Source: a virus. Taken from it: a stretch of DNA of 64,000 nucleotides. Below, in pieces: positions 1-64,000 of the stretch. How positions within the stretch are numbered: position 1 is the stretch's first letter; every line of letters starts with the position of its first letter. Position numbers and translations under genes: made by a program. The notes under the pieces were generated by a model. That model was not told the DNA's origin. It made no database searches and saw only the letters and a program-made list of their open reading frames with translations. The stretch spans positions 1 through 64,000 of IMG/VR virus record IMGVR_UViG_3300034031_000013. One strand, written 5' to 3'.

Positions 1-141
1 CGGACGCAAGATTGCGGACTGCAAATATATACAGTCCTAACCTCGGTAAACAGCCATCCCATGAGTGGTCTCTCATTAGGCGTAAGTGTTTATCGGGGCT
101 TTCTTGTTAAACAAATATACGAAATTTAGTAACTTAGTATT

Positions 142-273
142 ATGTCAACCGAGGATAAGAAAAACCCAAAAGAAGCATCTAATATCTTTCATAGCATTAT
201 GAAAGCATCGGTAAAGCCCAAGAAAACCGATAAGGAAACAAAGGACAAACCTAAGTCTAAGCCTAAGAAGTGA
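142..273 (+). CDS. Small lysine-rich protein, 43 aa
   Basis: Short open frame with a plausible ATG, ending in TGA that overlaps the next gene's start. The product is strongly basic with a C-terminal lysine/proline-rich tail (KPKSKPKK). I do not recognise a family. It looks like one of the small charged proteins common at the edges of phage operons. The 17-bp AT-rich stretch in front has no clear Shine-Dalgarno, as is usual in Bacteroidota. Confidence 0.55.
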   Translation: MSTEDKKNPKEASNIFHSIMKASVKPKKTDKETKDKPKSKPKK

Positions 274-449
274 AAGACACGAACGGGGTAATACTTGGGG
301 TTATGTGTTTAGGAATGAGTATTTACTTATTCTATCCGCGGGCGAAAAAAGCAAACAGTAAACTCGAAGTGTACTTCCGTGTCAAAGCGGTTATAGGTGG
401 CATAATATCACTAACCGTTGGAATTTACTTACTGGTAAACAATCTCTGA
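270..449 (+). CDS. Small membrane protein, 59 aa, two transmembrane segments
   Basis: GTG start overlapping the stop of the preceding gene (GTGA arrangement), which argues for translational coupling. Two hydrophobic stretches (about residues 7-22 and 40-56) are separated by a basic loop (RAKKANSK), so the protein probably lies in the inner membrane as a hairpin. The size and topology would suit a holin or an exclusion protein, but nothing identifies the function. An internal ATG at 303 would remove part of the first membrane segment. Confidence 0.5.
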   Translation: MKDTNGVILGVMCLGMSIYLFYPRAKKANSKLEVYFRVKAVIGGIISLTVGIYLLVNNL

Positions 450-576
450 GCCTCGTGGTCTAACACGTATATAGTCTCCTATTATGTGGTAGGCGAAATG
501 GATAAATCAGGGTTATTGAAAGGGATAAGCGGCAATTTCTTAGTTTACAGATCACAAATAACAAAATACAAGGGCC

Positions 577-849
577 ATGAATAAAGAATACAACCAAGCC
601 TCCGAGGAAGAGAGGGAAGCAGAATACGAAAGATGTAAAGACCCGCTGTATCTGTACAACAATTATTGGCAGATAGACGGCAAGCCTGTAACACCTATGA
701 CGAGGGAAGAATGGGATGCTAGGAAAGATTACTTCGAATTAATTAGACAGCGAAGAGTGCCAGCAAGAAGTCTTGAATATTATACCGATCAAGCGATTAA
801 AGCAATAAGAAAGTTTCCTTTAACCCCTAATGAAGCAATAAAGAAATGA
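577..849 (+). CDS. Hypothetical protein, 90 aa
   Basis: Hydrophilic, rich in Glu, Lys, Tyr and Arg. A central section carries 'YNNYWQIDGKPVTPMT', a style seen in phage proteins of unknown function. The stop codon overlaps the start of the next gene (ATGA), so the two are probably co-translated. No catalytic motif seen. Confidence 0.7.
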   Translation: MNKEYNQASEEEREAEYERCKDPLYLYNNYWQIDGKPVTPMTREEWDARKDYFELIRQRRVPARSLEYYTDQAIKAIRKFPLTPNEAIKK

Positions 850-1103
850 ACAACGATTATAAATTCTACACAATAGCAATAGACTATCACTCAGGAAAAC
901 CATTGAACGATATGTTAAATATAAGTTCTGATGCCCTAGAGTTTGAATATGCCGAATTTGGCGAAGGAACGAGCGTTAGAGGGCTTCAATATTGGGACAC
1001 AGAGAAAAGTGCCATGAAGCGTGAAATGTACGTAGAACTCGCTAAAATAGGCGAAGCGGTTAGGCGCATCCATAAACTACACTCCGAAAGAATACCCGCC
1101 TAA
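846..1103 (+). CDS. Hypothetical protein, 85 aa
   Basis: Begins inside the stop codon of the upstream gene. The N-terminal half is acidic and the C-terminal half forms a basic helix (EAVRRIHKLHSER). It contains 'GTSVRGLQYWDTE', which resembles 'RTSVRGFDELE' in the small gene at 7978; the two may share a short conserved element. Function unknown. It is the last gene before about 1.1 kb without convincing coding sequence. Confidence 0.65.
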   Translation: MNNDYKFYTIAIDYHSGKPLNDMLNISSDALEFEYAEFGEGTSVRGLQYWDTEKSAMKREMYVELAKIGEAVRRIHKLHSERIPA

Positions 1104-2146
1104 TCCATCAAAACTGCCTTGATATTCTCACTAAACTTGTCCTATTCCAAACACAATAGGGCAACGAGTAGTAACGCCTCAACTACCAAACTTCAAGAAC
1201 CCCACTTGTTGGATAGCTTAAAATAAGACTTCCGAATAAGACAAGTATACTTTGCAATTCACAACCCCGTACTTAACACTGTTCCCGAGCATTCATTATC
1301 GTTACAATCTTTTTAATTGCACAACTATACTAGAGGGGGTTTCCTATCTGCCGAAGGCTACTATACAGCTTACTAGTCTATCCTCCATACTCAAGGTGGT
1401 TTAAGGTGAAACGATCCCAGGGTGAAGCTCTAGGGGTGAAAAAAAATTGCAAAAAATATTTTCGAGGTCTAGCGTTCAGTATAATCCCCCTAGTCAACCG
1501 CTCCTCATCATAATTGGGGAATGGGGCCGGGGCTTCGACCGCCTACCCCCTCAAAACGCAAATCAATCCCCTTAGCCAGTCTCTTACCCCTTAGTGACAT
1601 TGGTACATGGTAAACGGCAACAAGGCTATTAGATGCGCTTACAATCGCTCTACTAGTCTGCATGGGGAACCTGTTCTGTTGCGCTTCGAGGGGGAAAGAG
1701 TTAATCAATGTGTATTACAATCGCATAATCCACCAGTATACACACTGTATTACTAGCTGATTGTCAAGGGTTAATGAGATTGATTGGATTGGCTTAGTGT
1801 AGAGTAAGGGGTAGTCACCGCCTCAAAACACCACTTATATCCCAATTCCACCCAACAATATATAATTCTGCCTTATCCTCATTTCACCAAACATAATTCT
1901 ACCTGTGCTGCCTCAACCCGCTCTAACGTGTTACTCAAGGCATTTAACAGTATGTTATTAGGGGTGTTACTACAGTGTATCTGATATTACGCTGTTTAAA
2001 GCCCTGTGCTGAATTGTATTGTGTTTGTGGGGTTGTTATATGGTTTGGGTATATTAGGCTGTTATATGGGAGATATAGCCTTAATGACAATAATGTCTTA
2101 TGATTGGTTAGTGGTTTGTATTATATTGTTATTGTCTATATATAAG
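1104..2146. other. Gene-free region of about 1 kb
   Basis: No reading frame here has convincing codon use. The frames that do exist (minus 1508-1708; plus 2006-2242) need TTG or GTG starts and read like noise. The stretch is C- and T-rich on the plus strand, with an A-tract near 1440-1465. Such a region next to a repressor gene could hold a replication origin, a packaging site or untranslated RNA. I see no repeat array that would prove any of these. Confidence 0.6.
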
Positions 2147-2180
2147 AACTCCCTTTACAATGCCAGTCATAAAGGGAGTT
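2147..2180 (-). terminator. Perfect 10-bp inverted repeat, probable terminator
   Basis: AACTCCCTTT at 2147-2156 pairs perfectly with AAAGGGAGTT at 2171-2180 around a 14-nt loop. It lies 7 nt past the stop of the minus-strand gene 2188-2319, which suggests it ends that transcript. The T-run after it is weak, so termination may be partial. Confidence 0.5.
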
Positions 2181-2187
2181 TAACTAC

Positions 2188-2319
2188 TCAAATTACTACC
2201 TCGTTTAATCGGGGCTTGAGTACAATCTCATCAACCTCCTGATCTAACAGGCTAAAGTATTCACTCATAGAGATAGTTTTCCAGAATGAAGGCGCTTTAG
2301 TTGTTGGGTCAATAATCAT
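2188..2319 (-). CDS. Hypothetical protein, 43 aa
   Basis: ATG start and TGA stop; acidic product with 'FWKTISMSEYFSLLDQEVDEI'-type helical content and no recognisable family. The start overlaps the stop of a 17-codon upstream frame (2311-2364), and a stem-loop follows the stop, so it has the layout of a real small transcription unit downstream of the repressor. It could be a repressor partner or anti-repressor, but that is a guess from position. Confidence 0.5.
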   Translation of the reverse strand: MIIDPTTKAPSFWKTISMSEYFSLLDQEVDEIVLKPRLNEVVI

Positions 2320-2364
2320 TTTCACTTGCGGTGTGTGGTGTGTTTCCCTTTCCTTTTTCATCAT
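2311..2364 (-). CDS. Possible 17-aa leader peptide
   Basis: Starts ATGATG after an A-rich leader and ends in TGA, overlapping the next start by 9 bases. The product is charged (KKERETHH). It may simply be a leader that couples translation to the 43-aa gene downstream. Confidence 0.3.
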
Positions 2365-2973
2365 CGTTTTTTGTTTAGTTAGTTGATTTTTATTGTATTA
2401 GTGTATTGGCAGGTGCAACTTATCCAGCAATTCGATGTTATTAAACAAGAATAGCGTGGAACTGCTCTTTGAATCTTTCCTGCTCTGGTACTTGGTCTAC
2501 CAAACGGAGATTGAAACAAGGATACAGTTACCACGCTATTTTTGCGATGGGCTGTGCGCTTTGTTCCTTTCATCTCCGTTAAATTAAACTGACCAAGTTT
2601 TGAGCCGGATAAAGGTGTTATGCTTCGCTTTATAATGAGTTTATGTATAGGTTATTTCATAGGCGGTAGTTTGTCCTCTTTCATCTAATACAATAGATAC
2701 TAAAAAGGGTTGACGAATATAATAGTTTTTTTGCGTTAAGTACGTGTATACGTTTGAGATTATTTTTTTGTTTTAATTATTTTATTTATTCTAAGCGAAA
2801 CGAAGCTATTTTAAAGCGTTTAGATCGCATGTAATATCTTAATGATAGTTGTACTAGGTTAAATGTTTTTAGCTCATCACAGGCCGTAGAAATGCTCTTT
2901 ACTGCCAAACCCCGTATATCTCTATACAGGGCAGGCATAATTATAGAGACTTGCGGTAACTATAATTATCTCT
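2365..2973. other. Gene-free region downstream of the repressor
   Basis: Apart from the stem-loop at 2450-2543 I see no convincing gene here. The minus frame 2379-2573 has a fair ribosome-site-like GGAG, but its product is compositionally odd and overlaps the inverted repeat, so I treat it as non-coding. 2700-2860 is very AT-rich with T-runs. Confidence 0.5.
2450..2543 (+). ncRNA. Long-stem RNA hairpin ending in a T-run
   Basis: AATAGCGTGG-AACTG at 2450-2464 pairs with CAGTT-A-CCACGCTATT at 2525-2540, giving 15 bp with one bulged A, followed by TTTTT at 2539-2543. The 60-nt loop holds a second hairpin (TGGTA 2486-2490 with TACCA 2498-2502). This is the form of a small structured RNA with its own terminator on the plus strand. 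It would be antisense to any leftward repressor transcript, which suggests a role in the lysis-lysogeny switch. No promoter was identified for it. Confidence 0.4.
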
Positions 2974-3315
2974 TTAATCTCTTTTGTTTGTAAGTAAATT
3001 AAATAGCTTCTCTTTATCTGCTTTGAGTTCTTCTATTAATTGATTCTTACTATCTATCAATTGATCTTTAGTATTTAATATTTCCTGAACAGCCGGTGTA
3101 AACCCCATTTCAACTGGCGCAGGTTCAATAAGGAGCGCAAGATCAATGTTTAACTTTGTCTTTACATTCTCTATCATATCCAAGCTAAGTTTATCTCTAC
3201 CACACCAAGCAGTAAGCGTTTGGCGGCTTATTCCTAAACTCTTTGCGGCATCTTCCATTCTTAACCCATTGTTTTGCAAAGCTTGTTTTAAAATAATTCC
3301 CTTGATTTTCAGCAT
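2974..3315 (-). CDS. XRE-type helix-turn-helix repressor, 113 aa
   Basis: Residues about 15-50 form a classic helix-turn-helix (RMEDAAKSLGISRQTLTAW). The rest is a charged, heptad-like helix (KDQLIDSKNQLIEELKADKEKL) that should mediate dimerisation. There is no S24/LexA-type protease domain, so induction would need an anti-repressor rather than self-cleavage. I start it at the ATG at 3315 because the upstream TTG overlaps a -7 box (3331-3338). It faces the rightward early promoter at 3352-3382, which carries a palindrome between its two promoter elements, the arrangement of a phage immunity repressor. Confidence 0.85.
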   Translation of the reverse strand: MLKIKGIILKQALQNNGLRMEDAAKSLGISRQTLTAWCGRDKLSLDMIENVKTKLNIDLALLIEPAPVEMGFTPAVQEILNTKDQLIDSKNQLIEELKADKEKLFNLLTNKRD

Positions 3316-3330
3316 GTTATGTATTTGTGA

Positions 3331-3338
3331 CAAAAATA
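3331..3338 (-). promoter_or_regulatory. Probable promoter -7 box for the repressor gene
   Basis: Read on the minus strand this is TATTTTTG, an exact TAnnTTTG Bacteroidota -7 element, 15 bp before the repressor ATG. A -33 TTG is not obvious. Confidence 0.45.
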
Positions 3339-3351
3339 ACTATTTATTTAC

Positions 3352-3382
3352 TTGACAGATGTAAACATTTACTTTACATTTG
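3352..3382 (+). promoter_or_regulatory. Rightward early promoter with embedded operator
   Basis: TTG at 3352-3354, a 20-bp gap, then TACATTTG at 3375-3382 match the Bacteroidota housekeeping promoter. Between them sits the palindrome GTAAACATTTAC (3361-3372), and further GTAAATA-like half sites lie nearby. A repressor bound there would block RNA polymerase directly. The promoter would drive the early operon starting at 3445 or 3606. Confidence 0.65.
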
Positions 3383-3444
3383 TTTTGTCATTAGGAATTA
3401 ACGACTTCACAAAAGTACAACTTTTAATCAAATAACCAAACAAG

Positions 3445-3522
3445 ATGAAAACAGTAGCACAGATAGCATTAAATGTACAATCACTACAATATTTAAAACT
3501 ATTTGTAACAATTTGTAAATAA
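3445..3522 (+). CDS. Possible 25-aa leader peptide
   Basis: ATG to TAA, first frame after the early promoter. The product is short and partly hydrophobic (LKLFVTIC). It could be a leader or the remnant of a gene; only its position supports it. Confidence 0.3.
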   Translation: MKTVAQIALNVQSLQYLKLFVTICK

Positions 3523-3590
3523 CTCTTGTATTAATAAATAATTAGTTACACATTTGCTTTACAATAACCAACAATAACATTACAACATTT

Positions 3591-3602
3591 AAAAGACTTG
3601 CA
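3591..3602 (+). repeat. Leader motif AAAAGACTTGCA, copy 1
   Basis: Twelve-base motif ending 3 nt before the ATG at 3606. Identical copies precede three more genes (4234, 4939, 5361), see findings. Confidence 0.75.
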
Positions 3603-3605
3603 AAC

Positions 3606-4214
3606 ATGAAAACAACAATCACTTTAACAGACGAGAAACTTCAAGACATCTACACAGATGAACAATTTAGAAACCAAGTAGCGAACGCACACAGTTGCCT
3701 TGATTCAAATCACAATTTCAAACACAAGCAAACCTGCTCTTATCCTACTACATATATAGTAACAGAGGAACAAATTGAATTAGCCAAAGTAGAGAAATTA
3801 AGAGCCAAAGAGCAATTCATTAAAGACCACGAAAACGCTTTAATCTTTATCGGCATGGGCATGACTTATGAGCCGACGGAGGGCAATGATGTAGGAAACT
3901 ACAGAGTAAGAACACAATTCACTAACCCAAATGGCAGAACCTTCTTTATAGAGGTTTGCGGAGGCAGCAACGATTACAAATCTCATGTAACATACTCGAT
4001 TGATGTTGATTTACAAAAGAGAAGAGAAAGCGAAAAACCATATATACAAGACTACTACAACTATAACGGCTTAGAAAGAAACGCTAACCCGATATATACA
4101 AAAGAAAGCTTATTAAGCCTTGTAAATCGTCAATTCGACTGCAATTTCTCTGAAATTATAATAGATAACTACAATCTATCGCCGGACGATATCACCTGCA
4201 AAAGCCCTAATTAA
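3606..4214 (+). CDS. Early protein of unknown function, 202 aa
   Basis: First sizeable gene of the early operon. Hydrophilic, acidic and aromatic-rich, with no signal peptide or membrane segment. The middle (about residues 80-140) reads like a compact beta-rich domain (YRVRTQF, FFIEVCGG, VTYSIDVD). The C-terminus is acidic. It belongs to no family I recognise. Its place straight after the repressor-controlled promoter suggests an immediate-early takeover or anti-host function. Preceded by the 12-base leader motif rather than a Shine-Dalgarno. Confidence 0.75.
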   Translation: MKTTITLTDEKLQDIYTDEQFRNQVANAHSCLDSNHNFKHKQTCSYPTTYIVTEEQIELAKVEKLRAKEQFIKDHENALIFIGMGMTYEPTEGNDVGNYRVRTQFTNPNGRTFFIEVCGGSNDYKSHVTYSIDVDLQKRRESEKPYIQDYYNYNGLERNANPIYTKESLLSLVNRQFDCNFSEIIIDNYNLSPDDITCKSPN

Positions 4215-4233
4215 TCAAATATTAGCCACTACT

Positions 4234-4245
4234 AAAAGACTTGCA
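4234..4245 (+). repeat. Leader motif AAAAGACTTGCA, copy 2
   Basis: Ends 2 nt before the ATG at 4248. Confidence 0.75.
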
Positions 4246-4247
4246 CC

Positions 4248-4490
4248 ATGAACTGGAATAACATTGACTTAAAATCTAATTACGAGGCTTCACAAAACAT
4301 ACTAGAGCCTTTAAGCTTCGACATTCTCTTACTAGAAATACACTGCAATGCAAGAGAGATAAACGAGGCAACAGTTACCGCACAATTCGAAGAAGATTTA
4401 AGAAGCAAGATAGCGTCAGCGCGGGAAATATTCAAAGCCAACCTTGTAAATATTGTAAACCACGCTAAGGAAGAAAGGGCAAAACCATGA
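4248..4490 (+). CDS. Hypothetical protein, 80 aa, helical
   Basis: Mostly alpha-helical and charged (EEDLRSKIASAREIFKANL), cytoplasmic by composition. Stop overlaps the start of the next small gene (ATGA). Preceded by the second copy of the leader motif. Unknown function. Confidence 0.7.
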   Translation: MNWNNIDLKSNYEASQNILEPLSFDILLLEIHCNAREINEATVTAQFEEDLRSKIASAREIFKANLVNIVNHAKEERAKP

Positions 4491-4561
4491 AAATCATAAA
4501 AGCCCTTGCATGGATATGCGCAGTATTCCTGCTTATCCGACAGCTAATGAGTAAAGAATAA
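4487..4561 (+). CDS. Tiny membrane peptide, 24 aa
   Basis: ATG overlaps the upstream stop. One hydrophobic segment (LAWICAVFLLI) flanked by Lys/Arg on both sides. Such single-span peptides are common in phage early operons. It is the last frame before a 390-nt non-coding stretch. Confidence 0.45.
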   Translation: MKIIKALAWICAVFLLIRQLMSKE

Positions 4562-4577
4562 ACAAATGGTTAGTTGA

Positions 4578-4632
4578 TGCCTGATTGACGACAGGACTTG
4601 AGAAAGTCAGAGGCTCGTAACCTCGTCAGGCA
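4578..4632 (+). ncRNA. Three-way-junction RNA, tRNA-like outline
   Basis: TGCCTGA (4578-4584) pairs with TCAGGCA (4626-4632), closing two inner hairpins: GACTT-GAGA-AAGTC (4595-4608) and GAGG-CTCGTAA-CCTC (4610-4624, seven-base loop). This resembles a tRNA acceptor, D-arm and anticodon arm without a T-arm. It is the first folded element of the gene-free stretch 4562-4954 that ends in the hammerhead ribozyme. More stems occur further on (for example CTGAA-AGAG-TTCAG near 4768), so the whole stretch is probably one structured RNA. Confidence 0.45.
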
Positions 4633-4861
4633 CTAAGTGAAACAGCAAAGAGAGGGAATAAGCCGTTTGCCTCTGAAAATAAAGCTAAAGTAAAAGACCA
4701 ATCGAAAGTGATTGTAGGGTATATGCTTTAACACCCGAAACAAAGGTTAAGCCGTCCAGCAGACTGAAAGAGTTCAGGAATTTAAAAGAGCCTGATTTAA
4801 TTACTGCATCATAATCGGAACGAAACAACCCCTCAAGCTTGAAATAGTGCTACGGGCATAA

Positions 4862-4933
4862 GTTAAAAGACTATACGTCTATAGCTCAATGCTATACTGA
4901 TGAGGCCAAAGGGAAGAGGCCGAAACGTTTAAC
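4862..4933 (+). ncRNA. Hammerhead ribozyme, type III topology
   Basis: All core elements are present in order. CTGATGA is at 4897-4903. Stem II is GGCC (4904-4907) with GGCC (4918-4921). GAAA follows at 4922-4925. Stem I is TATAGC (4880-4885) with GCTATA (4891-4896) around a five-base loop. Stem III is ACGT (4875-4878) with ACGT (4925-4928), extended across a bulge by GTTAA (4862-4866) with TTAAC (4929-4933). The base before the cut is C4879 in a GUC triplet, so self-cleavage is predicted between 4879 and 4880. Because stem III carries both ends, it is type III. Cleavage would separate the upstream structured RNA and genes from the gene at 4955. Confidence 0.88.
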
Positions 4934-4938
4934 TAATT

Positions 4939-4950
4939 AAAAGACTTGCA
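4939..4950 (+). repeat. Leader motif AAAAGACTTGCA, copy 3
   Basis: Lies between the hammerhead and the ATG at 4955. Confidence 0.75.
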
Positions 4951-4954
4951 AATT

Positions 4955-5320
4955 ATGGGGACTTTAAAAACATTGGACTTACCTAACCACATTCAAGAAC
5001 TTACCCTTTGCGATAAGGATAATTTAAGTTTCGATTATCAAAACAATAGTCACTATTGGATGACAGAAACAGAGGAAGAGTATAAAAAGGTACTGTCTAA
5101 AATAGACAAGTTGAAGATGGAAAATAAAACATACCTAATATATGCATGGTATGATATTTCCTCATTCGATTATTGGAAACGAGAAAGAGATACCAATTAC
5201 ATCCAATTAACGGTAGTTATTAAAAAACCAATTCTCACCAACAAACAGATATACAGATTAGAAAACGACCTAAATAAATTAGACACAAAAGCGTGTATAA
5301 TCCTTTCGGACATAAACTAG
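4955..5320 (+). CDS. Hypothetical protein, 121 aa
   Basis: I choose the ATG at 4955 because the TTG nine bases upstream is part of the conserved leader motif. Charged and tyrosine/tryptophan-rich, with a beta-like core (KTYLIYAWYDIS, IQLTVVIKKPI). No family recognised. It is the gene whose mRNA would gain a new 5' end from hammerhead cleavage 75 nt upstream. Confidence 0.7.
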   Translation: MGTLKTLDLPNHIQELTLCDKDNLSFDYQNNSHYWMTETEEEYKKVLSKIDKLKMENKTYLIYAWYDISSFDYWKRERDTNYIQLTVVIKKPILTNKQIYRLENDLNKLDTKACIILSDIN

Positions 5321-5360
5321 AATTAACCCCTATGAATATTAACACGCCTTAAACCACTAA

Positions 5361-5372
5361 AAAAGACTTGCA
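5361..5372 (+). repeat. Leader motif AAAAGACTTGCA, copy 4
   Basis: The last A of the motif is the first base of the ATG at 5372. Confidence 0.75.
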
Positions 5373-5626
5373 TGAAAAAGATCATCATCACATTATCAAT
5401 TGTATTTAGTGCCTTTCTAGTACAGGCACAGACAGCAAAGAAAGACCCTACAGGTAATTACATAGAGGTAACCAAAGAAAGCACCGCAAAATTAACGGAT
5501 AAAACCTTTACCACCTTAAAAGGCGAAGTTTTTAAGGTCTACGAAACGGACAAAGGGAGGCTATTTGTAAAGCGCAAGAGTGCCAAGACTGGCAAATCTT
5601 ACAATCAATATCTAAAAGTTAATTAG
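5372..5626 (+). CDS. Secreted or periplasmic protein, 84 aa
   Basis: Clear signal peptide (residues 1-19, KKIIITLSIVFSAFLVQAQ) of the Bacteroidota type ending in AQA/AQT. The mature part, about 65 residues, is basic with a conserved-looking stretch (TLKGEVFKVYETDKGRLFVKR). Similar small exported proteins are frequent in Bacteroidota chromosomes and phages without known function. An envelope role in the infected or lysogenic cell is plausible. Confidence 0.75.
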   Translation: MKKIIITLSIVFSAFLVQAQTAKKDPTGNYIEVTKESTAKLTDKTFTTLKGEVFKVYETDKGRLFVKRKSAKTGKSYNQYLKVN

Positions 5627-5637
5627 GAGGCTGAAAG

Positions 5638-5832
5638 ATGGAAAATAAGCCACTTACAAAAAGCCAAGCCATTCAAGCCTGTAAAAAGGAGCTAAGAGAG
5701 TGGATAATGGTTAAACGCCTATATCATTTAAGGATAGACGAAATTAACGCCTGTACGGTACGAGTAAGCGCAGTACATGACGGAGTTTATTACAGTAGAC
5801 AAGCAAAGTTTAACACCAATGAGCCATTTTAA
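5638..5832 (+). CDS. Hypothetical protein, 64 aa
   Basis: One of the few genes here with a strong Shine-Dalgarno (GGAGG, 7 bases before ATG). Basic N-terminal helix followed by a beta-like half (CTVRVSAVHDGVYYSRQAKF). Its end overlaps the start of the next small gene in another frame. Unknown function. Confidence 0.65.
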   Translation: MENKPLTKSQAIQACKKELREWIMVKRLYHLRIDEINACTVRVSAVHDGVYYSRQAKFNTNEPF

Positions 5833-5941
5833 AATATGCTTTCTAATTGGTCACAATTGGAAAGGCTTGCCAGGGTATTTAGATATATCAAATTTAGTTT
5901 ATAAAAAGAAATTTTGCAAACGATGTTTAGCAACCAAATGA
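5819..5941 (+). CDS. Small zinc-finger-like protein, 40 aa
   Basis: Overlaps the preceding gene by 14 bases and has its own ATG. The pattern C-x6-W-x18-CKRC, with 'FLIGHNWKG' early on, matches the layout of small phage proteins that bind zinc with a GH-W element and a terminal CxxC. Its stop overlaps the next ATG. Reading all three overlapping small genes (5819, 5938, 6072) with ATGA junctions gives a continuous coding run. Confidence 0.6.
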   Translation: MSHFKICFLIGHNWKGLPGYLDISNLVYKKKFCKRCLATK

Positions 5942-6075
5942 AACTCTTTCTCCCCCTCCTATTAGCCTTTTTAATAGGCGTTACACTAGGCTTGATACTA
6001 GGAACAAGGAAACCAAAGCTAAACTACTTACAGCCTCAAAACTGCATCGCTCACCCTCCTATATTCAGGGCATGA
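5938..6075 (+). CDS. Small membrane protein, 45 aa
   Basis: ATG overlaps the stop of the previous gene and the TGA overlaps the ATG of the next. N-terminal hydrophobic helix (LFLPLLLAFLIGVTLGLILG) then a basic, proline-rich tail. Likely a single-span inner-membrane protein. A longer form could begin at 5923. Confidence 0.55.
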   Translation: MKLFLPLLLAFLIGVTLGLILGTRKPKLNYLQPQNCIAHPPIFRA

Positions 6076-6269
6076 AAGAGTATCAAAGACAGCTAAGAGA
6101 GGGAGGGGTTAAAGCATTGCTAATCAAGTTAGACGTTAAAGAAAAGCAGGAACGCTACGAGGAATGTGAGGAAATAGTTCAGGCTATCAGAGAGTTTAAC
6201 CAAGCGAATGAAAAGAACTATCCTACCCGATTAACAACGGATTTAAAAAAGCAATTACAATTAACATGA
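6072..6269 (+). CDS. Hypothetical helical protein, 65 aa
   Basis: Highly charged helix throughout (KEKQERYEECEEIVQAIREFNQA); probably a coiled coil. Overlaps both neighbours by 4 bases. Unknown function. Confidence 0.65.
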   Translation: MKEYQRQLREGGVKALLIKLDVKEKQERYEECEEIVQAIREFNQANEKNYPTRLTTDLKKQLQLT

Positions 6270-6436
6270 ATAAAGAAACAAACTTCATAGGCTATTCCAA
6301 TGGAGTACCCTATGATATACTTGATATAAGGCACGATAAGGAGAATATCGGGTTAATACGTGTATTTGGATTTGATGCGCCTGTATGGTGCTTATTTGAT
6401 CGGATAACGCAAAGGAGTTCAATTAATGGAAAGTAA
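6266..6436 (+). CDS. Hypothetical protein, 56 aa
   Basis: Overlaps the previous stop. Aromatic and beta-rich (YSNGVPYDILDIRH, GLIRVFGFDAPVW). No family recognised; included because it fits exactly between overlapping genes with no gap. Confidence 0.55.
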   Translation: MNKETNFIGYSNGVPYDILDIRHDKENIGLIRVFGFDAPVWCLFDRITQRSSINGK

Positions 6437-6439
6437 GAT

Positions 6440-6640
6440 ATGTATTCGCTTTTAACAATCATAGATGCGCGTATTCAAGCGTACGACATAAACCTTACCC
6501 AATGCGAAAATAACCTTGAAGCTGAATATTGGAGAGGCAGGTTAGCGGAAGCAATGGAACTATTACAGGAAGTGTTAAACATGGCAGAGGCAGACAGTGA
6601 CGAAAATGATGATTTTGAACCTTATCTCGGTCAGGATTAA
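6440..6640 (+). CDS. Hypothetical acidic helical protein, 66 aa
   Basis: Amphipathic helices then a strongly acidic tail (EADSDENDDFEPYL). The stop TAA shares its last base with the next ATG. Acidic small phage proteins can mimic DNA or bind host enzymes, but no motif supports that here. Confidence 0.65.
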   Translation: MYSLLTIIDARIQAYDINLTQCENNLEAEYWRGRLAEAMELLQEVLNMAEADSDENDDFEPYLGQD

Positions 6641-6816
6641 TGGAAACACGCCAAATAACAACCATCCGCAACGCCCTTAACAGACGCAAGGAGATAAGAC
6701 AAGGGCTAAAGTGTACTAACATAGCCTATGACCTTTGGATAGCTAGTTTAAGCTATGAAACAGGGCTAACAGTAGAATTTATAATTGATAATCTGGAAAT
6801 AATTAAGGAGCTATGA
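6640..6816 (+). CDS. Hypothetical protein, 58 aa
   Basis: Starts on the last base of the previous stop (TAATG) and ends overlapping the next start (ATGA). Basic N-terminal half (RNALNRRKEIRQG), then a helical part. Possibly a small nucleic-acid-binding protein; unproven. Confidence 0.55.
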   Translation: METRQITTIRNALNRRKEIRQGLKCTNIAYDLWIASLSYETGLTVEFIIDNLEIIKEL

Positions 6817-7094
6817 AAGAACTAAAAACCACCATAGAGAATACAGGACTTGTAAACAGGATAGATGACTTAATCAACCAATGGACTTGCCCTGATATAG
6901 ATAAGTATGCAGACGGTTCATACTCCCTTTATCTTTCCTTTACAGAACTATCAGCAAAAGACATCTCTAAAGAGATAGTAGAGTTAATGGTAGAGTTTAT
7001 CATGGCTACAGATTCACGAAACTACAGTAGAAGAGTATACGAAGCCTCTGTAAATCATTTTTTGAAAGAACGATATAAAGAACCCAAGCCATGA
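6813..7094 (+). CDS. Hypothetical protein, 93 aa
   Basis: Soluble, mixed alpha/beta (YSLYLSFTELSAKDISKEIVELM). GGAG lies close before the start. Overlaps both neighbours by 4 bases. No recognised family. Confidence 0.65.
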   Translation: MKELKTTIENTGLVNRIDDLINQWTCPDIDKYADGSYSLYLSFTELSAKDISKEIVELMVEFIMATDSRNYSRRVYEASVNHFLKERYKEPKP

Positions 7095-7294
7095 CCACAA
7101 TCCCAAACCAAATCATTCAATCAGCCTCCCTTATAGCAAGAGAGGTGTACAGCGATTTAAAGAACCTAGGACGAGTTACAGACTACATTCAAGAGAATAG
7201 TCACACAGCAGATTTTGAACTGTCTGACGGCTTCCGAATGAGGGCTATCGAGAAGAAGAACGAGTTCTACTATAATATTTTCAGAGCAAGTTAA
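7091..7294 (+). CDS. Hypothetical protein, 67 aa
   Basis: Last gene of the first run of overlapping small genes. Helical N-terminus and a short beta-like end (FELSDGFRMRAIEKKNEFYYNI). Followed directly by a structured non-coding stretch. Confidence 0.6.
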   Translation: MTTIPNQIIQSASLIAREVYSDLKNLGRVTDYIQENSHTADFELSDGFRMRAIEKKNEFYYNIFRAS

Positions 7295-7300
7295 AATATT

Positions 7301-7462
7301 AAATACTTCCTGCTTGAAGTAAGATCGGTGATACTAATATATCCGATGAAAGACGCAGAATAAAACTGATGGAGGCTGCGATTCAGAGTATCATATTCCA
7401 AACGCTTTTACAGAGAGAGACACGGCTACTGACCCGAACATTCCTAGTGACAGGAAGTATTT
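7301..7462 (+). ncRNA. Structured RNA with 12-bp closing stem
   Basis: AAATACTTCCTG (7301-7312) pairs perfectly with CAGGAAGTATTT (7451-7462), enclosing 138 nt. Inside, ATCGG (7324-7328) pairs with CCGAT (7343-7347), and GATACT in that loop (7330-7335) can pair with AGTATC (7387-7392), a pseudoknot. CGCAG (7354-7358) pairs with CTGCG (7376-7380). A tRNA-like element starts 7 nt later and a terminator follows at 7648. No known family was recognised; it may be a ribozyme, an intron remnant or a stand-alone phage RNA. Confidence 0.5.
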
Positions 7463-7469
7463 ATCATAT

Positions 7470-7539
7470 CTGCCTTTAGTTTAAGCAAAACAACCCTTGC
7501 AAGTGGGGAGATGGAGGTTCGAATCCTTAAGGCAGACCA
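7470..7539 (+). tRNA. tRNA-like element, possibly degenerate
   Basis: Acceptor CTGCCTT pairs with AAGGCAG, followed by A and an encoded CCA. D-arm is GTTT-AAGCA-AAAC. The T-arm is GAGG-TTCGAAT-CCTT with a standard T-loop. The anticodon arm is poor: CCCT-TGCAAGT-GGGG gives anticodon CAA but with G instead of U at position 33, while a shifted loop with U33 would read GCA (Cys) but lose a stem pair. D-loop and T-stem are one base short. It is either a divergent phage tRNA or a tRNA mimic. Confidence 0.5.
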
Positions 7540-7647
7540 ATGTGCGCACAATCGTTCTTTTTAACCATCCCAATTTAATCAACTGTTAATTTTTTAAACA
7601 CTTCTTAAATTGTATCTACAAATCTAATGTTCCTGACGAAAGAACAC

Positions 7648-7676
7648 GCCCGTATCTGCACTGTACGGGCTTTTTT
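7648..7676 (+). terminator. Rho-independent terminator
   Basis: GCCCGTA (7648-7654) with TACGGGC (7664-7670) then six T. A smaller hairpin (TGTTC/GAACA, 7629-7646) sits just in front. Ends the transcript that carries the small-gene run and the RNA elements. Confidence 0.85.
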
Positions 7677-7689
7677 ATTAACCAAGATG

Positions 7690-7849
7690 CTAATTAAGCT
7701 AGTTTAACATGAACAGCCACAGCCTGCGCGCTGACCTTAGTAGTGCCTATCTAACAGACTGCAATAATTCTGGGGCGTGAAGAGTAAGAGGTGAGATGCC
7801 TCATTAGAATAGTTGAGGGAAAGGCTTGAAATATAGTCTTTCCTTTTTT
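7690..7849 (+). ncRNA. Possible small RNA between two terminators
   Basis: About 130 nt without a reading frame lies between the terminator at 7648 and another at 7818. It contains short hairpins such as GAGG-TGAGATG-CCTC. The layout fits a separate small RNA or a 5' regulatory leader that controls the viperin unit by attenuation. No promoter box was identified with confidence. Confidence 0.35.
7818..7849 (+). terminator. Rho-independent terminator or attenuator
   Basis: GGAAAG (7818-7823) with CTTTCC (7838-7843), then six T. It lies 23 nt before the first gene of the viperin unit. Confidence 0.75.
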
Positions 7850-7871
7850 ATCACCCCTAACCTAACCAATT

Positions 7872-7976
7872 ATGGAACCCTACAAATTAGCTATAGTACT
7901 ATTTGCCTTGATAGATGCAATAATAATTGTATACAGCTTATCAAGCGCAATGGAGGATAATACAGAGGAATTTTGA
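7872..7976 (+). CDS. Small membrane protein, 34 aa
   Basis: Single hydrophobic helix (LAIVLFALIDAIIIVYSL) then an acidic tail. First frame after the attenuator-like terminator and 1 base before the next gene. Plausible single-span protein of unknown role. Confidence 0.45.
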   Translation: MEPYKLAIVLFALIDAIIIVYSLSSAMEDNTEEF

Positions 7977-7977
7977 T

Positions 7978-8121
7978 ATGAGAGAAAGAACATCGGTAAG
8001 AGGCTTTGATGAATTAGAGACATTGCCAAGAGCAGAACCAATATCAGGCATCCCTTTACACCTTACAAGAGAAGAGATAAGGAAGTTCTACGAGAAGAAG
8101 AAACTACAGAATAATAAATAA
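7978..8121 (+). CDS. Hypothetical protein, 47 aa
   Basis: I use the ATG at 7978; a longer frame upstream overlaps the preceding gene and lacks a good start. It has the 'TSVRG' string shared with the gene at 846 and a basic C-terminus (REEIRKFYEKKK). Four bases separate it from the viperin gene, so the two are co-transcribed. Confidence 0.55.
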   Translation: MRERTSVRGFDELETLPRAEPISGIPLHLTREEIRKFYEKKKLQNNK

Positions 8122-8125
8122 CCAC

Positions 8126-8953
8126 ATGAAAATATTTGAAACCGTATCATTCCATATTGTGAAGCCTTGCAACATGAAATGTAAATTCTGTTATGCCACA
8201 TTCGAAGATATGCACGTAGGCGCACAGATGTCACTTGAACACGCCTGTACTGTAATAACCAAGTTGTATTTATCGGGAGTTCAGAAGATAACATTTGCAG
8301 GTGGTGAGCCATTGCTGTACAAGCACATAGACGACTGTATAAGCTTCTCGAAAGGGCTAGGCATGACAACTAGCATAATAACAAATGGTAGCTTAATAAC
8401 CCACCAATGGCTTGTCAAAATGCAAGGAAAACTTGATTGGATAGGTATATCGGTTGATAGTTTAGACCCGCGCACCAATGATTTGATTGGTAGGCGAACT
8501 AAAATGAAAATAGACTACCACGCCCTAGTTAATAATATAAACTTCTACGGATTTAAGCTTAAAATAAATACAGTTGTCAATTCCTTTAACAAGGACGAGG
8601 AAATGAACGAGTTCTTGAATATCGCCAATCCTAGTAGGTGGAAAGTATTTCAAGCACTAAGAGTTGAAGGGCAAAATGATTCTCAATTCGACGAAGTGAA
8701 AGTATCAGATGATGAGTTTGAAGCATTCTTAGAACGACATTCAAGCCAAGTATCATTAGTCCCAGAGAGCAACGAATCAATGACCGCTAGTTACCTTTTA
8801 ATTGACCCATTAGGCAGGTTATTTGAAAATAGCTTAGGCTCTCATACTTATTCAGATTCATTAATTAACAATAATATAGAACACTGCTTATCGCAAATAA
8901 GCCTTGACAGGGATATGTTTCTCAAAAGAGGCGGAGTTTACGAATGGGCTTAA
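8126..8953 (+). CDS. Viperin-family radical SAM enzyme, 275 aa
   Basis: Radical SAM cluster motif C15-x3-C19-x2-C22 in CNMKCKFCYA; GGEP at 59-62 for SAM binding. The family-specific parts are the strongest evidence: WKVFQALRVEG (172-182), FLERH (201-205), LVPESN (211-216) and the C-terminal FLKRGG (265-270) all closely match animal viperin (RSAD2). Viperins convert a nucleoside triphosphate such as CTP to its 3'-deoxy-3',4'-didehydro form, which stops RNA chains. The membrane helix of animal viperin is absent, as in prokaryotic viperins, and the C-terminal tail is short (ends VYEWA). The substrate base cannot be read from sequence. A role in blocking competing phages is an inference from its known antiphage activity in bacteria. 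Finding it in a phage is unusual. Confidence 0.93.
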   Translation: MKIFETVSFHIVKPCNMKCKFCYATFEDMHVGAQMSLEHACTVITKLYLSGVQKITFAGGEPLLYKHIDDCISFSKGLGMTTSIITNGSLITHQWLVKMQGKLDWIGISVDSLDPRTNDLIGRRTKMKIDYHALVNNINFYGFKLKINTVVNSFNKDEEMNEFLNIANPSRWKVFQALRVEGQNDSQFDEVKVSDDEFEAFLERHSSQVSLVPESNESMTASYLLIDPLGRLFENSLGSHTYSDSLINNNIEHCLSQISLDRDMFLKRGGVYEWA

Positions 8954-8965
8954 AATAACCACGAT

Positions 8966-9238
8966 ATGAAATCACTATTTGAAACCCTAGCAACACCATT
9001 AAGAAACCACGCTGATCTAGTAATAGCAGGAATAGATTCTGAAACAGCATCAAGAATTGTCTTTGACCCGCTAAAACAAGTACAGGACGAGGTAGATGAC
9101 GAACGCTTAAATGAAGCCTTTAGACGTGCTTTTATATGGGGGCAGATGCAACAGTTGAAGTTAGATAACGGACGCGCCACACAGTCTGATTTCGAGGCTA
9201 TGGAGGCGTGTATAGAGGATGTTAGAAAGATTCTATGA
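8966..9238 (+). CDS. Hypothetical helical protein, 90 aa
   Basis: Acidic, wholly helical by composition. It follows the viperin gene by 12 bases and overlaps the next gene by 4, so it is in the same transcript. No nucleotide-kinase motif (P-loop) is present, which matters because some bacterial viperins pair with such kinases. Confidence 0.65.
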   Translation: MKSLFETLATPLRNHADLVIAGIDSETASRIVFDPLKQVQDEVDDERLNEAFRRAFIWGQMQQLKLDNGRATQSDFEAMEACIEDVRKIL

Positions 9239-9525
9239 TCCCCGACATTCAAACCCTTCTCATTCACTACCCACACTTAACCGTTGGGGAGTATTGCAAA
9301 CAGTTTCTAGGTATTGATATGGTAAAGGAGACTGAACCGATCAAGCCTGAATATGAAACCGTTCGCCTGATCTCTAAGATTAACGAATCTATTGCTATAG
9401 AACAGGCTAGAGCAAATGGGTATGAGAAAAGACCGAGAATCAGAAACAATAACATCAGAAGCACACCCGAATACGGGATAGACAAAAAGCAATTCATTTA
9501 TCAAAAGAGATACGGAGACTATTAA
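9235..9525 (+). CDS. Hypothetical protein, 96 aa
   Basis: Starts in the stop of the previous gene. N-terminal segment 'HYPHLTVGEYCKQFLGI' looks like a short helical motif; the C-terminal third is basic and Asn/Arg-rich (KRPRIRNNNIRS), which could bind nucleic acid. Unknown family. Confidence 0.65.
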   Translation: MIPDIQTLLIHYPHLTVGEYCKQFLGIDMVKETEPIKPEYETVRLISKINESIAIEQARANGYEKRPRIRNNNIRSTPEYGIDKKQFIYQKRYGDY

Positions 9526-9526
9526 T

Positions 9527-9619
9527 ATGAAAAGGATAACCAAATCAGAGAGCTTCTTAACGGGAGCTTTTTTTATGTTCTGCCACTACTTCTTTGAGGC
9601 TTATAATAAGATGATATGA
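9527..9619 (+). CDS. Tiny hydrophobic peptide, 30 aa
   Basis: Fits exactly between two genes and its TGA overlaps the next ATG. Central aromatic stretch (FLTGAFFMFCHYFFEAY) may insert in the membrane. Confidence 0.4.
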   Translation: MKRITKSESFLTGAFFMFCHYFFEAYNKMI

Positions 9620-9957
9620 AAGATACAACTAAAGAATTTCAGTTACCGAGGGAGTTCGGTGAGAAATGGATAAAGGCTTTAAGAAGCGGTGAGTATAAGC
9701 AAAACACCGATGCTCAATTACTTGTGCCGGAAACAGGCTGTTATTGCGCTTTAGGTGTCTTTGCCGTTGCAAATGGCATGGAGTTGAGTGATGACGGCAT
9801 GGATGTATTAATCGACGGGAAATTAGCAGACTACAAGCCATTTAAAGACCTTATGACAAAAGAGGGAATGGTTAAAATCTATAGACTAAACGACAGTAAA
9901 GATGCAACCTTCCCCGAACTGGCAGATTGGATAGAACGAAATGTAGAGTTCGTATGA
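9616..9957 (+). CDS. Conserved phage protein of unknown function, 113 aa
   Basis: The pattern W-x-KALRSGEYKQ, then a Cys-containing YCALGVFAVANG, followed by a C-terminal 'DATFPELADWIE', recurs in many phage and bacterial proteins that I know only as hypothetical. Cytoplasmic, no membrane segment. Stop overlaps the start of the next gene. Confidence 0.75.
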   Translation: MKDTTKEFQLPREFGEKWIKALRSGEYKQNTDAQLLVPETGCYCALGVFAVANGMELSDDGMDVLIDGKLADYKPFKDLMTKEGMVKIYRLNDSKDATFPELADWIERNVEFV

Positions 9958-10217
9958 AACAGCCTATCGTAGTCAGTAATTTCAGTCAGCTATCCTACGC
10001 TTTAAAAGCAGGACACCCGCCTGTAGAGGTTAAGGAGAAGCCGAAGCAAGCGCATTCAGGTTCTTGGTCGGTTTATTATGGGAAGTTGCTTGTAGAGGCT
10101 AATATCAAGTACTACGGCCAATGTGTGAATAAAGTAAATGAGTGTAAACTAAACGGGAGAGATTACCCTAAACCGGAATTATTGAAAATCAAACCTTACG
10201 AAAATGGAAACAAATAA
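9954..10217 (+). CDS. Hypothetical protein, 87 aa
   Basis: Start taken at the ATG that overlaps the previous stop; a longer TTG form is less likely. Basic protein with 'SWSVYYGKLLVEANIKYYGQ' in the middle. It overlaps the annealing-protein gene by 14 bases, so it is probably expressed together with the recombination module. Confidence 0.65.
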   Translation: MKQPIVVSNFSQLSYALKAGHPPVEVKEKPKQAHSGSWSVYYGKLLVEANIKYYGQCVNKVNECKLNGRDYPKPELLKIKPYENGNK

Positions 10218-10941
10218 AGAATATCTATCAAGGCTATTGCCTTTATTAAAGAAGCCGATACCTCACCAATGGAGAGTACAAAGCTATTCAAAGAACAAGC
10301 CAGTAGCAACAGTTATGGCTTACGTGGACGCTAGGGACGTACAGGACGTATTAGATACCTACTGCGAGTACGGATGGCAGAGAAAGCACCAAATGCTTAA
10401 TGACAGGCTATATTGCTCTTTAGGAATACAGATGCCTGACGGGACTATTCAATGGAAAGAGGATTGCGGTACAGAAAGCAATCAAGATGCTGAAAAAGGA
10501 CAAGCCTCGGACGCATTTAAGAGAGCAGGAGTTAATTGGGGGATTGGCAGGTTCTTGTACGATATGAAAATTCAGTACGTAGACACCAATGTAAAGAAAG
10601 AAGGCAACAATCATCCTAACTGTGTGGATAAGCAAGGTAAACAGATTTACGATTTAACAACGTATATCAACAACCTTAACCCTAACGCACCGCAAGCCCC
10701 AAAAGCTTCTGTTATTGTGCCTGAACTTTCCACAGACGATAAAGTAAGGAACATGACAGGTAGAAGCAATCCTGAATTAGCTCAGTCCGTTGCAGATGCT
10801 GTATTAGCCTGCAAGAGCAGACAGGATATAATAGACCTTGTTGCCCATCCCGACTATAAGCAATACGAATCTAATGAGAAGTTTCAGAAGCTAGTAAAAT
10901 CAGAAATAGCAAAATATCCTAAACCTCAAAAATCAGCATAG
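10204..10941 (+). CDS. Rad52/22-family single-strand annealing protein, 245 aa
   Basis: The N-terminal half (about 20-140) has the Rad52-like pattern, most clearly 'GQASDAFKRAGVNWGIGRFLYD', which is the signature of Rad52/Rad22 and related phage recombinases. These proteins form rings that anneal complementary single strands during phage recombination and repair. The C-terminal 80 residues are helical and basic, typical of the variable tail. Next to it lie a DUF3127 ssDNA-binding-like protein and a PD-(D/E)XK nuclease, giving a complete annealing-recombination module. Confidence 0.88.
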   Translation: METNKEYLSRLLPLLKKPIPHQWRVQSYSKNKPVATVMAYVDARDVQDVLDTYCEYGWQRKHQMLNDRLYCSLGIQMPDGTIQWKEDCGTESNQDAEKGQASDAFKRAGVNWGIGRFLYDMKIQYVDTNVKKEGNNHPNCVDKQGKQIYDLTTYINNLNPNAPQAPKASVIVPELSTDDKVRNMTGRSNPELAQSVADAVLACKSRQDIIDLVAHPDYKQYESNEKFQKLVKSEIAKYPKPQKSA

Positions 10942-10959
10942 AAAGTAAACAATTAAATT

Positions 10960-11304
10960 ATGGAAATACAAGGATTGGTTCACGAAATCGGAGCCACACA
11001 GAACATTAGCGACACTTTTAAAAAGAGAGACTTGATTATTGAGTATGCGGAAAACCCCGAGTATAAAGAGTATCTTAAGTTCGAGGCGGTACAGGACAAA
11101 GTAAACCTATTCGACACAGTAAAAGTTGGCGAAAAAGTTGAAGTGTCGTTTAACTTAAGAGGCAGAGCGCATACTAAAGATGGCAAGACTAGCTATTTCA
11201 ACAGTCTTGTTGCATGGAAGCTAAACAAACTAGGTTCTGCCAGTGAATCTGCTCACGTTCCAGCAGGTGTAGAGTCAGACGAAGACCAAGATTTACCATT
11301 CTAG
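10960..11304 (+). CDS. DUF3127 protein, ssDNA-binding-like, 114 aa
   Basis: Compact OB-fold-like protein (GLVHEIG, FKKRDLIIEY, VKVGEKVEVSFNLRGR) ending in an acidic tail with terminal DLPF, exactly like the C-terminus of bacterial SSB (DDIPF). DUF3127 proteins occur widely in Bacteroidota and their phages beside recombination genes. The tail should recruit replication or repair partners. The likely role is coating single strands for the annealing protein just upstream. Confidence 0.85.
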   Translation: MEIQGLVHEIGATQNISDTFKKRDLIIEYAENPEYKEYLKFEAVQDKVNLFDTVKVGEKVEVSFNLRGRAHTKDGKTSYFNSLVAWKLNKLGSASESAHVPAGVESDEDQDLPF

Positions 11305-11307
11305 GGC

Positions 11308-12027
11308 ATGGCAGAAGTCAAAGAGCAATTAGTATTCTTTGACCCAATAGAACACAAGTACACAGATAGAGAGGGCAATAGGCTAATTTCGGTTAGTCAG
11401 TTGCTTTCTTTGTTTAAACCCAAATTTGACCCGACAGGCGAGATAACAGCGAAGTATGCCAAGAAGCATGGAATGACTGTTGCCGAGGTGCTGGACAAGT
11501 GGAAGCAAATTAACACACAGTCCTGCACTTACGGAACATCGGTACATGAAGAAATTGAACATTACATCAATACCAAAGAGATAAGATCATCCGATCATAT
11601 CCATTACGTCAATCAGTTTGCAGAAATTAAATTTCAGGGAAGGTTATTCTCGGAGCGTATGCTTTACTGCCTTGATAATATGGTAGCTGGAACAGCAGAC
11701 ATCGTTGAACGGATTGGATTTTATATAAATATTTGGGATTTTAAGACGAACAAGGAGCTATCCAAGTTCAACAATTTCGGAGGCAGGATGCTTTACGACC
11801 TTTCCCACTTATCGGACTGCAATTTCAATCACTATCAGCTTCAATTATCGCTATACGGTTACTTGTGTGAACTAAAGGGGTTGAAGGTAAACGATTTAAT
11901 CATTCTTTATATGAATCCCAAGACCTTAAAGATGGAGTTCCATCGGTGCAGGTATATGAGGGATGAAGTAAAGTACATTTTAGAAACAAAAGACACATTA
12001 TGGGACAATCAAAAAATTCTTTCCTAG
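11308..12027 (+). CDS. PD-(D/E)XK nuclease, RecB-like, 239 aa
   Basis: The nuclease core is visible: GTSVHEEIEHYI (motif I helix), 'VAGTADIV' (metal Asp), 'NIWDFKTNKEL' (D-x-K) and 'HYQLQLSLYGYL' (QxxxY helix). This is the RecB/Cas4-type exonuclease fold. In phages such enzymes make the 3' tails used by annealing proteins, in keeping with the Rad52-like gene two positions upstream. Its last 28 bases overlap the start of the next gene. Confidence 0.87.
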   Translation: MAEVKEQLVFFDPIEHKYTDREGNRLISVSQLLSLFKPKFDPTGEITAKYAKKHGMTVAEVLDKWKQINTQSCTYGTSVHEEIEHYINTKEIRSSDHIHYVNQFAEIKFQGRLFSERMLYCLDNMVAGTADIVERIGFYINIWDFKTNKELSKFNNFGGRMLYDLSHLSDCNFNHYQLQLSLYGYLCELKGLKVNDLIILYMNPKTLKMEFHRCRYMRDEVKYILETKDTLWDNQKILS

Positions 12028-12455
12028 AGCTAAGGGCCGAGGATATGGTACTCATGTACGACCATGAGTTCAGTAAGAAAAAAGCAGAAGCTACAGGCGT
12101 AGCACTTGTGCAGGGCGTGTTTGACGATGGGCTTGTAGACCCAATGAAAGTTATGTCTAATATCGTTCGCTTAAAAGCAGTTATTGACAGCGCAGATAAG
12201 GCATTTAGAGAGCGTTTAAGCCTACCTTCTGCCGCTAGTTGGAATGGAGTAACCTTTACCCCTAAGAATGGCTCAGAGAAGCTAGTTTACGAAGAAGATG
12301 CGGTTTGTAAAGACTTGTCGGAGAAGCTAAAGGCAAGACAGGAACTTGTTAAACTTGCTACTAAGTCAAAGGATGCTATTTATGACAGCGAAGGATGTGA
12401 GGTAACAAGGGTATCAAGCAAGTTCGACAAGGCTAGTATCACAATTTCATTTTAA
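12000..12455 (+). CDS. Hypothetical protein linked to the recombination module, 151 aa
   Basis: Overlaps the nuclease gene by 28 bases in another frame; an internal ATG would remove the overlap, so the exact start is uncertain. Helical N-terminal half, then a compact beta-rich end (TVSSKFDKASITISF-like). It is the last gene before a strong terminator. Function unknown, but its place suggests help with recombination. Confidence 0.7.
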   Translation: MGQSKNSFLELRAEDMVLMYDHEFSKKKAEATGVALVQGVFDDGLVDPMKVMSNIVRLKAVIDSADKAFRERLSLPSAASWNGVTFTPKNGSEKLVYEEDAVCKDLSEKLKARQELVKLATKSKDAIYDSEGCEVTRVSSKFDKASITISF

Positions 12456-12462
12456 AACCCAA

Positions 12463-12489
12463 GCCACTAACTCCCATTAGTGGCTTTTT
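12463..12489 (+). terminator. Rho-independent terminator
   Basis: GCCACTAA (12463-12470) with TTAGTGGC (12477-12484), loop CTCCCA, then five T. It ends the recombination module 8 bases after the last stop and only 5 bases before a tRNA gene, so the tRNA needs readthrough or its own promoter. Confidence 0.88.
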
Positions 12490-12493
12490 ACAT

Positions 12494-12564
12494 TGGGGGA
12501 TAGTTTAATTAATAGAACGTTGGCTTCATGCCATCAGATGCAGGTTTGAATCCTGCTCCCTCAA
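12494..12564 (+). tRNA. tRNA, best fold has anticodon UCA
   Basis: Acceptor TGGGGGA (12494-12500) pairs with TCCCTCA (12557-12563), with discriminator A and no CCA directly after. D-arm is GTTT with GAAC; the T-arm is a full GCAGG-TTTGAAT-CCTGC. The anticodon arm GTTGG-CTTCATG-CCATC (one T-T mismatch) has U33 and anticodon UCA, which reads the stop codon UGA. If shifted by one it would be CAU (Met), but the stem is then broken. UGA is used as a normal stop by this phage, so a UCA tRNA would be a suppressor. Confidence 0.72.
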
Positions 12565-12582
12565 CTAACCAAATCAAGCACC

Positions 12583-12765
12583 ATGAATCAGCTAAAGAAC
12601 TATCTAACGGGGGTTAAAGCCGTAGCCCGTACTGCAAGTCCTAACGGAAGGGATTACAAGCACAACGGAAACTTCACCCCTCTAACAGCATGGAATGGCG
12701 AACAGTTTAACTATAGCCCTATCCTTAATCAAAAAGAACATGAAGAAAACGAGACAGAGAAATAA
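12583..12765 (+). CDS. Hypothetical protein, 60 aa
   Basis: First gene after the tRNA. Hydrophilic, with a poorly structured Asn/Gly-rich centre and an acidic tail. Its end overlaps the next gene by 26 bases in another frame. Family unknown. Confidence 0.55.
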   Translation: MNQLKNYLTGVKAVARTASPNGRDYKHNGNFTPLTAWNGEQFNYSPILNQKEHEENETEK

Positions 12766-12925
12766 AGACGGAAGAAAGCTAGTGGCAGTAACGATTCAAA
12801 TCTTCGAGGATCAGCACGAAGCCCTTTTGAAAATATCCAAAGGGAAGAAGCCTATTGCTAAGCAGGTGGTTATACAGAACCTCCTAGATGAAAAAGGATA
12901 TAACGGATTAAAGCAAACAGCATGA
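12740..12925 (+). CDS. Small basic protein, 61 aa, possible DNA-binding
   Basis: I take the ATG at 12740; the product starts MKKTRQRNKDGRK. The basic N-terminus followed by 'VTIQIFEDQHEALLKIS' and a helix resembles a ribbon-helix-helix protein, where the strand would enter the DNA major groove. That assignment is tentative. It overlaps the next start by 4 bases. Confidence 0.55.
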   Translation: MKKTRQRNKDGRKLVAVTIQIFEDQHEALLKISKGKKPIAKQVVIQNLLDEKGYNGLKQTA

Positions 12926-13206
12926 ATACAAGCATTATAGCCATAGAAGCAACTACAAGCTTACTATACACTCCAATTGACAATAGTTATGCAGTTTGTT
13001 TATCTGATGGTAAAAATCATTATTTGGCGGGAACCCATGATAGTAATGCAAAGACTGTTAGGATAATTAGTCCGGTTTTTATTAATAAGGTTTATAGTGC
13101 CCTCGATGATCGTGTAACCTATGAATACCAATTTGTTTTGGTACAGGATAGGGGAGGGTTGATACATTCTGTCCTTTATAACGAAAGAGGCTTGAAACAG
13201 CATTGA
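12922..13206 (+). CDS. Hypothetical protein, 94 aa
   Basis: Beta-rich soluble protein (SYAVCLSDGKNHYLAG, VTYEYQFVLVQD). Starts in the stop of the previous gene. No motif recognised. Confidence 0.65.
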   Translation: MNTSIIAIEATTSLLYTPIDNSYAVCLSDGKNHYLAGTHDSNAKTVRIISPVFINKVYSALDDRVTYEYQFVLVQDRGGLIHSVLYNERGLKQH

Positions 13207-13209
13207 CCA

Positions 13210-13419
13210 ATGGAACGAACAACTGAATCAACGGAAGCCTTGAGACTTAAATGCACCCTCCTTGAGATACGTATTGAATCTTTAACCCATGAGCTAAAGG
13301 AAGCAAGAGAAGGATTAGTAGCGCAAGGACAAGCACACGATCACTTTAAGAACTGGATAGGGAATATTCATAACTATAAGAAGTGGGTAACAGGATTAAC
13401 AACTAAAAGCGAAGAATAA
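13210..13419 (+). CDS. Coiled-coil protein, 69 aa
   Basis: Residues 5-45 form an acidic/basic heptad helix (ALRLKCTLLEIRIESLTHELKEA), so it probably dimerises. Its stop shares a base with the next ATG (TAATG), suggesting coupling to the resolvase gene. Confidence 0.65.
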   Translation: MERTTESTEALRLKCTLLEIRIESLTHELKEAREGLVAQGQAHDHFKNWIGNIHNYKKWVTGLTTKSEE

Positions 13420-13970
13420 TGAATCTATTTGACCCTGAAATTGGAAGTACATGGAAAGTTGTTGACAGGCAGCCCACACCCGATAAGCCAAAGGGGTTTA
13501 TCGGCGTGGATAATGGCGTGTCGGGAACGATAGGAATCATTACAGAGAACGGAACAGCCTTAATGTACAAAACCCCCATAAAGAACGAACAGAGCTACAC
13601 AAAGGCTAAAAAACGCATTAACAGGGTCGATGTAGTTAAGCTTAAAGATATGTTGAGTGAATTTTCAACCAACAGTAAAGTTGTAATTGAGCGTCCTATG
13701 GTAAACCCGAAGATGTTCAGTACAACCCTTAGTGCCATGAGAGCATTAGAAGCTACCATTTGTACCCTAGAAGATATGGGGTTCCCTTACAGCTATATCG
13801 ACAGTCGCGAATGGCAAAAAGAAATGTTGCCGAGCGGATACAAGGGAGTTGAACTTAAGGTTGCATCCCTCGACATAGGCAAACGCCTGTTCCCTCACAT
13901 TGATTTAAAGCATCCCGACCGCGATAGCTTACTTATGGCAGAATACCTGCGCAGACAGTATAAAAGTTAG
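13419..13970 (+). CDS. RuvC-like Holliday-junction resolvase, 183 aa
   Basis: Four acidic residues of the RNase H-like fold are visible: D31 in 'FIGVDNGVSG', E91 in 'VVIERP', and D167 with D169 in 'HPDRDSLLMAEYL'. RuvC-type enzymes cut four-way junctions; in phages they resolve recombination and replication branches so that DNA can be packaged. The length matches bacterial RuvC. It sits next to a NinG-like protein, the usual recombination pairing. Confidence 0.87.
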   Translation: MNLFDPEIGSTWKVVDRQPTPDKPKGFIGVDNGVSGTIGIITENGTALMYKTPIKNEQSYTKAKKRINRVDVVKLKDMLSEFSTNSKVVIERPMVNPKMFSTTLSAMRALEATICTLEDMGFPYSYIDSREWQKEMLPSGYKGVELKVASLDIGKRLFPHIDLKHPDRDSLLMAEYLRRQYKS

Positions 13971-13972
13971 CT

Positions 13973-14425
13973 ATGAATAAGCTACGACATTGTGGCTTAG
14001 GCGGTCACGATGTTCCTATGCTTTGGAAATCTAAAACCAGCACAAGCCCCTCCGCCTGCAAGTATTGTTGGTTTGCACAAAACCCCATCTCGATAAAGAA
14101 AGTCGCTCCTGTGGCAGATATGAAAGCGAGAGAGGCAAAGAAGCCTAAGCCCATCAAAAAGGTTAGCGACAAGCAGAAGAAAATCAATGCTGCCTATACT
14201 ATCCTCCGAAAGCAATTCCTAAAGAACCATCCGAACTGTCAGGCACAGCTTGAGGGTTGTACTTATCAAGCAACGGATTGCCACCATTCGAAAGGTCGCA
14301 CAGGGAGCAATATGCTAGACGAAACAACTTACATCGCCCTTTGCCATAACTGCCATGTAAAAGTGGAACTCTCGCCTACTATGGCAAAGCTATTGGGGTT
14401 ATCACAAAACAGATTAGATAATTAG
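13973..14425 (+). CDS. NinG-like HNH/zinc protein, 150 aa
   Basis: C-terminal half has the NinG-type pattern: 'FLKNHPNCQAQLEGC', 'ATDCHHSKGR', then 'YIALCHNCHVKVE', giving paired Cys and His residues for zinc and an HNH-like core. An N-terminal zinc knuckle (CKYCWF) precedes a long basic linker. NinG (Rap in lambda) is a recombination endonuclease that cuts branched DNA; it may work with the RuvC-like enzyme upstream. Confidence 0.8.
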   Translation: MNKLRHCGLGGHDVPMLWKSKTSTSPSACKYCWFAQNPISIKKVAPVADMKAREAKKPKPIKKVSDKQKKINAAYTILRKQFLKNHPNCQAQLEGCTYQATDCHHSKGRTGSNMLDETTYIALCHNCHVKVELSPTMAKLLGLSQNRLDN

Positions 14426-14428
14426 ACT

Positions 14429-14962
14429 ATGAGAAACGTAATATTCCTTGATATTGACGGGGTTTTGAACTCTGAATTGTTTTACAGGGAGAGGCACGAA
14501 AAATCTCAGAAGGAGGCAAAGAAAGCCGTAAAGCGGGATGAAATTGAAAGGTTGGAATATTATAAGTCTAATATATGCCTAGAGCGTATCCAATGGCTTA
14601 ATGAACTCTGCGAAGAAACAGATTCAGTTATTGTTGTTTCGTCTACTTGGCGGTCAGGGAAGTCAATACAAGACCTACAGGAAATGTTTAACTATTGCGG
14701 TGCTACATTTATCGTGGTTGGTAAAACAGGGCATTGTGAGTGCCGAATAAGAGGTGTAGAGATAAGGCAGTGGCTAGAAAAGCATTGCATGGAATATTTC
14801 GGGGTTAACTACTATGACTTTTATAGGTACGCTATAATTGATGATGACGGCGATATGCTATTGTGGCAACAAGATCATTTCTTTCAAACCGATAATTGGT
14901 CAGGATTAACGCCAACTACCTGCTATAAAATTAAACGGTTCTTTACTCATAAAACATTTTAA
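14429..14962 (+). CDS. HAD-like phosphatase domain protein, 177 aa
   Basis: Starts with the HAD motif I 'IFLDIDGVLN' (nucleophile D8, acid/base D10). Motif II is 'VVSSTWR' and motif IV 'IIDDDGDM' near residue 138. This combination is that of the HAD domain found in many phage and nucleic-acid-repair proteins, where it removes phosphate from nucleotides or DNA/RNA ends. Placed directly after recombination nucleases, so end processing is a reasonable guess. Confidence 0.85.
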   Translation: MRNVIFLDIDGVLNSELFYRERHEKSQKEAKKAVKRDEIERLEYYKSNICLERIQWLNELCEETDSVIVVSSTWRSGKSIQDLQEMFNYCGATFIVVGKTGHCECRIRGVEIRQWLEKHCMEYFGVNYYDFYRYAIIDDDGDMLLWQQDHFFQTDNWSGLTPTTCYKIKRFFTHKTF

Positions 14963-14964
14963 CC

Positions 14965-15159
14965 ATGACACCACAACAAGAATCCCTATTAGAGCAGGTA
15001 CTTGTAGAAATGAGTGCCTTGAGAAAGGAAGTAACAACCATTAACAAGGCACTCGCTTACAAAACCACAGCCGTTAAAAAGCAAGAATCCGTTCAGGATA
15101 TTGCCAATTCAATCATCGCCGAAACAATCCTCAAGGCGAAACAGAATCGCCATAACTAA
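14965..15159 (+). CDS. Small coiled-coil protein, 64 aa
   Basis: N-terminal heptad helix (LLEQVLVEMSALRKEVTTINKAL) and a basic tail. Last gene of the early block; its end overlaps the end of the convergent integrase gene by 4 bases. Confidence 0.65.
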   Translation: MTPQQESLLEQVLVEMSALRKEVTTINKALAYKTTAVKKQESVQDIANSIIAETILKAKQNRHN

Positions 15160-16505
15160 TACACAACCCTCGGAGGTCTTGGCCTCGATGCTATATCGCA
15201 CTTCAACTTTCGTAAATATGTTTCCGTTTGAATCGTTGTGGTGTGCCTGTTTTGGATTGAAATCTGAAACAAATCCCATCCCGCTTTAAACGCTTCTATA
15301 TTCCCTGTAGCCTTAAGTGAATATAAAGAGTGCTTGCCATCGTTGTAGATATTTAAGTCCTCTAAGGCGGCTTTAAATCGCGTAGAAAGCCCACTCCTAT
15401 CTGCTCTCTTAAGCGAAGGAATCATATCGGAAGTAAAGACGTAATAGTTGTCGTACTTCTTATCATCGAAGTATTGCTCCCAACCGAGTTTTTCAAATTC
15501 AGCTACAAGTGCGGGGTCAAGGTAAAGCTCGGTAAATATCTTCTTCTTTGTCTTGGTGCTACCAACGGAAAGGGAAAAGTAACCCTCCTTATATCGTTTA
15601 ACATTCTTAATCTTAATACGCCTTAATTCAGATATTCTGATAAACGTATAGAAAATTGTACGGCAGATATAAGCCATGAGCTTATTAGATATATAAGCCT
15701 TTCCAGGAACAACCCTAGCTATTACCCTTGCTTGATCGAAGTACTCAAGTATCTTCTTAAGTTGAACGGTAGAGAAAGGTTCGAATCGTTCACTGTCCTC
15801 TACAGACTCTTTACGGTCGATTGTAATGGATATATCTTTATAGTCATACCTACGTGCATAATAAGCAAACATAGCCCTTATAGAGCCTAATTGATTGTTC
15901 CATGTTGTATCTTTTATTGTGCCGCTTGTATATCGTTCTTCAAAGAATTGTAAGATCGTATTCTTAGTTATTTTGTCTAAACGGGCAGTTAAACAGTCCT
16001 GCTCTCTGCAAAACTCCTTGAACAAGTTAAACAATGAATTATACGTACCCTCGGTATTTTCTTTATTCTCGGGAGCGGCCTTTGATGGGTTGTCCTTTCC
16101 TGCCTTGATTTTCAACCACTGCTCAATAGCTTTTTCAAGTGTAGGTATTGGCGATGGGTCGTTGGCTTGGGAAAGTAGTTCTTCAATGGGTTTATCAACA
16201 AGAGGCGAAATAGCTACGCCTGTCTTTGGATCAACGCCAATAGATAATTGAGTCGCTACCGCAATGCGAATACCCTCACCGTTCTTCTTACGAAGCCTAG
16301 TGTTAGATATGTGTTCTTTCTTGTTAAGAATTTTGGAATAGTACTTTTGAGGGAGCCACTTGCCGTTATCGAAATCCCATATATGGTAGTAGATATACCA
16401 ATCTCCTTTCTCGGGAGTTTTAAGAACGGGAGCGGCACGAAAGAGTTCTTTACCTTGGGGCAAGTAATAGTAGTTACCATCTACTTCAATTCGATTTAAT
16501 TGCAT
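15156..16505 (-). CDS. Tyrosine-recombinase integrase, 449 aa
   Basis: Three parts: an N-terminal arm-binding-like region (1-110), a core-binding helical domain (about 120-220) and a catalytic domain. Catalytic residues visible are R290 (FIRISELRR), the beta-hairpin lysines near 318-320, the box 'HSLYSLKATG' with K398 where most enzymes have Arg, R420-H421 (QNRHTTT) and nucleophile Y430 (TETYLRK). The Lys for Arg change is common in Bacteroidota phage integrases. It integrates and, with a directionality factor, excises the genome. The probable attP lies upstream at 16544-16760. Confidence 0.93.
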   Translation of the reverse strand: MQLNRIEVDGNYYYLPQGKELFRAAPVLKTPEKGDWYIYYHIWDFDNGKWLPQKYYSKILNKKEHISNTRLRKKNGEGIRIAVATQLSIGVDPKTGVAISPLVDKPIEELLSQANDPSPIPTLEKAIEQWLKIKAGKDNPSKAAPENKENTEGTYNSLFNLFKEFCREQDCLTARLDKITKNTILQFFEERYTSGTIKDTTWNNQLGSIRAMFAYYARRYDYKDISITIDRKESVEDSERFEPFSTVQLKKILEYFDQARVIARVVPGKAYISNKLMAYICRTIFYTFIRISELRRIKIKNVKRYKEGYFSLSVGSTKTKKKIFTELYLDPALVAEFEKLGWEQYFDDKKYDNYYVFTSDMIPSLKRADRSGLSTRFKAALEDLNIYNDGKHSLYSLKATGNIEAFKAGWDLFQISIQNRHTTTIQTETYLRKLKCDIASRPRPPRVVY

Positions 16506-16543
16506 ATTATTGTGTGGTTAAGAAGAGAGAAATATTGCAGTAG

Positions 16544-16760
16544 TTTTCTACGTTTTTCTACACTGATTTTGGATAGCCATTTAGATAGCTAAAAACGCAC
16601 TTTTTTATGGGAAATAAAAATTTAAATAAATAAATTAGTTTTGTTAGGGCGCTTTCGCCTACCAAAATCAATACCATTAGTTAATTACTGAATACTTGTG
16701 GTTAAAAAAGAGAGGATAATCTAGCTAATATCTATAGCAATTTCTACAGATTTTCTACAG
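16544..16760. other. Probable attP region with integrase arm sites
   Basis: Two tandem 10-bp repeats lie at each end: TTTTCTACGT and TTTTCTACAC at 16544-16563, then TTTCTACAGA and TTTTCTACAG at 16741-16760. All have the same orientation and one-helical-turn spacing, as expected for integrase arm-type sites. Between them, an imperfect inverted repeat (TTTTGTTAGGGCG ... CGCCTACCAAAA, about 16639-16668) could be the strand-exchange core. It is directly upstream of the integrase gene. The same repeats could instead be operators for the gene at 16770. Confidence 0.5.
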
Positions 16761-16769
16761 ATTGTGTAG

Positions 16770-17210
16770 TTATTCAGGGAGCCAGTACTGAATTTTATTG
16801 CCACCATGTTTTGCGCTTTCAATAAGTCCTTTTTCAGTAAGCTTTAAGGCTTGGTATCCTAGTCTTACTTTAGCTAGATTGATTTGTTCCTTAGTAGATT
16901 CAGGATACATTTCTTTAATCTTATCTGTCATATCAGATATATACATCTTCCCGTATTTGCGAAGAAAGTAAAAAATCTTATCAGGGTAAGACCAGTCAGG
17001 GTTATAATCTTGGGACACTAGCTTATTTAGCTTTTCCTCTGAAATCTTAGTCACCTTTTTTGATGGACGCGAGGTACGACTAAAATACTCCGTGTCACTT
17101 GGGGCTTCGGAGCCAAATGCGGCTAGTGTTTGATCTATAGAGTTGATCTTTATTATATAAGATTCTCTGACTTTTCTAAGTCCTTCAATGATTTCATTTT
17201 CTGTTGTCAT
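16770..17210 (-). CDS. Hypothetical regulatory protein, winged-helix-like, 146 aa
   Basis: Residues 1-35 form a helical coil. The C-terminal 80 residues (DKIFYFLRKYGKMYISDMTDKIKE ... LTEKGLIESAKHGGNKIQYWL is the order, in two segments) read like a winged helix-turn-helix with a beta wing. The position beside the integrase and attP is typical for an excisionase or a lysogeny regulator. The intergenic stretch in front (17211-17502) is AT-rich and separates it from a divergent operon, so it may regulate that too. Confidence 0.65.
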   Translation of the reverse strand: MTTENEIIEGLRKVRESYIIKINSIDQTLAAFGSEAPSDTEYFSRTSRPSKKVTKISEEKLNKLVSQDYNPDWSYPDKIFYFLRKYGKMYISDMTDKIKEMYPESTKEQINLAKVRLGYQALKLTEKGLIESAKHGGNKIQYWLPE

Positions 17211-17502
17211 ATTTAATTTATTGTTAAGTTTTTAATTATGTTTGTACACTTTGTAAAGCATTGTATGTTTTCAAACGAAAAAATAAACACGTTGTTTAGG
17301 TTGTTTTGAAATTATATATGTCCTTACTTCCATAGTGCAAAGGTATACAACAATTTTACAAATTGTCAATTTAATTTGAATTAATATACAATTAACCTCG
17401 AACAACAGCCAATACATTACAATAAAGGCTATTTTAAAGCTCTCTAACGAACGATAATAATTAATTAATAACAATCATCGAACACCCTACCCTCCTCACC
17501 CC

Positions 17503-17679
17503 ATGACCGAAATCCAACTCGCCAAAGCGGCAATCGACAACGCATTTGAAGCCTTTCTAAGAGAAGATTGGCCTTGGACTACCCAAGTATCAGAAGATGA
17601 TTTTAAACCTTACCAGCCTACGGAAGAACAGATGAAGGCTGAAAAGGAAGAGTTTATTATGGCTTATTTGATTGATTAA
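17503..17679 (+). CDS. Hypothetical acidic protein, 58 aa
   Basis: First gene of the second rightward block. Acidic, with Trp-rich 'EDWPWTT' and a Glu-rich helix. The upstream 290 bases (17211-17502) are AT-rich with TTGTA/TACAA half-site-like words but no exact TAnnTTTG box. Confidence 0.6.
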   Translation: MTEIQLAKAAIDNAFEAFLREDWPWTTQVSEDDFKPYQPTEEQMKAEKEEFIMAYLID

Positions 17680-17681
17680 TT

Positions 17682-17885
17682 ATGATAACAGGAAACGAAC
17701 CGATAACAGGCACAGATAATCAAATTGGTTTAACTATCAGACAGCAATTCGCGGCAATGGCTATGCAAGGGTTTTGCGCCACGTTTAGGGGTGATTATAA
17801 AGTTAGCCCCGAGTTGGCTCACGAAATGAGTAAAGAAGCGGTATTGATTGCTGATAGTCTAATAGCTGAATTAAACAGAGTATGA
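17682..17885 (+). CDS. Conserved phage protein, 67 aa
   Basis: Matches in layout a common phage small protein: 'GLTIRQQFAAMAMQGF' in the middle and a C-terminal helix with 'ADSLIAELNR'. Members are widely found in temperate phages and have no proven function. Overlaps the next gene by 4 bases. Confidence 0.75.
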   Translation: MITGNEPITGTDNQIGLTIRQQFAAMAMQGFCATFRGDYKVSPELAHEMSKEAVLIADSLIAELNRV

Positions 17886-18235
17886 AAACACTGAACCTTA
17901 CCCTGAATAAAAAATGGTTCGATATGATAGCATCGGGCGAAAAGAAAGAGGAATATCGAGAAATTAAATCGTATTGGCTTTTACGCCTTGGAGAAGGGAT
18001 TCATAAAGAAAGTGGCTTTTACTTATCGGTAATGAATTTTGGCCCAAGTATAATAAAGGAAATGGATTTTAAGCATTTCGACATTATATCAGCAAACAAC
18101 GGATATTCTAAAGGTTGCCCGAATATCAAGTGGAAACATGAAGGTATAACCATTGGCGAAGGGCGTGAAGATTGGGGAGCAGAACCAGGCAAAAAGTATT
18201 TCATCTTAAAAATTGGCGATTTAATTCAATCCTAA
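17882..18235 (+). CDS. ASCH-domain protein, 117 aa
   Basis: The opening 'LTLNKKWFDMIASGEKKEEYREIK' in sequence layout, the NGY segment near 75, 'GEGREDWGAEPGKKYFILKIGDL' at the end: this is the ASCH fold pattern (PUA-like beta barrel), thought to bind RNA or modified nucleotides. Phage copies are frequent and their substrate is unknown. Its stop overlaps the next ATG. Confidence 0.85.
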   Translation: MKTLNLTLNKKWFDMIASGEKKEEYREIKSYWLLRLGEGIHKESGFYLSVMNFGPSIIKEMDFKHFDIISANNGYSKGCPNIKWKHEGITIGEGREDWGAEPGKKYFILKIGDLIQS

Positions 18236-18408
18236 TGGAAGAAACAAAACCAACTGAGGCAATGGAAGGAAGGCTGTGCCAATGTTGCCATACAAATTTA
18301 GCAACTGAATTACACGTCTGTCCTTTTATGGCAGATATACACGGCAACTACGAACATAAATGCAATTGCTGTTCTTCATGTGAGCACGAATGCGCAATGG
18401 ATGTTTAA
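18235..18408 (+). CDS. Cysteine-rich zinc-binding protein, 57 aa
   Basis: Start chosen at the ATG that overlaps the ASCH stop. Eleven Cys plus several His arranged as CQCC, CPF, CNCCSSCEHEC, so it binds one or two zinc ions. Similar short proteins occur in many Bacteroidota phages. Function unknown. Confidence 0.7.
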   Translation: MEETKPTEAMEGRLCQCCHTNLATELHVCPFMADIHGNYEHKCNCCSSCEHECAMDV

Positions 18409-18444
18409 CCCCCTCTCCCCTTTGGGGGATAATTATAATTAGAT

Positions 18445-18708
18445 ATGGTAGACAAAGAAATAACGAAAGCGGTTGACCGCAATTTTAAAGGATTCGACTT
18501 AGCTTTTGTTAGGTGTGGATTATGCTGCTCAAAGGAAAATCCATGCCTCAAGTGCGCTAATGAAACTATAGCGGCAAACGGCTTTGAGGATGGTGTTCCA
18601 GAAAGGTTTAAGTGGCGATTTAAGAGAGTTGAAGCTGTATTGCCATTAAAGTATATATCGGATGAATTTATTTACCATACATATCTAGTTTCAACCCCCA
18701 TACAATAA
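18445..18708 (+). CDS. Cysteine-rich hypothetical protein, 87 aa
   Basis: Contains CGLCCSKENPCLKC (residues about 24-37), probably a zinc knuckle, followed by a basic helix. Unknown family. Confidence 0.65.
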   Translation: MVDKEITKAVDRNFKGFDLAFVRCGLCCSKENPCLKCANETIAANGFEDGVPERFKWRFKRVEAVLPLKYISDEFIYHTYLVSTPIQ

Positions 18709-18718
18709 CACCAAGAAG

Positions 18719-18880
18719 ATGGAAAAGAACCGCGACCCTTTAAACGCTCCTGAAATCCGATACAGGTTTAAGTCAATTCAAAAGCGTGGAAAGCGTACTG
18801 GCATAGATTATCTATTCCATAAACGAACCGAAATCGAAATGCTTAAACATTGGGAAACGATTAAACATGATTTTGTATGA
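18719..18880 (+). CDS. Small basic protein, 53 aa
   Basis: Rich in Lys/Arg and aromatic residues (RYRFKSIQKRGKRTGIDYLF); may bind nucleic acid. Its TGA overlaps the next ATG. Unknown family. Confidence 0.55.
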   Translation: MEKNRDPLNAPEIRYRFKSIQKRGKRTGIDYLFHKRTEIEMLKHWETIKHDFV

Positions 18881-18999
18881 AAGATAACGAAAAGGCGAAG
18901 AAGCCTAAGAAAACCAAAAAGCGCAAAACAAAGGACTGTGACATATACGAACACGGCGAATGTGATTGTACTGGTAAATTTTGTGGCTACGGCACTTGA
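18877..18999 (+). CDS. Small Lys- and Cys-rich protein, 40 aa
   Basis: N-terminal half is almost all Lys (KAKKPKKTKKRKTK); the second half has four Cys (CDIYEHGECDCTGKFC), a probable zinc site. Overlaps its upstream neighbour by 4 bases. Confidence 0.5.
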   Translation: MKDNEKAKKPKKTKKRKTKDCDIYEHGECDCTGKFCGYGT

Positions 19000-19102
19000 C
19001 CCTCAACCTGACAAATTAAATCAATCCTACGCAGTCTTTGAGCCTGTAGAGGCAAATGGAAAGGTAGAGTGTGAGTTTTATATGGAGTATAAAGGATTTT
19101 AA
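18983..19102 (+). CDS. Hypothetical protein, 39 aa
   Basis: GTG start, overlapping the previous gene by 17 bases and ending 3 bases before the next ATG. The product (ALDPQPDKLNQSYAVFEPVE) looks like protein rather than noise, and it fills the only gap in this operon. Confidence 0.4.
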   Translation: MATALDPQPDKLNQSYAVFEPVEANGKVECEFYMEYKGF

Positions 19103-19105
19103 AAT

Positions 19106-19489
19106 ATGGAAAAGGAATATCAACACCGAGAACAAATGGAAAGTCAAAGACAAATTGAAAAAAAGTATCAAAAATTGATATATGAAGTATCAAATAATGA
19201 CTTCTATAAAATTGATTTAAGCAACCGTGTAAACTGCTATTCGTGCAAGTGTGAACACATAACAAAAACTATTGACATAGATGCAGGAGTAACCCCGTTT
19301 ATGTTCACCTGTGAAAAATGCGGAGGCGATGCGCATAGTTCTTTCTTTAAAGATATTGCACCTAATCAAAAACCAACATTTGAATGGTATAGACCAGACT
19401 TAAAGCAAGTTCTTAAACTGAGAAGTAAGCCGGGATTATTAGATCACATCTTATCCGGTGGACTTGATTACAGGAGAATCAAATCATGA
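19106..19489 (+). CDS. Zinc-ribbon phage protein, 127 aa
   Basis: Coiled N-terminus, then a zinc ribbon made by CYSCKCEH and CEKCGG, and a C-terminal 'PTFEWYRPDL' segment. This combination recurs in Bacteroidota phages. The ribbon might bind DNA or RNA. Overlaps the next gene by 4 bases. Confidence 0.75.
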   Translation: MEKEYQHREQMESQRQIEKKYQKLIYEVSNNDFYKIDLSNRVNCYSCKCEHITKTIDIDAGVTPFMFTCEKCGGDAHSSFFKDIAPNQKPTFEWYRPDLKQVLKLRSKPGLLDHILSGGLDYRRIKS

Positions 19490-20172
19490 ACCACTACCTC
19501 TACACCCCCGAAACAAATACGCTAGAGCTGGTTAACCCGCACGAGCAGTATGTATTGATATCTAATTATCCTAACGAGACACAACAGTGGTTTGACTTCG
19601 ATAAAGCTAACCCCGAACTTCCTTACATCGGCTCCCTGACCCTTAAAGAAGGTGTAGAGTATCCTGAGAGTATGTTTAGGAAGCAATGGCAACATTACAA
19701 TCCGCTGTACAATGAATGGTTCCCTATAAACGTAGACCATTTCGCTCCAATCAATAATACTATTGAAACGGTGCTGTCCTATTACAAGGATATGAATTGG
19801 GAAACCCGCCAAGCCCTAACCGATTCCGAACAGCCGAAAGAGTTGGATGCCTCCAAGCCTCTCCGTAACCCATTAATGCAAGAGATACTAGCAAATACCC
19901 CTCAATGGATTAAAGATGAAATAGATGCCGCTTATCCTGATTTGAAAGAGTTGGAAGCCGAGGTTCAGGAAGGGGAACCGACCGACACCCATCAGTGCAA
20001 AAAGTGCGGTGGCAGAACAGCTTTGATTACAGGCTTTTTTCATTACGAACCAGACGAGGAACCTTACATGAGTGGAGTTCAAGAAGAGGCTAAAGTAGAA
20101 AGAGGCGAGTGCTGGATGGCTGGCTACAAATGCGACGATTGCGGAAATGAACAAGATTTCTGGACAGAATAA
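19486..20172 (+). CDS. Zinc-ribbon protein of unknown function, 228 aa
   Basis: N-terminal 150 residues are acidic and Pro/Trp-rich without a known fold. The C-terminus carries a zinc ribbon (CKKCGG ... CWMAGYKCDDCG). Follows the smaller zinc-ribbon gene with which it overlaps, so the two may act together. Confidence 0.7.
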   Translation: MNHYLYTPETNTLELVNPHEQYVLISNYPNETQQWFDFDKANPELPYIGSLTLKEGVEYPESMFRKQWQHYNPLYNEWFPINVDHFAPINNTIETVLSYYKDMNWETRQALTDSEQPKELDASKPLRNPLMQEILANTPQWIKDEIDAAYPDLKELEAEVQEGEPTDTHQCKKCGGRTALITGFFHYEPDEEPYMSGVQEEAKVERGECWMAGYKCDDCGNEQDFWTE

Positions 20173-20204
20173 ACAAAAAGGATTCACAATTAACAAACGA
20201 TAGC

Positions 20205-20576
20205 ATGAAAACAGCAGAAGAAATTATTGAAGACATACATGAATGCTTATGCGCTGGTAAGTACGAAGAAATGGCGGGAATGATTAAGGCTTATGGCGCA
20301 TCCGATTTCTTTAACGACTACGGGAACTATTTAAGTTATAGCTACTCATTACAAGAAGCGTTCTCTTATTATACACAGCTAACTAAGAGCTATCAACGGT
20401 TCGACTCTCAGCCTCTCCCTGTCTCTCAACCCTCAGTGGAAGCAGATAACACATGGATTCTAATTATGCAAAAGTTCATCAACTCTGCTTATGTAGGCTG
20501 CACTAAGGAGGAATTGTGGCAGATCGTGGAAGAGGCTGAGGTATTAATTAAAGGCCACAGTATTAATAAAGACTGA
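20205..20576 (+). CDS. Hypothetical helical protein, 123 aa
   Basis: Acidic, aromatic-rich and mostly helical (FFNDYGNYLSYSYSLQEAFSYY). Soluble. No family recognised; ends two bases before the next ATG. Confidence 0.65.
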   Translation: MKTAEEIIEDIHECLCAGKYEEMAGMIKAYGASDFFNDYGNYLSYSYSLQEAFSYYTQLTKSYQRFDSQPLPVSQPSVEADNTWILIMQKFINSAYVGCTKEELWQIVEEAEVLIKGHSINKD

Positions 20577-20578
20577 TT

Positions 20579-21172
20579 ATGAAAAACGGATTCGATTTAA
20601 TTCTCGAAGAGAGACAACGGCAAATCAACAGTGAAAAATACAGCATACAGGATGATGCTCGATATGTAAACCAAGAATTGTATTGGGCAGCTTTGGCATA
20701 TCACTTAAATGATGTTTCATTTTGGCCGTGGGATAAGGAGTATTTTAAACCGACTGGAGATAAGGTCAAAGATTTCATTAAAGCAGGTGCTTTGTATCAC
20801 GCTGAATTAGATCGCATAAACTTTACCACAGATCAAGAGGATGGAATTACTCGCCATAAAGAAATAGTTGCTTGGTCAATGGCGGTAATATCTCGAAAGA
20901 TTACTTATCTAAATCACGCTAAGGATTTTAATGGGCAGACAATGAAAGAACTACTTCCAGATAGCGAATATTATGTTGAGCCCGAAAAGGGTGTAATCCC
21001 AAAGTATATTCCTCAACCCTCAGTAAATCAACAGATGTTGGAAGCGTTGAAGAAAATCGCTGCAATGAAGTTGAACCCCGATGAAACGGATTACAAATAT
21101 GCTTTCAACCGATGCTGGCATATTGCTGTAGAAGCCATCACCAATTTTGAACACGAAATAAACGAATCATGA
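20579..21172 (+). CDS. Phage protein of unknown function, 197 aa
   Basis: N-terminal part has a familiar phage pattern: 'EERQRQINSEKYS', 'AALAYHL', 'WPWDKEYFKP', 'FIKAGALYHAELDR'. Such proteins (often 110-150 aa) are widespread, with an all-helical fold that resembles nucleotide-pyrophosphatase partners, but activity is unproven. The C-terminal 80 residues are an extra helical part. Overlaps the next gene by 4 bases. Confidence 0.72.
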   Translation: MKNGFDLILEERQRQINSEKYSIQDDARYVNQELYWAALAYHLNDVSFWPWDKEYFKPTGDKVKDFIKAGALYHAELDRINFTTDQEDGITRHKEIVAWSMAVISRKITYLNHAKDFNGQTMKELLPDSEYYVEPEKGVIPKYIPQPSVNQQMLEALKKIAAMKLNPDETDYKYAFNRCWHIAVEAITNFEHEINES

Positions 21173-21486
21173 TATACGCAAATATGAAAATCGGAAAGAT
21201 TAAAGCTAAGGCATTGTTAGAGTTTGGGAAAGGTGATATTCAGGTGGTTAATGCCAAAGGTGAAGACTATGCAGCAGTGTTGTTTAGGAATAGCACAATC
21301 CGTCCGATAGGATCGGAAGACCCGACAACCAACGGAACGACAACGGATGATTTTAAGCCTAATGTTGTTATGGCGTTTGACAGCACCAATAGTATTGATT
21401 TGTTGATTGAGGTACTTGAAAATGCTAAACAAGATTTGCAATCCATCGCCACCGCTGAAGAAATGAAAGGAGGGGTGGAAGGATGA
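21169..21486 (+). CDS. Hypothetical protein, 105 aa
   Basis: Mixed alpha/beta soluble protein with a Thr-rich loop (DPTTNGTTTDD) and an acidic C-terminal helix. Overlaps neighbours on both sides by 4 bases. Unknown function. Confidence 0.65.
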   Translation: MIYANMKIGKIKAKALLEFGKGDIQVVNAKGEDYAAVLFRNSTIRPIGSEDPTTNGTTTDDFKPNVVMAFDSTNSIDLLIEVLENAKQDLQSIATAEEMKGGVEG

Positions 21487-21623
21487 AACTCAAACTGACA
21501 ACCGATTACCTAATGATACACATTGAGATGGAATGGTTTATCCCTTTATACTTTATCGGAATGTTCCTACTCATCTACAGTCTAATTAAATACAGAAACT
21601 CATTAAAGCAGAATACATTATGA
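21483..21623 (+). CDS. Small membrane protein, 46 aa
   Basis: One transmembrane helix (WFIPLYFIGMFLLIYSLI) and a basic tail (KYRNSLKQ), so C-terminus in the cytoplasm. Coupled by ATGA overlaps on both sides. Confidence 0.55.
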   Translation: MKLKLTTDYLMIHIEMEWFIPLYFIGMFLLIYSLIKYRNSLKQNTL

Positions 21624-21886
21624 AATTATACGAACTATCAACTTGCGGTGAGAAAGAATGGATTGCTGCAAACACAATCATTGAAGCTTTACAAGTCTAT
21701 CACCACATAACGGGTAACACTCCTTTGGATTTAGATTCAGTCGATGACATTAATGAGGTTCCAGAAGAAAAATGGAAGGACATCGCATTGTGTTTTCCTG
21801 ACGATAAGGATGAACCAGATATAACCTTTGCTGAAAGAATGAAAGAGGTTACTAAACCAGAATATTTAGCTTCAACTTGCTATTAA
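21620..21886 (+). CDS. Hypothetical protein, 88 aa
   Basis: Acidic protein with 'STCGEKEWIAANTIIEALQVYHHITG', a layout found in phage proteins that report as hypothetical. Soluble. Three bases separate it from the last gene of the block. Confidence 0.65.
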   Translation: MKLYELSTCGEKEWIAANTIIEALQVYHHITGNTPLDLDSVDDINEVPEEKWKDIALCFPDDKDEPDITFAERMKEVTKPEYLASTCY

Positions 21887-21889
21887 GCC

Positions 21890-22273
21890 ATGAACAACCC
21901 ACAACTAGAGGAAGCAGCAAAGCAACGGTACGGCAACGACTTGCATTTATTCGGACAGCAGAGAGACGGATTTATTGAGGGTGCTAAATGGGCTCTCTCC
22001 CAATCAGAAGCAGAACCACCAACAGAAGACAAGCTTAAGGAAGCAGCAAAGGAGCTTGCGGAAAAAGCCGAATTTAATCCTTCAATTCCAATGGAAACCA
22101 GACTGAAAGCAGCCAAAGCTGTGTCGGCCAAGAAATCAGATATGCTAAGGGAAGCGTTTGAAGCCCTTTTGGATTCGCACCTATTTCATTACTTCGAGAC
22201 ATTAAAAGCCAGAGACATAGCAAAAGCGTTTTGGTACAAGAAAGCCGGATTACCCTTACCAGAGAAAAGCTGA
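21890..22273 (+). CDS. Hypothetical helical protein, 127 aa
   Basis: Charged, mostly helical. 'FGQQRDGFIEGAKWAL' followed by a Glu/Lys helix. Last gene of the rightward block; the next 460 bases (22274-22733) hold only terminators between convergent operons and no gene. Confidence 0.65.
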   Translation: MNNPQLEEAAKQRYGNDLHLFGQQRDGFIEGAKWALSQSEAEPPTEDKLKEAAKELAEKAEFNPSIPMETRLKAAKAVSAKKSDMLREAFEALLDSHLFHYFETLKARDIAKAFWYKKAGLPLPEKS

Positions 22274-22588
22274 CAAAATCTTGTAATAAATTTATCAGAT
22301 AATTATTACAGAATCTTATTTGACGGGTATTTGATAAATTATGATTAATCCGTGTTGAGAGCGATTTTAAAGCTTTTTCTTATTTGACTCGAAAACGGAT
22401 TAACCAATTCCGCAGTCACTGACTGCAAAATCTTACAAGGATAATCGGCAACAATCCGATAACGTATTATAAAATTAACAAGTGCTGTAAGTTCGTTTGA
22501 TTAATAAAACCCGCAAATATATCCTGAACGCTGAAAATACACAGCATACACCGCCAAATCTTACTTTTTAAACGCCTTTTGGCGAACT

Positions 22589-22619
22589 ATGAGCCGAATA
22601 GACATAACTATCGGCTCAT
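22589..22619 (+). terminator. Stem-loop ending the rightward block
   Basis: ATGAGCCGA (22589-22597) pairs with TCGGCTCAT (22611-22619), followed by TTTACC. The T-run is short. It is the only strong stem after the last rightward gene. Confidence 0.5.
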
Positions 22620-22662
22620 TTACCGATAATCTCTTATATCGCCTAATTGACCGATAATAACA

Positions 22663-22689
22663 AAGCCCCGACTATTTCTAGCGGGGCTT
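22663..22689 (-). terminator. Terminator of the leftward late region
   Basis: AAGCCCCG (22663-22670) with CGGGGCTT (22682-22689). On the minus strand it is followed by TTTGTTATT, so it most likely ends late transcripts after the spanin-like gene. Confidence 0.75.
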
Positions 22690-22733
22690 CTAAATGACCT
22701 GTAGGCCGTTCTAATGGTAAACGTATAGGTACA

Positions 22734-23312
22734 TTACATTCTTCTCTTTATAAAATGCAAGGCCAGTAAAGCCAAGGCGATTCCCGTTGCCCAATTCCTT
22801 TGCATCTCCGCTCTATTCTTTCCTTTTAGAGCCTTATCCCTTTCCTGTTCTAATAAATATTCCCTTGCCTTATCTACAATCTTCTTGGTAACTGTTGTTC
22901 TTATATAGGCTGTATCGCAAGGCTTGTTCTTTAAGGCTTGTATAGCACTTGCTAGGCTTTTAATAGTCTTATCCTGACTTCTTATTAGTTCATTGCAGTC
23001 CTTCTCGCTGTAGATGGTGTCTGCGACGATAATAGGGGCCTTCTGAGCGAGTTTAAGCAATGAATCAACTAATCTATCATGTTCGGTGTTGTCGGCCTTT
23101 ACAGTGTCTTGTTTGATCTCGGTTGTTTCCTTTGGTGCAAAGTGTTTAGTGCATTCGCTTGCAAGCCATTGAGGATGCTTGACACATAGAACCTGGAATC
23201 TCTTCTGAGTTGTACAACCGCTACAGGTTATGGCAAGAAAATAAAAGAACACTAGCCCTATGATGTAGATGCCAAGTAAGGTGGTGGTTGGGTATCTGTT
23301 TAACTGTTTCAT
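22734..23312 (-). CDS. Spanin-like lipoprotein, 192 aa
   Basis: N-terminal hydrophobic segment ends in a lipobox-like 'AITCSGC' (C30 or C33), so the N-terminus may be attached to the outer membrane. A long charged helical middle follows, and the C-terminus has a second membrane helix (ATGIALALLALHFI) with a basic end. An outer-membrane lipid anchor plus an inner-membrane C-terminal helix is the unimolecular spanin design, which fuses the two membranes at lysis. It lies at the end of the lysis cluster. The call is structural only. Confidence 0.6.
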   Translation of the reverse strand: MKQLNRYPTTTLLGIYIIGLVFFYFLAITCSGCTTQKRFQVLCVKHPQWLASECTKHFAPKETTEIKQDTVKADNTEHDRLVDSLLKLAQKAPIIVADTIYSEKDCNELIRSQDKTIKSLASAIQALKNKPCDTAYIRTTVTKKIVDKAREYLLEQERDKALKGKNRAEMQRNWATGIALALLALHFIKRRM

Positions 23313-23932
23313 GCGTTTACTTCTATTTCTAATATTTCTGCGTCCTCTATGCCTATATCCCCACCATGCTCTTCTCCATCTTCGTTAAATACCACCATAT
23401 AGGCATGTCTTTGCTCGTCCACGCCGCGAACTGGGAACTTCCGGCCTATCTTGTCGGCATACCAATTCTGCTTATCGAAGCAAGAAATTACCCTAGCCAT
23501 CTTGATTTTCTTCTTACCGCCACTTATAGCAGTCTCCAATAGATTGTTATATTCGGGTATCGTGAACTCTTTCGGCTCTAATTGTGTAGATGTGAAATAT
23601 CTATCTACAGGCACGTCATTCAAGCATTCGTTGTGCATTAGCATATTAAGCCCAAAAAGAATTGCCGATAAATGATCCTCTTTGTCAATTCCCATCTTAC
23701 TTGCCTGCTCAGGGAACTTGTGGCACATCTTCGCTTGAGTGTAGTGCCTGTCCATGCTTCTCCAAACTTCCTTGTCGGGCTGTCCTAGCTCCCAATTCCC
23801 ATCCCCGTACTTCTGCCCTTTTTTCATATGATACCCGTATCGCATCAGCATATAGGGGTTTAACTCCATAGGTAGAGGCTTCATGCTGTCGTCATCCCTC
23901 CTGCTTCCTGATTCAAATTGTCTTTGTTCCAT
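23309..23932 (-). CDS. DUF5664-like protein, 207 aa
   Basis: N-terminal part has the pattern of the phage dATP/dGTP diphosphohydrolase-like domain: 'PLPMELNPYMLMRYGYHMKKGQ' region, then 'KYGDGNWELG', and 'EDHLSAILFGLNMLMHNE' (a His-Asp metal-binding type helix). The last 60 residues are an unrelated beta-rich domain (RKFPVRGVDEQRHAYMVVF). Possible nucleotide-pool enzyme. Overlaps the spanin-like gene by 4 bases. Confidence 0.65.
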   Translation of the reverse strand: MEQRQFESGSRRDDDSMKPLPMELNPYMLMRYGYHMKKGQKYGDGNWELGQPDKEVWRSMDRHYTQAKMCHKFPEQASKMGIDKEDHLSAILFGLNMLMHNECLNDVPVDRYFTSTQLEPKEFTIPEYNNLLETAISGGKKKIKMARVISCFDKQNWYADKIGRKFPVRGVDEQRHAYMVVFNEDGEEHGGDIGIEDAEILEIEVNA

Positions 23933-23940
23933 AATTGCCT

Positions 23941-24045
23941 CTATTTTACTCTTACTGATTCCCTTGATAGTTTCTTTAGCTCCTCAAGGACGTATTGGGT
24001 GAGCTTTATTAATTCCTGTAGTTTATTTCTCTCTTGATCTGTCAT
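23941..24045 (-). CDS. Tiny helical protein, 34 aa
   Basis: ATG to TAG in a gap between two genes. A continuous charged amphipathic helix (LQELIKLTQYVLEELKKL). Probably real because it fills the gap exactly, 2 bases after the upstream stop. Confidence 0.5.
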   Translation of the reverse strand: MTDQERNKLQELIKLTQYVLEELKKLSRESVRVK

Positions 24046-24047
24046 GG

Positions 24048-25091
24048 CTAAAAAATGTGGGTGAAACGAGCTATTTGTCCTTGAGTTGGAGAGTGTACAT
24101 ACCCCTCAACGGCTTTAGGGCTATGTTGAAAGCCATTTTTTGCGTGCCAACTATCTGTACCACTTGGGCTTCTTAGTGTCTCCACGCAGACGCTACCGTA
24201 GTCCTTACTGATTTTATGGTGTAAGTGATGTATGTAGAAATAGCGATGCTTGCAGTTGTGCCAATGTTCGCTTGCTTCTTGCGCCATAAGCAAAGGCAGG
24301 TCTGCTGTTTTAGCCCCGTCACCGTGAGTTGTACCGATCAGGTTCTGTCCGTAGGGGTAATACTTACGATGGCTTATAGAGGCGTTAAACGTCACGTCGG
24401 GGCAATTCCTAAACCAAGCTGTTAACGCTTGAGCTAGAAAGAACCCATTGGTGTAATCGTGGTTTGATGGGTCGTACTGAACGTGAACGGGGGCAACCAA
24501 TCTTAATGCTTCGATAATATCTACGTCAAGCTGAAAGCCTATCATATAGTTATCGTACCACATACCTGTTGTGTCTTGGTGGGTAGAGCCTGTTGTTGTA
24601 TTCTTAGGTGTATCTATATGTAGTTTATCGTTCCCTACGATATAAAGAATCTTCTCGATATTAAACCCTGCCGATTTATCTAATATCCCCTGTACGCCTT
24701 CTTTAACCCTTTGTACGGCAATCTGATTGTTATACTCCTCGCCTGTTTCAAAGGCACTACATAGTTTACCTATATGAACATCTGCGGGGTCAATTACAAG
24801 CAAGTGGGGGTCAAGGACAGGCTCTCTTTTTACGGGTTCGAATTGAGGACTGTGACTTTGCATCTTTTCGATAATGCCATTTAGCACATCCTCGATATTC
24901 AGCTTCTTCTTTCCTACATTCATAGAAAAGTGCTCCGACTTAAACCAATAGTAGTTCACATCGTCAATAGGGATATTCTTAGCCTCGCACTCATCCGCTA
25001 ATGCTTTGTGCTGATTGCGCTTTGCATCTATAATCGCCCACTCACTAGCACTAAGCCTCTTTCGGATTGTCAGCCTTTCCATTTCTGACAT
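24048..25091 (-). CDS. Calcineurin-like metallophosphoesterase, 347 aa
   Basis: Metal ligands occur in order: DVH (104-106) in 'VIDPADVHIGKL', 'IVGNDKLHID', 'DPSNHDY', 'TTHGDGAK' and 'YIHHLHHK'. This is the calcineurin-like fold (D-x-H, GN(H/D), NHE/D, H, GHxH type). The N-terminal 90 residues are helical. Phage versions have unknown substrates; DNA-end or nucleotide processing is likely. The gene sits oddly within the lysis cluster. Confidence 0.8.
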   Translation of the reverse strand: MSEMERLTIRKRLSASEWAIIDAKRNQHKALADECEAKNIPIDDVNYYWFKSEHFSMNVGKKKLNIEDVLNGIIEKMQSHSPQFEPVKREPVLDPHLLVIDPADVHIGKLCSAFETGEEYNNQIAVQRVKEGVQGILDKSAGFNIEKILYIVGNDKLHIDTPKNTTTGSTHQDTTGMWYDNYMIGFQLDVDIIEALRLVAPVHVQYDPSNHDYTNGFFLAQALTAWFRNCPDVTFNASISHRKYYPYGQNLIGTTHGDGAKTADLPLLMAQEASEHWHNCKHRYFYIHHLHHKISKDYGSVCVETLRSPSGTDSWHAKNGFQHSPKAVEGYVHSPTQGQIARFTHIF

Positions 25092-25094
25092 ATC

Positions 25095-25322
25095 TTAGGC
25101 TTGAGGTGAATCAACTTTTGCAAATGTTGCAACGGTTGACATAACGAACCCTGCTGTAGCTACATATCCTGCGATCTTAGACACTATCTCGGGGAGATGG
25201 ATGTAATCGGGGGTTACTAATAAAGCTGCGCTTACGGTCGTTAAATAAAGCCCTATCGCCCTAATCTTTTTAAAGAATAGCGGGGTCTTCGATTTAAAGC
25301 GTTCAATTAATTCTTTCATCAT
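25095..25322 (-). CDS. Holin candidate, 75 aa
   Basis: Charged N-terminus (KELIERFKSKTP), then two hydrophobic segments (about 22-36 and 46-66). It directly follows the endolysin candidate in the transcript. Size, topology and place fit a class II holin; there is no sequence signature. Confidence 0.6.
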   Translation of the reverse strand: MMKELIERFKSKTPLFFKKIRAIGLYLTTVSAALLVTPDYIHLPEIVSKIAGYVATAGFVMSTVATFAKVDSPQA

Positions 25323-25355
25323 GCGTTTTATTGTTATTCCGATGCCAGTCGGGTG

Positions 25356-25919
25356 TTATTTATATTCGATTAGGATATAAGGGAACTTGGTTTGCTTGTT
25401 CCGTTTTAGTTGATCTTTTAGAGACTCCCTGAATGAAGCCCATTGTGGCTTAGGGATTGTTTGGCAACCCTCCGAGCTAGTTGTATTCATTCCCCCATCG
25501 TGAATATTAATCCAAAAAGGGGAGGCGGGACTATCCTTTACTATACCGTCTTTCCCATCTCTAACCACCTGTATTCCGAAACTTGCCTGCCTAAAAGCCT
25601 CCCTTGGGTTCTTGCCTGAAATCCCATGTATCCCAACCTTGTAAAACACTACTTGAGGTGCAACCAATGTCGCTATCCCTTGCCTTGTTACCGATGGGTC
25701 TGTATTTGCGTTAAACGATGCGTACATATCGGGCGAAATGATAAACATTGCATCGTCGTAAATTCCAACATCATTCTTTAAAGGGTTGCCCATAGTAGAC
25801 TTGTAGTACCCTCTAATGCCCAATACCTTAACAGGGTATTCATCTAAGCCGAAAGCCGATAACTCCTTTAAAGCGTCTTGCAATGTCATCTTGGGTTTAC
25901 TGTTTGGTATTGCGCTCAT
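25356..25919 (-). CDS. Endolysin candidate (peptidoglycan-acting), 187 aa
   Basis: The C-terminal half has 'KVGIHGISG', 'FGIQVVRDG', 'PFWINIHDGG' and 'TSSEGCQTIP'. The His-Asp and Ser-x-Gly-Cys order resembles YkuD-type catalytic centres and is a known pattern in phage lysis proteins. It has its own late promoter and is followed by a holin candidate and a spanin-like gene. No signal peptide, so export would depend on the holin. The exact bond cut is unknown. Confidence 0.65.
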   Translation of the reverse strand: MSAIPNSKPKMTLQDALKELSAFGLDEYPVKVLGIRGYYKSTMGNPLKNDVGIYDDAMFIISPDMYASFNANTDPSVTRQGIATLVAPQVVFYKVGIHGISGKNPREAFRQASFGIQVVRDGKDGIVKDSPASPFWINIHDGGMNTTSSEGCQTIPKPQWASFRESLKDQLKRNKQTKFPYILIEYK

Positions 25920-25930
25920 TGTCTGATTTT

Positions 25931-25992
25931 TGGGTAAAAAGAAAGTGCCTTACTGTTTGATGTAATAAAGTTACACCATTAGGTAAGGCACT
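25931..25992 (-). terminator. Terminator enclosing a late promoter
   Basis: AGTGCCTTAC (25944-25953) and GTAAGGCACT (25983-25992) form a perfect 10-bp stem. On the minus strand the stem is followed by TTTCTTTTTA. The 29-nt loop contains the -7 box of the endolysin promoter (25966-25973). RNA coming from upstream would stop here, while RNA starting in the loop lacks the first arm and should escape. Confidence 0.72.
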
Positions 25993-26000
25993 TTTGAGGC
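25966..26000 (-). promoter_or_regulatory. Late promoter (endolysin unit)
   Basis: -7 box TAACTTTA on the minus strand (25966-25973), 13-bp gap, then the shared late element, plus-strand GGCACTTTTGAGGC (25987-26000). See the late-promoter finding. Confidence 0.65.
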
Positions 26001-26037
26001 TCTAGGCGGCCTACGAGTTTATTTCAAATCCCGATAA

Positions 26038-26069
26038 TTGTATATTTTAATGTTTATTACCTACATTTG
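26038..26069 (+). promoter_or_regulatory. Host-type promoter for the cargo genes
   Basis: TTG (26038-26040), 21-bp gap, TACATTTG (26062-26069). This is a regular Bacteroidota housekeeping promoter without the late element, so the two genes after it can be expressed in the lysogen. Confidence 0.65.
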
Positions 26070-26079
26070 CTTCTAATTT

Positions 26080-26118
26080 GATAAAAAAACTACCAATATG
26101 ATAAAAAAACTACCAATA
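26080..26118 (+). repeat. Tandem 19-bp duplication at a start codon
   Basis: GATAAAAAAACTACCAATA occurs twice in a row (26080-26098 and 26100-26118, one T between). The second copy encodes the first residues of the lipoprotein and its ATG lies at the junction. Probably a slippage duplication that moved or made the start. Confidence 0.8.
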
Positions 26119-26517
26119 CTACTATTGGCTTTAATGTCAGTAAGCTGCGGTGAAATTAAGCCGTACTCAACATTCCTACTAGACGCAGAAGCTTATGTTA
26201 ACAACAAGAAGGTGCTTAGTAATATCGCTTTTCTAAGTCCAGCGCAAGAGTATATTGTTAAAGATTCACAAGCACTGACAGATTACTTTAAAAGCAATCC
26301 CGAGAACTCCAAAAAATCCACCTACAGGTATATGGCTGACTTGCCAGCGGGTAATTACATTATCGCAATCCAAATAATCGACAGTAGTGTAACTAATATG
26401 ATTGGTTCTTATGCCTACAAGCAAATAAGGCTTGATGAACAACATCTAGGAGCAGAGAATGTAATGCGATTCGCCCTCTCAAATAGGAGAACCCGCCAAA
26501 ACTGGAAAGAAGATTAG
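26098..26517 (+). CDS. Lipoprotein, 139 aa, likely lysogenic-conversion gene
   Basis: Signal peptide with lipobox 'LMSVSCGE' (C17), so the mature protein is lipid-anchored in the envelope. The body is beta-rich with 'DLPAGNYIIAIQI'. It is on the strand opposite all late genes, has a host-type promoter, and is followed by an acyltransferase. Such cargo usually changes the cell surface, for example to block superinfection. No family recognised. Confidence 0.75.
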   Translation: MIKKLPILLLALMSVSCGEIKPYSTFLLDAEAYVNNKKVLSNIAFLSPAQEYIVKDSQALTDYFKSNPENSKKSTYRYMADLPAGNYIIAIQIIDSSVTNMIGSYAYKQIRLDEQHLGAENVMRFALSNRRTRQNWKED

Positions 26518-26536
26518 ACCCCCTGTATATACCTTG

Positions 26537-27601
26537 ATGAAAAATACTATCCGTCCTTTTAATTGGGAATTATTATCAATAACCAGATTTGTACTCGCGT
26601 TCATAGTGCTGGCGAATCACTTAAAAGATTTTACAAGTATTGGGATTTTCAATATATTCCCGATGTTTGGAGCGTTTGAAGCTATTTTTGGATTTCTGCT
26701 GATTAGTGGATTGTCAATTGGAAAGTCAATAGCTAAAAATAAAGAATCATATTTCAAAAGACGGGCAAACCGTATCTACCCTGTATACATAGCTAGTATA
26801 CTGTTTCAATGGGCTGTGATTCAACCTACAAGCGTTGATTTGTTGTTTATTGGGGTGTTGCTTTTGAATGTCCTTTTCCTGAATCAGATACTCACAAACA
26901 TATCATTTGTAGAACCTGCGTGGACATTAGCCGTTGAGGTATGGCTATACTGCCTAGCCCCTTGGTTTCTTAAGTTGTCATTTAAGCAGGTTTTTGTAAT
27001 TATCTACACTTCGGTTATATGTTACGTAGCGTTCACTTGTGGCCGTACATTATTCAACTGGAATTACTACTCAGGAATAGGATATGGGCTAAATATCTTA
27101 TTTTTAGCTTTTGTTTGGGTAATAGGATTCGCCCTTGCTGTTTTCCCTGAAAAAAGAAGATTTATAATATTAAATATCGCATTAATATTTATTCTACATA
27201 TTGGGTTGTCTGCTTCGATACAGGCAGCGTACCGTTATAAGCATAATGAGGTTAGTATGTTTATCGGTAGCGATCTTATAGGCTTCGCATTTAAGTCTTT
27301 ATGTTTATTAATGGTATACCTAGTAGTTGTCTATAATCATAGGTTCCCTACATTCACAACTTTTACCAAAAAAACATTCACATTGCTTGGTAATATATCC
27401 TACCCATTATATTTAACGCATATCACTTCATTCGTTTTATTGAAAAAGTGGAACATTAGCAACTCAACGGGCATGATTGTCTTTTCGTTAGGGGTTTCGT
27501 ATATTATATATATTCTATTTGACTCTTATAGTAAAAAACGAGAAGTAAAAGGAATATCTAAGCCTTTTTCAGATAAGATTTTAGAATATACTGGAAATTG
27601 A
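26537..27601 (+). CDS. Acyltransferase 3 family membrane protein, 354 aa
   Basis: About ten transmembrane helices. N-terminal 'LLSITRFVLAFIVLANHL' has the R-x10-H pair of acyltransferase-3 enzymes, then 'FGFLLISGLSIGKS', 'YFKRRANRIYPVY' and 'WTLAVEVWLYCLAPW'. These enzymes add acetyl or other acyl groups to surface sugars; phage copies change O-antigen or capsule and so receptor access. Start at the ATG at 26537. Converges with the tail gene at 27612, 11 bases apart. Confidence 0.87.
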   Translation: MKNTIRPFNWELLSITRFVLAFIVLANHLKDFTSIGIFNIFPMFGAFEAIFGFLLISGLSIGKSIAKNKESYFKRRANRIYPVYIASILFQWAVIQPTSVDLLFIGVLLLNVLFLNQILTNISFVEPAWTLAVEVWLYCLAPWFLKLSFKQVFVIIYTSVICYVAFTCGRTLFNWNYYSGIGYGLNILFLAFVWVIGFALAVFPEKRRFIILNIALIFILHIGLSASIQAAYRYKHNEVSMFIGSDLIGFAFKSLCLLMVYLVVVYNHRFPTFTTFTKKTFTLLGNISYPLYLTHITSFVLLKKWNISNSTGMIVFSLGVSYIIYILFDSYSKKREVKGISKPFSDKILEYTGN

Positions 27602-27611
27602 TTCGAGGTAA

Positions 27612-30593
27612 TTACTTCTTAAACCAAACTTCTTTCAGATTAATCCACTTGCGATACGCTGGTGCCCCATCATTTATAAAGCAGGTTACTCTAAGCTTTG
27701 TAGGATTATTAATGTTCGCACCTGCTTCTGATAGTGTGCTCGTTGTTTGGACTGCATGATTCGCGTATTTGAATGAAAGAATCCCATTATTCGCACTTAT
27801 AGACAATGGTTGATGCTTTCTTACCTGCAATAGCAAACGTACCCTGCCTGCTTCATCTGCCAACACAGTTTGCTTGATGGTTTTGTCGTTTCCGGTAATC
27901 CTCAATCCTTGATATTGTTCAGTACCTAGATTATTGTCGGTGATGAAAAACCTTGCTATAACCTTATTTGCGCTGTCAATAACATCATAATAAATACCAG
28001 CAAGATTGCCGGTAGCGCCACCATGAAACTCATTGTTTTCAAAGCTGATTAAGGATGTAAGTTGCCAAACAGGAGTATTGGTATTAACACCCAATGAGAA
28101 AGTTTCTACCGCATCAACCGAAGGGTCAAGTGTTTTTATCCAAATGTCTTTGCTCTTTGCTACATCGTAAGAATGTTCTCCTACCGTAATTAATGCAGAT
28201 GGATTCGTATAGCCATCACCGTAATCGTTTAAAGGGAACCTAGTTATACCTAGCAACCCATTGACAACAGTTTGACCGCTCACAAGACCGCTTAAAACAT
28301 CTAATCCTTTGCTGGTTACAGAAAGAGCTGTACTGGTAGCAGTTTGGATTTGAATGGTATTTAAACCTGTGATTCTCCATAAGTGAATACCACCGTGAAC
28401 ACTTTCATCGCCGTGAATAAGGTACATCACTCCGTTTATTTCGAATAGCTGAGGTGTAACTGCGTTACCCGCAACTCCCTCCAATGGATAGTCTGATAGC
28501 CTGTCAGCACCAAACGTATTTATATACAATCCGCTTTCGTGGAGATGGGTGTAATAGTTGCACTGTCCACCTTTTCTAAACTCCCCATAATCTCCCCACA
28601 TAACATTACTGCCTAAAGCCATTGCCACATTCCCGGCATTTCCCGAGTAGGGTTTGTTTTCTGGCGGATCGCTAGCAGGCCGCCTGTTATAGTTTCCAAT
28701 ATCAAACCTTCCATCGGTGGGATAGTCGCCTTTATATCCTATACGAGTGGTTCTTGCATCTCTCCAAAGAAACTGACCTGTACTCACATCAATTGCCCCA
28801 AGCCTGAAACTATCTTTATCAAATTCGCTTACACCTCCCTGGAAAGAAAGCAGATAGCCCGATTGAGTAACCTCCCCTGCTAGTGGTTGTCTTGGACCGC
28901 CTGCTTTGGGGTCTTTATCACCAACAGTTACAGAAGCAACGTTTTGAACCGTACCATAAACAGGATTATGTTGAGCCGTAAAGCTTAGTAAGGGCTTGGA
29001 AATCCATGTTTGTACTTTGGTAGTATCATTGAACAGGTAGTTAGATTTTATAGAGCCATCGGGATACATTTTCCCGAAAGGAATATCCATTACAACCCCT
29101 GTATTTCTTAACCCTGAAACTGTATTTAGTTCAACGATATGGTACGCATCCTCTCTTACTCCGTAGGTTCTTCCGTTGGATAATGTGGCAAACTCTTTTA
29201 ATGTAGCATAAACACCATCGCTTGATTCTTGCCAGTTGTATTTAAGAACAGCCTTTTGCCTGATGTCGGCGGCTGAATAATCAACTTCGTATTCAAGAAA
29301 GCCGGCAATTAACCTTGATGGATTGTTCTTGTCAACTAAAGTGTTGTACGTTCTCCCCAAGTAGGAAACCTTCTCTATTAGAACATTAGATGCTGAAAAA
29401 TGCAGCATTCTGAAATTACCAGGATCAACAACCCAATAGCTGCCATCATTAAGAATCGCTAACGAACCAGCATCCCGTATCCCTTCCACGTATTTCCTAA
29501 AGCAGAACTTGTTATCAGCTACTACCGGGCTGTTAATGTTTCCTCCTGCAATGCCTATGCTATTGGTTTGAACGCCCGTAGTAGTGTTATAACATTTTAC
29601 TTGCTGTCCTGCACTCCCTCCATTCACAACCCCAACTGTTGAGCCGTTTATATAAATGTCAAGTACGTTGTTAAAAGCCGGAAGGGTTAGCGAAATACTG
29701 CCTAAGCTACCATCGCTATTAAGAACCCGTTTAGTAATTGTATCATTCGAACTTACCCAAATAGTAGAACCTTCTGCCCATAATTGCTTAGGTGCTGTGA
29801 TGGCGATATTCCTTACAAATGCGCCTGTTAGCTTATTGTAAACACCGATAATATTAGCATCCTTTCTTGGGATGAACAGATAAGTAGTTCCAACAGATAC
29901 GCCCGAAATCTTTACTCCGTCCGTTCTAAGGCCAATGGAACTGAATGTCGTTCCCTCCTGCATCTTTATGTTTGTGCCGGAAGAAAACGTTACCACTTCA
30001 TTATTATCTACCCTTGTAGCGAAAACAAAGGTGCTGTTTGGGTTATATGGATCAAACCCTGCCCAATAAACGTAAGTGCCGTCTGTTGTGAGGTACTCTG
30101 TTTTCTGATTGTTGCCTTCCTGTATGTTTATAGCGTCTTTCCTTATCTGAGGGGTATTTAGTTCAAAGTAGTACTGTGCCGCCCTTCCTTCACCATATCC
30201 GCTACATAGATAAGCTCTGTTGCCTGTAATTCTTATTCCTTCATAAGCATCCCAAGGACGGTGCATATCATCGCCAACCTGATTTGTGGATGAATTGCCC
30301 ATTACACCAAGCCACTCATACTTCACATCATGCGATAAAACTCTTATCTCATAAGAACTTCTTGGAAGCGGGGCAACTTCCCCAAAGTCGAGCAACCCAT
30401 CCCATTTTCTTACGTGCGTTCCAGCCTCGAAAAATTCACCAGACCAAAGGTTTCTGACTTTATTAGGGCTATTTTTAACGTAGACGGCTGCACTTTTCTT
30501 TCCTGCTGTTGCCAAGGTAAAGGAGAAGTTATCACCAACCGGCTGAACCGGAACTGTTATTATTCTGATGCCCAGTACTTTTGTCTTTGCCAT
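27612..30593 (-). CDS. Tail spike/fibre protein, beta-propeller-like, 993 aa
   Basis: N-terminal 100 residues look like an Ig-like FlgD-type domain ('GTHVRKWDGLLDFGEV', 'SSYEIRVLSHDVKYEW'). A long section (about 110-750) has repeated blade-like strands with 'YVYWAGFDP', 'SYWVVDPGNF', 'YLFIPRKD' that suggest one or two beta propellers. The C-terminal part reads like a jelly-roll. Probably a receptor-binding virion protein. It starts one base after the upstream fibre gene's stop and is the last gene of that unit. Confidence 0.72.
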   Translation of the reverse strand: MAKTKVLGIRIITVPVQPVGDNFSFTLATAGKKSAAVYVKNSPNKVRNLWSGEFFEAGTHVRKWDGLLDFGEVAPLPRSSYEIRVLSHDVKYEWLGVMGNSSTNQVGDDMHRPWDAYEGIRITGNRAYLCSGYGEGRAAQYYFELNTPQIRKDAINIQEGNNQKTEYLTTDGTYVYWAGFDPYNPNSTFVFATRVDNNEVVTFSSGTNIKMQEGTTFSSIGLRTDGVKISGVSVGTTYLFIPRKDANIIGVYNKLTGAFVRNIAITAPKQLWAEGSTIWVSSNDTITKRVLNSDGSLGSISLTLPAFNNVLDIYINGSTVGVVNGGSAGQQVKCYNTTTGVQTNSIGIAGGNINSPVVADNKFCFRKYVEGIRDAGSLAILNDGSYWVVDPGNFRMLHFSASNVLIEKVSYLGRTYNTLVDKNNPSRLIAGFLEYEVDYSAADIRQKAVLKYNWQESSDGVYATLKEFATLSNGRTYGVREDAYHIVELNTVSGLRNTGVVMDIPFGKMYPDGSIKSNYLFNDTTKVQTWISKPLLSFTAQHNPVYGTVQNVASVTVGDKDPKAGGPRQPLAGEVTQSGYLLSFQGGVSEFDKDSFRLGAIDVSTGQFLWRDARTTRIGYKGDYPTDGRFDIGNYNRRPASDPPENKPYSGNAGNVAMALGSNVMWGDYGEFRKGGQCNYYTHLHESGLYINTFGADRLSDYPLEGVAGNAVTPQLFEINGVMYLIHGDESVHGGIHLWRITGLNTIQIQTATSTALSVTSKGLDVLSGLVSGQTVVNGLLGITRFPLNDYGDGYTNPSALITVGEHSYDVAKSKDIWIKTLDPSVDAVETFSLGVNTNTPVWQLTSLISFENNEFHGGATGNLAGIYYDVIDSANKVIARFFITDNNLGTEQYQGLRITGNDKTIKQTVLADEAGRVRLLLQVRKHQPLSISANNGILSFKYANHAVQTTSTLSEAGANINNPTKLRVTCFINDGAPAYRKWINLKEVWFKK

Positions 30594-31945
30594 TATATTT
30601 CCGTTAGGCTAATCTTATCAATAGCGACATTTTTTACCCCATCTCCGGCGGTGTTTACCTCTTCGGCATTTTCATGCAGAACTGCATAGATGTCTACGTT
30701 AGGGCTGTTTTCTGCAAGCGTGAAGTCCATGATGCCGTTATAGTACCCGTTGGTTAACGATGTTATTGAAGCTGTACAATTAGAATCATCAATTATGACA
30801 CCTGTAGAGCCGTTGAACTTTGCTTTTACAAGTAGGTTATTACAGAACAACAAGAAAGTCACAAAATCAAACCCATCAGTGTTAAATCCAAATGCAACTC
30901 TGTAATTTTTACCCGTGACGAGATTGACGGGTACGCCGGATTTGTATACATTATGATCTACAGCGAAAGCTTGAGGGGTGATTTTAGCGGCTGTTAATGT
31001 CCCATCTACCGCTATAGCTGCGTTTAAGTCAAGCGAAGTTCCACCGCTAACTGAATAAGTGCTATTATTGAATTGATAGTCTGCTAAAATATTTACTGCC
31101 GATACGGCGGCTTGGGTTGTTGCACTTTGTGTGGCACTCCAAGCACTATCTACATACCCCGATGCCTGCGACTTAACCCTAAAGTAATAAAGCGTTGAAG
31201 CGGTTAAAGCAGTTTTTGTGTAAGTGTTTAAAGCTCCTGTATAAATTTGCGTTGTCCCTGTAAAATCCGAATTAGAGGCTATTTCAACTATTGAATTGGT
31301 CGCATTCACATCATCCGTCCAATCAGTTTTTATAGAGGTATCGCTTAATACCGTGGGCGTTAAGGCAGGTGTTGTTAGTTGGGTTTGTACACCACCGCCA
31401 CCAGTTAAGGCGGAAAATGCAAAACCGCTGTTAGTCACTGCCAAAACGCTCCCTACTGTAGATGCCCCTGTAAATGTTTGAAGGACAGCCTTGATTAGTT
31501 CTGCAAATGCAGGGATATTTGGGTCTACTCGCTTAAAGGCAGGTTCCTCGCCCTGCGCTGGAACATCAACTAGATCAAACTGCGGAAATTCGTAGCCTGT
31601 TAGAAACTCATCGTCTATCTTCCCATTGTCGTCTAAAAGGTCCTCGCCGCCTCCGCCACCACCGCCTGATGCCAACACAGGGGTTAGTAAGTCAACAAGA
31701 GCTGACTTAGTGCCCGAAAACGTTACACCATTTACCTGAACCGTATCGACCGTTAGATTAATCGAATAATAATCGCCAGGGTCTTTCTCACCACGCCCTA
31801 CCTCGACATAAACACCATTAGCCGTTTCCTCTACCGTAGAGGCTTTATTTACGTAGCTCCGAACGATAGGCGCATTAGTGTAACTGTTGACGGAGAGGCT
31901 TATGGTAAAGCCCGATGAATCTGATGTGAAAGCGTATGTTGCCAT
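30593..31945 (-). CDS. Tail fibre protein with fibronectin III-like domain, 450 aa
   Basis: N-terminal attachment-like part, a Gly-rich linker (SGGGGGGGED, about 95-104), then a fibronectin type III-like domain ('TYTKTALTASTLYYFRVKSQ', 'YVDSAWSATQSATT') and a C-terminal carbohydrate-binding-like jelly-roll. Such proteins link or decorate tail fibres. First gene of its own late transcription unit (promoter at 31990-32024). Confidence 0.75.
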   Translation of the reverse strand: MATYAFTSDSSGFTISLSVNSYTNAPIVRSYVNKASTVEETANGVYVEVGRGEKDPGDYYSINLTVDTVQVNGVTFSGTKSALVDLLTPVLASGGGGGGGEDLLDDNGKIDDEFLTGYEFPQFDLVDVPAQGEEPAFKRVDPNIPAFAELIKAVLQTFTGASTVGSVLAVTNSGFAFSALTGGGGVQTQLTTPALTPTVLSDTSIKTDWTDDVNATNSIVEIASNSDFTGTTQIYTGALNTYTKTALTASTLYYFRVKSQASGYVDSAWSATQSATTQAAVSAVNILADYQFNNSTYSVSGGTSLDLNAAIAVDGTLTAAKITPQAFAVDHNVYKSGVPVNLVTGKNYRVAFGFNTDGFDFVTFLLFCNNLLVKAKFNGSTGVIIDDSNCTASITSLTNGYYNGIMDFTLAENSPNVDIYAVLHENAEEVNTAGDGVKNVAIDKISLTEI

Positions 31946-31958
31946 TTAGTATCCTTTT

Positions 31959-32013
31959 AAAAGCGAAAAGCCCTACTGTTTTATGTACTTAAAAATACAC
32001 TAAACAATAGGGC
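31959..32013 (-). terminator. Terminator enclosing a late promoter
   Basis: In the minus-strand RNA, GCCCUAUUGUUU (32013 to 32002) pairs with AAACAGUAGGGC (31981 to 31970), including one U-G pair, then UUUUCGCUUUU. The loop holds the -7 box of the fibre promoter (31990-31997). Same design as at 25931. Confidence 0.72.
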
Positions 32014-32024
32014 GCTTTTGGCGG
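31990..32024 (-). promoter_or_regulatory. Late promoter (tail-fibre unit)
   Basis: -7 box TATTTTTA on the minus strand (31990-31997), 13-bp gap, late element GGCGCTTTTGGCGG on the plus strand (32011-32024). Confidence 0.75.
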
Positions 32025-32045
32025 AATAGGTGGGGTTCTCTAGTG

Positions 32046-32465
32046 CTAAGTGTCGTACTTTTTTGGCAACCGTTCCTCTAACAGCGTAAACAGTTTAGTA
32101 AAGTGAATACTTGTTTCTTCGTTTCGTTGATTTTGAGTGCGTATAAAGCTCTCTAATTTTGAGTCTATCTTAACTACCTCTTTTTGGTTTTTCATCATCA
32201 CCTCGTCTAGCTTTCTGCCGTACTCGCCAAACTTCTTTTCATTAGATTCTTTCTCCCAATGCACTTGACTCGCAAGCAGTGAAGCCTTCCCTTCCATTTC
32301 GCGCTGGGCGAGAATCGTAGCCTTATTGGCTAGCTCCTTCTCTGCTAGTAATTGCCCTGACTCTAGCTTCTCTTGAGGTTTACGGAAGAAGTGGTAAACG
32401 GAAAAGATAAATCCTAGAATACCTCCTACGCTTAGTATGTTCGGTAGTGTTATTTCAAATCCCAT
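32046..32465 (-). CDS. Membrane-anchored coiled-coil protein, 139 aa
   Basis: One transmembrane helix near the N-terminus (ILSVGGILGFIFSVYHFF) and a long helical coil rich in Lys and Glu. Resembles phage accessory proteins near tail spikes or lysis genes (anchored coil facing the cytoplasm or periplasm). Function not determined. Last gene before the terminator-promoter at 31959-32024. Confidence 0.6.
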   Translation of the reverse strand: MGFEITLPNILSVGGILGFIFSVYHFFRKPQEKLESGQLLAEKELANKATILAQREMEGKASLLASQVHWEKESNEKKFGEYGRKLDEVMMKNQKEVVKIDSKLESFIRTQNQRNEETSIHFTKLFTLLEERLPKKYDT

Positions 32466-32507
32466 TGCTATGCGCTGAGTTGTTGTTTAAATCGTGATTG
32501 TAAATTG

Positions 32508-34286
32508 TTAATCATTGCCTCCGACAATCGCACCCATAGCATCGCGCCAGTTAGTACCGTCATAATGAATTATTTTATTAAGAGTTAAATCTATTATTGT
32601 TCTGCCCGTATCTGGATTAGATGGACGGTTTGCAGTACTTAAACGTTGAATGCCAAGTTTCATAGTTCCATCCTGAAAGAAACTGAAAAGCTCTTTCCCT
32701 GAATTAATTAAGGAAAATCTTGGAATACTAAAAAACGCGATATCTGAAACGATCCCGTAGAACCAATTCTTTGCAGATTCTCCCGCTGTGTCAGTGAAGG
32801 CATTACCAGTATTTCCGTCTGTGGCGAAAAATGCGTTTAATAATGATTGTCGTCCGGCTGTACCTGTCCTGTACTTACCGCGAGATCTAAACTTAACAAC
32901 ATCATTCCCGCCATCGCCCCCCTGAATAGACCCAGCTTCAAAACCGTCCTGCAAAGCAAGTTTCCCTGACAGGTTTTTAATAATATCCTGCCCTCCAATC
33001 TTAAGCTTATTCCCATACTCGGATGAACCTGCCCCTGTTATTGAAAGCAGTGTTACACACTCTTGTATGTCATTCCCTGTAATGATATTATCATTTGAAC
33101 CGTTTATCTCTCTTACACCGTATTCAGGAGCTGCACCAGGAAAAGGTTCCCCTACTATTGAACCAATACTATTGCTGAGAACTCTGACCCCGTGAGAATT
33201 ATCAATCAAGATGGCAGATTCCTCACAATATTGCAGGTCGTTATTGGTTATTGACACTTGACCGCTCTCGATTACTCTGACTGAACATCCTCCAGTATTT
33301 AATACCTCATTACCTGAAATAAATACATTAAAAGACTTCTTGATAACAATCCCATTTCCTGTTCCTTCGCGCCCTGTACTTATAAAGTTGTTGGTTATTT
33401 TAACATCAAATAATTTATTACTCCCTAAATCACCCTCTACTATTATCCCATCTCCCTTAATTGAGTCAATATCGCAATGGGAAACCACCAGAAAAGTACC
33501 AGGGAATGCGCCAGTTGAAACATAACGTATACCTGTAGCTAACTCTTGGGCGGAGTCTGCCGCTCCTAAATGACACCTATCAATCAATACAGAAGGCATA
33601 TCAAGTAAGTCGATATAGAAATCAACTATGTTCAAGAAACTACATTCGGCTATATTTAAGAATGTTCCACCACCCGAACTGCGTATACCGAATCTGTTTC
33701 CCGCAAAATGACAGTTTTTTATTGTTGAATATAGTGGCGTGATTAATTCTGCTCCGTATTCAAAGTACCCAACAATCCTAAGATTAGATAGTAAAAATCT
33801 TGAAGCCCCGTTTACTTTTATAGCTGAACAACCAGCTTTTGAGTTCCAAAAAAAAGACAGTCCTGAAATTACGTTATAGGTATTGCTTAAAATAAAGCAA
33901 GCATCGCCAGCAGTTACAGGTCTAATTTCCGCCAACGTAGAATCGCTGAAAACTTTCTGCCTATCCTGTAGTGCTATATTTGATATATTATAAATGCCTT
34001 TTGGCACTCTTATATCAAAACCACTAGCAACAGCCTTTTGGAAAGCAGCGGTATCGTTTGCGAAACCATCTCCAACTGCCCCAAACCAACTAACATCAAC
34101 CGCCCCTGTGAAGTTTCTTTTAAAATATTCGCTACCTAATTTACGATAGATCACGCCATCGCATTTAGCATTCGACATAGCCGAGCCATCGGAATATGCG
34201 GTAACCTTGCTATAAGTAAAGCTTTCGCCTGTATTGCTGTCTAGTATGCCGTAAAGCGTATCCTGAATCCTTTGAACTTGCGCCAT
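32508..34286 (-). CDS. Tail spike, right-handed beta-helix (pectate-lyase-like), 592 aa
   Basis: The N-terminus carries a short virion-attachment part, then the marker 'VDVSWFGAVGDGFANDTAAFQKAVA', the usual entry to a pectate-lyase-type beta helix. Repeats with the pattern 'ITNNFIS', 'ISGNEVLN', 'VRVLSNSIG' run from about 150 to 420. The C-terminal 150 residues may be a trimerisation or maturation domain. Such spikes bind and often cut surface polysaccharide; catalytic residues cannot be assigned here. Confidence 0.85.
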   Translation of the reverse strand: MAQVQRIQDTLYGILDSNTGESFTYSKVTAYSDGSAMSNAKCDGVIYRKLGSEYFKRNFTGAVDVSWFGAVGDGFANDTAAFQKAVASGFDIRVPKGIYNISNIALQDRQKVFSDSTLAEIRPVTAGDACFILSNTYNVISGLSFFWNSKAGCSAIKVNGASRFLLSNLRIVGYFEYGAELITPLYSTIKNCHFAGNRFGIRSSGGGTFLNIAECSFLNIVDFYIDLLDMPSVLIDRCHLGAADSAQELATGIRYVSTGAFPGTFLVVSHCDIDSIKGDGIIVEGDLGSNKLFDVKITNNFISTGREGTGNGIVIKKSFNVFISGNEVLNTGGCSVRVIESGQVSITNNDLQYCEESAILIDNSHGVRVLSNSIGSIVGEPFPGAAPEYGVREINGSNDNIITGNDIQECVTLLSITGAGSSEYGNKLKIGGQDIIKNLSGKLALQDGFEAGSIQGGDGGNDVVKFRSRGKYRTGTAGRQSLLNAFFATDGNTGNAFTDTAGESAKNWFYGIVSDIAFFSIPRFSLINSGKELFSFFQDGTMKLGIQRLSTANRPSNPDTGRTIIDLTLNKIIHYDGTNWRDAMGAIVGGND

Positions 34287-34288
34287 AA

Positions 34289-34663
34289 TTATATATCAAA
34301 TAAATCGTCAGAAAAAACGACTGCCAAATCGTCAAAGGCATCGTCAAAAGTTGCTTTTGATACACCCTCGGATACTATGGTGATGTTGGGTATAACTATT
34401 CGTGTATTTATCATAGGTTGTTCTATACTGGCTGCATCAATGGCTTTTAAAAGGAGTGAATGAATTTTTTGCGTTTGGTCGTTATTTACACTATCCTCCA
34501 AATCTATATCAAGGCTGTTTATTAAAATGCCTAAATAGATTAGATGATGAACATTGTTGTTTTTGGAGCCGTTTTTAAGAGATGTGGAATGTTCTTTTAG
34601 CTCATCGCTAAAGAATGCCTTGGCTCGTATAAGCGTAGTAGTTATTTCAGATAGCTCTACCAT
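34289..34663 (-). CDS. Hypothetical virion-region protein, 124 aa
   Basis: Helical N-terminal half (RAKAFFSDELKEHSTSL), acidic C-terminal half ending DDLFDI. It lies between a tail-tip-like gene and the spike, 2 bases from one and sharing one base with the other. Could be an adaptor or chaperone for the spike. Confidence 0.55.
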   Translation of the reverse strand: MVELSEITTTLIRAKAFFSDELKEHSTSLKNGSKNNNVHHLIYLGILINSLDIDLEDSVNNDQTQKIHSLLLKAIDAASIEQPMINTRIVIPNITIVSEGVSKATFDDAFDDLAVVFSDDLFDI

Positions 34664-35148
34664 TACACAAGGAGGTCTAAGTAGGTGTTTGCGTTGTCGA
34701 TGTTCTGTTGGTAGGATACCTGTTTCCCTGCTAAAAATCTGTCGCTCATGTAGCCGTTTATAAACAAGGATATGTTAGACAGATGGCTATTGCTCTTTGT
34801 ATTACAGCAATGACCGTTTAAGATAGCTTCGTTAAGCTTAGTTGCAGTAATGCGGTGCGTTGGGTACTCCCACGTTAAGGAATAAGAAGCGATTCCTGCC
34901 AGTGTTAGAGACGCTATTAGCAGATAATCTTTGGTCTTGGTAAACGTCCTTACATTGTCGGAGTCATTGACAAAATCAAGCGTAGCAAGAGTGTTTCCGT
35001 AAACATCCTTTACGACAATTTTATTCGTAGTGAAATTCGACTTTACATAACCCTGATCGTTCGATATATCGAAGCTTTGCTGCGTTACGGTAACCAGAGT
35101 GCCGTCAGCACTTTCAGTAAGGGAGAATTTAGGTACAAAACTTGCCAT
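34663..35148 (-). CDS. Virion-associated protein, 161 aa
   Basis: Start taken at the ATG at 35148, because the longer frame would begin inside the -7 box of the promoter at 35167. N-terminal half is beta-rich like a small tail or decoration domain ('TLVTVTQQSFDISN', 'VVKDVYGNTLATLDF'); the C-terminal half is helical. First gene of the late unit that includes the spike. Confidence 0.6.
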   Translation of the reverse strand: MASFVPKFSLTESADGTLVTVTQQSFDISNDQGYVKSNFTTNKIVVKDVYGNTLATLDFVNDSDNVRTFTKTKDYLLIASLTLAGIASYSLTWEYPTHRITATKLNEAILNGHCCNTKSNSHLSNISLFINGYMSDRFLAGKQVSYQQNIDNANTYLDLLV

Positions 35149-35166
35149 CTTTAATTTGTTCTTTAT

Positions 35167-35201
35167 CAAAGATAACCTCTACATAAAGGCGGTTTTGGCG
35201 G
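35167..35201 (-). promoter_or_regulatory. Late promoter (spike unit)
   Basis: -7 box TATCTTTG on the minus strand (35167-35174), 13-bp gap, late element GGCGGTTTTGGCGG on the plus strand (35188-35201). Directly after the terminator of the giant gene. Confidence 0.8.
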
Positions 35202-35215
35202 TTTTAAGGGGTACG

Positions 35216-35238
35216 AAAAAGGGAGAAATTAATCTCCC
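35216..35238 (-). terminator. Terminator after the giant virion gene
   Basis: GGGAGA (35221-35226) with TCTCCC (35233-35238); on the minus strand a TTTTT run follows. Seven bases past the stop of the 2043-aa gene. Confidence 0.8.
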
Positions 35239-35244
35239 TGTATA

Positions 35245-38200
35245 TTATTCTTCTTCGGCTTTCAGCGTTAGGTCATATTCGCCTTTCCCTTTTTGGTAGT
35301 CTTTCAATATCTTATCCTTAGAATACGCATTGACTTCGCTCTTAAGTTTGTTTTTAGCAGTAATTGCCGCCGCCTCTTTCGACTCTCCTTTATCTATTGC
35401 TTTCTTAGTTACAGTAGCTAGGATTGTTTCGCCATGCTTGGCTATGAACTCTTTCTTATAAGCCTGACGCTCTCTGATTTGCTTTGGTGAAAGCTGATAG
35501 GTTTTAGACTCTCCGTCTTTTTCTACCTTGATGTAGATTAGTTTAGGGGATACGCCCGATACGGCTTCCTTAGCGGCTTCGGTGGCTTCTTTCTTTACCG
35601 CCCCTATTTCTTTCTCAAATTCCTGTACGGTCATTTGAGCATACTCGCTAAACCTAGATTTAAGGTTGCCTTTGATGTATTCTCCGTAAGCCTGTTTGTA
35701 TGTCTTAAATTCGTCTTTCGTTGGCGTTCTTTTTTCAAAAGTTTCAGGGTCGAATACCTCTACGTCGTTTCTGTGTTTCTCAAAAAACGATACGTTCTTT
35801 TTGGCAAGTAGCATACGTAACTTCTCATCTTTATCCTTATCTAAAAACTCAGGCGTTCCGTAAGTGTTCATATTTACCCCAAAGAAACTTAGCGCAATCA
35901 AAAAAGATGACATTGTTTCGGGATGCTCTTTACGTAGCTCATCAATCCCTTGCGTCCATATTGGGGCTGTGGCTGCCCACATTTCACTTTCGGCGTCGAA
36001 CATCTGTCCTTTTCTTTCGTCAAGTATTCGGTATCCTACCCCTGATAATGGCGAGAATTTATTTGTGCTGAATCGCATAAGCAAATCCCATCTATTCGGG
36101 CTGAATGCGTTCTCGCCTAGATTTATTGTCTTACTGGACGAGGCTGATTTGTAATTACCTGTGAACTCCCTTGCAAATAGTATCACATTCTGATTAAGCC
36201 CTCCGAATAGGTCGATTCTTGTATTTCCAATTCTAAGTTTCATGAAATCATTGCTCACTGGATTGAATACATCAGGGTTCTCATCTTCGTCGTTATCATC
36301 TCTGAAAGACTTTATCGCAAGCGTCAAGGTTGTTGCTACGGTAATAAATGTAGCCATCTTTAATGTTGCTCGTTTTGCTACAACAGGGCTCGTGTACCAC
36401 ATATGCCCCCAATATCCAGGATTCGTAAGCGATAGCGTTGCTGTTATCTTTCTCGGAGCAAAGAATACTACAGCTAATTCCTTAGCAACAGGCTCGGCGA
36501 ATCTTAATCTGCCCCTGAATGTAATATTATTAGCCGCATTAGCCGCTATTTCATACTGTCTTGGGTCACTCTCGAACGTAATACCCTTAGCCTTAAGGTC
36601 GGCGGCAAACTGCTTAAACAACTGAACCCTGAGCGTATCGACAACGCCTGTATAAGCTCGCTCTGTGGCTCTGTAAGGATTGAATAATATAGCTCGTTCG
36701 TATAGTTTCCTATTTGTGTATTGAAGTGGGTAAAGCATCCCTTCCCATATTTTATTTATCACCGAACCGCTTAATTGGTAATCTTTTGAGCCTAGCTTTG
36801 TATTGGGGAACTGTAAAGCTAACCCCGATTGCTCCATGACAGAAAATAGCGGGTCTGCTTTTAATTTAGCTAAGAATGTCCTTTCGTAATTTTCCGAAGC
36901 CATGAATTTAAACCCTTCTTTTATCGCTTCGTAGGTTTTAACAGGATTAGTAGATAATGCGGCTACTATTCCCTGTACTCCTAGCGCACTAAAGTCTAAG
37001 CCAGCCTGCAAGGCGCGTTGAAGCCCTGATGTCCATTCTATACTACCGTCTTTAAACTTTTGCCATCCAGTTCTATTAGCCTGTTCATTCTCAAAATGAG
37101 CTTCATCATACTTGCCTCTTACTTCATGTGCTTTCGCCTCAAGTTCCGCTAGTTCTCCATCGGCGAGAACTGGGCTTGGTTTAGATTTAGGCGCGAAGTT
37201 CTTGGCATCTAATCTTTCATTCTTCTCTCTGATAAATTCTTTCAGATATTCTTTCCGTTTTTCACGTCTCTGATTTTCGTCTAATTCTGCTTCTGCCTGC
37301 GTTTTCGGTATTGTTTTTTCAAGGATATTTATTTGACGCTTTAATTCGCGCTCCTTCTCGCTTAATGCGCTATACTCTTTGCCGTCCTTGGTTTTCTTTT
37401 TCCCTATTTCTAAATCTTCAAGTTGGGAATATAGCCTGCCTAACCGTTTTGCTTCGTTGATTTTCTGTTGAAGTGCGTCGGCGGTGCGGTTTACTGTCTT
37501 ACCGTATTTTGTTATAGCATCACGAACCTGCCTTGGTGTAATATCAGGCAAATCCTTTTGAACTTCTGCTTGTACAGCTTCGGTTAAACCGTTAATATCA
37601 GTTACTCCTTGCTCTACAAGGTCACGGATGAAGTTAGAGGGTATAACTAGCTCGCCTTCTTCCACGAACGGTTTCTCAACCACTCCATCTAAATCAACTT
37701 TGCCTTTCCCGCCGATTCGCTCATAAAGCTCAGGTAGCTTCATTTTGGATTCGACGCCAACGGTTTTAAGCATTTCCTTCGCCCACACCTTAAAGTCACC
37801 TTTCGATTCCTTAAGGTTTAATCGAGCATACTCTATAAAGTCTGCTTCAAACCAAATGGTAGCTACACGGGAAATGTCGTTAAACACCCTGTATTTCTTC
37901 GCTAACTCTCTTTTACGGGCTTGCTCCTGTGGGGTAAGCACCGATTTCTTGGTCTTGGCACTTCTTGCAATATCTTCCGCAATATCCTTTACTGCCTGCT
38001 CTTCCTCGGCTTTAATAAAGCGTTGTTCGGCTTCTGCGATTTCTTCTTTTAGTCGGGTGAGTTCTTTGTCGTACTCTTTGAATTTAGCCTCTATTTCGGG
38101 AGAAATATAGCCCTTGTTAACTTTCTTGTACTGCTCGATCTGTGAAACGAGGTTGTAGTCTTTGTCAAGTAAGCCACGACGCAATCTAAAGGCTAGAGAC

Positions 38201-41200
38201 TGTTGCTGTGCAGTAATAACAGCCATCACATCGTAAGCGGTTATATCGTCCTCTAGCTTGGATATTTCTACGTCTGCGCTTGCCGTTGGTTCGCCTTTCG
38301 CAAATTGAGAATTTCTTTCTTTTAATAAATCCCTACGCTTATTATCAAGGGTTGCTTTGTAATAGATAAGCGCAACGACCTCTTTAGGCTGTAACGCCCT
38401 TCTGTTGCCTTTTACTTTCTTGCCTATGCCGACAATCTCGTCAACTATTCCTTTGGGATTTATCTCGCCTGTCTCGACAATCTTCTGCCCTAACTCGTGC
38501 ATCTCCTTGTCTTTGATTTTGTCAAGGTTTACACTGGCAATAATATCGTCGGAAACTAAACCTTTCTTGATACCTGATACATTTTCATTTGCTTCTTTCT
38601 TAGCTTCGGATTCTTGCTCTGATTTTGCTAGTTCCTCGTATTCTTTTTCAATATGGGAAGTGAATTGCTTATCAAACTCTCCCTTATCCTCTAATCCTTT
38701 ATACCAATCAGTTTTACGAACATAAGCTAACCCTGCTTCTATTGCATCAGCTAATTTAGCCCCCGTACGAAGAGTTTCCGCGATAACGGTTAATGATCCG
38801 TCCCATGCAAGATCGAAGCCTGACGAGGCTTTAAATCCCTTTAGTTTGGATATTTTACCTTGTTCTATTTTATCGGCAAGGGAACGTAGGGGATCTCCTG
38901 CTTTTGGATTCGATTGTGCAAATTTTGCACTTACTGCGACCTTAGTTTCTACTTCGGCAATAACGCCCGATTGTTGCCGATCGGCAGAAGAAGCACCTTC
39001 GCTTTCTAAAAGCGCACTGGATACTTCCTTGTTGGCTGTTTTTAATTCATTTATTTTATCTAATAGTGTCGATAGTTTAGCACCGGGGCCACCATTAGCT
39101 TTATAAAATTCTACTTCTTTATCTTCATCATCAAAAAGCCGTGAAAGTTCCTTTTCAGCTTCAATATAGGAGTCAGACTCTGAATGATCTGATTCATCAT
39201 CCAATTGTTGTACAGATTCTTTACGGGCTATAGTGTCTTTATCTTTCCCTTTAACTTCATTATAAAAATCAGCAAAAGCCTCTGACTTTAACTTGTCATT
39301 ATTAGGATCATATTTTTTACGGAAAGCGTCGGCTACTTCTTTAGGAACGTCAGCTATGTTCTCAACTTTTTTTAGTGCATCCTTAAAGTTCTTGGAATCA
39401 TTTACGGCGTCAATAAAAGGTTGGAATGTTTCTATCGAGATTTTAGGTGCATCTAATTGTGATTGCTCAGAGGCGGGTGCAATCTGTTCTGTTTGCACTT
39501 CTTCTGAATTTATATTTTGCTGGTAATCAAAAACATCCTTGGGTATCTCGCGCTTATTTTTACCATCAACGGTCATGTAATATTTTACCGTTTCGCCGTC
39601 AGGCATAAGACTATTCTTGTCTTTATATACAGGCTTCTTCTCTTCAAAAAACTTGTAATCCTTGCTCCATTTATTATCATCAATAAATTGCTTCCAAGAT
39701 AAAGTTTCGCTGTTCTCCCAATTCGACGGCTCTTTATACATTCCTCGGATATTGAGGGAGCTTTGTTTTATTGGCTCAGTAAGGGCTTTAGGTAAGGCAT
39801 CCTCATTATCCCCTTCGGGTATAGCATTAACCAATTCATCTTTTATACCCGATTTGGTAGAATTTGGCTCAATAGCTTCTACTTGCTTGTTTAACTCTGC
39901 TATCTTATTCTCTGCATCGGCAACCGTTTCTTTTGATACACTAGGGTCTTTAGCAACTACTTCCAACTTATCAATCGAGGCTGTGATTTTATCAACCTCT
40001 TGCTTTTGTTGGGGAGAAAGGTTTTCATCCTTGTGGGTATCTTCCTCTATAGCTGTGGCGATATTAGATACGCTCTGCTGTAAGTTCTCTGCAATAACAG
40101 CTTTAGCTTCGGGACTAACATTTGTGTTGTTTAAATCGGCTTGCAATCGCTCTACGGTGGCGGCGTTTTCAGTTACGGCTTGTTTGGCTTTAGGGCTTAC
40201 TGCTAATCTTGATAACTTACCAACGCCTCCTGCGGCTCCTGAACCTACCACGCCCATTACATAAGCCTCTAGTCCTTTCTTAGAGAACATAACCTCAAGG
40301 GCTTTCTCAGTCACCTTTAGTTCGTCCGTTCCTTTCCCTAGTTCTGTATTGGCCGTTTCAAGTCCTGCCTGCACCCACTCTGTAACACCCTCCTTGTTTA
40401 CCTCGAACATAAAACTAGCAACTTTTTTCATGGCAGTGCCTTTCAGCTTACCCATCATTAAGTTACTAGCTCCTTTTAATCCAATCCCCTCAAGCACACC
40501 ACCTAATGTTCCTATTGCGGCAGGTATCCCTAATTCAGCATCACCTTTCTTGTATAACTCTTCTACAGATATTCCTTTGGATTTAGCTTTTTCAGAGTTA
40601 AACTTTACTATGGCATCTCCAACCGTTTCAGTATAAAGACCTGCTCCTCCTGTGAGTACAGATGGGATAGCTGTACTAACAAGCGAACCCATTGCATCAA
40701 CAACGCCTGCGGCAAGTCCTGGAATATTAAAATTCCTTGCGTTGTCTACAATTCCTTGTGTTGGTTTGATTTGCTTCTCTAACTCAGCTAATTTATGATA
40801 AGCCTCGTTGCGAACATCTTCTATTTCTCTGTCGCTTTGTAAGGAAAATCCACCGTTTGCGTCATATTCTATTCGAGGGAGTCTAAATAAACCCGCCGTA
40901 GCTTCTTTACCTAGAATACTACCTAATATATCCGCTGAACCTGTGTTTAGGTGAGGTATAAAACCTTTTAGCTTTGTACCAATGTTAGATAAGGTATTGC
41001 CTGTACTTTCAAGGAAGCCTTGTTCTTCTTGAGGTTTTGCTACCTGTTTAGTTACAGGGGCTTTATACCCCTTATTTTTCTCTATAAATTCTTTTTGCTT
41101 TTCTGGGGAAAGAACAGTCGGAGCCAGTGGCTTAGTCTGCGTACTTTGAGGGAAACCTTGGTCGCCAATTCCACCAAAAACGGAGTTCCCTGATCCACTC

Positions 41201-41376
41201 TTTCCAGCGTCGGACTGGACTTTTTTTTTCACCCCTAAGTCAACCCTATCTGAATATATAGGGTGTTTAGCTAGAAACTTTTCTACAAGTAAGCTATTGT
41301 CTCTATCCTCGTACGCAGGGTACTTTGCTTTTATCTTTTCAGCAAATTGGTCTACCGTTAGTTTATCTTTTGGCAT
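35245..41376 (-). CDS. Giant internal virion / ejection protein, 2043 aa
   Basis: Start at the ATG 3 bases after the -7 box (41380-41387). N-terminus has two short repeats, 'FAEKIKAKYPAYEDRDNSL' and 'KFLAKHPIYSDRVDLG', common at the start of large phage proteins. A glycine/alanine-rich part follows (about 160-400), then very long charged helices (about 420-1500). The last 500 residues contain 'VVFFAPRKITATLSLTNPG' and 'FMKLRIGNTRIDLFGGLNQ', like the LPD38-type large polyvalent-associated domain. With the two genes 42609 and 44014 it resembles a T7-type trio of ejected core proteins. No transglycosylase motif found. Confidence 0.72.
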   Translation of the reverse strand: MPKDKLTVDQFAEKIKAKYPAYEDRDNSLLVEKFLAKHPIYSDRVDLGVKKKVQSDAGKSGSGNSVFGGIGDQGFPQSTQTKPLAPTVLSPEKQKEFIEKNKGYKAPVTKQVAKPQEEQGFLESTGNTLSNIGTKLKGFIPHLNTGSADILGSILGKEATAGLFRLPRIEYDANGGFSLQSDREIEDVRNEAYHKLAELEKQIKPTQGIVDNARNFNIPGLAAGVVDAMGSLVSTAIPSVLTGGAGLYTETVGDAIVKFNSEKAKSKGISVEELYKKGDAELGIPAAIGTLGGVLEGIGLKGASNLMMGKLKGTAMKKVASFMFEVNKEGVTEWVQAGLETANTELGKGTDELKVTEKALEVMFSKKGLEAYVMGVVGSGAAGGVGKLSRLAVSPKAKQAVTENAATVERLQADLNNTNVSPEAKAVIAENLQQSVSNIATAIEEDTHKDENLSPQQKQEVDKITASIDKLEVVAKDPSVSKETVADAENKIAELNKQVEAIEPNSTKSGIKDELVNAIPEGDNEDALPKALTEPIKQSSLNIRGMYKEPSNWENSETLSWKQFIDDNKWSKDYKFFEEKKPVYKDKNSLMPDGETVKYYMTVDGKNKREIPKDVFDYQQNINSEEVQTEQIAPASEQSQLDAPKISIETFQPFIDAVNDSKNFKDALKKVENIADVPKEVADAFRKKYDPNNDKLKSEAFADFYNEVKGKDKDTIARKESVQQLDDESDHSESDSYIEAEKELSRLFDDEDKEVEFYKANGGPGAKLSTLLDKINELKTANKEVSSALLESEGASSADRQQSGVIAEVETKVAVSAKFAQSNPKAGDPLRSLADKIEQGKISKLKGFKASSGFDLAWDGSLTVIAETLRTGAKLADAIEAGLAYVRKTDWYKGLEDKGEFDKQFTSHIEKEYEELAKSEQESEAKKEANENVSGIKKGLVSDDIIASVNLDKIKDKEMHELGQKIVETGEINPKGIVDEIVGIGKKVKGNRRALQPKEVVALIYYKATLDNKRRDLLKERNSQFAKGEPTASADVEISKLEDDITAYDVMAVITAQQQSLAFRLRRGLLDKDYNLVSQIEQYKKVNKGYISPEIEAKFKEYDKELTRLKEEIAEAEQRFIKAEEEQAVKDIAEDIARSAKTKKSVLTPQEQARKRELAKKYRVFNDISRVATIWFEADFIEYARLNLKESKGDFKVWAKEMLKTVGVESKMKLPELYERIGGKGKVDLDGVVEKPFVEEGELVIPSNFIRDLVEQGVTDINGLTEAVQAEVQKDLPDITPRQVRDAITKYGKTVNRTADALQQKINEAKRLGRLYSQLEDLEIGKKKTKDGKEYSALSEKERELKRQINILEKTIPKTQAEAELDENQRREKRKEYLKEFIREKNERLDAKNFAPKSKPSPVLADGELAELEAKAHEVRGKYDEAHFENEQANRTGWQKFKDGSIEWTSGLQRALQAGLDFSALGVQGIVAALSTNPVKTYEAIKEGFKFMASENYERTFLAKLKADPLFSVMEQSGLALQFPNTKLGSKDYQLSGSVINKIWEGMLYPLQYTNRKLYERAILFNPYRATERAYTGVVDTLRVQLFKQFAADLKAKGITFESDPRQYEIAANAANNITFRGRLRFAEPVAKELAVVFFAPRKITATLSLTNPGYWGHMWYTSPVVAKRATLKMATFITVATTLTLAIKSFRDDNDEDENPDVFNPVSNDFMKLRIGNTRIDLFGGLNQNVILFAREFTGNYKSASSSKTINLGENAFSPNRWDLLMRFSTNKFSPLSGVGYRILDERKGQMFDAESEMWAATAPIWTQGIDELRKEHPETMSSFLIALSFFGVNMNTYGTPEFLDKDKDEKLRMLLAKKNVSFFEKHRNDVEVFDPETFEKRTPTKDEFKTYKQAYGEYIKGNLKSRFSEYAQMTVQEFEKEIGAVKKEATEAAKEAVSGVSPKLIYIKVEKDGESKTYQLSPKQIRERQAYKKEFIAKHGETILATVTKKAIDKGESKEAAAITAKNKLKSEVNAYSKDKILKDYQKGKGEYDLTLKAEEE

Positions 41377-41379
41377 ACC

Positions 41380-41414
41380 CAAATATACCTAAGATACAAA
41401 GGCGATATTAGGGG
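41380..41414 (-). promoter_or_regulatory. Late promoter (giant gene)
   Basis: -7 box TATATTTG on the minus strand (41380-41387), 13-bp gap, divergent late element GGCGATATTAGGGG on the plus strand (41401-41414). The ATG begins 3 bases after the -7 box, so the mRNA is probably leaderless. Confidence 0.6.
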
Positions 41415-41429
41415 TTTACGGCTTTAGCA

Positions 41430-41789
41430 TTACAGATTGTAATTGAACCCTAATGGAAAAGGAGCTTCATCTAACCTTAGTAGAACTTTTGTTGTCTGCC
41501 AATCTATATCATAACCCGGATGTTCAACTACCTTATAATAGGTTGTTGTGATTTTTAAAACTTCCCCTTTTATTGGCAATCTGTTGAAATTTGAAACGAA
41601 CCGCTCTATTATGTCACTCACATCGTTCATATTGAACCCATGCTCGGCTTCTTCATATCTAACTTTATCTTCGATAGCCGTTATCCTTTCGCCAAGGCTA
41701 ATAGGGTATGCTACGCACATCGTTATTCGTTTGTTATTTAGATATAATGGGAATGTTGAATTGGTTGTTTCTTCTGTGATTGCGCTCAT
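41430..41789 (-). CDS. Hypothetical protein, 119 aa
   Basis: Beta-rich with 'EVLKITTTYYKVVEHPGYDIDW' and 'TTKVLLRLDEAPFPLGF'. It resembles no family I know. It is in a separate small unit between two terminators, with a weak -7 box-like TATATTTT upstream (near 41813). Confidence 0.65.
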   Translation of the reverse strand: MSAITEETTNSTFPLYLNNKRITMCVAYPISLGERITAIEDKVRYEEAEHGFNMNDVSDIIERFVSNFNRLPIKGEVLKITTTYYKVVEHPGYDIDWQTTKVLLRLDEAPFPLGFNYNL

Positions 41790-41830
41790 CTCTTAAGTTA
41801 TTATTATACTACGAAAATATACAATTTAAC

Positions 41831-41860
41831 TAAAAAACCCTACATCGCTGATAGGGTTTT
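41831..41860 (-). terminator. Rho-independent terminator
   Basis: AAAACCCTA (41834-41842) with TAGGGTTTT (41852-41860); TTTTTTA on the minus strand. Ends the transcript of the gene at 41923. Confidence 0.8.
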
Positions 41861-41922
41861 ACTGGCTGTATCGAAAAAGAACGGTGTGTGCGACTTGAAA
41901 ATTATTCTATGTAATTATTGTT

Positions 41923-42252
41923 TTACGCTATGCATTTTGTCTCCGAGAAAATATCTAGGAATTTTGTTTTGCCAAAAGTATACCACTTGGCAGCACCTTC
42001 GAATTTACATTTAAACAAACCTCTATCTCGCTTTAATGAGAGGTATGCTTTTTTCCTGCCGTTAATAACAAATACAATGTTTTCTGTTGCCGTTAGCGCA
42101 AATTCGATATTGTTATCAATTAAAACATCTATTGTGCCATCAACGTTCCTATCTCGCGCTTCCTTTACCGAAGCCTTATAGCAGTCGCAAAAATCCTTAT
42201 ACCAATACTCGCAGCAATGTTTCTCAGGGTTGTATTTTTCTATTTCTCCCAT
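41923..42252 (-). CDS. Hypothetical protein, 109 aa, single-gene unit
   Basis: Start chosen at the ATG at 42252, since the longer frame would run through the promoter. Contains several Cys (CCEYWYKDFCDC) and a beta-rich second half ('IVFVINGRKKAYLSL', 'FKCKFEGAAKWYTF'). It has its own Bacteroidota-type promoter and terminator inside the late region, so it may be expressed in the lysogen. Unknown function. Confidence 0.65.
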   Translation of the reverse strand: MGEIEKYNPEKHCCEYWYKDFCDCYKASVKEARDRNVDGTIDVLIDNNIEFALTATENIVFVINGRKKAYLSLKRDRGLFKCKFEGAAKWYTFGKTKFLDIFSETKCIA

Positions 42253-42273
42253 GACTTCGTGGTTATTATACAA

Positions 42274-42281
42274 CAAAGATA
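42274..42281 (-). promoter_or_regulatory. Promoter -7 box for the gene at 41923
   Basis: TATCTTTG on the minus strand, without the late element. A TTG lies 22 bp upstream. Palindromic TTGTACAA (42299-42306) sits at the -33 position and could be an operator. Confidence 0.55.
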
Positions 42282-42324
42282 AAAACATTGTATATAAGTT
42301 GTACAATATATTTACAAATTGTTA

Positions 42325-42357
42325 TAAAATAAAAAAAGGATTCAAATTAATGAACCC
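42325..42357 (-). terminator. Rho-independent terminator
   Basis: GGATTCA (42338-42344) with TGAACCC (42351-42357), one G-U pair in the minus-strand RNA, followed by seven T and ATTTT. Ends the transcript of the gene at 42410. A separate hairpin GCTGTGC/GCACAGC lies at about 42367-42393. Confidence 0.65.
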
Positions 42358-42409
42358 CTTTTGCCGGCTGTGCTGTCTCGACAATAGCACAGCTCTAATA
42401 TATAAAAAA

Positions 42410-42568
42410 CTACTTCTTTAAACGACTTTCTACGACCTTGCTCGCTCGATTTACCACTGGGCTTTCTTGGATTTTCCGATACATCTCTTCTTTCCTTCGA
42501 TTGAGATCTTCAAAGAAAGCCAATGCTTTAGTGTTGTTAGGTGAAATAACAATCTTCTTAATTGACAT
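42410..42568 (-). CDS. Small basic helical protein, 52 aa
   Basis: Charged helices ('LAFFEDLNRRKEEMYRKIQ', 'VVNRASKVVESRLKK') after a short strand (KKIVISPN), a layout seen in small antitoxins, but no toxin partner is evident except possibly the gene at 41923. ATG lies 4 bases after a TATATTTG box. Confidence 0.55.
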   Translation of the reverse strand: MSIKKIVISPNNTKALAFFEDLNRRKEEMYRKIQESPVVNRASKVVESRLKK

Positions 42569-42572
42569 AGGT

Positions 42573-42580
42573 CAAATATA
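42573..42580 (-). promoter_or_regulatory. Promoter -7 box for the gene at 42410
   Basis: TATATTTG on the minus strand, 4 bases before the ATG, so the message would be leaderless. The late element is absent. Confidence 0.5.
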
Positions 42581-42608
42581 ACACTTTTTTAAATTTTTCC
42601 ATACTAGC

Positions 42609-44012
42609 CTACAATCCTAATTCCTCGGGGTCTCTAGGGTTAATAGCTTTTTTTTGTGATACTTTCGCTTTAGGTTGCTGCGCTTTAGGCTTAATCGAAG
42701 CAGGCTTAAATTTTCCCAATGCCTCTCTTACCTGCTTACTGTTCTTTACATTCTCGGGCAATCTATTGTAAGGAACAAAATAATCTTCCGCCTCGCCGAA
42801 CTCACCTTTTGCGGGAATCTGAACGTGAATTATTGGCGTTTTTTGAACCGCATCGGGATTCTGCTTGGCGAAGTTAGGCTGTGATATAGTCCCCCAAAGT
42901 TCTTTCTTGGCTTTTGAATCACCTCTTATAATTGGGGCGTTACCAACACCTACTACTTCATAGTCATTTGACGAAGGCAACGTTTTCCCCGGCTTGCCTG
43001 TTTTCAAATCTATTGATACAGAACCTGCAAAGTTTTTCTTCGATAGCGAGATAGGCACGTATTCATCGAATCCTACCGTAGCCTTTCCGTTTGCGTAAGG
43101 GATATTCATCGGGGTTGAACTGCCGTTGCCACCTCCGCCTCCTGAGTCAAAGCCATTCGCTCTGTCCCAATTCTGTTTATTAATGTGATTCGTTAGCGTC
43201 TTGTCGTCCTTTTGGGTATACAAGTGCTTATCGGTTGTTTTAATCATTGACGATAACTGCCCGCTTGCTTCCTCGGTAAATGCATCAATGGCCTTGTCGA
43301 TAGGGAGATCAGGGTATTTAGATTGAATGTATCGTCTAGTATCCTTTTCACTAGTCGCCTTGCCGATGATTATTTTCTTTAGCTTATCCGCATTAATTTT
43401 CTCGGTATCCTGCCTGTCAAAGCTTACACCATCCCCATATCTGCTTTGTTTCACCTGTCCTGTAACGCTTTCAGTTACCATAGGAGCTATGCCTTTGATA
43501 AAAGCTATCTCGTCTAGTTTTGGCCTCCACATCGTTTGAGACATCCTTTCCTCTAGCTCTTTTCTCCTTGGGTCGGTACTTGGCAGGGAGCGATATGTAT
43601 TAAAATCATTGTGGAACTCTTCTGATAGGTCGTCGTGCTTAGTGAGGCGTATCTTGTAAAGCTCTGCGTCCTTTTGAAGCTCCTGTTTGCTATTATAAAC
43701 TGAATTAAGCAGGTTCATTTTCTTTGCGCTATAATCAGCCTTTAAGCGAATACGCTCGTTCCTGTCTTTGGTGGAGTCGATTACAGCTAATGACTTTCTT
43801 ATATCATCGTACTGCTTGGTAAGGTCGGGAATATCCTCTTGCTTTGCTCCATCTAAATTGACTTTAGAGAAGTCGTTACTTAACTCCTCTAACTGCTTTT
43901 GCTTTTGCTTCCTTTCAGCGAAGTCCTGCTGTCTTAATTGTTCTAAGCCTGCGTTACCTTGCCATACGTATGCGCCGCCCGAACCTGTTTTGTACAAATT
44001 ATTCCAATTCAT
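42609..44012 (-). CDS. Internal virion protein candidate, 467 aa
   Basis: Almost entirely helical and highly charged in its first 270 residues (QKQLEELSNDFSKVNLDG; RKSLAVIDSTKDRNERIRL). A Gly-rich linker (GGGGGNGSS) follows and then a beta-rich C-terminus. It lies one base after the gp14-like gene and, with the giant gene at 35245, has the order and size rank of T7 gp14-gp15-gp16. Function inferred from position only. Confidence 0.6.
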   Translation of the reverse strand: MNWNNLYKTGSGGAYVWQGNAGLEQLRQQDFAERKQKQKQLEELSNDFSKVNLDGAKQEDIPDLTKQYDDIRKSLAVIDSTKDRNERIRLKADYSAKKMNLLNSVYNSKQELQKDAELYKIRLTKHDDLSEEFHNDFNTYRSLPSTDPRRKELEERMSQTMWRPKLDEIAFIKGIAPMVTESVTGQVKQSRYGDGVSFDRQDTEKINADKLKKIIIGKATSEKDTRRYIQSKYPDLPIDKAIDAFTEEASGQLSSMIKTTDKHLYTQKDDKTLTNHINKQNWDRANGFDSGGGGGNGSSTPMNIPYANGKATVGFDEYVPISLSKKNFAGSVSIDLKTGKPGKTLPSSNDYEVVGVGNAPIIRGDSKAKKELWGTISQPNFAKQNPDAVQKTPIIHVQIPAKGEFGEAEDYFVPYNRLPENVKNSKQVREALGKFKPASIKPKAQQPKAKVSQKKAINPRDPEELGL

Positions 44013-44013
44013 A

Positions 44014-44661
44014 TTAAGCGTTCATTTCGTTAGGATTGCCTCTATTCCAAAGCAAGCCCGATTGTTTACCGTACTGATATCCTCCCTGCAATCCTTTAGG
44101 TATACCGCTCCCGCCCATCCCTCCTGTTGCTACCATTGCGCCTAGTTGTGAAGCGTCGTTGAATGCGCTCATCATGTTCTGATTGGCGGCTCCTCTTGAT
44201 GCCTCCGATTTTGCGGTCAGCATCAAGAATTTTTCGCGTTTATTCCAGTTCCAAACCCTATTCTGCTCTTGGGCTAATGCTTGATTTTGCCCGATAGAAA
44301 AGCGTTGGTTGTTAGCCCTTGTAGCGGCATCCTGTGCATCTAAATTCAATGTAGCGTCATTGCTTCCACGTAAGATAGATGCTAATCCGCCCCGCCTTGC
44401 ACCCGCCCTGCCAAACATTGTTAGTACCCCTGCCTGATTCCGATTGATGTTATTCAGCGCATTGTTATACTGTTGCTGTGGCATTCCTGTTCTTGCCATA
44501 TTCTCGGCAATAGCTGCGTTCTTGGCAAATAATGGATTTGCGTTTTCCTCTACAAAGGGATTGGCCTTTTCAAGACGCTTTGCTTTACCGCTTTGAACAA
44601 TACTTGATATTCCTTTAGAGACAATTCCTGCTCCTGCTACGCCAATTGCGACATAAGACAT
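44014..44661 (-). CDS. Internal virion / ejection protein, gp14-like, 215 aa
   Basis: N-terminal hydrophobic Gly/Ala-rich helix (AIGVAGAGIVSKGISSIV), a middle with 'NNALNNINRNQA' and 'GGLASILRGSN', and a Gly-rich end. Podovirus core proteins of this kind (about 200 aa, T7 gp14 class) enter the host envelope at infection. One base separates it from the next gene. The family call is by appearance. Confidence 0.6.
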   Translation of the reverse strand: MSYVAIGVAGAGIVSKGISSIVQSGKAKRLEKANPFVEENANPLFAKNAAIAENMARTGMPQQQYNNALNNINRNQAGVLTMFGRAGARRGGLASILRGSNDATLNLDAQDAATRANNQRFSIGQNQALAQEQNRVWNWNKREKFLMLTAKSEASRGAANQNMMSAFNDASQLGAMVATGGMGGSGIPKGLQGGYQYGKQSGLLWNRGNPNEMNA

Positions 44662-44662
44662 A

Positions 44663-45142
44663 TTAATCCTCCTTTTCTTGATTAAGTAACTTTAAAGCCC
44701 CTTCCAAAAGCTCATTGCTTATTTCTCTCGGTTCTATAATATCCGATTCTATTCTATCTACCATTTTTTGTTCATCTTCTATATCGGAGGTAAGGTAATC
44801 TAAGGGGTGAAACGTAGTCCATATCGTTTCCTCGCATACGTAAAGCATTCTTCGTGTTCCTGCTTCGGTAATTCCTGAATACGGGGCCTCAATTCTGATA
44901 CAGCTTCCATCTTGAATATTATAGACATCAACTACGCCTTTTGAAACAATAAACTGATGCTGTGTTTTATGAACCTTGCTGATTATTAAGGTGTCGGCAG
45001 GCATAGTGATTTCACGCGAATACAAGCCCTGTGTGAACCTGTGATTTAACGGGCAGTCTATTTGAGGCTCATTAGCCATCGCTCCCTGTAGAACGTCTAA
45101 AATAGCGTTATCCTCGTCTTTGATTCGCTGAACCTCATCCAT
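44663..45142 (-). CDS. Cupin-like virion protein, 159 aa
   Basis: Begins at ATG 45142, which lies 3 bases after a TAAATTTG box (45146-45153). The central part 'HRFTQGLYSREITMPADTLIISKVHKTQHQ' covers a cupin-type beta barrel with paired His that may bind metal (split over two short stretches). Similar small cupins are encoded beside tail genes of phages; role unknown. The 13-bp gap and late element are only weakly present upstream. Confidence 0.65.
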   Translation of the reverse strand: MDEVQRIKDEDNAILDVLQGAMANEPQIDCPLNHRFTQGLYSREITMPADTLIISKVHKTQHQFIVSKGVVDVYNIQDGSCIRIEAPYSGITEAGTRRMLYVCEETIWTTFHPLDYLTSDIEDEQKMVDRIESDIIEPREISNELLEGALKLLNQEKED

Positions 45143-45150
45143 ACCCAAAT

Positions 45151-46062
45151 TTAACTATAAGAACGGTTCGATTTTACCTCAACCATGAACAGTTTGAGAA
45201 CTGAATTTTCGGTAGTGATGAGTTCAATTACAGCGTAGTGCCCTTTCAAAAGGCTTCCGTTGTTAATATCCTCATTCTTGTCTCTTAAGAACCCTGCCTG
45301 ATAATTCCCCTCTCTGTCATATACCTGAACAGCCGTTATACCATCGTTTAAGGTATGTTGCAGGAAATCCGCTTCTACTAAGTCCGACACTTGTCCGAGG
45401 CTTGTAGTGATACCATCGGTAGTAGTTATCAGCAGGGTATTTGCCTTATATTCTATTGCATCAAAGGTCTTTGTTTCCGCAGGAAGGATATTGGCTACAA
45501 ATTTAATGATTGTCTTGTACTGCGCCCCAAAGAAGTTATTCCTGCTTTCGCTTTCGGGGTCGTTTACGTAACTATTCCCCTGCTTAAACATATATGTTTT
45601 TGTGAACATACTAAAAGCAACATCAGGGTTAAACGTTCTAAAATCCGTCCACTTGTTTGTCTTTTCAGATAAGGCTATTGCCCCTTTTTTCTTTAGGCTT
45701 GTATCTACGGAAACCTCTCTTATCGTAAAGGATTCCATTTCAAGGTTAGCGGTAGAATAAAATTTAAATTTCGGGTTCGTTCCCGTTGCGGTTAACGTTT
45801 CTTTTTTATTCCCTGTAGTAGTTATGGTTGCACCCGTCGTATTCCCTGCGTATGCTCTTAACAGCCCTCCCGAGATCGAATTAAGGTTATAACTGAACTC
45901 ATATACCTTTCCTGATTCCAAGGGGTAGTCATTCAGATAAGCATCACCAAAATTACACACTTCATGGGTTAGCTTAGTTCCGATAAACGCCCATCCTGTA
46001 CTCTTTCCTTGTTGAAGCAGGTTTATTTGTATCGGGGTACTTTGCAGGGTCGTAAATGCCAT
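45151..46062 (-). CDS. Tail-associated protein, 303 aa
   Basis: N-terminal part reads like a carbohydrate-binding jelly roll ('YEFSYNLNSISGGLLRAYAG'), followed by a second beta domain. It starts one base away from the 1256-aa tail protein's stop. Likely a tail or muzzle-decorating protein. No enzymatic motif. Confidence 0.6.
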   Translation of the reverse strand: MAFTTLQSTPIQINLLQQGKSTGWAFIGTKLTHEVCNFGDAYLNDYPLESGKVYEFSYNLNSISGGLLRAYAGNTTGATITTTGNKKETLTATGTNPKFKFYSTANLEMESFTIREVSVDTSLKKKGAIALSEKTNKWTDFRTFNPDVAFSMFTKTYMFKQGNSYVNDPESESRNNFFGAQYKTIIKFVANILPAETKTFDAIEYKANTLLITTTDGITTSLGQVSDLVEADFLQHTLNDGITAVQVYDREGNYQAGFLRDKNEDINNGSLLKGHYAVIELITTENSVLKLFMVEVKSNRSYS

Positions 46063-49000
46063 TATGATAATTCTATGTTTAATGCAGTTGTTTTGGGAAC
46101 TAAATTATAATAGTAAAAACCACCAAACACATTGTCAACAGTTTCATCAACTCCATTTATTGTCAAAATAACAGATGAAATCAACGGGTTATTTGTGTTT
46201 GAGGATAGTATTATTGTAAAAGTTCCTCCCGGTAATGTAGGATATATTTCCTCTGTATCAGTACCCGATGCTTCAATCTGTGTATCATATAATATTTGAG
46301 ATGTAGAGGAGTCTAGTACTTGTAACCTTATAGCAATAGAACTTACATTATCAACCGTTGCATTGAAAAGATCGCCAGGAGGCGTAACCTCCATTCTAGT
46401 TGTCACGCTAAATGTATCGCTCTTATTCCCTATTGTGAGTGTGGTATTTACCGTTGTTTCATAGGAAGCAGAACTTGTCTGCCTTACTTTCACAAAGTCG
46501 CCATTATTAGCATACCCTGATACATTTGTCCAAGACTGCGCTACGCCATTACGTGTGATTTGGTATTCCCCGCCTCCGCTAATACTTATAGGAGTTGGAA
46601 TATTATTTCCGTCTACAAGAACAGAAGAAGAGTAATAAACGGTTGATATTTCTCTGTTGTATAAATCTGCTATTATGAAATCGAATACGTTTGTAACGCC
46701 TGCTTGGATAACAATACAAGCCTTTTTCGTAACCTGTGTCCCGCCATTCAAAAAAGAGAACGTAAAGCTATCATTCCCTGTTTCTCCGATATTAGGGGTA
46801 TAGGTGGCAATGCCTGTAGTTGTGTTAATACTTAACCCGCCTTTTGTTGGGCCAACCGCTACTGATAGATTTGCGGGAATAACCGTATAGGTGTCTTGAA
46901 TAGACCAATTATCCGAACTGAAAGCAAAGCTTGTTAAAATATCTCCCCGAGTTTCGATAGCGATAACGTACTCATTGTTAAAGTCGTCAAACCACCCGAT
47001 AACCTTTTTGCCAGACTTCTTTGCTTCTTGAAGTGTTCTCTTGAAGTATTTACTCATCTTACCAGATATGGGCCTTACGCCGTCATATCCGTCCCGTACA
47101 GGCTCTGAATTATTAAAGTCGATAAAGTATATGGTTCCGTTTCTTGATTCGGCATACGACTCCTTAGCCCCGCCCATGCCGTATGAGCCTGATTGCAGGT
47201 ATCGGGTTTGCCCTAGTATCTTATCTGAAATAGCGATTTGCTGTTGCCCTGCCTGATCTTCGATAATCGAACCGAAAATCTGTGCGTGACCTATTTTTAG
47301 CGATTGCAGAATAACCAGATAATTATCCCTTTGGCGCATCTTTTCAATAGCCCCGTAGTTTGATGCTGTTTCTCCGTCGCCATCTCCATAACTTCTTTCG
47401 GCGAAAAACCGAGTGATGCCGTTAATTTCGCTTCCTAGCCTAAAGGTGTCTGAATATAAAATAGTTGCTTTCCTATTCTCTCTCTCGTTTACATCGTAAT
47501 AAGATCGGGGTCTGCCGAACGAACAAAAGTTGCTGATATAAAAATCACTAAAGTTAAAATCCTCTACAGTATAGGTAGTCAAGGTATTTGTTATCGGATG
47601 TTCGTACTGCCTTGTTTTAAAGTACACATCGCCGTCGGTTATAATTCCTGATGTTTTAGAGTACTGCCCGTTTGCAATGCTAATCTGCTCCCCTATCTCA
47701 TAAAATACCGTTGGTGTAATTGATGCTTTCCCGTCGCTGTTTTCTACAGCCCTAAGCTTGGGAGAAAATATCTCAAGCATTATTGACTTTCCTGTAGCTT
47801 CCGTTACGTTAAGGTCTGATGGTTTTCTGATTTTAAGAAGATAGTTTGTTGTTGGTGAAGGGGTTGTAATTGCTTCAATCTCAAAACCTAGCACCTCGAC
47901 TTCTATTGACGGGTTAATTAACCATTGCGTGGTTGAACCTTCGTAATAATGCAGTGTAGCCCTGTCGCCTTTTGAATAATCATATTCCAAAATAGAGGCT
48001 TCGTTACCCTTATTATATTCTTTTAACGAGTTGATGTTAATCGTTAAATAATTTGTGGTACTGGTTGCAATCTTACCAACGACAAAAAGGTTTTTCTGAT
48101 GGGTATTATTTGGCGATAACAGCCATTGTGCAGATACCGCACCATCGGGAGCTTTAGTATTATTAAACGTCCAGTTTATAGCGGAGGATTGCCCTCTTAG
48201 CTGTGCGAAGGATTGAGTTTTAACAATATAGCTGTCGTCACTCACAATCGGGAATGGTCTGCCCCACGCATCGTAATGGGCTAAGGCTAATTGATAGGAC
48301 GAATTGGATTTAAGGGCTGAAACTGACTTAAACGCTCCTGTAGAGGCGTTAGCTAAATCAATATTTAAATTATAGATATGCTCTATCCCGTTGTTTGGCG
48401 TTTCTGACCTTCGCCTCCCTGACAAGTACAGTCTCACACCCCCGTTTTCACTTGTAACGGTGGTGGGCCATGCTAAAGTCGATGCAAGGGTTTGTATGGT
48501 CGATAGCAGATTATCTTCCGTACCCGCCTGTACAGTATAACTAACTATTCTGTCGGTATAAATCTCGTTTTCAAGATTAGACGTTATGATATTAATTATG
48601 TCGTTTGTCTTAGGCAGTCCCTTAAAATCAATATAAACTCTAAAAAATCCAGTAACTGCCGACCCTGATACAAACTCTTCATAAGTAGCCGACAAAACAT
48701 TTGCTGTACTTGGTATCTCTGAGGTTACATTTGGGGAATAAGAAGAAACTCCTAGCGTTACGTCGGGGGTTGGTCGGTCGTACCCTGTTGTCACATCAGC
48801 TAGTGCAAGGACGTTGCCGTTTAAAACTTCTATTGCCCCTGCCGTTAGTGGAACATTATCTGCAAGTAAATCCGATTCTAAAACGTCGCCATTGACATAT
48901 AAACCATCATTGTAAAAAGTAAACGAGTATAGCCCCGTAGCAGGGTCGTAGGCTTCATAAATCTGATTACTCAAATTTACAGAAGTATTTGCAAGGGCGA

Positions 49001-49832
49001 GAATATCTGCTCTTTTCTTGTCTTTGATTATAAACCAATCATAAGTTCCATACCTTGCCTCTACAATAACCCGTTCAACCCTACTTGATCCTATGCCTGT
49101 TTTTACCGTTTGGTTATTGTTGCTTGATACGTCCGTCCCTACCGATGGCGTTCCCTCACTTTGCGGTATTACTCTCTTTGATATGGTCGATAAAGCAGAT
49201 TGCTCGTTACCTATGTAAACTAGCTTTGTTCTGTATTGAAACAACTTCCCTGCCATTAGGTTAACCGCCCTGCTTGCATCGTTTGCATAAACAGCCGTTG
49301 GCGGAACCAATAACTGAGCCTTTATCAAAAGAAAGTCCTCTTGTGTAAGCACACCGTATTCGCCCTTTCTAAGCTTCTCTAAGTCAACATAACATGGCGG
49401 AATACAAGTATTGCCGAAGACTAGATACTGTCCTCCTATGAGCTTAATATCGTTTATATAACACTCGGGGTCTAATGGTAGAATATCTATTCCCCCGCTG
49501 TTGGTTTTATTGGTAAATAGCACCGTTTCAACATCGGTGTCAAAATCGATTTCCGTTATTTGATGAAAGCCATGTGAATTGTAAATAAAACCAATCCCTT
49601 TACGGATAGTCTCGAATTTTTCACCTCCTATGGCTTTGTTTAATCCAGGTTCGCGGGTAACGCTTATTGGCGTGGTTGATTCAATATTAGTCACCACCCC
49701 CACTTCCCCTTCGGTAGTGCCTGTAATACGGGCGTTATATGCCTCTAGGTAATCGTTTTTAGCAACTAGTTCAGGTGAACTATCGCTATCCATGCCACCG
49801 CCTGCAAAGGTTTTCTTATCGCTAATTTGCAT
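46062..49832 (-). CDS. Large tail-tip / stabilisation protein, 1256 aa
   Basis: The N-terminus 'FAGGGMDSDSSPELVAKND' and 'YLEAYNARITGTTEGEVG' is the hallmark of the long tail-stabilisation proteins of short-tailed Bacteroidota phages, like the muzzle of crAss-like phages. Beta-rich throughout. Near residues 950-1020 there is an Ig-like domain ('GNDSFTFSFLNGGTQVTKK'). It probably forms the distal tail tube that opens at infection. Overlaps the connector gene upstream by 11 bases. Confidence 0.72.
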   Translation of the reverse strand: MQISDKKTFAGGGMDSDSSPELVAKNDYLEAYNARITGTTEGEVGVVTNIESTTPISVTREPGLNKAIGGEKFETIRKGIGFIYNSHGFHQITEIDFDTDVETVLFTNKTNSGGIDILPLDPECYINDIKLIGGQYLVFGNTCIPPCYVDLEKLRKGEYGVLTQEDFLLIKAQLLVPPTAVYANDASRAVNLMAGKLFQYRTKLVYIGNEQSALSTISKRVIPQSEGTPSVGTDVSSNNNQTVKTGIGSSRVERVIVEARYGTYDWFIIKDKKRADILALANTSVNLSNQIYEAYDPATGLYSFTFYNDGLYVNGDVLESDLLADNVPLTAGAIEVLNGNVLALADVTTGYDRPTPDVTLGVSSYSPNVTSEIPSTANVLSATYEEFVSGSAVTGFFRVYIDFKGLPKTNDIINIITSNLENEIYTDRIVSYTVQAGTEDNLLSTIQTLASTLAWPTTVTSENGGVRLYLSGRRRSETPNNGIEHIYNLNIDLANASTGAFKSVSALKSNSSYQLALAHYDAWGRPFPIVSDDSYIVKTQSFAQLRGQSSAINWTFNNTKAPDGAVSAQWLLSPNNTHQKNLFVVGKIATSTTNYLTININSLKEYNKGNEASILEYDYSKGDRATLHYYEGSTTQWLINPSIEVEVLGFEIEAITTPSPTTNYLLKIRKPSDLNVTEATGKSIMLEIFSPKLRAVENSDGKASITPTVFYEIGEQISIANGQYSKTSGIITDGDVYFKTRQYEHPITNTLTTYTVEDFNFSDFYISNFCSFGRPRSYYDVNERENRKATILYSDTFRLGSEINGITRFFAERSYGDGDGETASNYGAIEKMRQRDNYLVILQSLKIGHAQIFGSIIEDQAGQQQIAISDKILGQTRYLQSGSYGMGGAKESYAESRNGTIYFIDFNNSEPVRDGYDGVRPISGKMSKYFKRTLQEAKKSGKKVIGWFDDFNNEYVIAIETRGDILTSFAFSSDNWSIQDTYTVIPANLSVAVGPTKGGLSINTTTGIATYTPNIGETGNDSFTFSFLNGGTQVTKKACIVIQAGVTNVFDFIIADLYNREISTVYYSSSVLVDGNNIPTPISISGGGEYQITRNGVAQSWTNVSGYANNGDFVKVRQTSSASYETTVNTTLTIGNKSDTFSVTTRMEVTPPGDLFNATVDNVSSIAIRLQVLDSSTSQILYDTQIEASGTDTEEIYPTLPGGTFTIILSSNTNNPLISSVILTINGVDETVDNVFGGFYYYNLVPKTTALNIELS

Positions 49833-50433
49833 TGAATACGCTTAAATTATTGGTTGTAGTTCGTTGCCAGCTTTTATACATTTGATCGAGGCTGAAAGGC
49901 TTAACCGCCCGTCTTGCGTTCCTTAAAGAATTGAAATAGATACGCTCATTCTCGCGCTTCGTGCCGTCGCCTGTCTTTCTATCGCCTCTTGAGTCCTGCC
50001 ATATAATCCAGTTGATTAAAGCCTCTTCAAATAGCGGGTGAACGATATAATCTCCGTCCTGCGTTGCTTGAGGGAGGTACTCGCACATTACTTCGCTTTC
50101 GGCAAAGGCAGAAGAAAGCCTGATGCTTGTTTCCCTGTCCTTGCAATAAGAATATTGACTGAGAAGGCTTTCGTTTTCTTCTAGTATAACCTTGTGCCCG
50201 CCAACCTCTACAAACAGGCTTAAGATATTCAGCGAGTCGCAAGGGATACATAGTGTATTATCTGCCTGTACTTCAAGCGGAACAGTGACGGGCTTTCCGC
50301 AAGAATGTAAATGAAGTTCTTTCCTGCCACGTATGGCTAGTTGCGTTAATCTGTAATGCGCAGAATCAGGCAACCGATATTGAAGTAGATATTGGTCAAC
50401 AACATCGCCGAGATATATTAAATTGCTTTCCAT
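49822..50433 (-). CDS. Tail/connector protein, 203 aa
   Basis: N-terminal 'LGDVVDQYLLQYRLPDSAHYR' then alternating beta and helical parts. Between the head-tail genes and the tail-tip gene, so probably a ring or nozzle protein. Shares one base with the previous stop. No solid family match. Confidence 0.62.
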   Translation of the reverse strand: MESNLIYLGDVVDQYLLQYRLPDSAHYRLTQLAIRGRKELHLHSCGKPVTVPLEVQADNTLCIPCDSLNILSLFVEVGGHKVILEENESLLSQYSYCKDRETSIRLSSAFAESEVMCEYLPQATQDGDYIVHPLFEEALINWIIWQDSRGDRKTGDGTKRENERIYFNSLRNARRAVKPFSLDQMYKSWQRTTTNNLSVFNAN

Positions 50434-51089
50434 TATGCTTGCGCCTCCTTAATTTCTTGCCCGTCGTTCTTTATATCCTGCGGCATCATTAAACTCTTCT
50501 TTAACTCGGCTACGATATTTGTCTTTGCCGTAGCAATCATTCCCTGTGGCATGTTTAAATCAGAAGTTAACCCACCATCTGCTGTTGCTATATCAAGATT
50601 TATGGCTGGCAATTCCAATAGAGGGAACATGTTTTTATTGATGTAGCCGTAAAGTTTATTTCCAACTATCCACATATAAATGTTTTTTACAGGGTTTCGC
50701 CTAGACGACGATTTCATCCTAGCAACCTCGTGCCTCTCAATCATTTTTATTAGTGAAGGATCGGAATTTACATTGGCCGGAGTTATCGTAATCGAGCGTT
50801 GGCTTGGCAACCCTACAGGCATTGATGGAAGCGTTGCTACTTTGTCCCCCGAGGCGGAATCATCAGAAAGAGCAACGTTGTTAAAGCGAACATAGAAAGT
50901 ATCATCGGCGTAAGTTATTCCCTCTAAATTGGTTTTTTCGTAAGCGTTGACTAAAGCGAAGTTGGCGATAGTGTCATTTAGCTTAGTCAGGACAAACCGC
51001 TCGGTTATTCGGGCATCCGAAGGGGGCATACCACCGTATACCTCGTATAAAACCTCCTGACAAAATTCTTTTTTTGTTTTTACAGACAT
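50433..51089 (-). CDS. Head-tail connector candidate, 218 aa
   Basis: Opens with 'TKKEFCQEVLYEVYGGMPPSD', similar in style to the protein at 51093, followed by beta-rich parts and 'YINKNMFPLLELPAINLD'. Placed after the portal-capsid block and before the tail genes. Inferred connector or ring protein. Confidence 0.6.
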   Translation of the reverse strand: MSVKTKKEFCQEVLYEVYGGMPPSDARITERFVLTKLNDTIANFALVNAYEKTNLEGITYADDTFYVRFNNVALSDDSASGDKVATLPSMPVGLPSQRSITITPANVNSDPSLIKMIERHEVARMKSSSRRNPVKNIYMWIVGNKLYGYINKNMFPLLELPAINLDIATADGGLTSDLNMPQGMIATAKTNIVAELKKSLMMPQDIKNDGQEIKEAQA

Positions 51090-51092
51090 ACC

Positions 51093-51764
51093 TTAGTGTG
51101 CTTTTTGTTCTTCCTGCAATGCGTATTGTTTCAATTCACCGTCACGTAAGCTAATGCCCATATACCCTAATATTTTGGCTACTAGAGTCATTTTAAAGCC
51201 CTCGGCCCACTCGAAGTTGACTGTACCTGTTGCATTATATACGGGAGTTCTACCCCCGCTTAGTGTATAATTCCACTTTACACTAACAGGTTTTTTCAGA
51301 TACGTTAACTTCATTGCCGTTAAGCTTGTCGGGTATACCTGCAAGTACAATCCCGCGTCGGCATAAATCGGGTAATCGACTGTTGGGGCATCAATAGAAC
51401 TATCCAAATAAGCAGGGATAAGATTCATTGGCTTCCAATCGGCTAGTTTTGTACCGACAATTACGGTATCAATAAACTCTACGTCCGTCGGTAGCGTAAA
51501 AACTCCCGCTGAACCCGTGATTGAATAGTTTGGTACTAAGAAAGGGGCAAGGTCGCGGTCGATGATTTTATTCATTCCAGGTGTTACCCTTGGCGTTGCC
51601 TTTCCTTGCTGATAAAGGGTCTTAATAGGGGTTATCTTTTCCCGGTGCAGATCAACGTTGGCAAGTTGAGCAAGCCTTGTAAATTCCTCGGGAGATACCA
51701 CCGTATGCTGTTGCTTTTGACACATCGCATACACTATTTTTTTAACCTCGTCTATCAGTATCAT
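51093..51764 (-). CDS. Head-tail adaptor candidate, 223 aa
   Basis: Starts helical ('LIDEVKKIVYAMCQKQQ', 'PEEFTRLAQLANVDL'), then beta-rich. First gene of a late unit; the ATG is 4 bases after the -7 box, so the transcript is likely leaderless. Order after capsid genes fits an adaptor. Confidence 0.62.
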   Translation of the reverse strand: MILIDEVKKIVYAMCQKQQHTVVSPEEFTRLAQLANVDLHREKITPIKTLYQQGKATPRVTPGMNKIIDRDLAPFLVPNYSITGSAGVFTLPTDVEFIDTVIVGTKLADWKPMNLIPAYLDSSIDAPTVDYPIYADAGLYLQVYPTSLTAMKLTYLKKPVSVKWNYTLSGGRTPVYNATGTVNFEWAEGFKMTLVAKILGYMGISLRDGELKQYALQEEQKAH

Positions 51765-51768
51765 AACC

Positions 51769-51803
51769 TAAAAATACCCAATAAACTAAGGTGCTTTTAA
51801 CGA
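51769..51803 (-). promoter_or_regulatory. Late promoter (connector/tail unit)
   Basis: -7 box TATTTTTA on the minus strand (51769-51776), 13-bp gap, late element GGTGCTTTTAACGA on the plus strand (51790-51803). Confidence 0.65.
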
Positions 51804-51833
51804 AAAACCCCCACTATCTCTCGACGGCGGGGG
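51803..51833 (-). terminator. Rho-independent terminator
   Basis: CCCCCAC (51808-51814) with GCGGGGG (51827-51833), one G-U pair in RNA, TTTTT on the minus strand. Ends the unit containing the gene at 51860 and abuts the late promoter. Confidence 0.82.
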
Positions 51834-51859
51834 CAAGGCACTGATTATGGAAAGGGTCT

Positions 51860-52807
51860 TTAAACCTTCTTAGAATACACCTCCCAAAATTTCTTTCCCT
51901 CTGCCGAGGTGAATGTCCATTCTGCTAGTTCTCCTGCGGTCTTGTCCTGATTTTTGGTGTTTCTAACTTCACATACGGGTACGCCTGTATCTGTCCATAC
52001 TACACTGTTCTGATCTGCCTTTAACGTTAATATTCCCTTTTCAAAGCCCTTCATGATTGCGTACTGCTTGTCGAATTTAGGGTTGCTAAGATTGTCGAGT
52101 ACCAGTTTTGCGTTCTTTGCCGCTACTGATACATCTGAATCATTGAAGAAATCACGAAGCCTGTTGCGTAATGCCAAGTCATCGGTTTCAATAATATTGA
52201 AGATAATTCTTGCCAGTGGGCGAAGTTCATCCGCATCTCTCTCAGCAAGTTTTTGTCTTACTTTATCAATGGTGTCGTAATCTTCGTTTTTCTTTTTCTC
52301 TAGCAATGTTTTATCGCGAAGCTTAAATAGTGGTTCGCGCTGATTTAAACGTCTTGGGTTGTCCTCGTTGTCGTCGTGGCGTATCAGGTAGTGAAGTTTA
52401 TTAACGTCCGTTCCTTCTACGGCTAATTCATTGTTGTGAAACCCGATAAACGGCGGGTCTAATGCTAATAGCGAGGCATCCATTTCGTCAACGAAAATTG
52501 TGTCTGCTACGGGGATGTATTTAATCTCGCGTATACGGTTAAGTTCTACGTCGAAGATTTTGTTACTGCTCCCTACAACCACGTTGCGGCTTGCTTCTGA
52601 TTTCTTTACCAGTTCAAAAACATAGCTTGCTGACGGGTCAATTTCTAATTCCATACTCGTTTTCTTTTTTACTTCTTTGATCGCTACAGTTGCTTCGGGT
52701 TGAACTTGTGGTTGATTTGCCAATGCCTCCCTTGCCTCGCGTTCTCTTTTCTCCCTATTGTACTTTACAAGTGGGTTTTCTTTTTTTTCTATTGTTTCCG
52801 TTTCCAT
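51860..52807 (-). CDS. Head-region protein, 315 aa
   Basis: First 60 residues are a charged helix (REKREREAREALANQPQ), then a mixed domain with no recognised fold. It follows the major capsid gene after a terminator. It may be a capsid-associated or minor head protein. No protease triad is visible. Confidence 0.58.
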   Translation of the reverse strand: METETIEKKENPLVKYNREKREREAREALANQPQVQPEATVAIKEVKKKTSMELEIDPSASYVFELVKKSEASRNVVVGSSNKIFDVELNRIREIKYIPVADTIFVDEMDASLLALDPPFIGFHNNELAVEGTDVNKLHYLIRHDDNEDNPRRLNQREPLFKLRDKTLLEKKKNEDYDTIDKVRQKLAERDADELRPLARIIFNIIETDDLALRNRLRDFFNDSDVSVAAKNAKLVLDNLSNPKFDKQYAIMKGFEKGILTLKADQNSVVWTDTGVPVCEVRNTKNQDKTAGELAEWTFTSAEGKKFWEVYSKKV

Positions 52808-52821
52808 TGTCCTTTATTTAA

Positions 52822-52850
52822 TAAAAAAGGGAGAGACACGCCCTCCCTTT
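52822..52850 (-). terminator. Terminator after the major capsid gene
   Basis: AAAGGGAG (52826-52833) with CTCCCTTT (52843-52850); the minus strand continues in six T. Readthrough would be needed for the next gene, giving more capsid mRNA than downstream mRNA. Confidence 0.82.
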
Positions 52851-52863
52851 AAATTGGTTTCTA

Positions 52864-54204
52864 CTAAGAGAAGTTTGGTTGTAACCACATATAACCGTTC
52901 AATCCGAAAGGATCAATACCTTTTCTTGTTACGTGTGATATTACCAAATGCTCTATATCGTCCGTTGATGGTTTTGCTAAACCTCCTGTTTGACGGATTT
53001 TGATTGGAGCGTCTGTCTCTTTTTCACCTTGCCATCTTACGCGGAAACGTGGTACGTTTGTGCCATCAGGCTGTACTCCAAATCCTCTAGGAATCATCAA
53101 GCAAGCGTTGTTGTAGTAGCCTGTATTAACGGCTGCTCCTGCGATTGCTGCTGAACTAAAGTGTTTGTAAGTGGTGAAGTTAAACTTAATGTCATTTACA
53201 GAATATGCGCTGTAGTTGTCATTAATCTTCATTGGCCCTTCTTCGTAAGCTTTACCCCAAACGATACCGCCACCTGCGCCATAAGTAGAGCGTAAGAACG
53301 CTTCAAACTTCAAGCGGAAGTTGATATTCATTAAGGCATCATACTCCCATGAGTAACCTTCTGCGTCGATTAAACGGGCAAGGTTATCAAAGAACGCCTG
53401 ATTGATAGCTGTAGAAGATGTATCTACCTGACCGAACTCTTTCACTAGAGGGATTAACGCTCTGTGATTGTCTTCAACACCTGCTACGCCCGTGATTTTG
53501 TCGATAAACATCAACAGTTGCTCTTGGTCGTATAAGAACTTCTCGCGTTCTGCCGCTTGTTGGCGGAATTTGTAGCTGTTCTCGAATCCTGGCATATCCA
53601 CCTTCTCGAATAAATTCCAGTCAGTAAACTCTTGCGAAGATTTGATTGTAGCGCACTCGTTGTAAATCTTCTCGTCAATACGATAGATTCCCTGTTGGGT
53701 GCCTGATGCTTGGCCTACGATTGTCGGCTTGTAAATCAAAGCATGAGCCGATGTAATATTTACTGAACCGCCTAATGTTGCGTTCTTTAAACCTACAGTG
53801 TGAGCATTGGCAGTAGATGTGCTTTTCGCTACTACCTGATACAACTCACCGTTGGTATCATTCATGTAGTAGTGTCCGATTCCCGGAGGCGAAGTTGTAC
53901 CGTTTGTTGCGTGGTAAGCACTTGTAATAGTTGCTGTACCTGTTGCGTTGGCTCCTGCTGTTACTGTAGCTGTAGCCTTGAACATCGGAATGCTCTTGCC
54001 TTTTTGAGTCCAGTGAAAGAACTTGTTGTTTGGAGTGTAAACTCCTGCACCCTGTGCCTCTCTTGTTACGATGTAATTCTCGCGTAGAAGATTCGGGTAC
54101 TTTTCGATAAAATCAGGATAGGTCTTTTCATTCAAAAGACTCAAATCTGATAGTAATGTTCTCGTAGCCTGTGCTACCGAGATGTTTGATGGTTGTCCTG
54201 CCAT
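52864..54204 (-). CDS. Major capsid protein, 446 aa
   Basis: No signature motif, but the context is right: downstream of portal and an acidic scaffold-like gene, and followed by a strong terminator. Composition (Ala/Thr-rich N-terminal insert 'TATVTAGANATGTATITS', 'FLYDQEQLLMFIDKITG', 'GIVWGKAYEEGPMK', C-terminal beta part) is that of a HK97-fold capsid protein with an insertion around residues 75-150. The stop is followed 13 bases later by the terminator. Confidence 0.75.
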   Translation of the reverse strand: MAGQPSNISVAQATRTLLSDLSLLNEKTYPDFIEKYPNLLRENYIVTREAQGAGVYTPNNKFFHWTQKGKSIPMFKATATVTAGANATGTATITSAYHATNGTTSPPGIGHYYMNDTNGELYQVVAKSTSTANAHTVGLKNATLGGSVNITSAHALIYKPTIVGQASGTQQGIYRIDEKIYNECATIKSSQEFTDWNLFEKVDMPGFENSYKFRQQAAEREKFLYDQEQLLMFIDKITGVAGVEDNHRALIPLVKEFGQVDTSSTAINQAFFDNLARLIDAEGYSWEYDALMNINFRLKFEAFLRSTYGAGGGIVWGKAYEEGPMKINDNYSAYSVNDIKFNFTTYKHFSSAAIAGAAVNTGYYNNACLMIPRGFGVQPDGTNVPRFRVRWQGEKETDAPIKIRQTGGLAKPSTDDIEHLVISHVTRKGIDPFGLNGYMWLQPNFS

Positions 54205-54225
54205 TACTTAAAGGTTTTTAAGCGA

Positions 54226-55263
54226 CTAGTACCGCATCAGCGAAACTTCGGGGGCTACCTCTCGATTGGTTTGTTGGGTTGACTGATTGTTCCTCAACGT
54301 GGAATTTTTCAAATCTTTTTCAATAAACTCTTCTCGGGCCTTAGCAATCCCTTCTTTCACTACTGCATCTCTAATCTGTTTACTAAATTTGATTTCAGCT
54401 AAGTGGCTTAAATACCCCGGTATGTTGAACTTACCATCTTCGGGAAAATACTCTTTTACCTCTTCTTGCGTAGGCGTGTACACCTTCGCGAAGTCCGCTA
54501 ATTGTTTACGCTTATTTTCGTCAAGCTTAAATTCTGACTTGAAAGTAAACTCACTGTCATCCAGAACTATTTTAGGCTCGATTTCTATTGTTTCGATTTT
54601 TAATGAGGCAGAATCTATTTGATTAAACATTTCCTGCTGCTCTTTTTTAAATTGTACTTCCTGCTCGGCTAACTCTGCCTGTGTTGCCTGAAACTCTTTG
54701 TAAGATTTGTAGCCTTCGTCGGTATCAAGCGGGTTAGGCAGGCTTGGCAATTCAAAGGATTCCGCTTTTTCTTTAAAGAATCCATCCGCCTTGTAAAGAA
54801 GCTCTTTACGCTTGATTTCCTGCGATTTAAGCTCCTTTTTCTGATCTTCGGTAAGTAGTTCCGCAACGTACTCTTCCGCCCCTATACCGAACTCCGAAGC
54901 CGCTTTAAAGGCTATGTCATCTTCATCAAGCATTGGGTTTAACTCCTTTAGGTATGCCAGTACCTTTTGATCGGAGGAGTAAGATTCGTACTCAAACTTT
55001 TGGCGCAATGCCTCGTATGCTTCCTTTTCTTTTCCCTCGCGGATTGTTTCGTAAAGCCAACGGTCTTTTTCTGATTTAAATTCAGGAACGAAGGGCGCTA
55101 CAACCTCTGCTTTTTCTTCTACCTGCGCCGCTACTTCCTGTATCTCCTCGGTTGGTGTTTGTTCAACCACCTCAGATGCTGTTTCTTGAATTTCTGTGTT
55201 TTCTTCCTCAATTACCGCCTCTTGTTCTACTACAGGATTCTCCCGTAAATAAGCGGCTAACAT
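54226..55263 (-). CDS. Scaffolding protein candidate, 345 aa
   Basis: Start set at the ATG at 55263, which has GGAAG upstream; the earlier ATG at 55284 lies only 4 bases after the -7 box. Very acidic N-terminal 80 residues (EEENTEIQETASEVVEQ), long coiled helices and a basic C-terminus. This composition and the place between portal and capsid are typical of scaffolds. Confidence 0.68.
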   Translation of the reverse strand: MLAAYLRENPVVEQEAVIEEENTEIQETASEVVEQTPTEEIQEVAAQVEEKAEVVAPFVPEFKSEKDRWLYETIREGKEKEAYEALRQKFEYESYSSDQKVLAYLKELNPMLDEDDIAFKAASEFGIGAEEYVAELLTEDQKKELKSQEIKRKELLYKADGFFKEKAESFELPSLPNPLDTDEGYKSYKEFQATQAELAEQEVQFKKEQQEMFNQIDSASLKIETIEIEPKIVLDDSEFTFKSEFKLDENKRKQLADFAKVYTPTQEEVKEYFPEDGKFNIPGYLSHLAEIKFSKQIRDAVVKEGIAKAREEFIEKDLKNSTLRNNQSTQQTNREVAPEVSLMRY

Positions 55264-55288
55264 TGAATCAACTTCCTTTTCCATGTAT

Positions 55289-55322
55289 CAAATTTAGTTT
55301 GAATTATAAAGCGTTTTTGGCG
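55289..55322 (-). promoter_or_regulatory. Late promoter (scaffold/capsid unit)
   Basis: -7 box TAAATTTG on the minus strand (55289-55296), 13-bp gap, late element AGCGTTTTTGGCG on the plus strand (55310-55322). It ends 2 bases before the stop codon of the portal gene. Confidence 0.75.
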
Positions 55323-55324
55323 TT

Positions 55325-57718
55325 TTAGGCTACCATTTGCTCACCTTCCATTCCCTCTTGTTCTGCCATATCCTGCTGTTCAGCCATGTGTTCTTCCATT
55401 GCTTCCTGCTCAGCTTTAGCTAGTTCCTCTTCGTCTAGTTCTTCGGTTTGCCTGTCAATGAGTTTCTGCACAAAAGCAGGTATCGCAAACCCCGTTTCCA
55501 TGTTTTTAAGGAGGGCTTGACTTACCAAGTTTTGGTAAATAGTATCACGGCTTATCTTCCCCTTGGCGGCTTCTTTTGCGATTGCCATTTCATCGGACTT
55601 CTGCTGATTTTCTTGAGCCAGTTGCATTTGCTGTTGTGCCTGTTGCCCTTGAATTGCCTGTGCTTCCTGCGCCTGTTTTGCCTGCGCCTCCTGTGCTTGT
55701 TTGGCTCGTTGCTTAGTTACGAACGAAAGGTATTTAATCGCTTTCTTGACGTTGGTTTTGGCGTACTCCCGAATGATAAGGGAATCTTCCAACTGAATCA
55801 ATCCTGCACCTAGCGACCGTTCGATATTCTGCTCTAATTGAGCCATTTCATTAGCAGGGCTACCTACCTTAATCATTACATCGTAATTACTATCGGTAAT
55901 GTCCTTGCGCTTCTTAATAAAGTCAGCATTGGCTTTATTAAGAAGCTTCATGTACATACTATTGGCATCGGCTGATTTTAAGGTATCCCAAAGCCTTATC
56001 GCAATCCCTTTGACCGAATTGCCCATGATGGATATTAAACCTCCGTAGATGTGAGATGTGGCGGTATTAGAGGCTTTGATTTGATTGTTCATTACATTCA
56101 TTCCCTGCCTCTCGCCTACGCCTATCCCATCTACTGCTTCGTTTACACTGATATAGGTTCTGATGTTGTTGAACTCGAAGTTGTAGATGTTAATATACTC
56201 CCCAAGGCTACTTCCCATGCTATAGGTCGCATCCTGCATAGGCGGGTTCTTATTCTCCCCGTCGATACCTTTGCTTGAGTAATACCTATCACCTGTTTGA
56301 AGTCTTATTTCGCGAAGCTTCATTGGATTTGTTTTACCAATGCCTTCGCCTAAATCAAGGTCTAGTACCGAATCAATATCCATCTGCACCCCATTTGGCG
56401 GGGTTGTAGCCATTAACTGCATGATTTTCAGTATGGCGATATCCATATTAATAATCGAGGATTCTAAGTAACCCATTGGGGACTTTGGCAACATCGTTCC
56501 GTCATTACTCAACATATAAATCGAGTAGCTGAACCGCACATCTTCTTTGTCCTCGTTGCTTCTTAGCAGGTTTTCCATTTCACCCCACTTGGGAAGTAAA
56601 TCGGTTCCTACAATCCAGGCTCCCGAATAAATGGTTGGTATCGGGTAAGAGAACGGTTGCTTGTTAGGGTTGCTTGCTTTACCTTCTTTAAGGTCGAATA
56701 TCTTACGACCGTTATTATCTTTCCCCTTTACTCCTGTGATGTATTTAGTGGCACGATATTCAAAGAACATAATATCAACTAAGTACCCATCATAAGGGCG
56801 GGAATTAACATTTACGTCCTCCCATGCGCTATTCCAATCTCCTAGATTAGACGGGTTGCCATTGCTGTTAATGTTGTTCTTGGCGGCTTTATATAACTCC
56901 TTTTCAGGGATATTAGGCCACATACAGCGAACATCGACAATGCTCATCCGTTCCATGTGACCGCAGTAAGGGACTTTTGCCGAGATGTTCAATCCTTCGG
57001 TTGTGCCGTAGAAAAGAAACTCGGATTTGATGCGCTTAAGGCGGATACGATTAACACCGTCGAAGTAATTTTGGGTTGCGGCAAGGGCGGTGTCTACCAA
57101 ATCTCCTACCACTTCTTTTTTAATATCTTCCCAATCGTTATTGTACAGAACAAAGTTTATTCCCTCCTCCATGAGAAGTTCTTCACGCTCTTTGTCGTTC
57201 AATTCCAGCCACATATCAAGTTCTTCCTCGTTCTCTGGAACAAAGGCGTTTGGATCTTCAAACTCGACTCCCGTTTCCTGATTTATCGCCCCGATGAACT
57301 CCTTTTCCTTCATTCTAAAGGCGGCATCGTTCTTCTTATCTTCCTTGCGCTGTTTTATTTCAAGGGATAGACCTGTACAATCTACACGTTCTACCCGCTC
57401 CATTATGGAGTTAATAAGTATATCTCGAAAGTGAGGTGCTATTGGGCGTGGATGGTATTCTAATTTTATAAAGGCTTCGGCAGGGTTTATTCCCATTATC
57501 TCCCAATACCTTGCCATAGGCTGTTTCCCCGAGGCGAAAGCTCTGCTCGTCTTGAACATATCGTTTCGCTTCTGATAGTAGCCGTTGGTTCCATCAATAG
57601 TGGCAGCGAAGATTGATCGGGCTACAGAAATACCATAAGACCGTGAGTTCTTAATGTTGTTTGGTAAAATCGGGCTTGGGAACACCCCTTTTTCAAACTC
57701 TATTTTGTCTTCTGCCAT
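55325..57718 (-). CDS. Portal protein, 797 aa
   Basis: Follows the large terminase as expected. N-terminal wing-like part, then 'LEYHPRPIAPHFRDILINSIMERVERVDC', a helical stem-like region near 480-600 and a Gln-rich C-terminal coil (QAQAIQGQQAQQQMQL). Portals of crAss-like and related short-tailed Bacteroidota phages are of this large size. It forms the DNA channel at one capsid vertex. Confidence 0.8.
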   Translation of the reverse strand: MAEDKIEFEKGVFPSPILPNNIKNSRSYGISVARSIFAATIDGTNGYYQKRNDMFKTSRAFASGKQPMARYWEIMGINPAEAFIKLEYHPRPIAPHFRDILINSIMERVERVDCTGLSLEIKQRKEDKKNDAAFRMKEKEFIGAINQETGVEFEDPNAFVPENEEELDMWLELNDKEREELLMEEGINFVLYNNDWEDIKKEVVGDLVDTALAATQNYFDGVNRIRLKRIKSEFLFYGTTEGLNISAKVPYCGHMERMSIVDVRCMWPNIPEKELYKAAKNNINSNGNPSNLGDWNSAWEDVNVNSRPYDGYLVDIMFFEYRATKYITGVKGKDNNGRKIFDLKEGKASNPNKQPFSYPIPTIYSGAWIVGTDLLPKWGEMENLLRSNEDKEDVRFSYSIYMLSNDGTMLPKSPMGYLESSIINMDIAILKIMQLMATTPPNGVQMDIDSVLDLDLGEGIGKTNPMKLREIRLQTGDRYYSSKGIDGENKNPPMQDATYSMGSSLGEYINIYNFEFNNIRTYISVNEAVDGIGVGERQGMNVMNNQIKASNTATSHIYGGLISIMGNSVKGIAIRLWDTLKSADANSMYMKLLNKANADFIKKRKDITDSNYDVMIKVGSPANEMAQLEQNIERSLGAGLIQLEDSLIIREYAKTNVKKAIKYLSFVTKQRAKQAQEAQAKQAQEAQAIQGQQAQQQMQLAQENQQKSDEMAIAKEAAKGKISRDTIYQNLVSQALLKNMETGFAIPAFVQKLIDRQTEELDEEELAKAEQEAMEEHMAEQQDMAEQEGMEGEQMVA

Positions 57719-57737
57719 TGTTTTTATTTCGTGTAAT

Positions 57738-57772
57738 CAAATTTACCCACGAAAACAAGGCGGTTTTGGCGG
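57738..57772 (-). promoter_or_regulatory. Late promoter (portal unit)
   Basis: -7 box TAAATTTG on the minus strand (57738-57745), 13-bp gap, late element GGCGGTTTTGGCGG on the plus strand (57759-57772), one base before the terminase stop. Confidence 0.8.
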
Positions 57773-57773
57773 A

Positions 57774-60700
57774 TTAAGCACCTCCTAGCCGATACGTCTT
57801 GATGTATCTGATACCTGACTGCTTTGATTGGATTGGCTTGGTTTTTTCTTTTAATGCCATAAGGGAATATCCAAATGCCATGCCCGCATCATAGTCGGTA
57901 CGTTCTTTAATGTTGAACTTGAGCATATCCCTTAAAATTCTAATGAAGTAGATTTTCTCCATGTTATTTAAGGCGTACTCTACCATTTCGGTAAGGTGTT
58001 CTTCCCGCGATTGCGTGTCTTGCGGGGCTATGCCGTATACTTCTGAGTCATCGGCACGTTTAGTAGTAACGAGGTAGCCGAATTTCTTTTTTTGGTCTAT
58101 AGGGCTTGCTAAGCGCCTTGCTTCGTCCGTTGCGTAATCCTCCCAATCGGTAGGTGAACGCTCGGCAAGCATCCGTATTCCGTAGTATTCTAAACCCCAA
58201 AAGATTTGATTGTGAAACTCCTGTTTAGTTTTTGGCCTGCCGATAAACATTGCTACTGGCATCCCTGAATTGTGCGGGTTAAGCGCATTTCGCCGTTTAA
58301 ATATCACACAGCAAGCATCCGAACCTTTATCAACCGTTTGCTTGGCGTTGGCGAATGTATCAAGCCCTGCCGCCCCGTACGAGGTGTTATCGGGGCATTT
58401 AATACTCCCCTTAAAGGCGAACTTATTTGCTTCTTCAAACGGCAGTAATTCAAGGATATGCCACATCCCTTCTGAATTATCTACAAATTCTACCTTTCCG
58501 CCATCGGGTTTCTTAAACAAGCCTCTACGCCCGTTTTCATCGCCTTTATGGGTAGCGTCGTTCCAAGGAGTTTTCCCTTTTGATTTTATAATTTCCTCTA
58601 CCCGCTCGATTTGATTATTGAGGTCGATTGTATTGAAGTGGCAAAGATTATTGGCGGATTTAAATACCTCCTCGGGATTGTAAGGAACCATACGAACCTC
58701 CTCCATGTAATCTTCGGGGTCGTTCTCTTTATTTTTACGCTGTAAATCGCAGTATTCTTTTGAGCCGATAAAGGCGTTTAGGCATCGAGGGTCTTTCTTA
58801 AGCCATTCTGTTTGCTCGGGTGTTGGGGTTTCTACAACGGAGTTGCCGAATTTGTCCACGAACCATTCATAGCCCATGAATCCTGGAATAAAGAGGCGGT
58901 ATAACTTCTTCTCGGTTTGCCCCATCGCATCCCGTTTCAACTGGCTTGAGCCGTCCCATACTGCTTTATAATTACTCCCGCCCTTATCTGCACTATTTAC
59001 GGTGGTAATCAATAGAAGCCGCCCAACGTTCTTGCCTGCAACTATACTTTTTAAAGCTATTGGCAGGTAAGCATTTATGTCAACCTCTTCCCATTTACCG
59101 CAATTCATCGAGAGGGTAAAATCCTCTAAAATCAACCGCTTGTCATCGAGGTTTTCCGTTTTCAGTTGTATCCCCACGTACTTACCAACACCTTCGGGTA
59201 TCACCTCTATTCTATTTCGCCTGTATTTAGCGGTTTGTTTATATGCCGGAAACTGCTTGCGGTTTAGTTTGGTTGGGATTATCGACAAATCACCACTTAT
59301 TGATACGACATAGCTATCCGTATTATAGTTTGTGTTTTTAAATCTGGGAGTTGATGTCGAGAAGCCTAACGATCTGGCAAGAAAGCAGATTTGGCCTATT
59401 AAATCTTCTCTTGACATGCAGATATGTATAGAGTATTTTCTTTGATCGCAATGACCATCTGTATCTATAATTCCTGCAAGTAACTGTAGCCGATTCTCCC
59501 TTGAATTAAACAGGTATTCATCCGGTATAAACTTATTTTTATAAACCCCCAATCGCTTCAACTCATTCAAAAGAGGATTTGATTTACTAGTTCTAACGTG
59601 CCTAACGAAATAAATACATTTGGCCTTTTTTGAATTTAGTGGCTGGTAAATTGATGTATCGTAGCCTAGTTTAGTTGCGTATTCTTTCAGATAGTCTATT
59701 AATTCACGATCTTCCGGTTCGTTTACAACAAACCCGATATTGCTACCAATCCCATCCCCAATCCAAGCACCGAAAACATAAGGGTCAATTAGGTTATCTA
59801 TTTCAGGAAAATCAATACCACTACTCCTTAGCCCAAATGTTGTCCGTTTCCTGTATTTGCCCAAGTTTATAAACTCCTCGGGGGTCATAGTCTTTATACC
59901 ATCGTCAAAAATTGACTTTACATTACACCTTTGCTCTAAGTATAACTTATGCTTTGAAGAAACGATATAATCTTTCGAGTAAGGCTGTTTGATACGGTAC
60001 ATGTCGTCGATACCCGAAACGGTATTTTGAACTTCTATTAGCTTCCCACCTTCGACAACAACCTTATCGCCAATCTTAATATCCTTAATCGCCTTGAAAG
60101 TATAGCCCTCAACCATGATTTTAGTTTCAGGATCGAAACACTCGTCAACTAAAAGCATCCATAATCCATCGCCGTCAAAAACGTTACCCGAAGTGGCTCT
60201 CCATTCAATCTTATTATTTAGTCCATCTCTGGTGCTAGATGTTGCCCGATCTTTAGAAGCTCTCTCTGGCGGTTTAGTTATATGTAAAACTTTAGCAGGG
60301 GTATCGTTGCCGCTAATGCGAGGTTTTAAAAACGGCGGCAGGCTAGCGAAGGCATTAACAAGCATCAACTTGAAAATCTTCTCCGCATCTCCTCCCGTCT
60401 TTGAAACTATTCCCTGTTCGATATTGGCCTTTATCAATGCGAATTGAAGCATTATGCTTATACTCATTGTAGAGACTCCAATACGCCTTCCCTTCATTAC
60501 GTTTCCGCCTCGACATCTGGGGTCGGAGAATACTATTTCCATAAATCGGAAGAATAAAAGCGAAGTATCCTTATATGTAGGGTACACCCCTTCCTTAGTA
60601 ATTGCCCATTGATGGAAGAAGTAACAGAACGCATTAAAGAACGTAGGGACTCCGTTAATTAGAATCCATTCACCGTTCATAATACGGTCTATTTCAGCTT

Positions 60701-60911
60701 CATACCAATCCCACTGTTCAGGAATAGGGTCTACATACCAGACCTTTCCCTGCTTGGGATCATCGTTCCAATCCCAAGACAAATATTCTTCGTGGCGATA
60801 CCATATTTGGTCTGTTTTTTTTAGATGAGAGCCGCGTATGTTTTTGATTTTCGGGATAGCAGGCGTAGTATAAATCAAGCCCTCGTAAATATCGAATGTC
60901 TGTACAGCCAT
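57774..60911 (-). CDS. terL: Large terminase subunit with intein, 1045 aa (699 after splicing)
   Basis: ATPase part: Walker A-like 'GRRIGVST' (about 142-149) and Walker B 'GLWMLLVDE' just before the intein. The intein occupies residues 258-603. The C-terminal nuclease part begins near 'GAAGLDTFANAKQTVDKGSD' with a probable metal Asp, and ends in 'MALKEKTKP'. Without the intein the length (699) fits large phage terminases of this group. It cuts and pumps DNA into the capsid through the portal encoded next. Overlaps the upstream gene by one base. Confidence 0.92.
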   Translation of the reverse strand: MAVQTFDIYEGLIYTTPAIPKIKNIRGSHLKKTDQIWYRHEEYLSWDWNDDPKQGKVWYVDPIPEQWDWYEAEIDRIMNGEWILINGVPTFFNAFCYFFHQWAITKEGVYPTYKDTSLLFFRFMEIVFSDPRCRGGNVMKGRRIGVSTMSISIMLQFALIKANIEQGIVSKTGGDAEKIFKLMLVNAFASLPPFLKPRISGNDTPAKVLHITKPPERASKDRATSSTRDGLNNKIEWRATSGNVFDGDGLWMLLVDECFDPETKIMVEGYTFKAIKDIKIGDKVVVEGGKLIEVQNTVSGIDDMYRIKQPYSKDYIVSSKHKLYLEQRCNVKSIFDDGIKTMTPEEFINLGKYRKRTTFGLRSSGIDFPEIDNLIDPYVFGAWIGDGIGSNIGFVVNEPEDRELIDYLKEYATKLGYDTSIYQPLNSKKAKCIYFVRHVRTSKSNPLLNELKRLGVYKNKFIPDEYLFNSRENRLQLLAGIIDTDGHCDQRKYSIHICMSREDLIGQICFLARSLGFSTSTPRFKNTNYNTDSYVVSISGDLSIIPTKLNRKQFPAYKQTAKYRRNRIEVIPEGVGKYVGIQLKTENLDDKRLILEDFTLSMNCGKWEEVDINAYLPIALKSIVAGKNVGRLLLITTVNSADKGGSNYKAVWDGSSQLKRDAMGQTEKKLYRLFIPGFMGYEWFVDKFGNSVVETPTPEQTEWLKKDPRCLNAFIGSKEYCDLQRKNKENDPEDYMEEVRMVPYNPEEVFKSANNLCHFNTIDLNNQIERVEEIIKSKGKTPWNDATHKGDENGRRGLFKKPDGGKVEFVDNSEGMWHILELLPFEEANKFAFKGSIKCPDNTSYGAAGLDTFANAKQTVDKGSDACCVIFKRRNALNPHNSGMPVAMFIGRPKTKQEFHNQIFWGLEYYGIRMLAERSPTDWEDYATDEARRLASPIDQKKKFGYLVTTKRADDSEVYGIAPQDTQSREEHLTEMVEYALNNMEKIYFIRILRDMLKFNIKERTDYDAGMAFGYSLMALKEKTKPIQSKQSGIRYIKTYRLGGA
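59103..60140 (-). other. Intein with LAGLIDADG homing endonuclease, 346 aa
   Basis: First residue Cys (CFDPETKIMVEGY, a Hint block A) and last residue Asn, followed by a +1 Cys (SMN|CGKWE). A block B-like region 'YIVSSKHKLYLEQR' lies about 70 residues in. Two dodecapeptides, 'YVFGAWIGDGI' and 'LLAGIIDTDGH', mark the endonuclease. Insertion falls exactly after the Walker B Asp-Glu, the most conserved part of the ATPase. The residue before the final Asn is Met rather than the usual His. Confidence 0.92.
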
Positions 60912-61330
60912 TATTTGCCCCCGATTCTTTTCTTAATGATAGCCTCCATTGGGTTCTCGCCTATCTTTAATCCTGTTACGCTCTTGGTTGGCTCTTCTGA
61001 CTGGCTTTCGGTTGTTTCCTCCTTTACCTCGGGTATCTTATCAAGCGCACTTACTACCTGCTGAAAGTTGTTGATGTGCTGAACTTCCTTAACCATTTTC
61101 AGGAATGTATCGACAAGCTTAGAAGAGAGTTCTACTTCTGTTCCATTGGGGTTCTTTTCCTCGGATGCGATGAGGTCAAGGTCTTTTGAGATTTTCCCTG
61201 CCATGTTATCTATTGAGCGGATAAGGAGTTTAACCTTAGCCCCCTGAAAGGATTGCAGTTCTTTTTCCAACGCCTCGATATATGCGTCTACGGTCTTGTC
61301 CTTGCTTCTAATTTGAGAATCTATCAACAT
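60911..61330 (-). CDS. Small terminase subunit candidate, 139 aa
   Basis: Mostly helical, lies immediately before the large terminase and shares one base with it. N-terminal basic helix (DSQIRSKDKTVDAYIEALEKEL) might bind DNA; the C-terminus is acidic then basic (KKRIGGK). No clear helix-turn-helix, so the call rests on position. Confidence 0.5.
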   Translation of the reverse strand: MLIDSQIRSKDKTVDAYIEALEKELQSFQGAKVKLLIRSIDNMAGKISKDLDLIASEEKNPNGTEVELSSKLVDTFLKMVKEVQHINNFQQVVSALDKIPEVKEETTESQSEEPTKSVTGLKIGENPMEAIIKKRIGGK

Positions 61331-61712
61331 AACTTTTCGCTTCGACGCTTAAACCTTTCTTGTTGTATATCTTGCTCATTTGATTGTCGCAAGCCTTTAT
61401 AGCCCATTCAGGCAGATTAAAATCCCGCTGAATCTCTTCCCAATCACACCGAGGCAATGTCATTTCCAATCGACCTTCCGCCCACATTTTGATATGAAGG
61501 TTAACCGACTTCTTGGTTATCATAAGCTTTCGTAAAAGCTCGGGCGTATCGCAGTTGGTGAGTTTTCCTTGGCTATCCCAATCGAAGAAAGCTCGTTTAA
61601 CATCTTTATCTCCAACAGCTACTAAATCAACCTGAGAACCGCAGAAATCTAATTTGTCGATATTGGATAGGTAGAACTCGTAGTCCTGATTGAATCGGAT
61701 TGAATACTTCAT
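61308..61712 (-). CDS. Hypothetical protein, 134 aa
   Basis: Mixed fold; 'AFFDWDSQGKLTNCDTPELLRKLMITKKSVNLHIKMW' in its centre, given here in order only. Overlaps the next gene by 23 bases and the previous one by 4. Possibly part of the packaging module. Unknown. Confidence 0.6.
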   Translation of the reverse strand: MKYSIRFNQDYEFYLSNIDKLDFCGSQVDLVAVGDKDVKRAFFDWDSQGKLTNCDTPELLRKLMITKKSVNLHIKMWAEGRLEMTLPRCDWEEIQRDFNLPEWAIKACDNQMSKIYNKKGLSVEAKSYVDRFSN

Positions 61713-62557
61713 GCCGTTTCTTTTAATACCGTTCCGTAAACACTATCATCGTCTAGCAAGCCCTGTACAGTGATAATTACGTTATCTCCGAACTTCTTAC
61801 CGCCTGACTTTCTTCGAAGCACTGTATCGCCTGATTTGTAGTCTCTTACCCTGCTCCCTACGGCTAATACTTCGGCTTCGGTATCCCTGCATGTAATGAA
61901 CATATCAAGGCTTACCTCATTCCCTTTTTTGGGTTCTCCCGCTACTAAAATCCTATCATTGGCGGGAATTATTTCACCGTCTACAATAGTTCCCATTACC
62001 TCTTTTTCTCTGATTCGGTAGTAGGCTTTTTTATCTATTTCGATCTCGTAAAGGGCGTGGGATTCCACAAAAACTACATCACCATCATTGAACTCCCCGT
62101 TGCCTCTTAAAAGCTTCGCTCTGTCTTTATGCTTGATTGTTCCCATGTAAATACCCGACTGTATCAGTTCTTCTTCTATCGGTTCACAAATCAGGTATTC
62201 GCCTAGCATATCAAATCCTAACTCATTGAATTTCAGGTAGATATCTTTAGGGTAACAGCGAAACAGTAGTTCTTTTTCGTGCTTTACGTGAGGCTGTAGC
62301 TGATGATCTTTGGTATCCTTGGCAATCTCTCCAAAGAACACCATGTGATGCACGTAGACCTTATCTCCGATGCTTAATTTAAGCGGGTTATCATCGGGTA
62401 TTGCCATGATAAAACCGATCTGACAATTTCTCCTTAATAGGTTGTTTTCAAAGGTTTTAACGATATGGAGAGGTTCGGGTAGCCCTATATCATACTTCTC
62501 CTTGTGTTCAAAATCTCCTTTAATAAGGTAAGTCCCGTTTTGTGACTTTAAGCTCAT
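61709..62557 (-). CDS. GroES-like double-domain protein, 282 aa
   Basis: Start at the ATG at 62557 because GGAGGA lies 7 bases upstream, a better site than the ATG at 62572. Two beta-barrel segments resemble co-chaperonin domains: 'KLSIGDKVYVHHMVFFGE' with a mobile-loop-like section, and 'VLAVGSRVRDYKSGDTVLRRKSGGKKF'. Phages such as T4 encode a GroES substitute to fold the capsid; this could be a larger relative. Sequence similarity is weak, so other OB-like roles are possible. Confidence 0.5.
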   Translation of the reverse strand: MSLKSQNGTYLIKGDFEHKEKYDIGLPEPLHIVKTFENNLLRRNCQIGFIMAIPDDNPLKLSIGDKVYVHHMVFFGEIAKDTKDHQLQPHVKHEKELLFRCYPKDIYLKFNELGFDMLGEYLICEPIEEELIQSGIYMGTIKHKDRAKLLRGNGEFNDGDVVFVESHALYEIEIDKKAYYRIREKEVMGTIVDGEIIPANDRILVAGEPKKGNEVSLDMFITCRDTEAEVLAVGSRVRDYKSGDTVLRRKSGGKKFGDNVIITVQGLLDDDSVYGTVLKETA

Positions 62558-63200
62558 TGAATAATCCTCCATAATAGTTGTTCATTCTGCGCCCCATCGG
62601 AGCCTGAATAATTTCTGTGATAAATTCCCTTCCTGTGTCGGTGATGAAATAGAGATTTCTGCGCTCTATCTGATGCACGTAGCCGAGGGCTGTATATTTT
62701 TTGATTGTTCTTGTCCAGTTGCTTGCTACCTCTACTCCGAACCGTCTTTTGATATCGTCTTTCCTGAATGGGTTGATCTGAACCCCTGCAATCAGAATTA
62801 GAAAGGCGGCATAGTCTATTTTTCCTTCGTCCTCGTACTGCTTGAATGAAATGATTGCCCTTGCCATTATCTCACACTTTTCAGGTGCTTGCCAGTCCGC
62901 CCATCTGCTTAGTGGTTGAGAAAAGAATCTGTCGTACCTGCTTAGTACCATCAAGTCTTTTCTGGCAGCTTGATATTTTAGTGAAATCTTGCGCCTCCTG
63001 TTCCACTCCAATCTCCACCTGTTATGCACCTTATCCACCGATGCCTTGCGCTTATCTGAAAGGTTTCTTGCCAGTGTAGCAAGCCTTCTCAATTCGATAT
63101 TTTCCTTGCGTAATTCGAAGATCATTTCCTTCATTTCCGCAACGGCTTTTAGCGTTGATGGCGTGGCATAACTTGTGATCTGTGGTATTTTCTTTTGCAT
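62520..63200 (-). CDS. Coiled-coil / winged-helix protein, 226 aa, possible late regulator
   Basis: Start at ATG 63200; a TTG 9 bases upstream is less likely. N-terminal coil (MKEMIFELRKENIELRRLATL), a basic middle, then a winged helix-turn-helix-like end ('KDDIKRRFGVEVASNWTRTIKKYTALGYVHQIERRNLYFI' split over two stretches). It overlaps the next gene by 38 bases. It could be a small terminase or the activator that reads the late promoter element. Confidence 0.62.
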   Translation of the reverse strand: MQKKIPQITSYATPSTLKAVAEMKEMIFELRKENIELRRLATLARNLSDKRKASVDKVHNRWRLEWNRRRKISLKYQAARKDLMVLSRYDRFFSQPLSRWADWQAPEKCEIMARAIISFKQYEDEGKIDYAAFLILIAGVQINPFRKDDIKRRFGVEVASNWTRTIKKYTALGYVHQIERRNLYFITDTGREFITEIIQAPMGRRMNNYYGGLFNELKVTKRDLPY

Positions 63201-63202
63201 AA

Positions 63203-63292
63203 TCAGCAATAAGCAGTTAATACACCCTCTCTCGCTTCCATATCTTCGATACAGCGAACTTTATTTCCAAAGACAACCAAATTACTGTCCAA
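63203..63292 (-). CDS. Possible small protein, 29 aa, TTG start
   Basis: Frame free of stops back to 63325, directly after the stop of the 63326 gene, in the same frame. The product reads like real protein ('NLVVFGNKVRCIEDMEAREG'). Either a TTG-started small gene or a readthrough extension of the upstream gene. Confidence 0.35.
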   Translation of the reverse strand: MDSNLVVFGNKVRCIEDMEAREGVLTAYC

Positions 63293-63325
63293 GAAAAATA
63301 ATTCGTTAGAGGGCTTTAAAATGCG

Positions 63326-63445
63326 TTACTTCTTTTTGGTGATTGAGGGGAATTTCTTTTTCATGCCTGCCGAGGCGACGGGCTTTCCCTTTGCGGCGAT
63401 GGTTGCCGCAATTTTAGGTTTTTTTGTTTCTCTTTCCTTTGCCAT
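63326..63445 (-). CDS. Small basic protein, 39 aa
   Basis: ATG to TAA. Lys-rich ends around an alanine/glycine-rich centre (IAATIAAKGKPVASAG), pI very high. It is the first gene after the operator-bearing promoter at 63458. Might bind nucleic acid or act as a regulator of the packaging operon. Confidence 0.6.
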   Translation of the reverse strand: MAKERETKKPKIAATIAAKGKPVASAGMKKKFPSITKKK

Positions 63446-63457
63446 GTTGTTTACAAT

Positions 63458-63491
63458 GTTTGTACAAACAAATTTAATCGTTTGTACAAAG
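63458..63491 (-). promoter_or_regulatory. Promoter with paired palindromic operators
   Basis: TAAATTTG on the minus strand (63469-63476) is an exact -7 box. GTTTGTACAAAC (63458-63469) overlaps its downstream edge and a second near-identical palindrome, GTTTGTACAAAG (63480-63491), covers the -33 side. Their centres are 22 bp apart, two helical turns, so two dimers would lie on one DNA face. Controls the terminase operon, ATG at 63445. Confidence 0.65.
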
Positions 63492-63504
63492 CACTTTTCG
63501 TAAA

Positions 63505-63840
63505 CTAGGCGGTTGCGGCAAACAGGTCGTATTGGTTTACGATCAGTTGGAGTTTCTTTTTTGGAAGGACAGGTTCGGCTTTATTGACAATCGGCATCCT
63601 GTAATCCATCGTTGATGGTATCTCCTGAATCTTCATCGCATATTGTATATCAGCGATGTTTGACCGCTTCCATTGCCCGTAACAGCGTATCATCGCCTCT
63701 TTGGTTCTAGCGGCGGCTTCTTTCTGCATGGTGATTAGGATAAATCGAATGTCGTCCTGATAGCCTACGTTGTAATTCTCGATGGCTCTTTTGAAGGCGG
63801 GGTGCTTTAGCGCGTAGTCGGTTTGCTCTGTGATTGTCAT
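63505..63840 (-). CDS. Hypothetical protein, 111 aa
   Basis: Start at the ATG at 63840; upstream sequence contains a TAATCTTTG promoter-like box. Charged, helical ('EQTDYALKHPAFKRAIENYN', 'KEAAARTKEAMIRCYGQWKR'), with a Lys-rich end. Unknown. It lies before the operator pair and may be an independent unit. Confidence 0.6.
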   Translation of the reverse strand: MTITEQTDYALKHPAFKRAIENYNVGYQDDIRFILITMQKEAAARTKEAMIRCYGQWKRSNIADIQYAMKIQEIPSTMDYRMPIVNKAEPVLPKKKLQLIVNQYDLFAATA

Positions 63841-63910
63841 TGTAGAGATTTGTTTTACAAAGATTACAATATTGTTGGACTTTTTCAAGTATTTGAAAAT
63901 AAATACATTG

Positions 63911-64000
63911 TTAATTTTTCTGCCACAGGTTAAATGATAACTGATTTAGAATATCTTTCTCGTTTGTTGTGAAATCTGGCTTGTCTCCATTGATGTATTC
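63911..64000 (-). CDS. C-terminal 29 residues of a gene that continues beyond the window
   Basis: Open frame from the right edge to a TAA at 63911-63913, ending 'LNQLSFNLWQKN'. The start is outside the window. Too short for a function call. Confidence 0.5.
   Translation of the reverse strand, partial: EYINGDKPDFTTNEKDILNQLSFNLWQKN

Follow-up and report, generated by a model that had tools for sequence, protein, structure and literature searches.

A hammerhead ribozyme predicted between two early genes of a phage raises the question of which RNA it serves: the messenger of the gene that follows, the transcript that precedes it, or neither. The DNA analyzed here (the window) is taken from a virus record of 75.9 kb, of which it covers the first 64 kb. 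The portal protein shares ~25% identity with portals from phages of Maribacter, Cellulophaga, and Flavobacterium, and an integrase-like gene is present, so the source probably is a temperate phage infecting a member of the Bacteroidota. An Erf-alignment search of the GTDB genomes gave no relative and hence no host or prophage, and the GenBank phage records held no DNA resembling window positions 1-8000. The ribozyme lies among small genes 5 kb upstream of the Erf and exonuclease genes, a position that makes an early transcript plausible. The comparative evidence set out below makes it fairly probable that the hammerhead, by cleaving itself, ends a structured noncoding RNA of the phage, ~320 nt long, on its 3' side and frees this RNA from the following gene. 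The features of the locus are as follows.

4562..4879 (+): noncoding region with no gene called, partly conserved in a related phage; putative structured phage RNA that the ribozyme would release
4677..4770 (+): conserved core GACC-hairpin-GTAGG-hairpin-CCGAAACAAAG; similar to L133 1657-1749, with one compensatory pair
4799..4867 (+): 3' domain of the RNA, adjoining the ribozyme; alignment (z 5.1) to the equivalent stretch immediately ahead of the L156 hammerhead
4872..4933 (+): type III hammerhead ribozyme (start originally placed at 4862); Rfam Hammerhead_3 and independent model R1 (4873-4931)
4872..4878 (+): stem III 5' strand (open stem), partner 4925-4931, one T-T mismatch
4877..4880 (+): GTC triplet and the bond C4879|T4880 at which cleavage is predicted; from the sequence and the Hammerhead_3 alignment
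4880..4896 (+): stem I hairpin TATAGC-TCAAT-GCTATA; 6/6 pairs, 4880-4885 with 4891-4896
4897..4903 (+): catalytic core strand CUGAUGA (DNA CTGATGA), read from the sequence
4904..4921 (+): stem II hairpin GGCC-AAAGGGAAGA-GGCC; 4/4 pairs, 4904-4907 with 4918-4921
4922..4931 (+): core GAAA (4922-4925) with the 3' strand of stem III
4936..4950 (+): ATTAAAAGACTTGCA, the leader motif shared by the genes at 3606, 4248, 4955, and 5372, each of which has a copy in front; here it separates the ribozyme from the start codon
4955..5320 (+): downstream gene for a protein of 121 aa outside the known families

Judged by its sequence, the element is a genuine-looking type III hammerhead, as had been proposed. 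It carries CUGANGA, GAAA, and the UH preceding the cleavage site, with the GTC ending at C4879 as originally read; stems I and II are closed and stem III is open with one mismatch. The Rfam model Hammerhead_3 (RF00008) aligned to 4872-4931 (+) with 42.9 bits (E 4.1e-8 in 501 nt and 1.4e-6 in 17 kb), a significant match by E although just below the curated cut-off (gathering score) of 48.5 bits, which is why a default Rfam scan missed it. A second covariance model, R1, for which 28 further type III hammerheads from phages were aligned, leaving out the window and its relatives, gave 47.0 bits (E ~1.5e-12 in 273 kb, a rough value), so that the covariance model search suggested as a check returned a match from both models. 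A degenerate hammerhead core pattern had a single match in the window, whereas 100 shuffles contained no match. The element shares with RF00008 the core, the three stems, the open stem III, and the GUC cleavage site, and differs in a weak stem III with one mismatch, a longer loop II (10 nt), and the score just under the cut-off.

The pairing of three stems held for stems I and II but not in full for stem III, where the originally drawn helix of GTTAAA (4862-4867) with TTTAAC (4928-4933) requires an 8-nt bulge. The alignments to both models instead give a continuous helix of seven positions, 4872-4878 with 4925-4931 and one T-T mismatch, which is 1.5 kcal/mol better (-12.9 versus -11.4 kcal/mol). 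Plain folding favors a competing helix (CGUC/GAUG) that buries the cleavage site (-15.0 versus -12.9), and of 18 consensus hammerheads that Perreault et al. tested in vitro, 4 showed no activity (PMC3088659); the element might thus be a hammerhead by sequence yet inactive, or its cleavage functionless. The competing helix does not exclude activity because plain folding ignores tertiary contacts, and the complete core, the covarying stems across phages, and the recurrent position of the ribozyme make such inertness very improbable. Loss of covariation in relatives, which had been named as a sign against the ribozyme, was not seen among phage type III hammerheads generally: 98.5% of stem cells in the 28-sequence alignment were paired with heavy two-sided change, a figure that is inflated and weaker than it looks because the sequences were typed and chosen partly by pairing.

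The surroundings of phage hammerheads were surveyed in IMG/VR stretches (~120) that contain a core with closed stem II; home-made typing and gene calls scored 38 elements in them as type III and 93 as type I. The typical type III element cuts a median of 34 nt after a stop codon, although genes may have been overlooked in a few of the long upstream gaps, and lies ~20 nt before the next start, with the start codon at most 40 nt away in 25/30. Most therefore occupy tight gene-gene junctions without a long upstream RNA, and the window hammerhead belongs to a minority with a long noncoding stretch upstream. The prevalence of such junctions counts against a role tied to noncoding RNA, as junction cutting without one is the commoner arrangement. 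It also agrees with a general intercistronic cutter that uncouples the decay or translation of neighboring messages in long operons, the upstream RNA being one more cistron, as does the presence of three or four hammerheads at several loci; this reading leaves the conserved noncoding RNAs and the constant 3'-side ribozyme described below unexplained and is considered quite unlikely.

The short distance to the downstream gene suggests a further role. The ATG at 4955 follows 4933 by 21 nt (originally given as 22 nt before the gene), with the leader motif in between; its segment AAAAGACTTGCA (4939-4950) stands 0-4 nt before four start codons in the window, and the motif copies are at 3588-3602, 4231-4245, 4936-4950, and 5358-5371. 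A partial copy, TTAAAAGACTATAC, was also present at 4863-4871 in the 5' flank of the hammerhead. Cleavage could provide a defined ~75-nt 5'-OH mRNA leader that sets the stability or translation of this gene, the upstream noncoding DNA being incidental. Besides the 21-nt spacing and the ~20 nt usual before start codons in phage type III hammerheads, a precedent for in vivo use, which supports the preferred 3'-end reading as well, comes from the haloviruses HF1/HF2, where a hammerhead is placed 13 nt before an early helicase gene and the transcript 5' end lies no more than 3 nt from the cleavage site (PMC3088659). The HF1/HF2 element (HHphage) resembles that of the window in that only a few nt separate it from an early phage gene, with the transcript end near the cut; it differs in belonging to archaeal viruses and in its variant core, and a long upstream RNA is not mentioned in the available text (PMC3088659). 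Against a service to the downstream gene, the RNA and ribozyme persist while the downstream genes are unrelated in nine long-RNA cases, and the related phage contig L123 encodes a 27%-identical relative of the downstream protein with neither a ribozyme nor a related RNA in front. A search of viral contigs with the 121-aa protein itself gave no relative. A leader function for the downstream gene is accordingly regarded as unlikely.

The preferred reading, in which the ribozyme serves the RNA upstream of it, directs attention to 4562-4879. No gene was called in these ~320 nt, whose only ORFs are two overlapping opposite-strand TTG ORFs of 36 and 47 aa; the called upstream gene ends 388 nt from the cleavage site, or 318 nt if counted from a possible 24-aa ORF. 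The Rfam 15 models identified no described RNA family in 4562-4879, the best matches being at chance level, and no terminator-like site was found between the RNA and the downstream gene. Single-sequence folds of the upstream RNA were not more stable than shuffles, which counts against a structured RNA. Phages are known to encode giant noncoding RNAs such as GOLLD and ROOL that are long and structured; unlike these, the window RNA matches no Rfam family.

Conservation of this stretch was identified in relatives obtained by Erf-protein searches (L122-L125 and L147-L149), and is based on few sequences. Window positions 4677-4770 aligned with L133 1657-1749, in the noncoding region of L122/L133, at 68% over 95 columns, with 25/26 in the middle of the core and a shuffle z of 9.9. 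In this relative the RNA is followed by a twister-P1 candidate in the place of the hammerhead (L122: 40.2 bits, E 2.4e-5) and then by a similar short gap and start codon. A further twister-P1 candidate occurs in L147 (39.3 bits, E ~4.1e-5), where 264 noncoding nt precede it; its distance upstream of Erf is 5.2 kb, compared with 5.3 kb for the window hammerhead, and the RNA before it has weak similarity to that of the window (z 3.5). The L122 and L147 matches do not reach the RF03160 curated score of 67.2 and both are held as candidates, placed like a twister. The L122 phage also has a second noncoding stretch of 612 nt ending in a type III hammerhead (L156 2541-2595), the last ~70 nt of which align with the last ~70 nt of the window RNA (z 5.1). 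No ribozyme was found in the partial contigs L123-L125, a point against the 3'-end reading. A strict RNA-core pattern matched the L122 contig only in IMG/VR, and a slightly different strict pattern had no match in the GTDB genomes. Of 13 further loci given by a looser pattern, the 11 other than L143/L145 were set aside as chance, their regions looking coding by appearance; L143/L145 lie in a noncoding stretch of a tRNA cluster and were rejected as members since their pairing differs.

A second RNA with the same layout (family B, the window RNA and its relatives being family A) was found as a covarying RNA of 450-650 nt in the five phages L148, L043, L158, L160, and L154. The type III hammerhead of L148 is preceded by a long noncoding region, from which one conserved string retrieved L043, L158, and L160; L154, from the L149 phage, is recognizably related. 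A type III hammerhead is located at the 3' side of the RNA in 5/5, with that of L160 imperfect due to an extra base at the core/stem II junction and giving no match to R1. Three close members displayed 19 compensatory pairs with an alifold z of -5.3 versus column shuffles. The same winged-helix-like gene precedes the RNA in all five phages, and the genes on its 3' side differ in every one. No homology was detectable between families A and B, and nothing similar to either was present in the GenBank phage records.

Throughout the nine long-RNA cases, the downstream genes are mutually dissimilar, so that the conserved unit is the RNA plus ribozyme rather than the ribozyme plus gene; as the pair is kept while the downstream genes change, the ribozyme is argued to serve the upstream RNA. 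The original suggestion that the ribozyme separates a structured RNA from the downstream mRNA thereby gains comparative support, from the part of the RNA shared with L122/L133 and followed there by a twister-P1 candidate, and from the family B hammerheads (5/5) before unrelated genes. In the proposed mechanism, the noncoding RNA, ribozyme, and following gene would be carried on one transcript, and the hammerhead would fold during transcription and, by homology, cut after C4879. As the 5' product, the noncoding RNA would keep only a short tail and end in a 2',3'-cyclic phosphate; as the 3' product, the mRNA of the next gene would begin with a 5'-OH and retain the ribozyme body. Other self-cleaving ribozymes would suffice provided that they cut at their own 5' edge, which fits the replacement by twister-P1 candidates in relatives. 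Alignments place the cleavage site at the 5' edge of type III hammerheads, and that of P1 twisters is also at the 5' edge of the ribozyme, so either kind would leave the upstream RNA nearly without ribozyme sequence.

Self-cleaving ribozymes are common in phage genomes, and the hammerhead class itself is already known. No description of ribozyme-terminated long phage RNAs was found in the literature covered, which included few subscription journals, and within it such RNAs look undescribed. The chances appear evenly balanced that these loci represent undescribed families of long, structured phage RNAs that owe their 3' ends to built-in interchangeable ribozymes (type III hammerhead or P1 twister). 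If so, this would be one reason for phages to carry such ribozymes, and the recurring layout points to uncharacterized phage RNAs. An enrichment of both hammerheads and twisters around the same phage genes is described, with the reason given as unknown, in a report citing earlier surveys (PMC10085705). The present loci similarly have two ribozyme classes in like locations, and differ in that the common neighbor is an upstream noncoding RNA and not a protein gene. The combination of noncoding RNA, ribozyme, unrelated genes, and an apparent class swap offers a testable answer for some of these ribozyme-gene associations.

Several other elements were identified in the surveyed phages. Just upstream of its conserved RNA, L133 has two copies of a noncoding unit (478-579 and 1515-1620) that are 72% alike over 107 columns and finish with the same 38 nt. 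RT-17-like RNAs (L122 3779-3868 and L123 4737-4839) were rejected as relatives of the window RNA, the GACC...GUAG-hairpin-CGAA resemblance being superficial; they lie directly before genes resembling reverse transcriptases, which is suggestive of the diversity-generating retroelement (DGR) type. The apparently noncoding ~540 nt inside the phage tRNA cluster of L145 (170-710; also in L143) has GCCGAATCAAAGAAGCA in common with L122 and gave no Rfam match. Type III hammerheads also follow several hundred nt of apparently noncoding DNA in L036, L045, L081, and L033, where profile searches found no relation to families A or B. Between two and four hammerheads each occur at L108, L016, L121, L093, L111, and L056, and in the L149 contig a type I hammerhead core lies at 4961-5010, with a likely second at ~4563-4612 (by eye), between short genes and without a long RNA. 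A permuted tmRNA match (55 bits, above the Rfam cut-off) was identified in the phage contig L125 at 4193-4414 (+) with tRNAs on either side. In the window, a tRNA-like gene with anticodon TCA at 12494-12565 (+) was called as tRNA-SeC by ARAGORN, yet it has an ordinary length (~72 nt) and could be an opal suppressor.

Follow-up and report, generated by a model that had tools for sequence, protein, structure and literature searches.

A viperin homologue in the early gene block of a tailed phage and its phage-borne relatives

Viperins are antiviral enzymes of cells, and they make 3'-deoxy-3',4'-didehydro-nucleoside triphosphates (ddh-nucleotides). A gene in a phage genome whose product resembles these enzymes raises two questions, i.e. 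whether the product is a true viperin and what an antiviral enzyme could do for a virus. The gene lies in the window, the whole stretch of DNA analysed, which is 64,000 nucleotides long and covers bases 1-64000 of a virus record in IMG/VR with a total length of 75,857 bp. The preliminary description of this DNA had proposed that a phage carries its own viperin. Profile matches, fold, catalytic residues and position in the tree all confirm this, and the gene lies in a complete phage genome.

Identity of the gene product

The gene and its main motifs are the following.

8126..8953 (+): phage viperin, homologue of the radical-SAM nucleotide dehydratases, 275 aa, ATG start; assigned by profile, PDB, tree and AlphaFold2 model
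8147..8149 (+): codon for Ser8, which aligns with mouse Asn77; the phage clade has Ser here, all other viperins examined have Asn
8168..8191 (+): CxxxCxxC motif, residues 15-22 (CNMKCKFC), the [4Fe-4S]/SAM site; its three Cys are invariant across the aligned viperins
8300..8311 (+): GGEP motif, residues 59-62, SAM binding; invariant

All the strings that had first drawn attention to the open reading frame (ORF) are present in it: CNMKCKFCYA (from residue 15), GGEP (59-62), WKVFQALRVEG (from 172), FLERH, LVPESN and FLKRGG. The protein is matched by the PADLOC profiles pVip-kinase (E 4e-84) and pVip (E 1e-83) and by the NCBIfam viperin family NF038283 (285.3 bits, with a cut-off of 180), while the next-best family, MoaA, reaches about 79 bits, its own cut-offs being 284-325. 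Viperins are also the best matches in a PDB sequence search (E 1e-48 to 1e-55). The AlphaFold2 model (pLDDT 89) contains the viperin fold, including the C-terminal substrate region, and in Foldseek it matches mouse viperin with UTP or CTP at TM 0.93 and E 1e-25; the best 30 PDB matches are all viperins, and the next family follows at E 1e-10. Such PADLOC, NCBIfam, PDB and Foldseek scores are far beyond chance, and the profile and structure scores rule out chance motif matches as the source of the assignment. Neither profiles, tree nor fold placed the protein with MoaA-like proteins or radical-SAM maturases, the outcome that had been named beforehand as fatal to the proposal, and identity as a MoaA, heme d1 or RiPP-maturase protein is ruled out on the same grounds. 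The product of 8126-8953 (+) is almost certainly a viperin homologue. When the model was searched against predicted viral structures (BFVD), no viperin was found, the top match having 17% identity.

The preliminary description had also stated that the strings match animal viperin closely. The strings are indeed those of viperins, but the closeness was overstated, as the protein is about 37% identical to mouse viperin, its own phage relatives do not conserve FLERH and LVPESN, and its neighbours in the tree are Bacteroidota and not eukaryotic proteins. With eukaryotic viperin/RSAD2 (mouse, T. virens) it shares, in addition to that identity and the fold (TM 0.93), an RGG-type C-terminal motif; it differs in lacking the N-terminal extension (about 70 residues before the radical SAM domain in mouse) and in not being nearest to this pair in the tree. 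Prokaryotic viperins (pVips; NF038283, PADLOC pVip) of the Bacteroidota branch are more similar, with full-length homology, the same catalytic motifs and fold, 36-44% identity and the nearest tree branch, whereas the window viperin is phage-borne, belongs to a separate clade with 100/100 support and has Ser for Asn at the mouse N77 position. Cellular loci of the pVip-kinase system carry a fused or adjacent nucleotide kinase. The window locus has neither: the protein is a single domain of 275 aa without a fused kinase, and a Pfam search of its neighbours revealed no adjacent one. Three cellular Bacteroidota viperins (L062, L115, L116) are about 465 aa in length and have a long extension C-terminal to the viperin domain, possibly a fusion.

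The phage genome and the neighbourhood of the gene

An exact 127-bp direct repeat is common to the two ends of the record, so the genome appears complete; with the large terminase subunit (TerL) and the portal protein, this repeat marks the record as a complete tailed phage (Caudoviricetes), which also encodes virion proteins. Host DNA contamination is ruled out by the terminal repeat and the phage hallmark genes. The genes that define the phage are listed here.

2974..3333 (-): CI-like HTH repressor, oriented divergently to the early genes
15156..16505 (-): tyrosine recombinase/integrase
55325..57718 (-): portal protein, which marks the record as phage
57774..60911 (-): terminase large subunit with intein, 1045 aa

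Lysogeny is plausible for this phage given its CI-like repressor and tyrosine integrase. Its host is likely to belong to the Bacteroidota, since TerL and one virion protein have their closest, though distant, matches among Cellulophaga and Flavobacterium phage proteins, and a close relative of the viperin occurs in a Chitinophagaceae metagenome-assembled genome (MAG) contig. The TerL intein, with Hint and LAGLIDADG homing-endonuclease domains, extends from near Cys259 to near residue 596; the TerL of the related record G005 has no intein. A 72-nt tRNA at 12494-12565 (+) was called tRNA-SeC(tca) by ARAGORN; it is too short for a selenocysteine tRNA, its anticodon assignment is unsure, and it is possibly a UGA-reading suppressor. 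Among ORFs of 100 aa or more, TGA is the stop codon of 7 of 20 on the plus strand and of only 2 of 35 on the minus strand. The gene at 26534-27601 (+) encodes an O-acetyltransferase of a type active on surface polysaccharide, and might be a second gene for superinfection exclusion or conversion. Close to the genome end, an ORF judged by eye to resemble an IS1595-type transposase is located at L008:13402-14328 (-), about 73401-74327 in record bases.

The claim that the phage uses host-type promoters did not hold for sigma-70, as a scan detected 24 sites against 31 expected, i.e. no enrichment. Sites with the Bacteroidota-type -33/-7 pattern number 8 against 3.3 expected, and one of them (TTTG...TACTTTTG) is found at 3410-3440 (-), upstream of the CI-like repressor at 2974-3333 (-); these counts are only suggestive of Bacteroidota-type promoter use.

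The surroundings of the viperin gene comprise the following features.

7469..7538 (+): tRNA-Leu (caa), upstream of viperin
7648..7670 (+): intrinsic terminator-like hairpin upstream of viperin (z -3.4)
7815..7848 (+): another terminator-like hairpin, immediately 5' of the viperin cassette (z -2.7)
7872..7976 (+): lead-in ORF, 34 aa, with a hydrophobic stretch
7978..8121 (+): lead-in ORF, 47 aa, its stop 4 bases ahead of the viperin start
8966..9238 (+): ORF of 90 aa, 12 bases 3' of viperin; no family match
9235..9525 (+): ORF of 96 aa, overlapping that at 8966..9238; no family match
9547..9572 (+): terminator-like hairpin closing the viperin cassette (z -2.8)
10204..10941 (+): Erf-like single-strand annealing protein, 3' of viperin
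11308..12027 (+): phage exonuclease, 3' of viperin

Two tiny lead-in ORFs, which correspond to the two-gene lead-in described before, viperin and two further ORFs are thus arranged head to tail among terminator-like hairpins. A Pfam search of the neighbours at 7927-8121, 8966-9238, 9235-9525 and 9616-9957 gave no match, and a defence island around viperin was rejected after ten window proteins showed no PADLOC match. The terminator-flanked RNA that had been proposed at 7671-7848 stands only in part: terminator-like hairpins are found on both sides, but the stretch folds no better than shuffled sequences (z +1.0), matches nothing in Rfam and has no relative at other viperin loci, so that a structured RNA ahead of viperin finds no support; the stretch could be a short transcript. 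The viperin gene is on the same strand as the early gene block in which it is tightly packed, adjoins recombination genes and is distant from repressor and integrase. Its location amid early replication and recombination genes, which is not a typical spot for lysogenic conversion, makes a role in the phage's own cycle possible.

Phage relatives and the Asn-to-Ser change

The search for the same gene elsewhere, which the preliminary description had suggested, yielded ten full-length relatives and one truncated copy. Nine full-length copies are in IMG/VR contigs (L001-L005, L037, L038, L039, L143) and one (L009) is in the Chitinophagaceae MAG contig of the Genome Taxonomy Database (GTDB); the truncated copy of 126 aa (L040, at G639:76922-77302), near the end of an otherwise large phage contig, is a decayed or rearranged one. 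Together with the window viperin, these eleven form a phage clade of 12. The ten full-length members that were identified first group together in an IQ-TREE phylogeny, as a single clade supported at 100/100, and a second tree places L143 in it with the same support. This clade, in which the window protein is found, falls within the viperins, beside cellular viperins of Bacteroidota and apart from the eukaryotic pair, and four other radical-SAM sequences are outside. Identity is 55-88% within the phage clade and at most 47% between phage and other viperins. Direct repeats are present at the ends of five records (G000, G005, G006, G008, G638), as in complete genomes, and complete phage genomes other than that of the window account for four of the relatives; TerL is encoded in the window record and in G005, G007, G008, G009, G638 and G639, and a tape-measure-like protein in G006.

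When the ORFs of 11 records were clustered, viperin was the only gene family common to all 11, followed by HNH endonucleases (6 records) and TerL (5 records). No conserved partner gene that could act as an immunity factor was found, as beyond viperin only these two families are widely shared. In the same phage pairs in which viperins are 57-69% identical, TerL identity is 53% for G000 and G005, which have a structural module in common, and 23-30% for the others. Since viperin is conserved while TerL is divergent, and viperin alone is common to the 11 records, a transfer of the gene from phage to phage, or between hosts and phages, most likely took place after the phages had diverged. For the closest viperin pair, dN is 0.07 and dS 1.13 (dN/dS 0.06), a ratio which rests mainly on this pair because synonymous sites are saturated in most others; viperin GC tracks the GC of each phage, from 23 to 41%. 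Together with the sharing among phages, these observations indicate that the window viperin belongs to a lineage that circulates among phages under purifying selection, and is not a stray host gene.

Viral contigs also carry viperins of other lineages, i.e. a three-member group (L141, L142, L145), L138, L146 and L148-L150, suggesting that viperin has entered viruses on several occasions; the window lineage is the largest viral one among those found. The three-member group, close or identical on three contigs, adjoins genes with repeated KITRRQLRRLI-like starts. L150:4872-5870 is a viperin of proteobacterial lineage that stands by itself within a block of prophage tail genes encoded on the other strand, the classic position of a moron.

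The preliminary description had further suggested that the substrate pocket be checked. K54, K146, N148, R171, K173 and Y223, which the alignment places at the positions of mouse K120, K220, N222, R245, K247 and Y302, are the same in 10/10 full-length phage copies checked. In mouse viperin, these are the conserved pocket Lys, Asn and Arg residues and the catalytic Tyr. The mouse N77 position is different, and the window viperin departs here from ordinary cellular or eukaryotic-type viperins, a matter of subgroup and not of the published family definition: it is Ser in 12/12 members of the phage clade (L143 and the truncated G639 copy being read from their own sequences) and Asn in 36/36 others, made up of 29/29 from outside the clade together with seven distinct viral proteins that belong to other viperin lineages. 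In the AlphaFold2 model, Ser8 sits in strand beta-1, two residues ahead of an invariant His, and mouse N77 presumably contacts the nucleotide. Because Ser replaces what is Asn in every other viperin examined, the substrate preference of the phage-clade viperins is possibly altered; as all clade members share one ancestor, the change represents a single evolutionary event and may be neutral. A conserved Tyr of viperins is named in PMC9642334.

Possible roles and significance

The window viperin probably makes a ddh-nucleotide. The explanation that we prefer, at roughly even odds (about 0.5), is that an active viperin is expressed early and produces ddh-nucleotides that exclude competing phages. 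The enzyme would be made from the early gene block at a time when the phage is transcribed by the RNA polymerase of the host; with SAM and its [4Fe-4S] cluster it would remove the 3'-hydroxyl of a nucleoside triphosphate to give the 3'-deoxy-3',4'-didehydro-NTP, which would end the RNA chains of sensitive viral polymerases and would affect less the bacterial RNA polymerase, on which the phage depends. The benefit would be the exclusion of competitors or of superinfecting phages in the course of infection, and perhaps in the lysogen as well. That this lineage is the sole gene common to about a dozen otherwise mostly unrelated phages suggests a weapon, probably directed against rival phages. RNA polymerases of the T7 type are absent from most phages. 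No such single-subunit enzyme was detected in 17 viperin-bearing viral records (the window phage and 16 others, several of the 17 being fragments), the T7 control being positive; the earlier remark that no phage RNA polymerase is visible thus applies to this type, but it is weak evidence, since most phages lack one, and merely fails to contradict inter-phage exclusion. In E. coli, the reaction catalysed by viperin can be inhibitory to the activity of T7 RNA polymerase (PMC9642334), and viperins of Asgard origin confer protection against T7 on this bacterium (PMC11291487).

The Ser that distinguishes all members of the clade, at its place in beta-1 close to the invariant His, would also fit a neofunctionalised enzyme in which this and other clade-specific changes shift the substrate, for instance to a different base, to a diphosphate or to a nucleotide peculiar to the phage, and the product helps the phage itself to take over host transcription or nucleotide pools instead of excluding rivals. 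The proximity to recombination and replication genes favours such a shift, which we nevertheless regard as unlikely, as all other conserved pocket residues checked are kept and one clade amounts to one event that may be neutral. A similarly doubtful reading is that of a lysogenic-conversion moron, expressed from the prophage for the protection of the lysogen and with no part in lytic growth; the CI-like repressor and the integrase speak for it, and L150 provides an example of a viperin in such a position, but the window gene is packed on the same strand within the early block, far from repressor and integrase, and the four relatives in other complete genomes are in phages without established lysogeny.

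The weapon may be aimed not at other phages but at phage satellites, or at defence enzymes of the host that synthesise RNA or DNA, such as reverse transcriptases. Chain-terminator chemistry and the wide sharing among unrelated phages would agree with such targets, which are nonetheless quite improbable, as the loci revealed no satellite or defence context in common. Least credible, with hardly any probability left to it, is an inert host-derived passenger or host DNA binned into a viral contig: the truncated G639 copy speaks for it, and against it are the complete genome with terminal repeats, the ten intact relatives, the low dN/dS and the full set of catalytic residues. A bolder extension of the preferred reading, offered tentatively and in itself unlikely, is that the clade is exclusive to phages and passes among unrelated Bacteroidota phages as an inter-phage weapon, the Ser at N77 conferring a nucleotide substrate or product unlike that of all known viperins, which the producing phage and the host polymerase would tolerate.

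A viperin in a phage is rare and not wholly new, given that two viperin groups occur in the accessory genome of Vibrio Schizotequatrovirus (PMC12028318), likewise annotated in phages and as part of a phage defence repertoire. Those phages are T4-like, and their viperins were not recovered when tblastn with three different viperins was run on 50,697 isolate-phage records, a search that found no viperin. Prophage defence genes such as those of P2/P4 hotspots (PMC9122126) are comparable as phage-borne genes that would act on rival phages; they are variable hotspot cargo, whereas the window lineage is found in an early region and recurs in unrelated phages. What appears to be new is a phage viperin clade with its own Asn-to-Ser signature, in complete and otherwise mostly unrelated phages. 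In such a lineage the antiviral logic would be reversed, with viruses using an antiviral nucleotide analogue, presumably against each other, and it offers a direct test case for how a virus escapes its own chain terminator. The compact enzyme (about 275 aa), with a natural change in its pocket, would be useful for studies of substrate selectivity, and phages are vehicles that could spread viperins among bacteria.

Follow-up and report, generated by a model that had tools for sequence, protein, structure and literature searches.

How can one short stretch of phage DNA start the transcription of a gene and also stop the transcription that arrives from upstream? The question is raised by two sites, called here A (25.9 kb) and B (32.0 kb), in a 64,000-nucleotide window (the whole stretch of DNA that was analysed), which is part of a 75,857-base IMG/VR virus record. 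At both sites, a putative late promoter is enclosed by a hairpin with a T-rich tract directly after it. We consider it likely, with a probability of roughly 0.71, that both sites are self-insulating start points in which an intrinsic terminator encloses a promoter, with the termination itself inferred in the absence of transcript data.

Putative late promoters of a Bacteroidota podovirus

The window phage is a Bacteroidota podovirus with its late genes on the - strand. Its structural genes span roughly 25 to 63 kb of that strand and include, according to PHROGs, those for the portal (55325-57718, - strand), the large terminase subunit (57774-60911, - strand), the tail spike, and other virion proteins. 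The named relatives are podoviruses of Flavobacteriia, namely, Cellulophaga phages of the families Pachyviridae and Pervagoviridae and the Flavobacterium Elemovirus, whose listed terminase and portal matches all fall below 30% amino-acid identity. The nearest relative fetched, L027, encodes a portal 70% identical to that of the window phage and is available only as a 20-kb fragment. Promoter A is predicted to drive a gene of unknown function (25356..25919, - strand; 187 aa, PHROG 3000), and the first gene predicted to be driven by promoter B (30593..31945, - strand; 450 aa) shows a weak match to tail protein families. The genes adjoining A and B have no homologue in the fetched relatives, and 2 tail-region proteins used as queries found none in IMG/VR. 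Conservation at A and B could not be assessed, because no relative spans either junction.

The late motif, which was derived from the sequence upstream of - strand genes, consists of CCGCCAAAAnCGCCTT, exactly 11 bases, and TAnnTTTG or TAnnTTTA (TAnnTTTR). A pattern search allowing one mismatch recovered 7 copies, all with the invariant 11-base spacer and without exception on the - strand, and the reversed control returned 0. The same search, with one mismatch, did not find the motif in 6 terminase relatives; nor was it present in the record of L027 or in 14 Bacteroidota phages. Three loose matches in IMG/VR were rejected, lacking homology to the late proteins of the window. The full -7 box, TAnnTTTG, is present at 4 of the 7 late sites, and the boxes of A and B are one base off. 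The -33 TTG/TTTG, which would lie about 20 nt ahead of the -7 box, is absent from all 7 sites, which instead carry CGCCAAAAnCGCCTT with the 11-base spacer; the TTG criterion of Bacteroidota primary-sigma promoters is met by most of the crAss-like elements described below. Within the late motif, CGCC repeats recur with a 9-bp spacing (7 sites, window positions 25966-57767, - strand). They may point to a phage-encoded activator or sigma-like factor, although no such factor has been identified.

Nesting is restricted to 2 of the 7 late promoters, and the remaining 5 are ordinary or borderline. The promoter at 35168..35196 (- strand) has the ordinary tandem form, with a separate terminator, GGGAG...CTCCC followed by TTTTT, just upstream, and the one at 51770..51798 (- strand) is likewise directly preceded by a terminator (51807-51834). 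Given that the terminators at 35.2 and 51.8 kb lie immediately 5' of a late promoter, the terminator-before-late-promoter order recurs in this genome, and nesting can be seen as its compact version. The hairpin enclosing the promoter at 41381..41409 (- strand) is borderline (15 of 200 shuffles), and no terminator is associated with the promoters at 55290..55318 (- strand) and 57739..57767 (- strand), the latter being that of the portal gene.

Two hairpins that enclose a putative promoter

The nested hairpin of site A (25942..25994, - strand) has a perfect 12-bp stem, with the 5' arm at 25994-25983 and the 3' arm at 25953-25942 (AAAGTGCCTTAC and GTAAGGCACTTT, respectively), and an inner stem, GGTGTAA/TTACATC. 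On the - strand, the hairpin is followed by TCTTTTTACCC, including a T-rich tract (TCTTTTTA, 25934..25941, - strand), where the RNA 3' ends of read-through transcripts are predicted. Late promoter A (25966..25995, - strand) reads AAAAGTGCCTT-N11-TAACTTTA, with the box at 25973-25966, and its late element overlaps the 5' arm. The hairpin of site B (31970..32013, - strand) is nearly continuous over 44 nt, with a GCCCTA/TAGGGC base and a 4-nt loop, can be extended outwards as far as 32019, and precedes the T-rich tract TTTTCGCTTTT (31959..31969, - strand). Late promoter B (31990..32023, - strand) reads CGCCAAAAGCGCCCT-N11-TATTTTTA, and its box (31997-31990) sits near the apex of the almost continuous stem, where there is no open loop. 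Both sites thus show the structure of an intrinsic terminator, a stable stem with a T-rich tract directly after it, and factor-independent release of RNA at the tract is inferred from that structure. The T-tracts are moderate at both, however, and that of B is broken by CGC. Between the stop codon of the gene at 32046-32465 and the next gene, B is the sole terminator-like site. The two sites share the loop sequence TACATnAAACAGTA; their arms differ, yet stay paired, with at least one compensated pair.

The preliminary description had placed a stem with a T-run around the -7 box at both sites, which held, with the boundaries of A moving from 25944-25992 to 25942-25994. That the box lies in the loop held in part, given its position near the stem apex at B, and the nested boxes needed correction, both being TAnnTTTA rather than the full TAnnTTTG. 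The claimed overlap between the late element and a stem arm was confirmed: the late element supplies the 5' arm, and immediately beyond the predicted start comes the 3' arm.

This geometry is shown, and so is its statistical excess. Among 136 hairpin-plus-T candidates in the 64-kb window, A and B rank first and second by stability. When only the spacer and 3' flank were shuffled, with the late element and box left intact, 0 of 200 shuffles reached A and 0 of 200 reached B, whereas in the same test, 3 of the other late promoters were no better than their shuffles and 2 were borderline. Dinucleotide shuffles gave z = -4.5 for A and -6.3 for B. Also shown is the conditional folding: read-through RNA folds with -24.8 (A) and -31.0 (B) kcal/mol, as opposed to -1.2 (A) and -3.2 (B) kcal/mol for RNA begun at the predicted start, a contrast that holds irrespective of the exact start base chosen (overall range for RNA begun there, -1 to -4 kcal/mol).

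In the proposed mechanism, a polymerase arriving from the preceding late unit would copy both arms, yielding a stable RNA hairpin and a U-rich stretch, and read-through transcription would stop about 20 nt ahead of the next gene. The RNA of a polymerase starting at the enclosed late promoter would lack the 5' arm; the 3' arm and U-rich stretch alone would not fold, and transcription would run on into the gene. For the 5' half of the terminator, the late element would provide its A-tract and CGCC block, so that a complementary arm past the start would turn a late promoter into a nested one; we infer that such a resemblance would make nesting easy to evolve. Promoter activity, start position, termination efficiency, and the benefit, namely, independent late units with less interference, are all inferred from the sequence. 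Accordingly worded, the original proposals that only upstream RNA can fold and that each unit is insulated one way are supported, the former by the folding energies and the latter by the presence at both sites of the required geometry, far beyond chance, with termination and insulation remaining inferences. The view that each unit is insulated from the one before needs correction at A, where late RNA from upstream would reach the site as antisense read-through across 2 + strand genes (26098-27601) rather than from a co-directional gene ending beside it.

A covarying counterpart in crAss-like phages

Fourteen Bacteroidota phage genomes and relatives were scanned for hairpin-plus-T sites containing a -7 box. 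The surveyed phages showed no general enrichment of such boxes (5 versus 0 and 9 in the controls), and the survey yielded one clean case, at 35.1 kb of Bacteroides phage crAss001 (AAAACCCTTG-N20-TATATTTGCAAGGGTTTT; MH675552, 35081-35120; box TATATTTG), located between gp39 and gp40, the latter of which matches Pfam CrAss_Ring_2 (tail ring protein 2). Against a permuted-arm null, this element scored 30.5, with 0.15 expected at 24 or more, and none of the other nested host-type promoters in the set stood out. In the window itself, a host-type promoter with inverted arms (TATTGTACAA/TTGTATAATA) and no T-run is found at 42274-42306 (- strand), near chance level.

The TTG-N20-TAnnTTTG promoter is kept in 9 distinct phages from several genera of the Steigviridae, and its arms change together, as in the pairs CCCTTG/CAAGGG, CCATTG/CAATGG, ACATTG/CAATGT, and CTCTTG/CAGGAG. 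In this comparison, for which the arm register was set by eye, 4 of the 9 pairs carry compensatory changes on both sides, and 97.5% of cells are paired, a level reached by 0 of 5000 arm shuffles. A further 35 loci with 40-100% identity were collected from IMG/VR (relatives as a whole, L095-L106 and L110-L144), 34 of them with upstream sequence, and the box and its bracket are present in 31 of these 34. Of the exceptions, L140 retains a hairpin in which the box is degenerate, and L138 and L141 have neither; in these two, the preceding ORF stops within 10-12 nt of the gene and leaves no room for a promoter. Across whole elements, the stems are about 20 bp long, and folding z ranges from -5.5 to -11. 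A T-tract (5 or more T in 8) follows in about 23 of 32 distinct elements. One clade (L131-L134, L136, L137, L142, and L144) retains the hairpin with nearly fixed arms, GGCTCA/TGAGCC, has no T-run, and lacks the TTG at the usual -33 position. Strict intrinsic termination therefore does not cover every case; in this clade, termination may proceed without a T-run, or the hairpin may act otherwise, for example, in processing or as a translation block.

The stems also indicate at which level pairing is maintained. A G-T pair on the sense strand is a wobble in the sense RNA and an A-C mismatch in the antisense RNA. Outside the -7 box, we counted 25 G-T versus 2 A-C combinations (48 versus 2 with the box included), the 2 kinds being scored equally; as the rows share ancestry, this tally cannot be read as a formal probability. 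This excess on the sense strand implies that pairing is kept in RNA of the promoter direction, in other words, in the read-through transcript. Within the hairpin, the side with the box does not vary, whereas its partner does, which fits the box being a promoter. The crAss-like case, which is independent of the window phage, thus shows a nested form kept by covariation.

Alternative explanations, known systems, and other features of the window

The nested terminator has points against it: only 2 sites exist in this genome, without a relative covering them, their boxes end in A, the T-tracts are moderate, and there are no transcript data. Two rivals deserve discussion, and we regard both as unlikely. 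The arms could form a DNA operator, bound by a dimeric regulator that controls the late promoter in between, with the T-run incidental. Palindromic operators over promoters are common, the arms are symmetric around the core promoter, and A and B share their loop sequence. However, the arms of A and B differ while still paired, those of the crAss-like phages vary widely and pair through the G-T wobbles of one strand (25 versus 2), which a DNA dyad would not favour, and T-rich tracts lie on the expected side in most elements. Alternatively, the hairpin could act in RNA without intrinsic termination, as a processing site, a 3'-end protector, or a translation block of read-through RNA. The long, near-continuous stems (at B, and of about 20 bp in crAss-like phages), the clade without a T-run, and the position of the hairpins about 25 nt ahead of start codons speak for this possibility, and the T-tracts at A, B, and about 23 of 32 distinct crAss-like elements speak against it.

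Chance or duplication, whereby 2 ordinary late promoters acquired accidentally complementary flanks, is very improbable: only 2 of 7 promoters are nested and the similar loops of A and B might reflect one copied event, but no shuffle (0 of 200 each) matched either site, the two are the top hairpins in 64 kb, and their arms differ with at least one compensated pair. A short invertible promoter with the arms as recombination sites, as in Bacteroides capsule loci, is practically ruled out. Invertible promoters flanked by inverted repeats are common in Bacteroidales, but the loci described in PMC12118408 have 183-345 bp between the arms rather than the about 30 nt seen here, and wherever a box was found in the crAss-like loci it points the same way, both orientations never being observed.

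The preferred reading, a promoter nested in a terminator, is a new arrangement of known parts, for which we found no description in the open-access literature searched (subscription papers were not covered). As with an intrinsic (Rho-independent) terminator, a unit ends in a stem and T-tract, and the junction of B has no other such site; the difference is that the arms enclose a complete promoter, to which one of them belongs. Tandem terminator-promoter junctions of phages also end a unit just before the next promoter, whereas here the 2 elements are nested and share bases, so that only upstream transcripts would be stopped. The lacI mRNA ends in the lac control region, and in the Sulfolobus virus SSV1, termination is linked to initiation. 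In these systems too, one unit terminates within the control region of the next, although neither is known to be built as a hairpin with its 5' arm upstream and its 3' arm downstream of the start. The Escherichia coli frd terminator, which is also the ampC attenuator, overlaps the control region of the next unit, with the promoter upstream of the whole terminator, so that both RNAs meet it; at the nested sites, the RNA of the promoter itself would escape. Attenuators and riboswitches differ in the same respect, given that here the predicted start lies between the arms, the native RNA lacks the 5' arm, and the terminator is not wholly downstream.

A bolder reading, to which we lean by a narrow margin, is that nesting represents a general means of insulation, evolved independently among Bacteroidota phages, which stops upstream transcripts only and which, in crAss-like phages, RNA-level covariation has maintained at a single structural-gene junction in several genera. 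Compact genomes would gain a one-way insulator of about 50 bp, in which one sequence answers to 3 constraints, as activator element, core promoter, and terminator arm. Genetic engineering of Bacteroides would obtain a portable part that can be tested, and since the conserved crAss-like case occurs in model phages available in culture (crAss001 and the PhiCrAssBcn phages), direct tests of the idea are possible.

Rfam models matched only 2 tRNAs in the window and neither A nor B. A tRNA at 12494-12565 (+ strand) has a UCA anticodon and is called tRNA-SeC by ARAGORN. TGA stops are rare in late genes (2 of 28) and frequent in + strand genes (12 of 29); from the tRNA and the stop usage we infer, tentatively and without a test, that TGA may be read late in infection. 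Finally, the 2 + strand genes at 26098-27601, which encode a short protein and an acyltransferase (Pfam Acyl_transf_3), are preceded by a host-type promoter, TTG-N21-TACATTTG, and the resulting insert in the - strand late region (26038-27601, + strand) possibly represents a moron.
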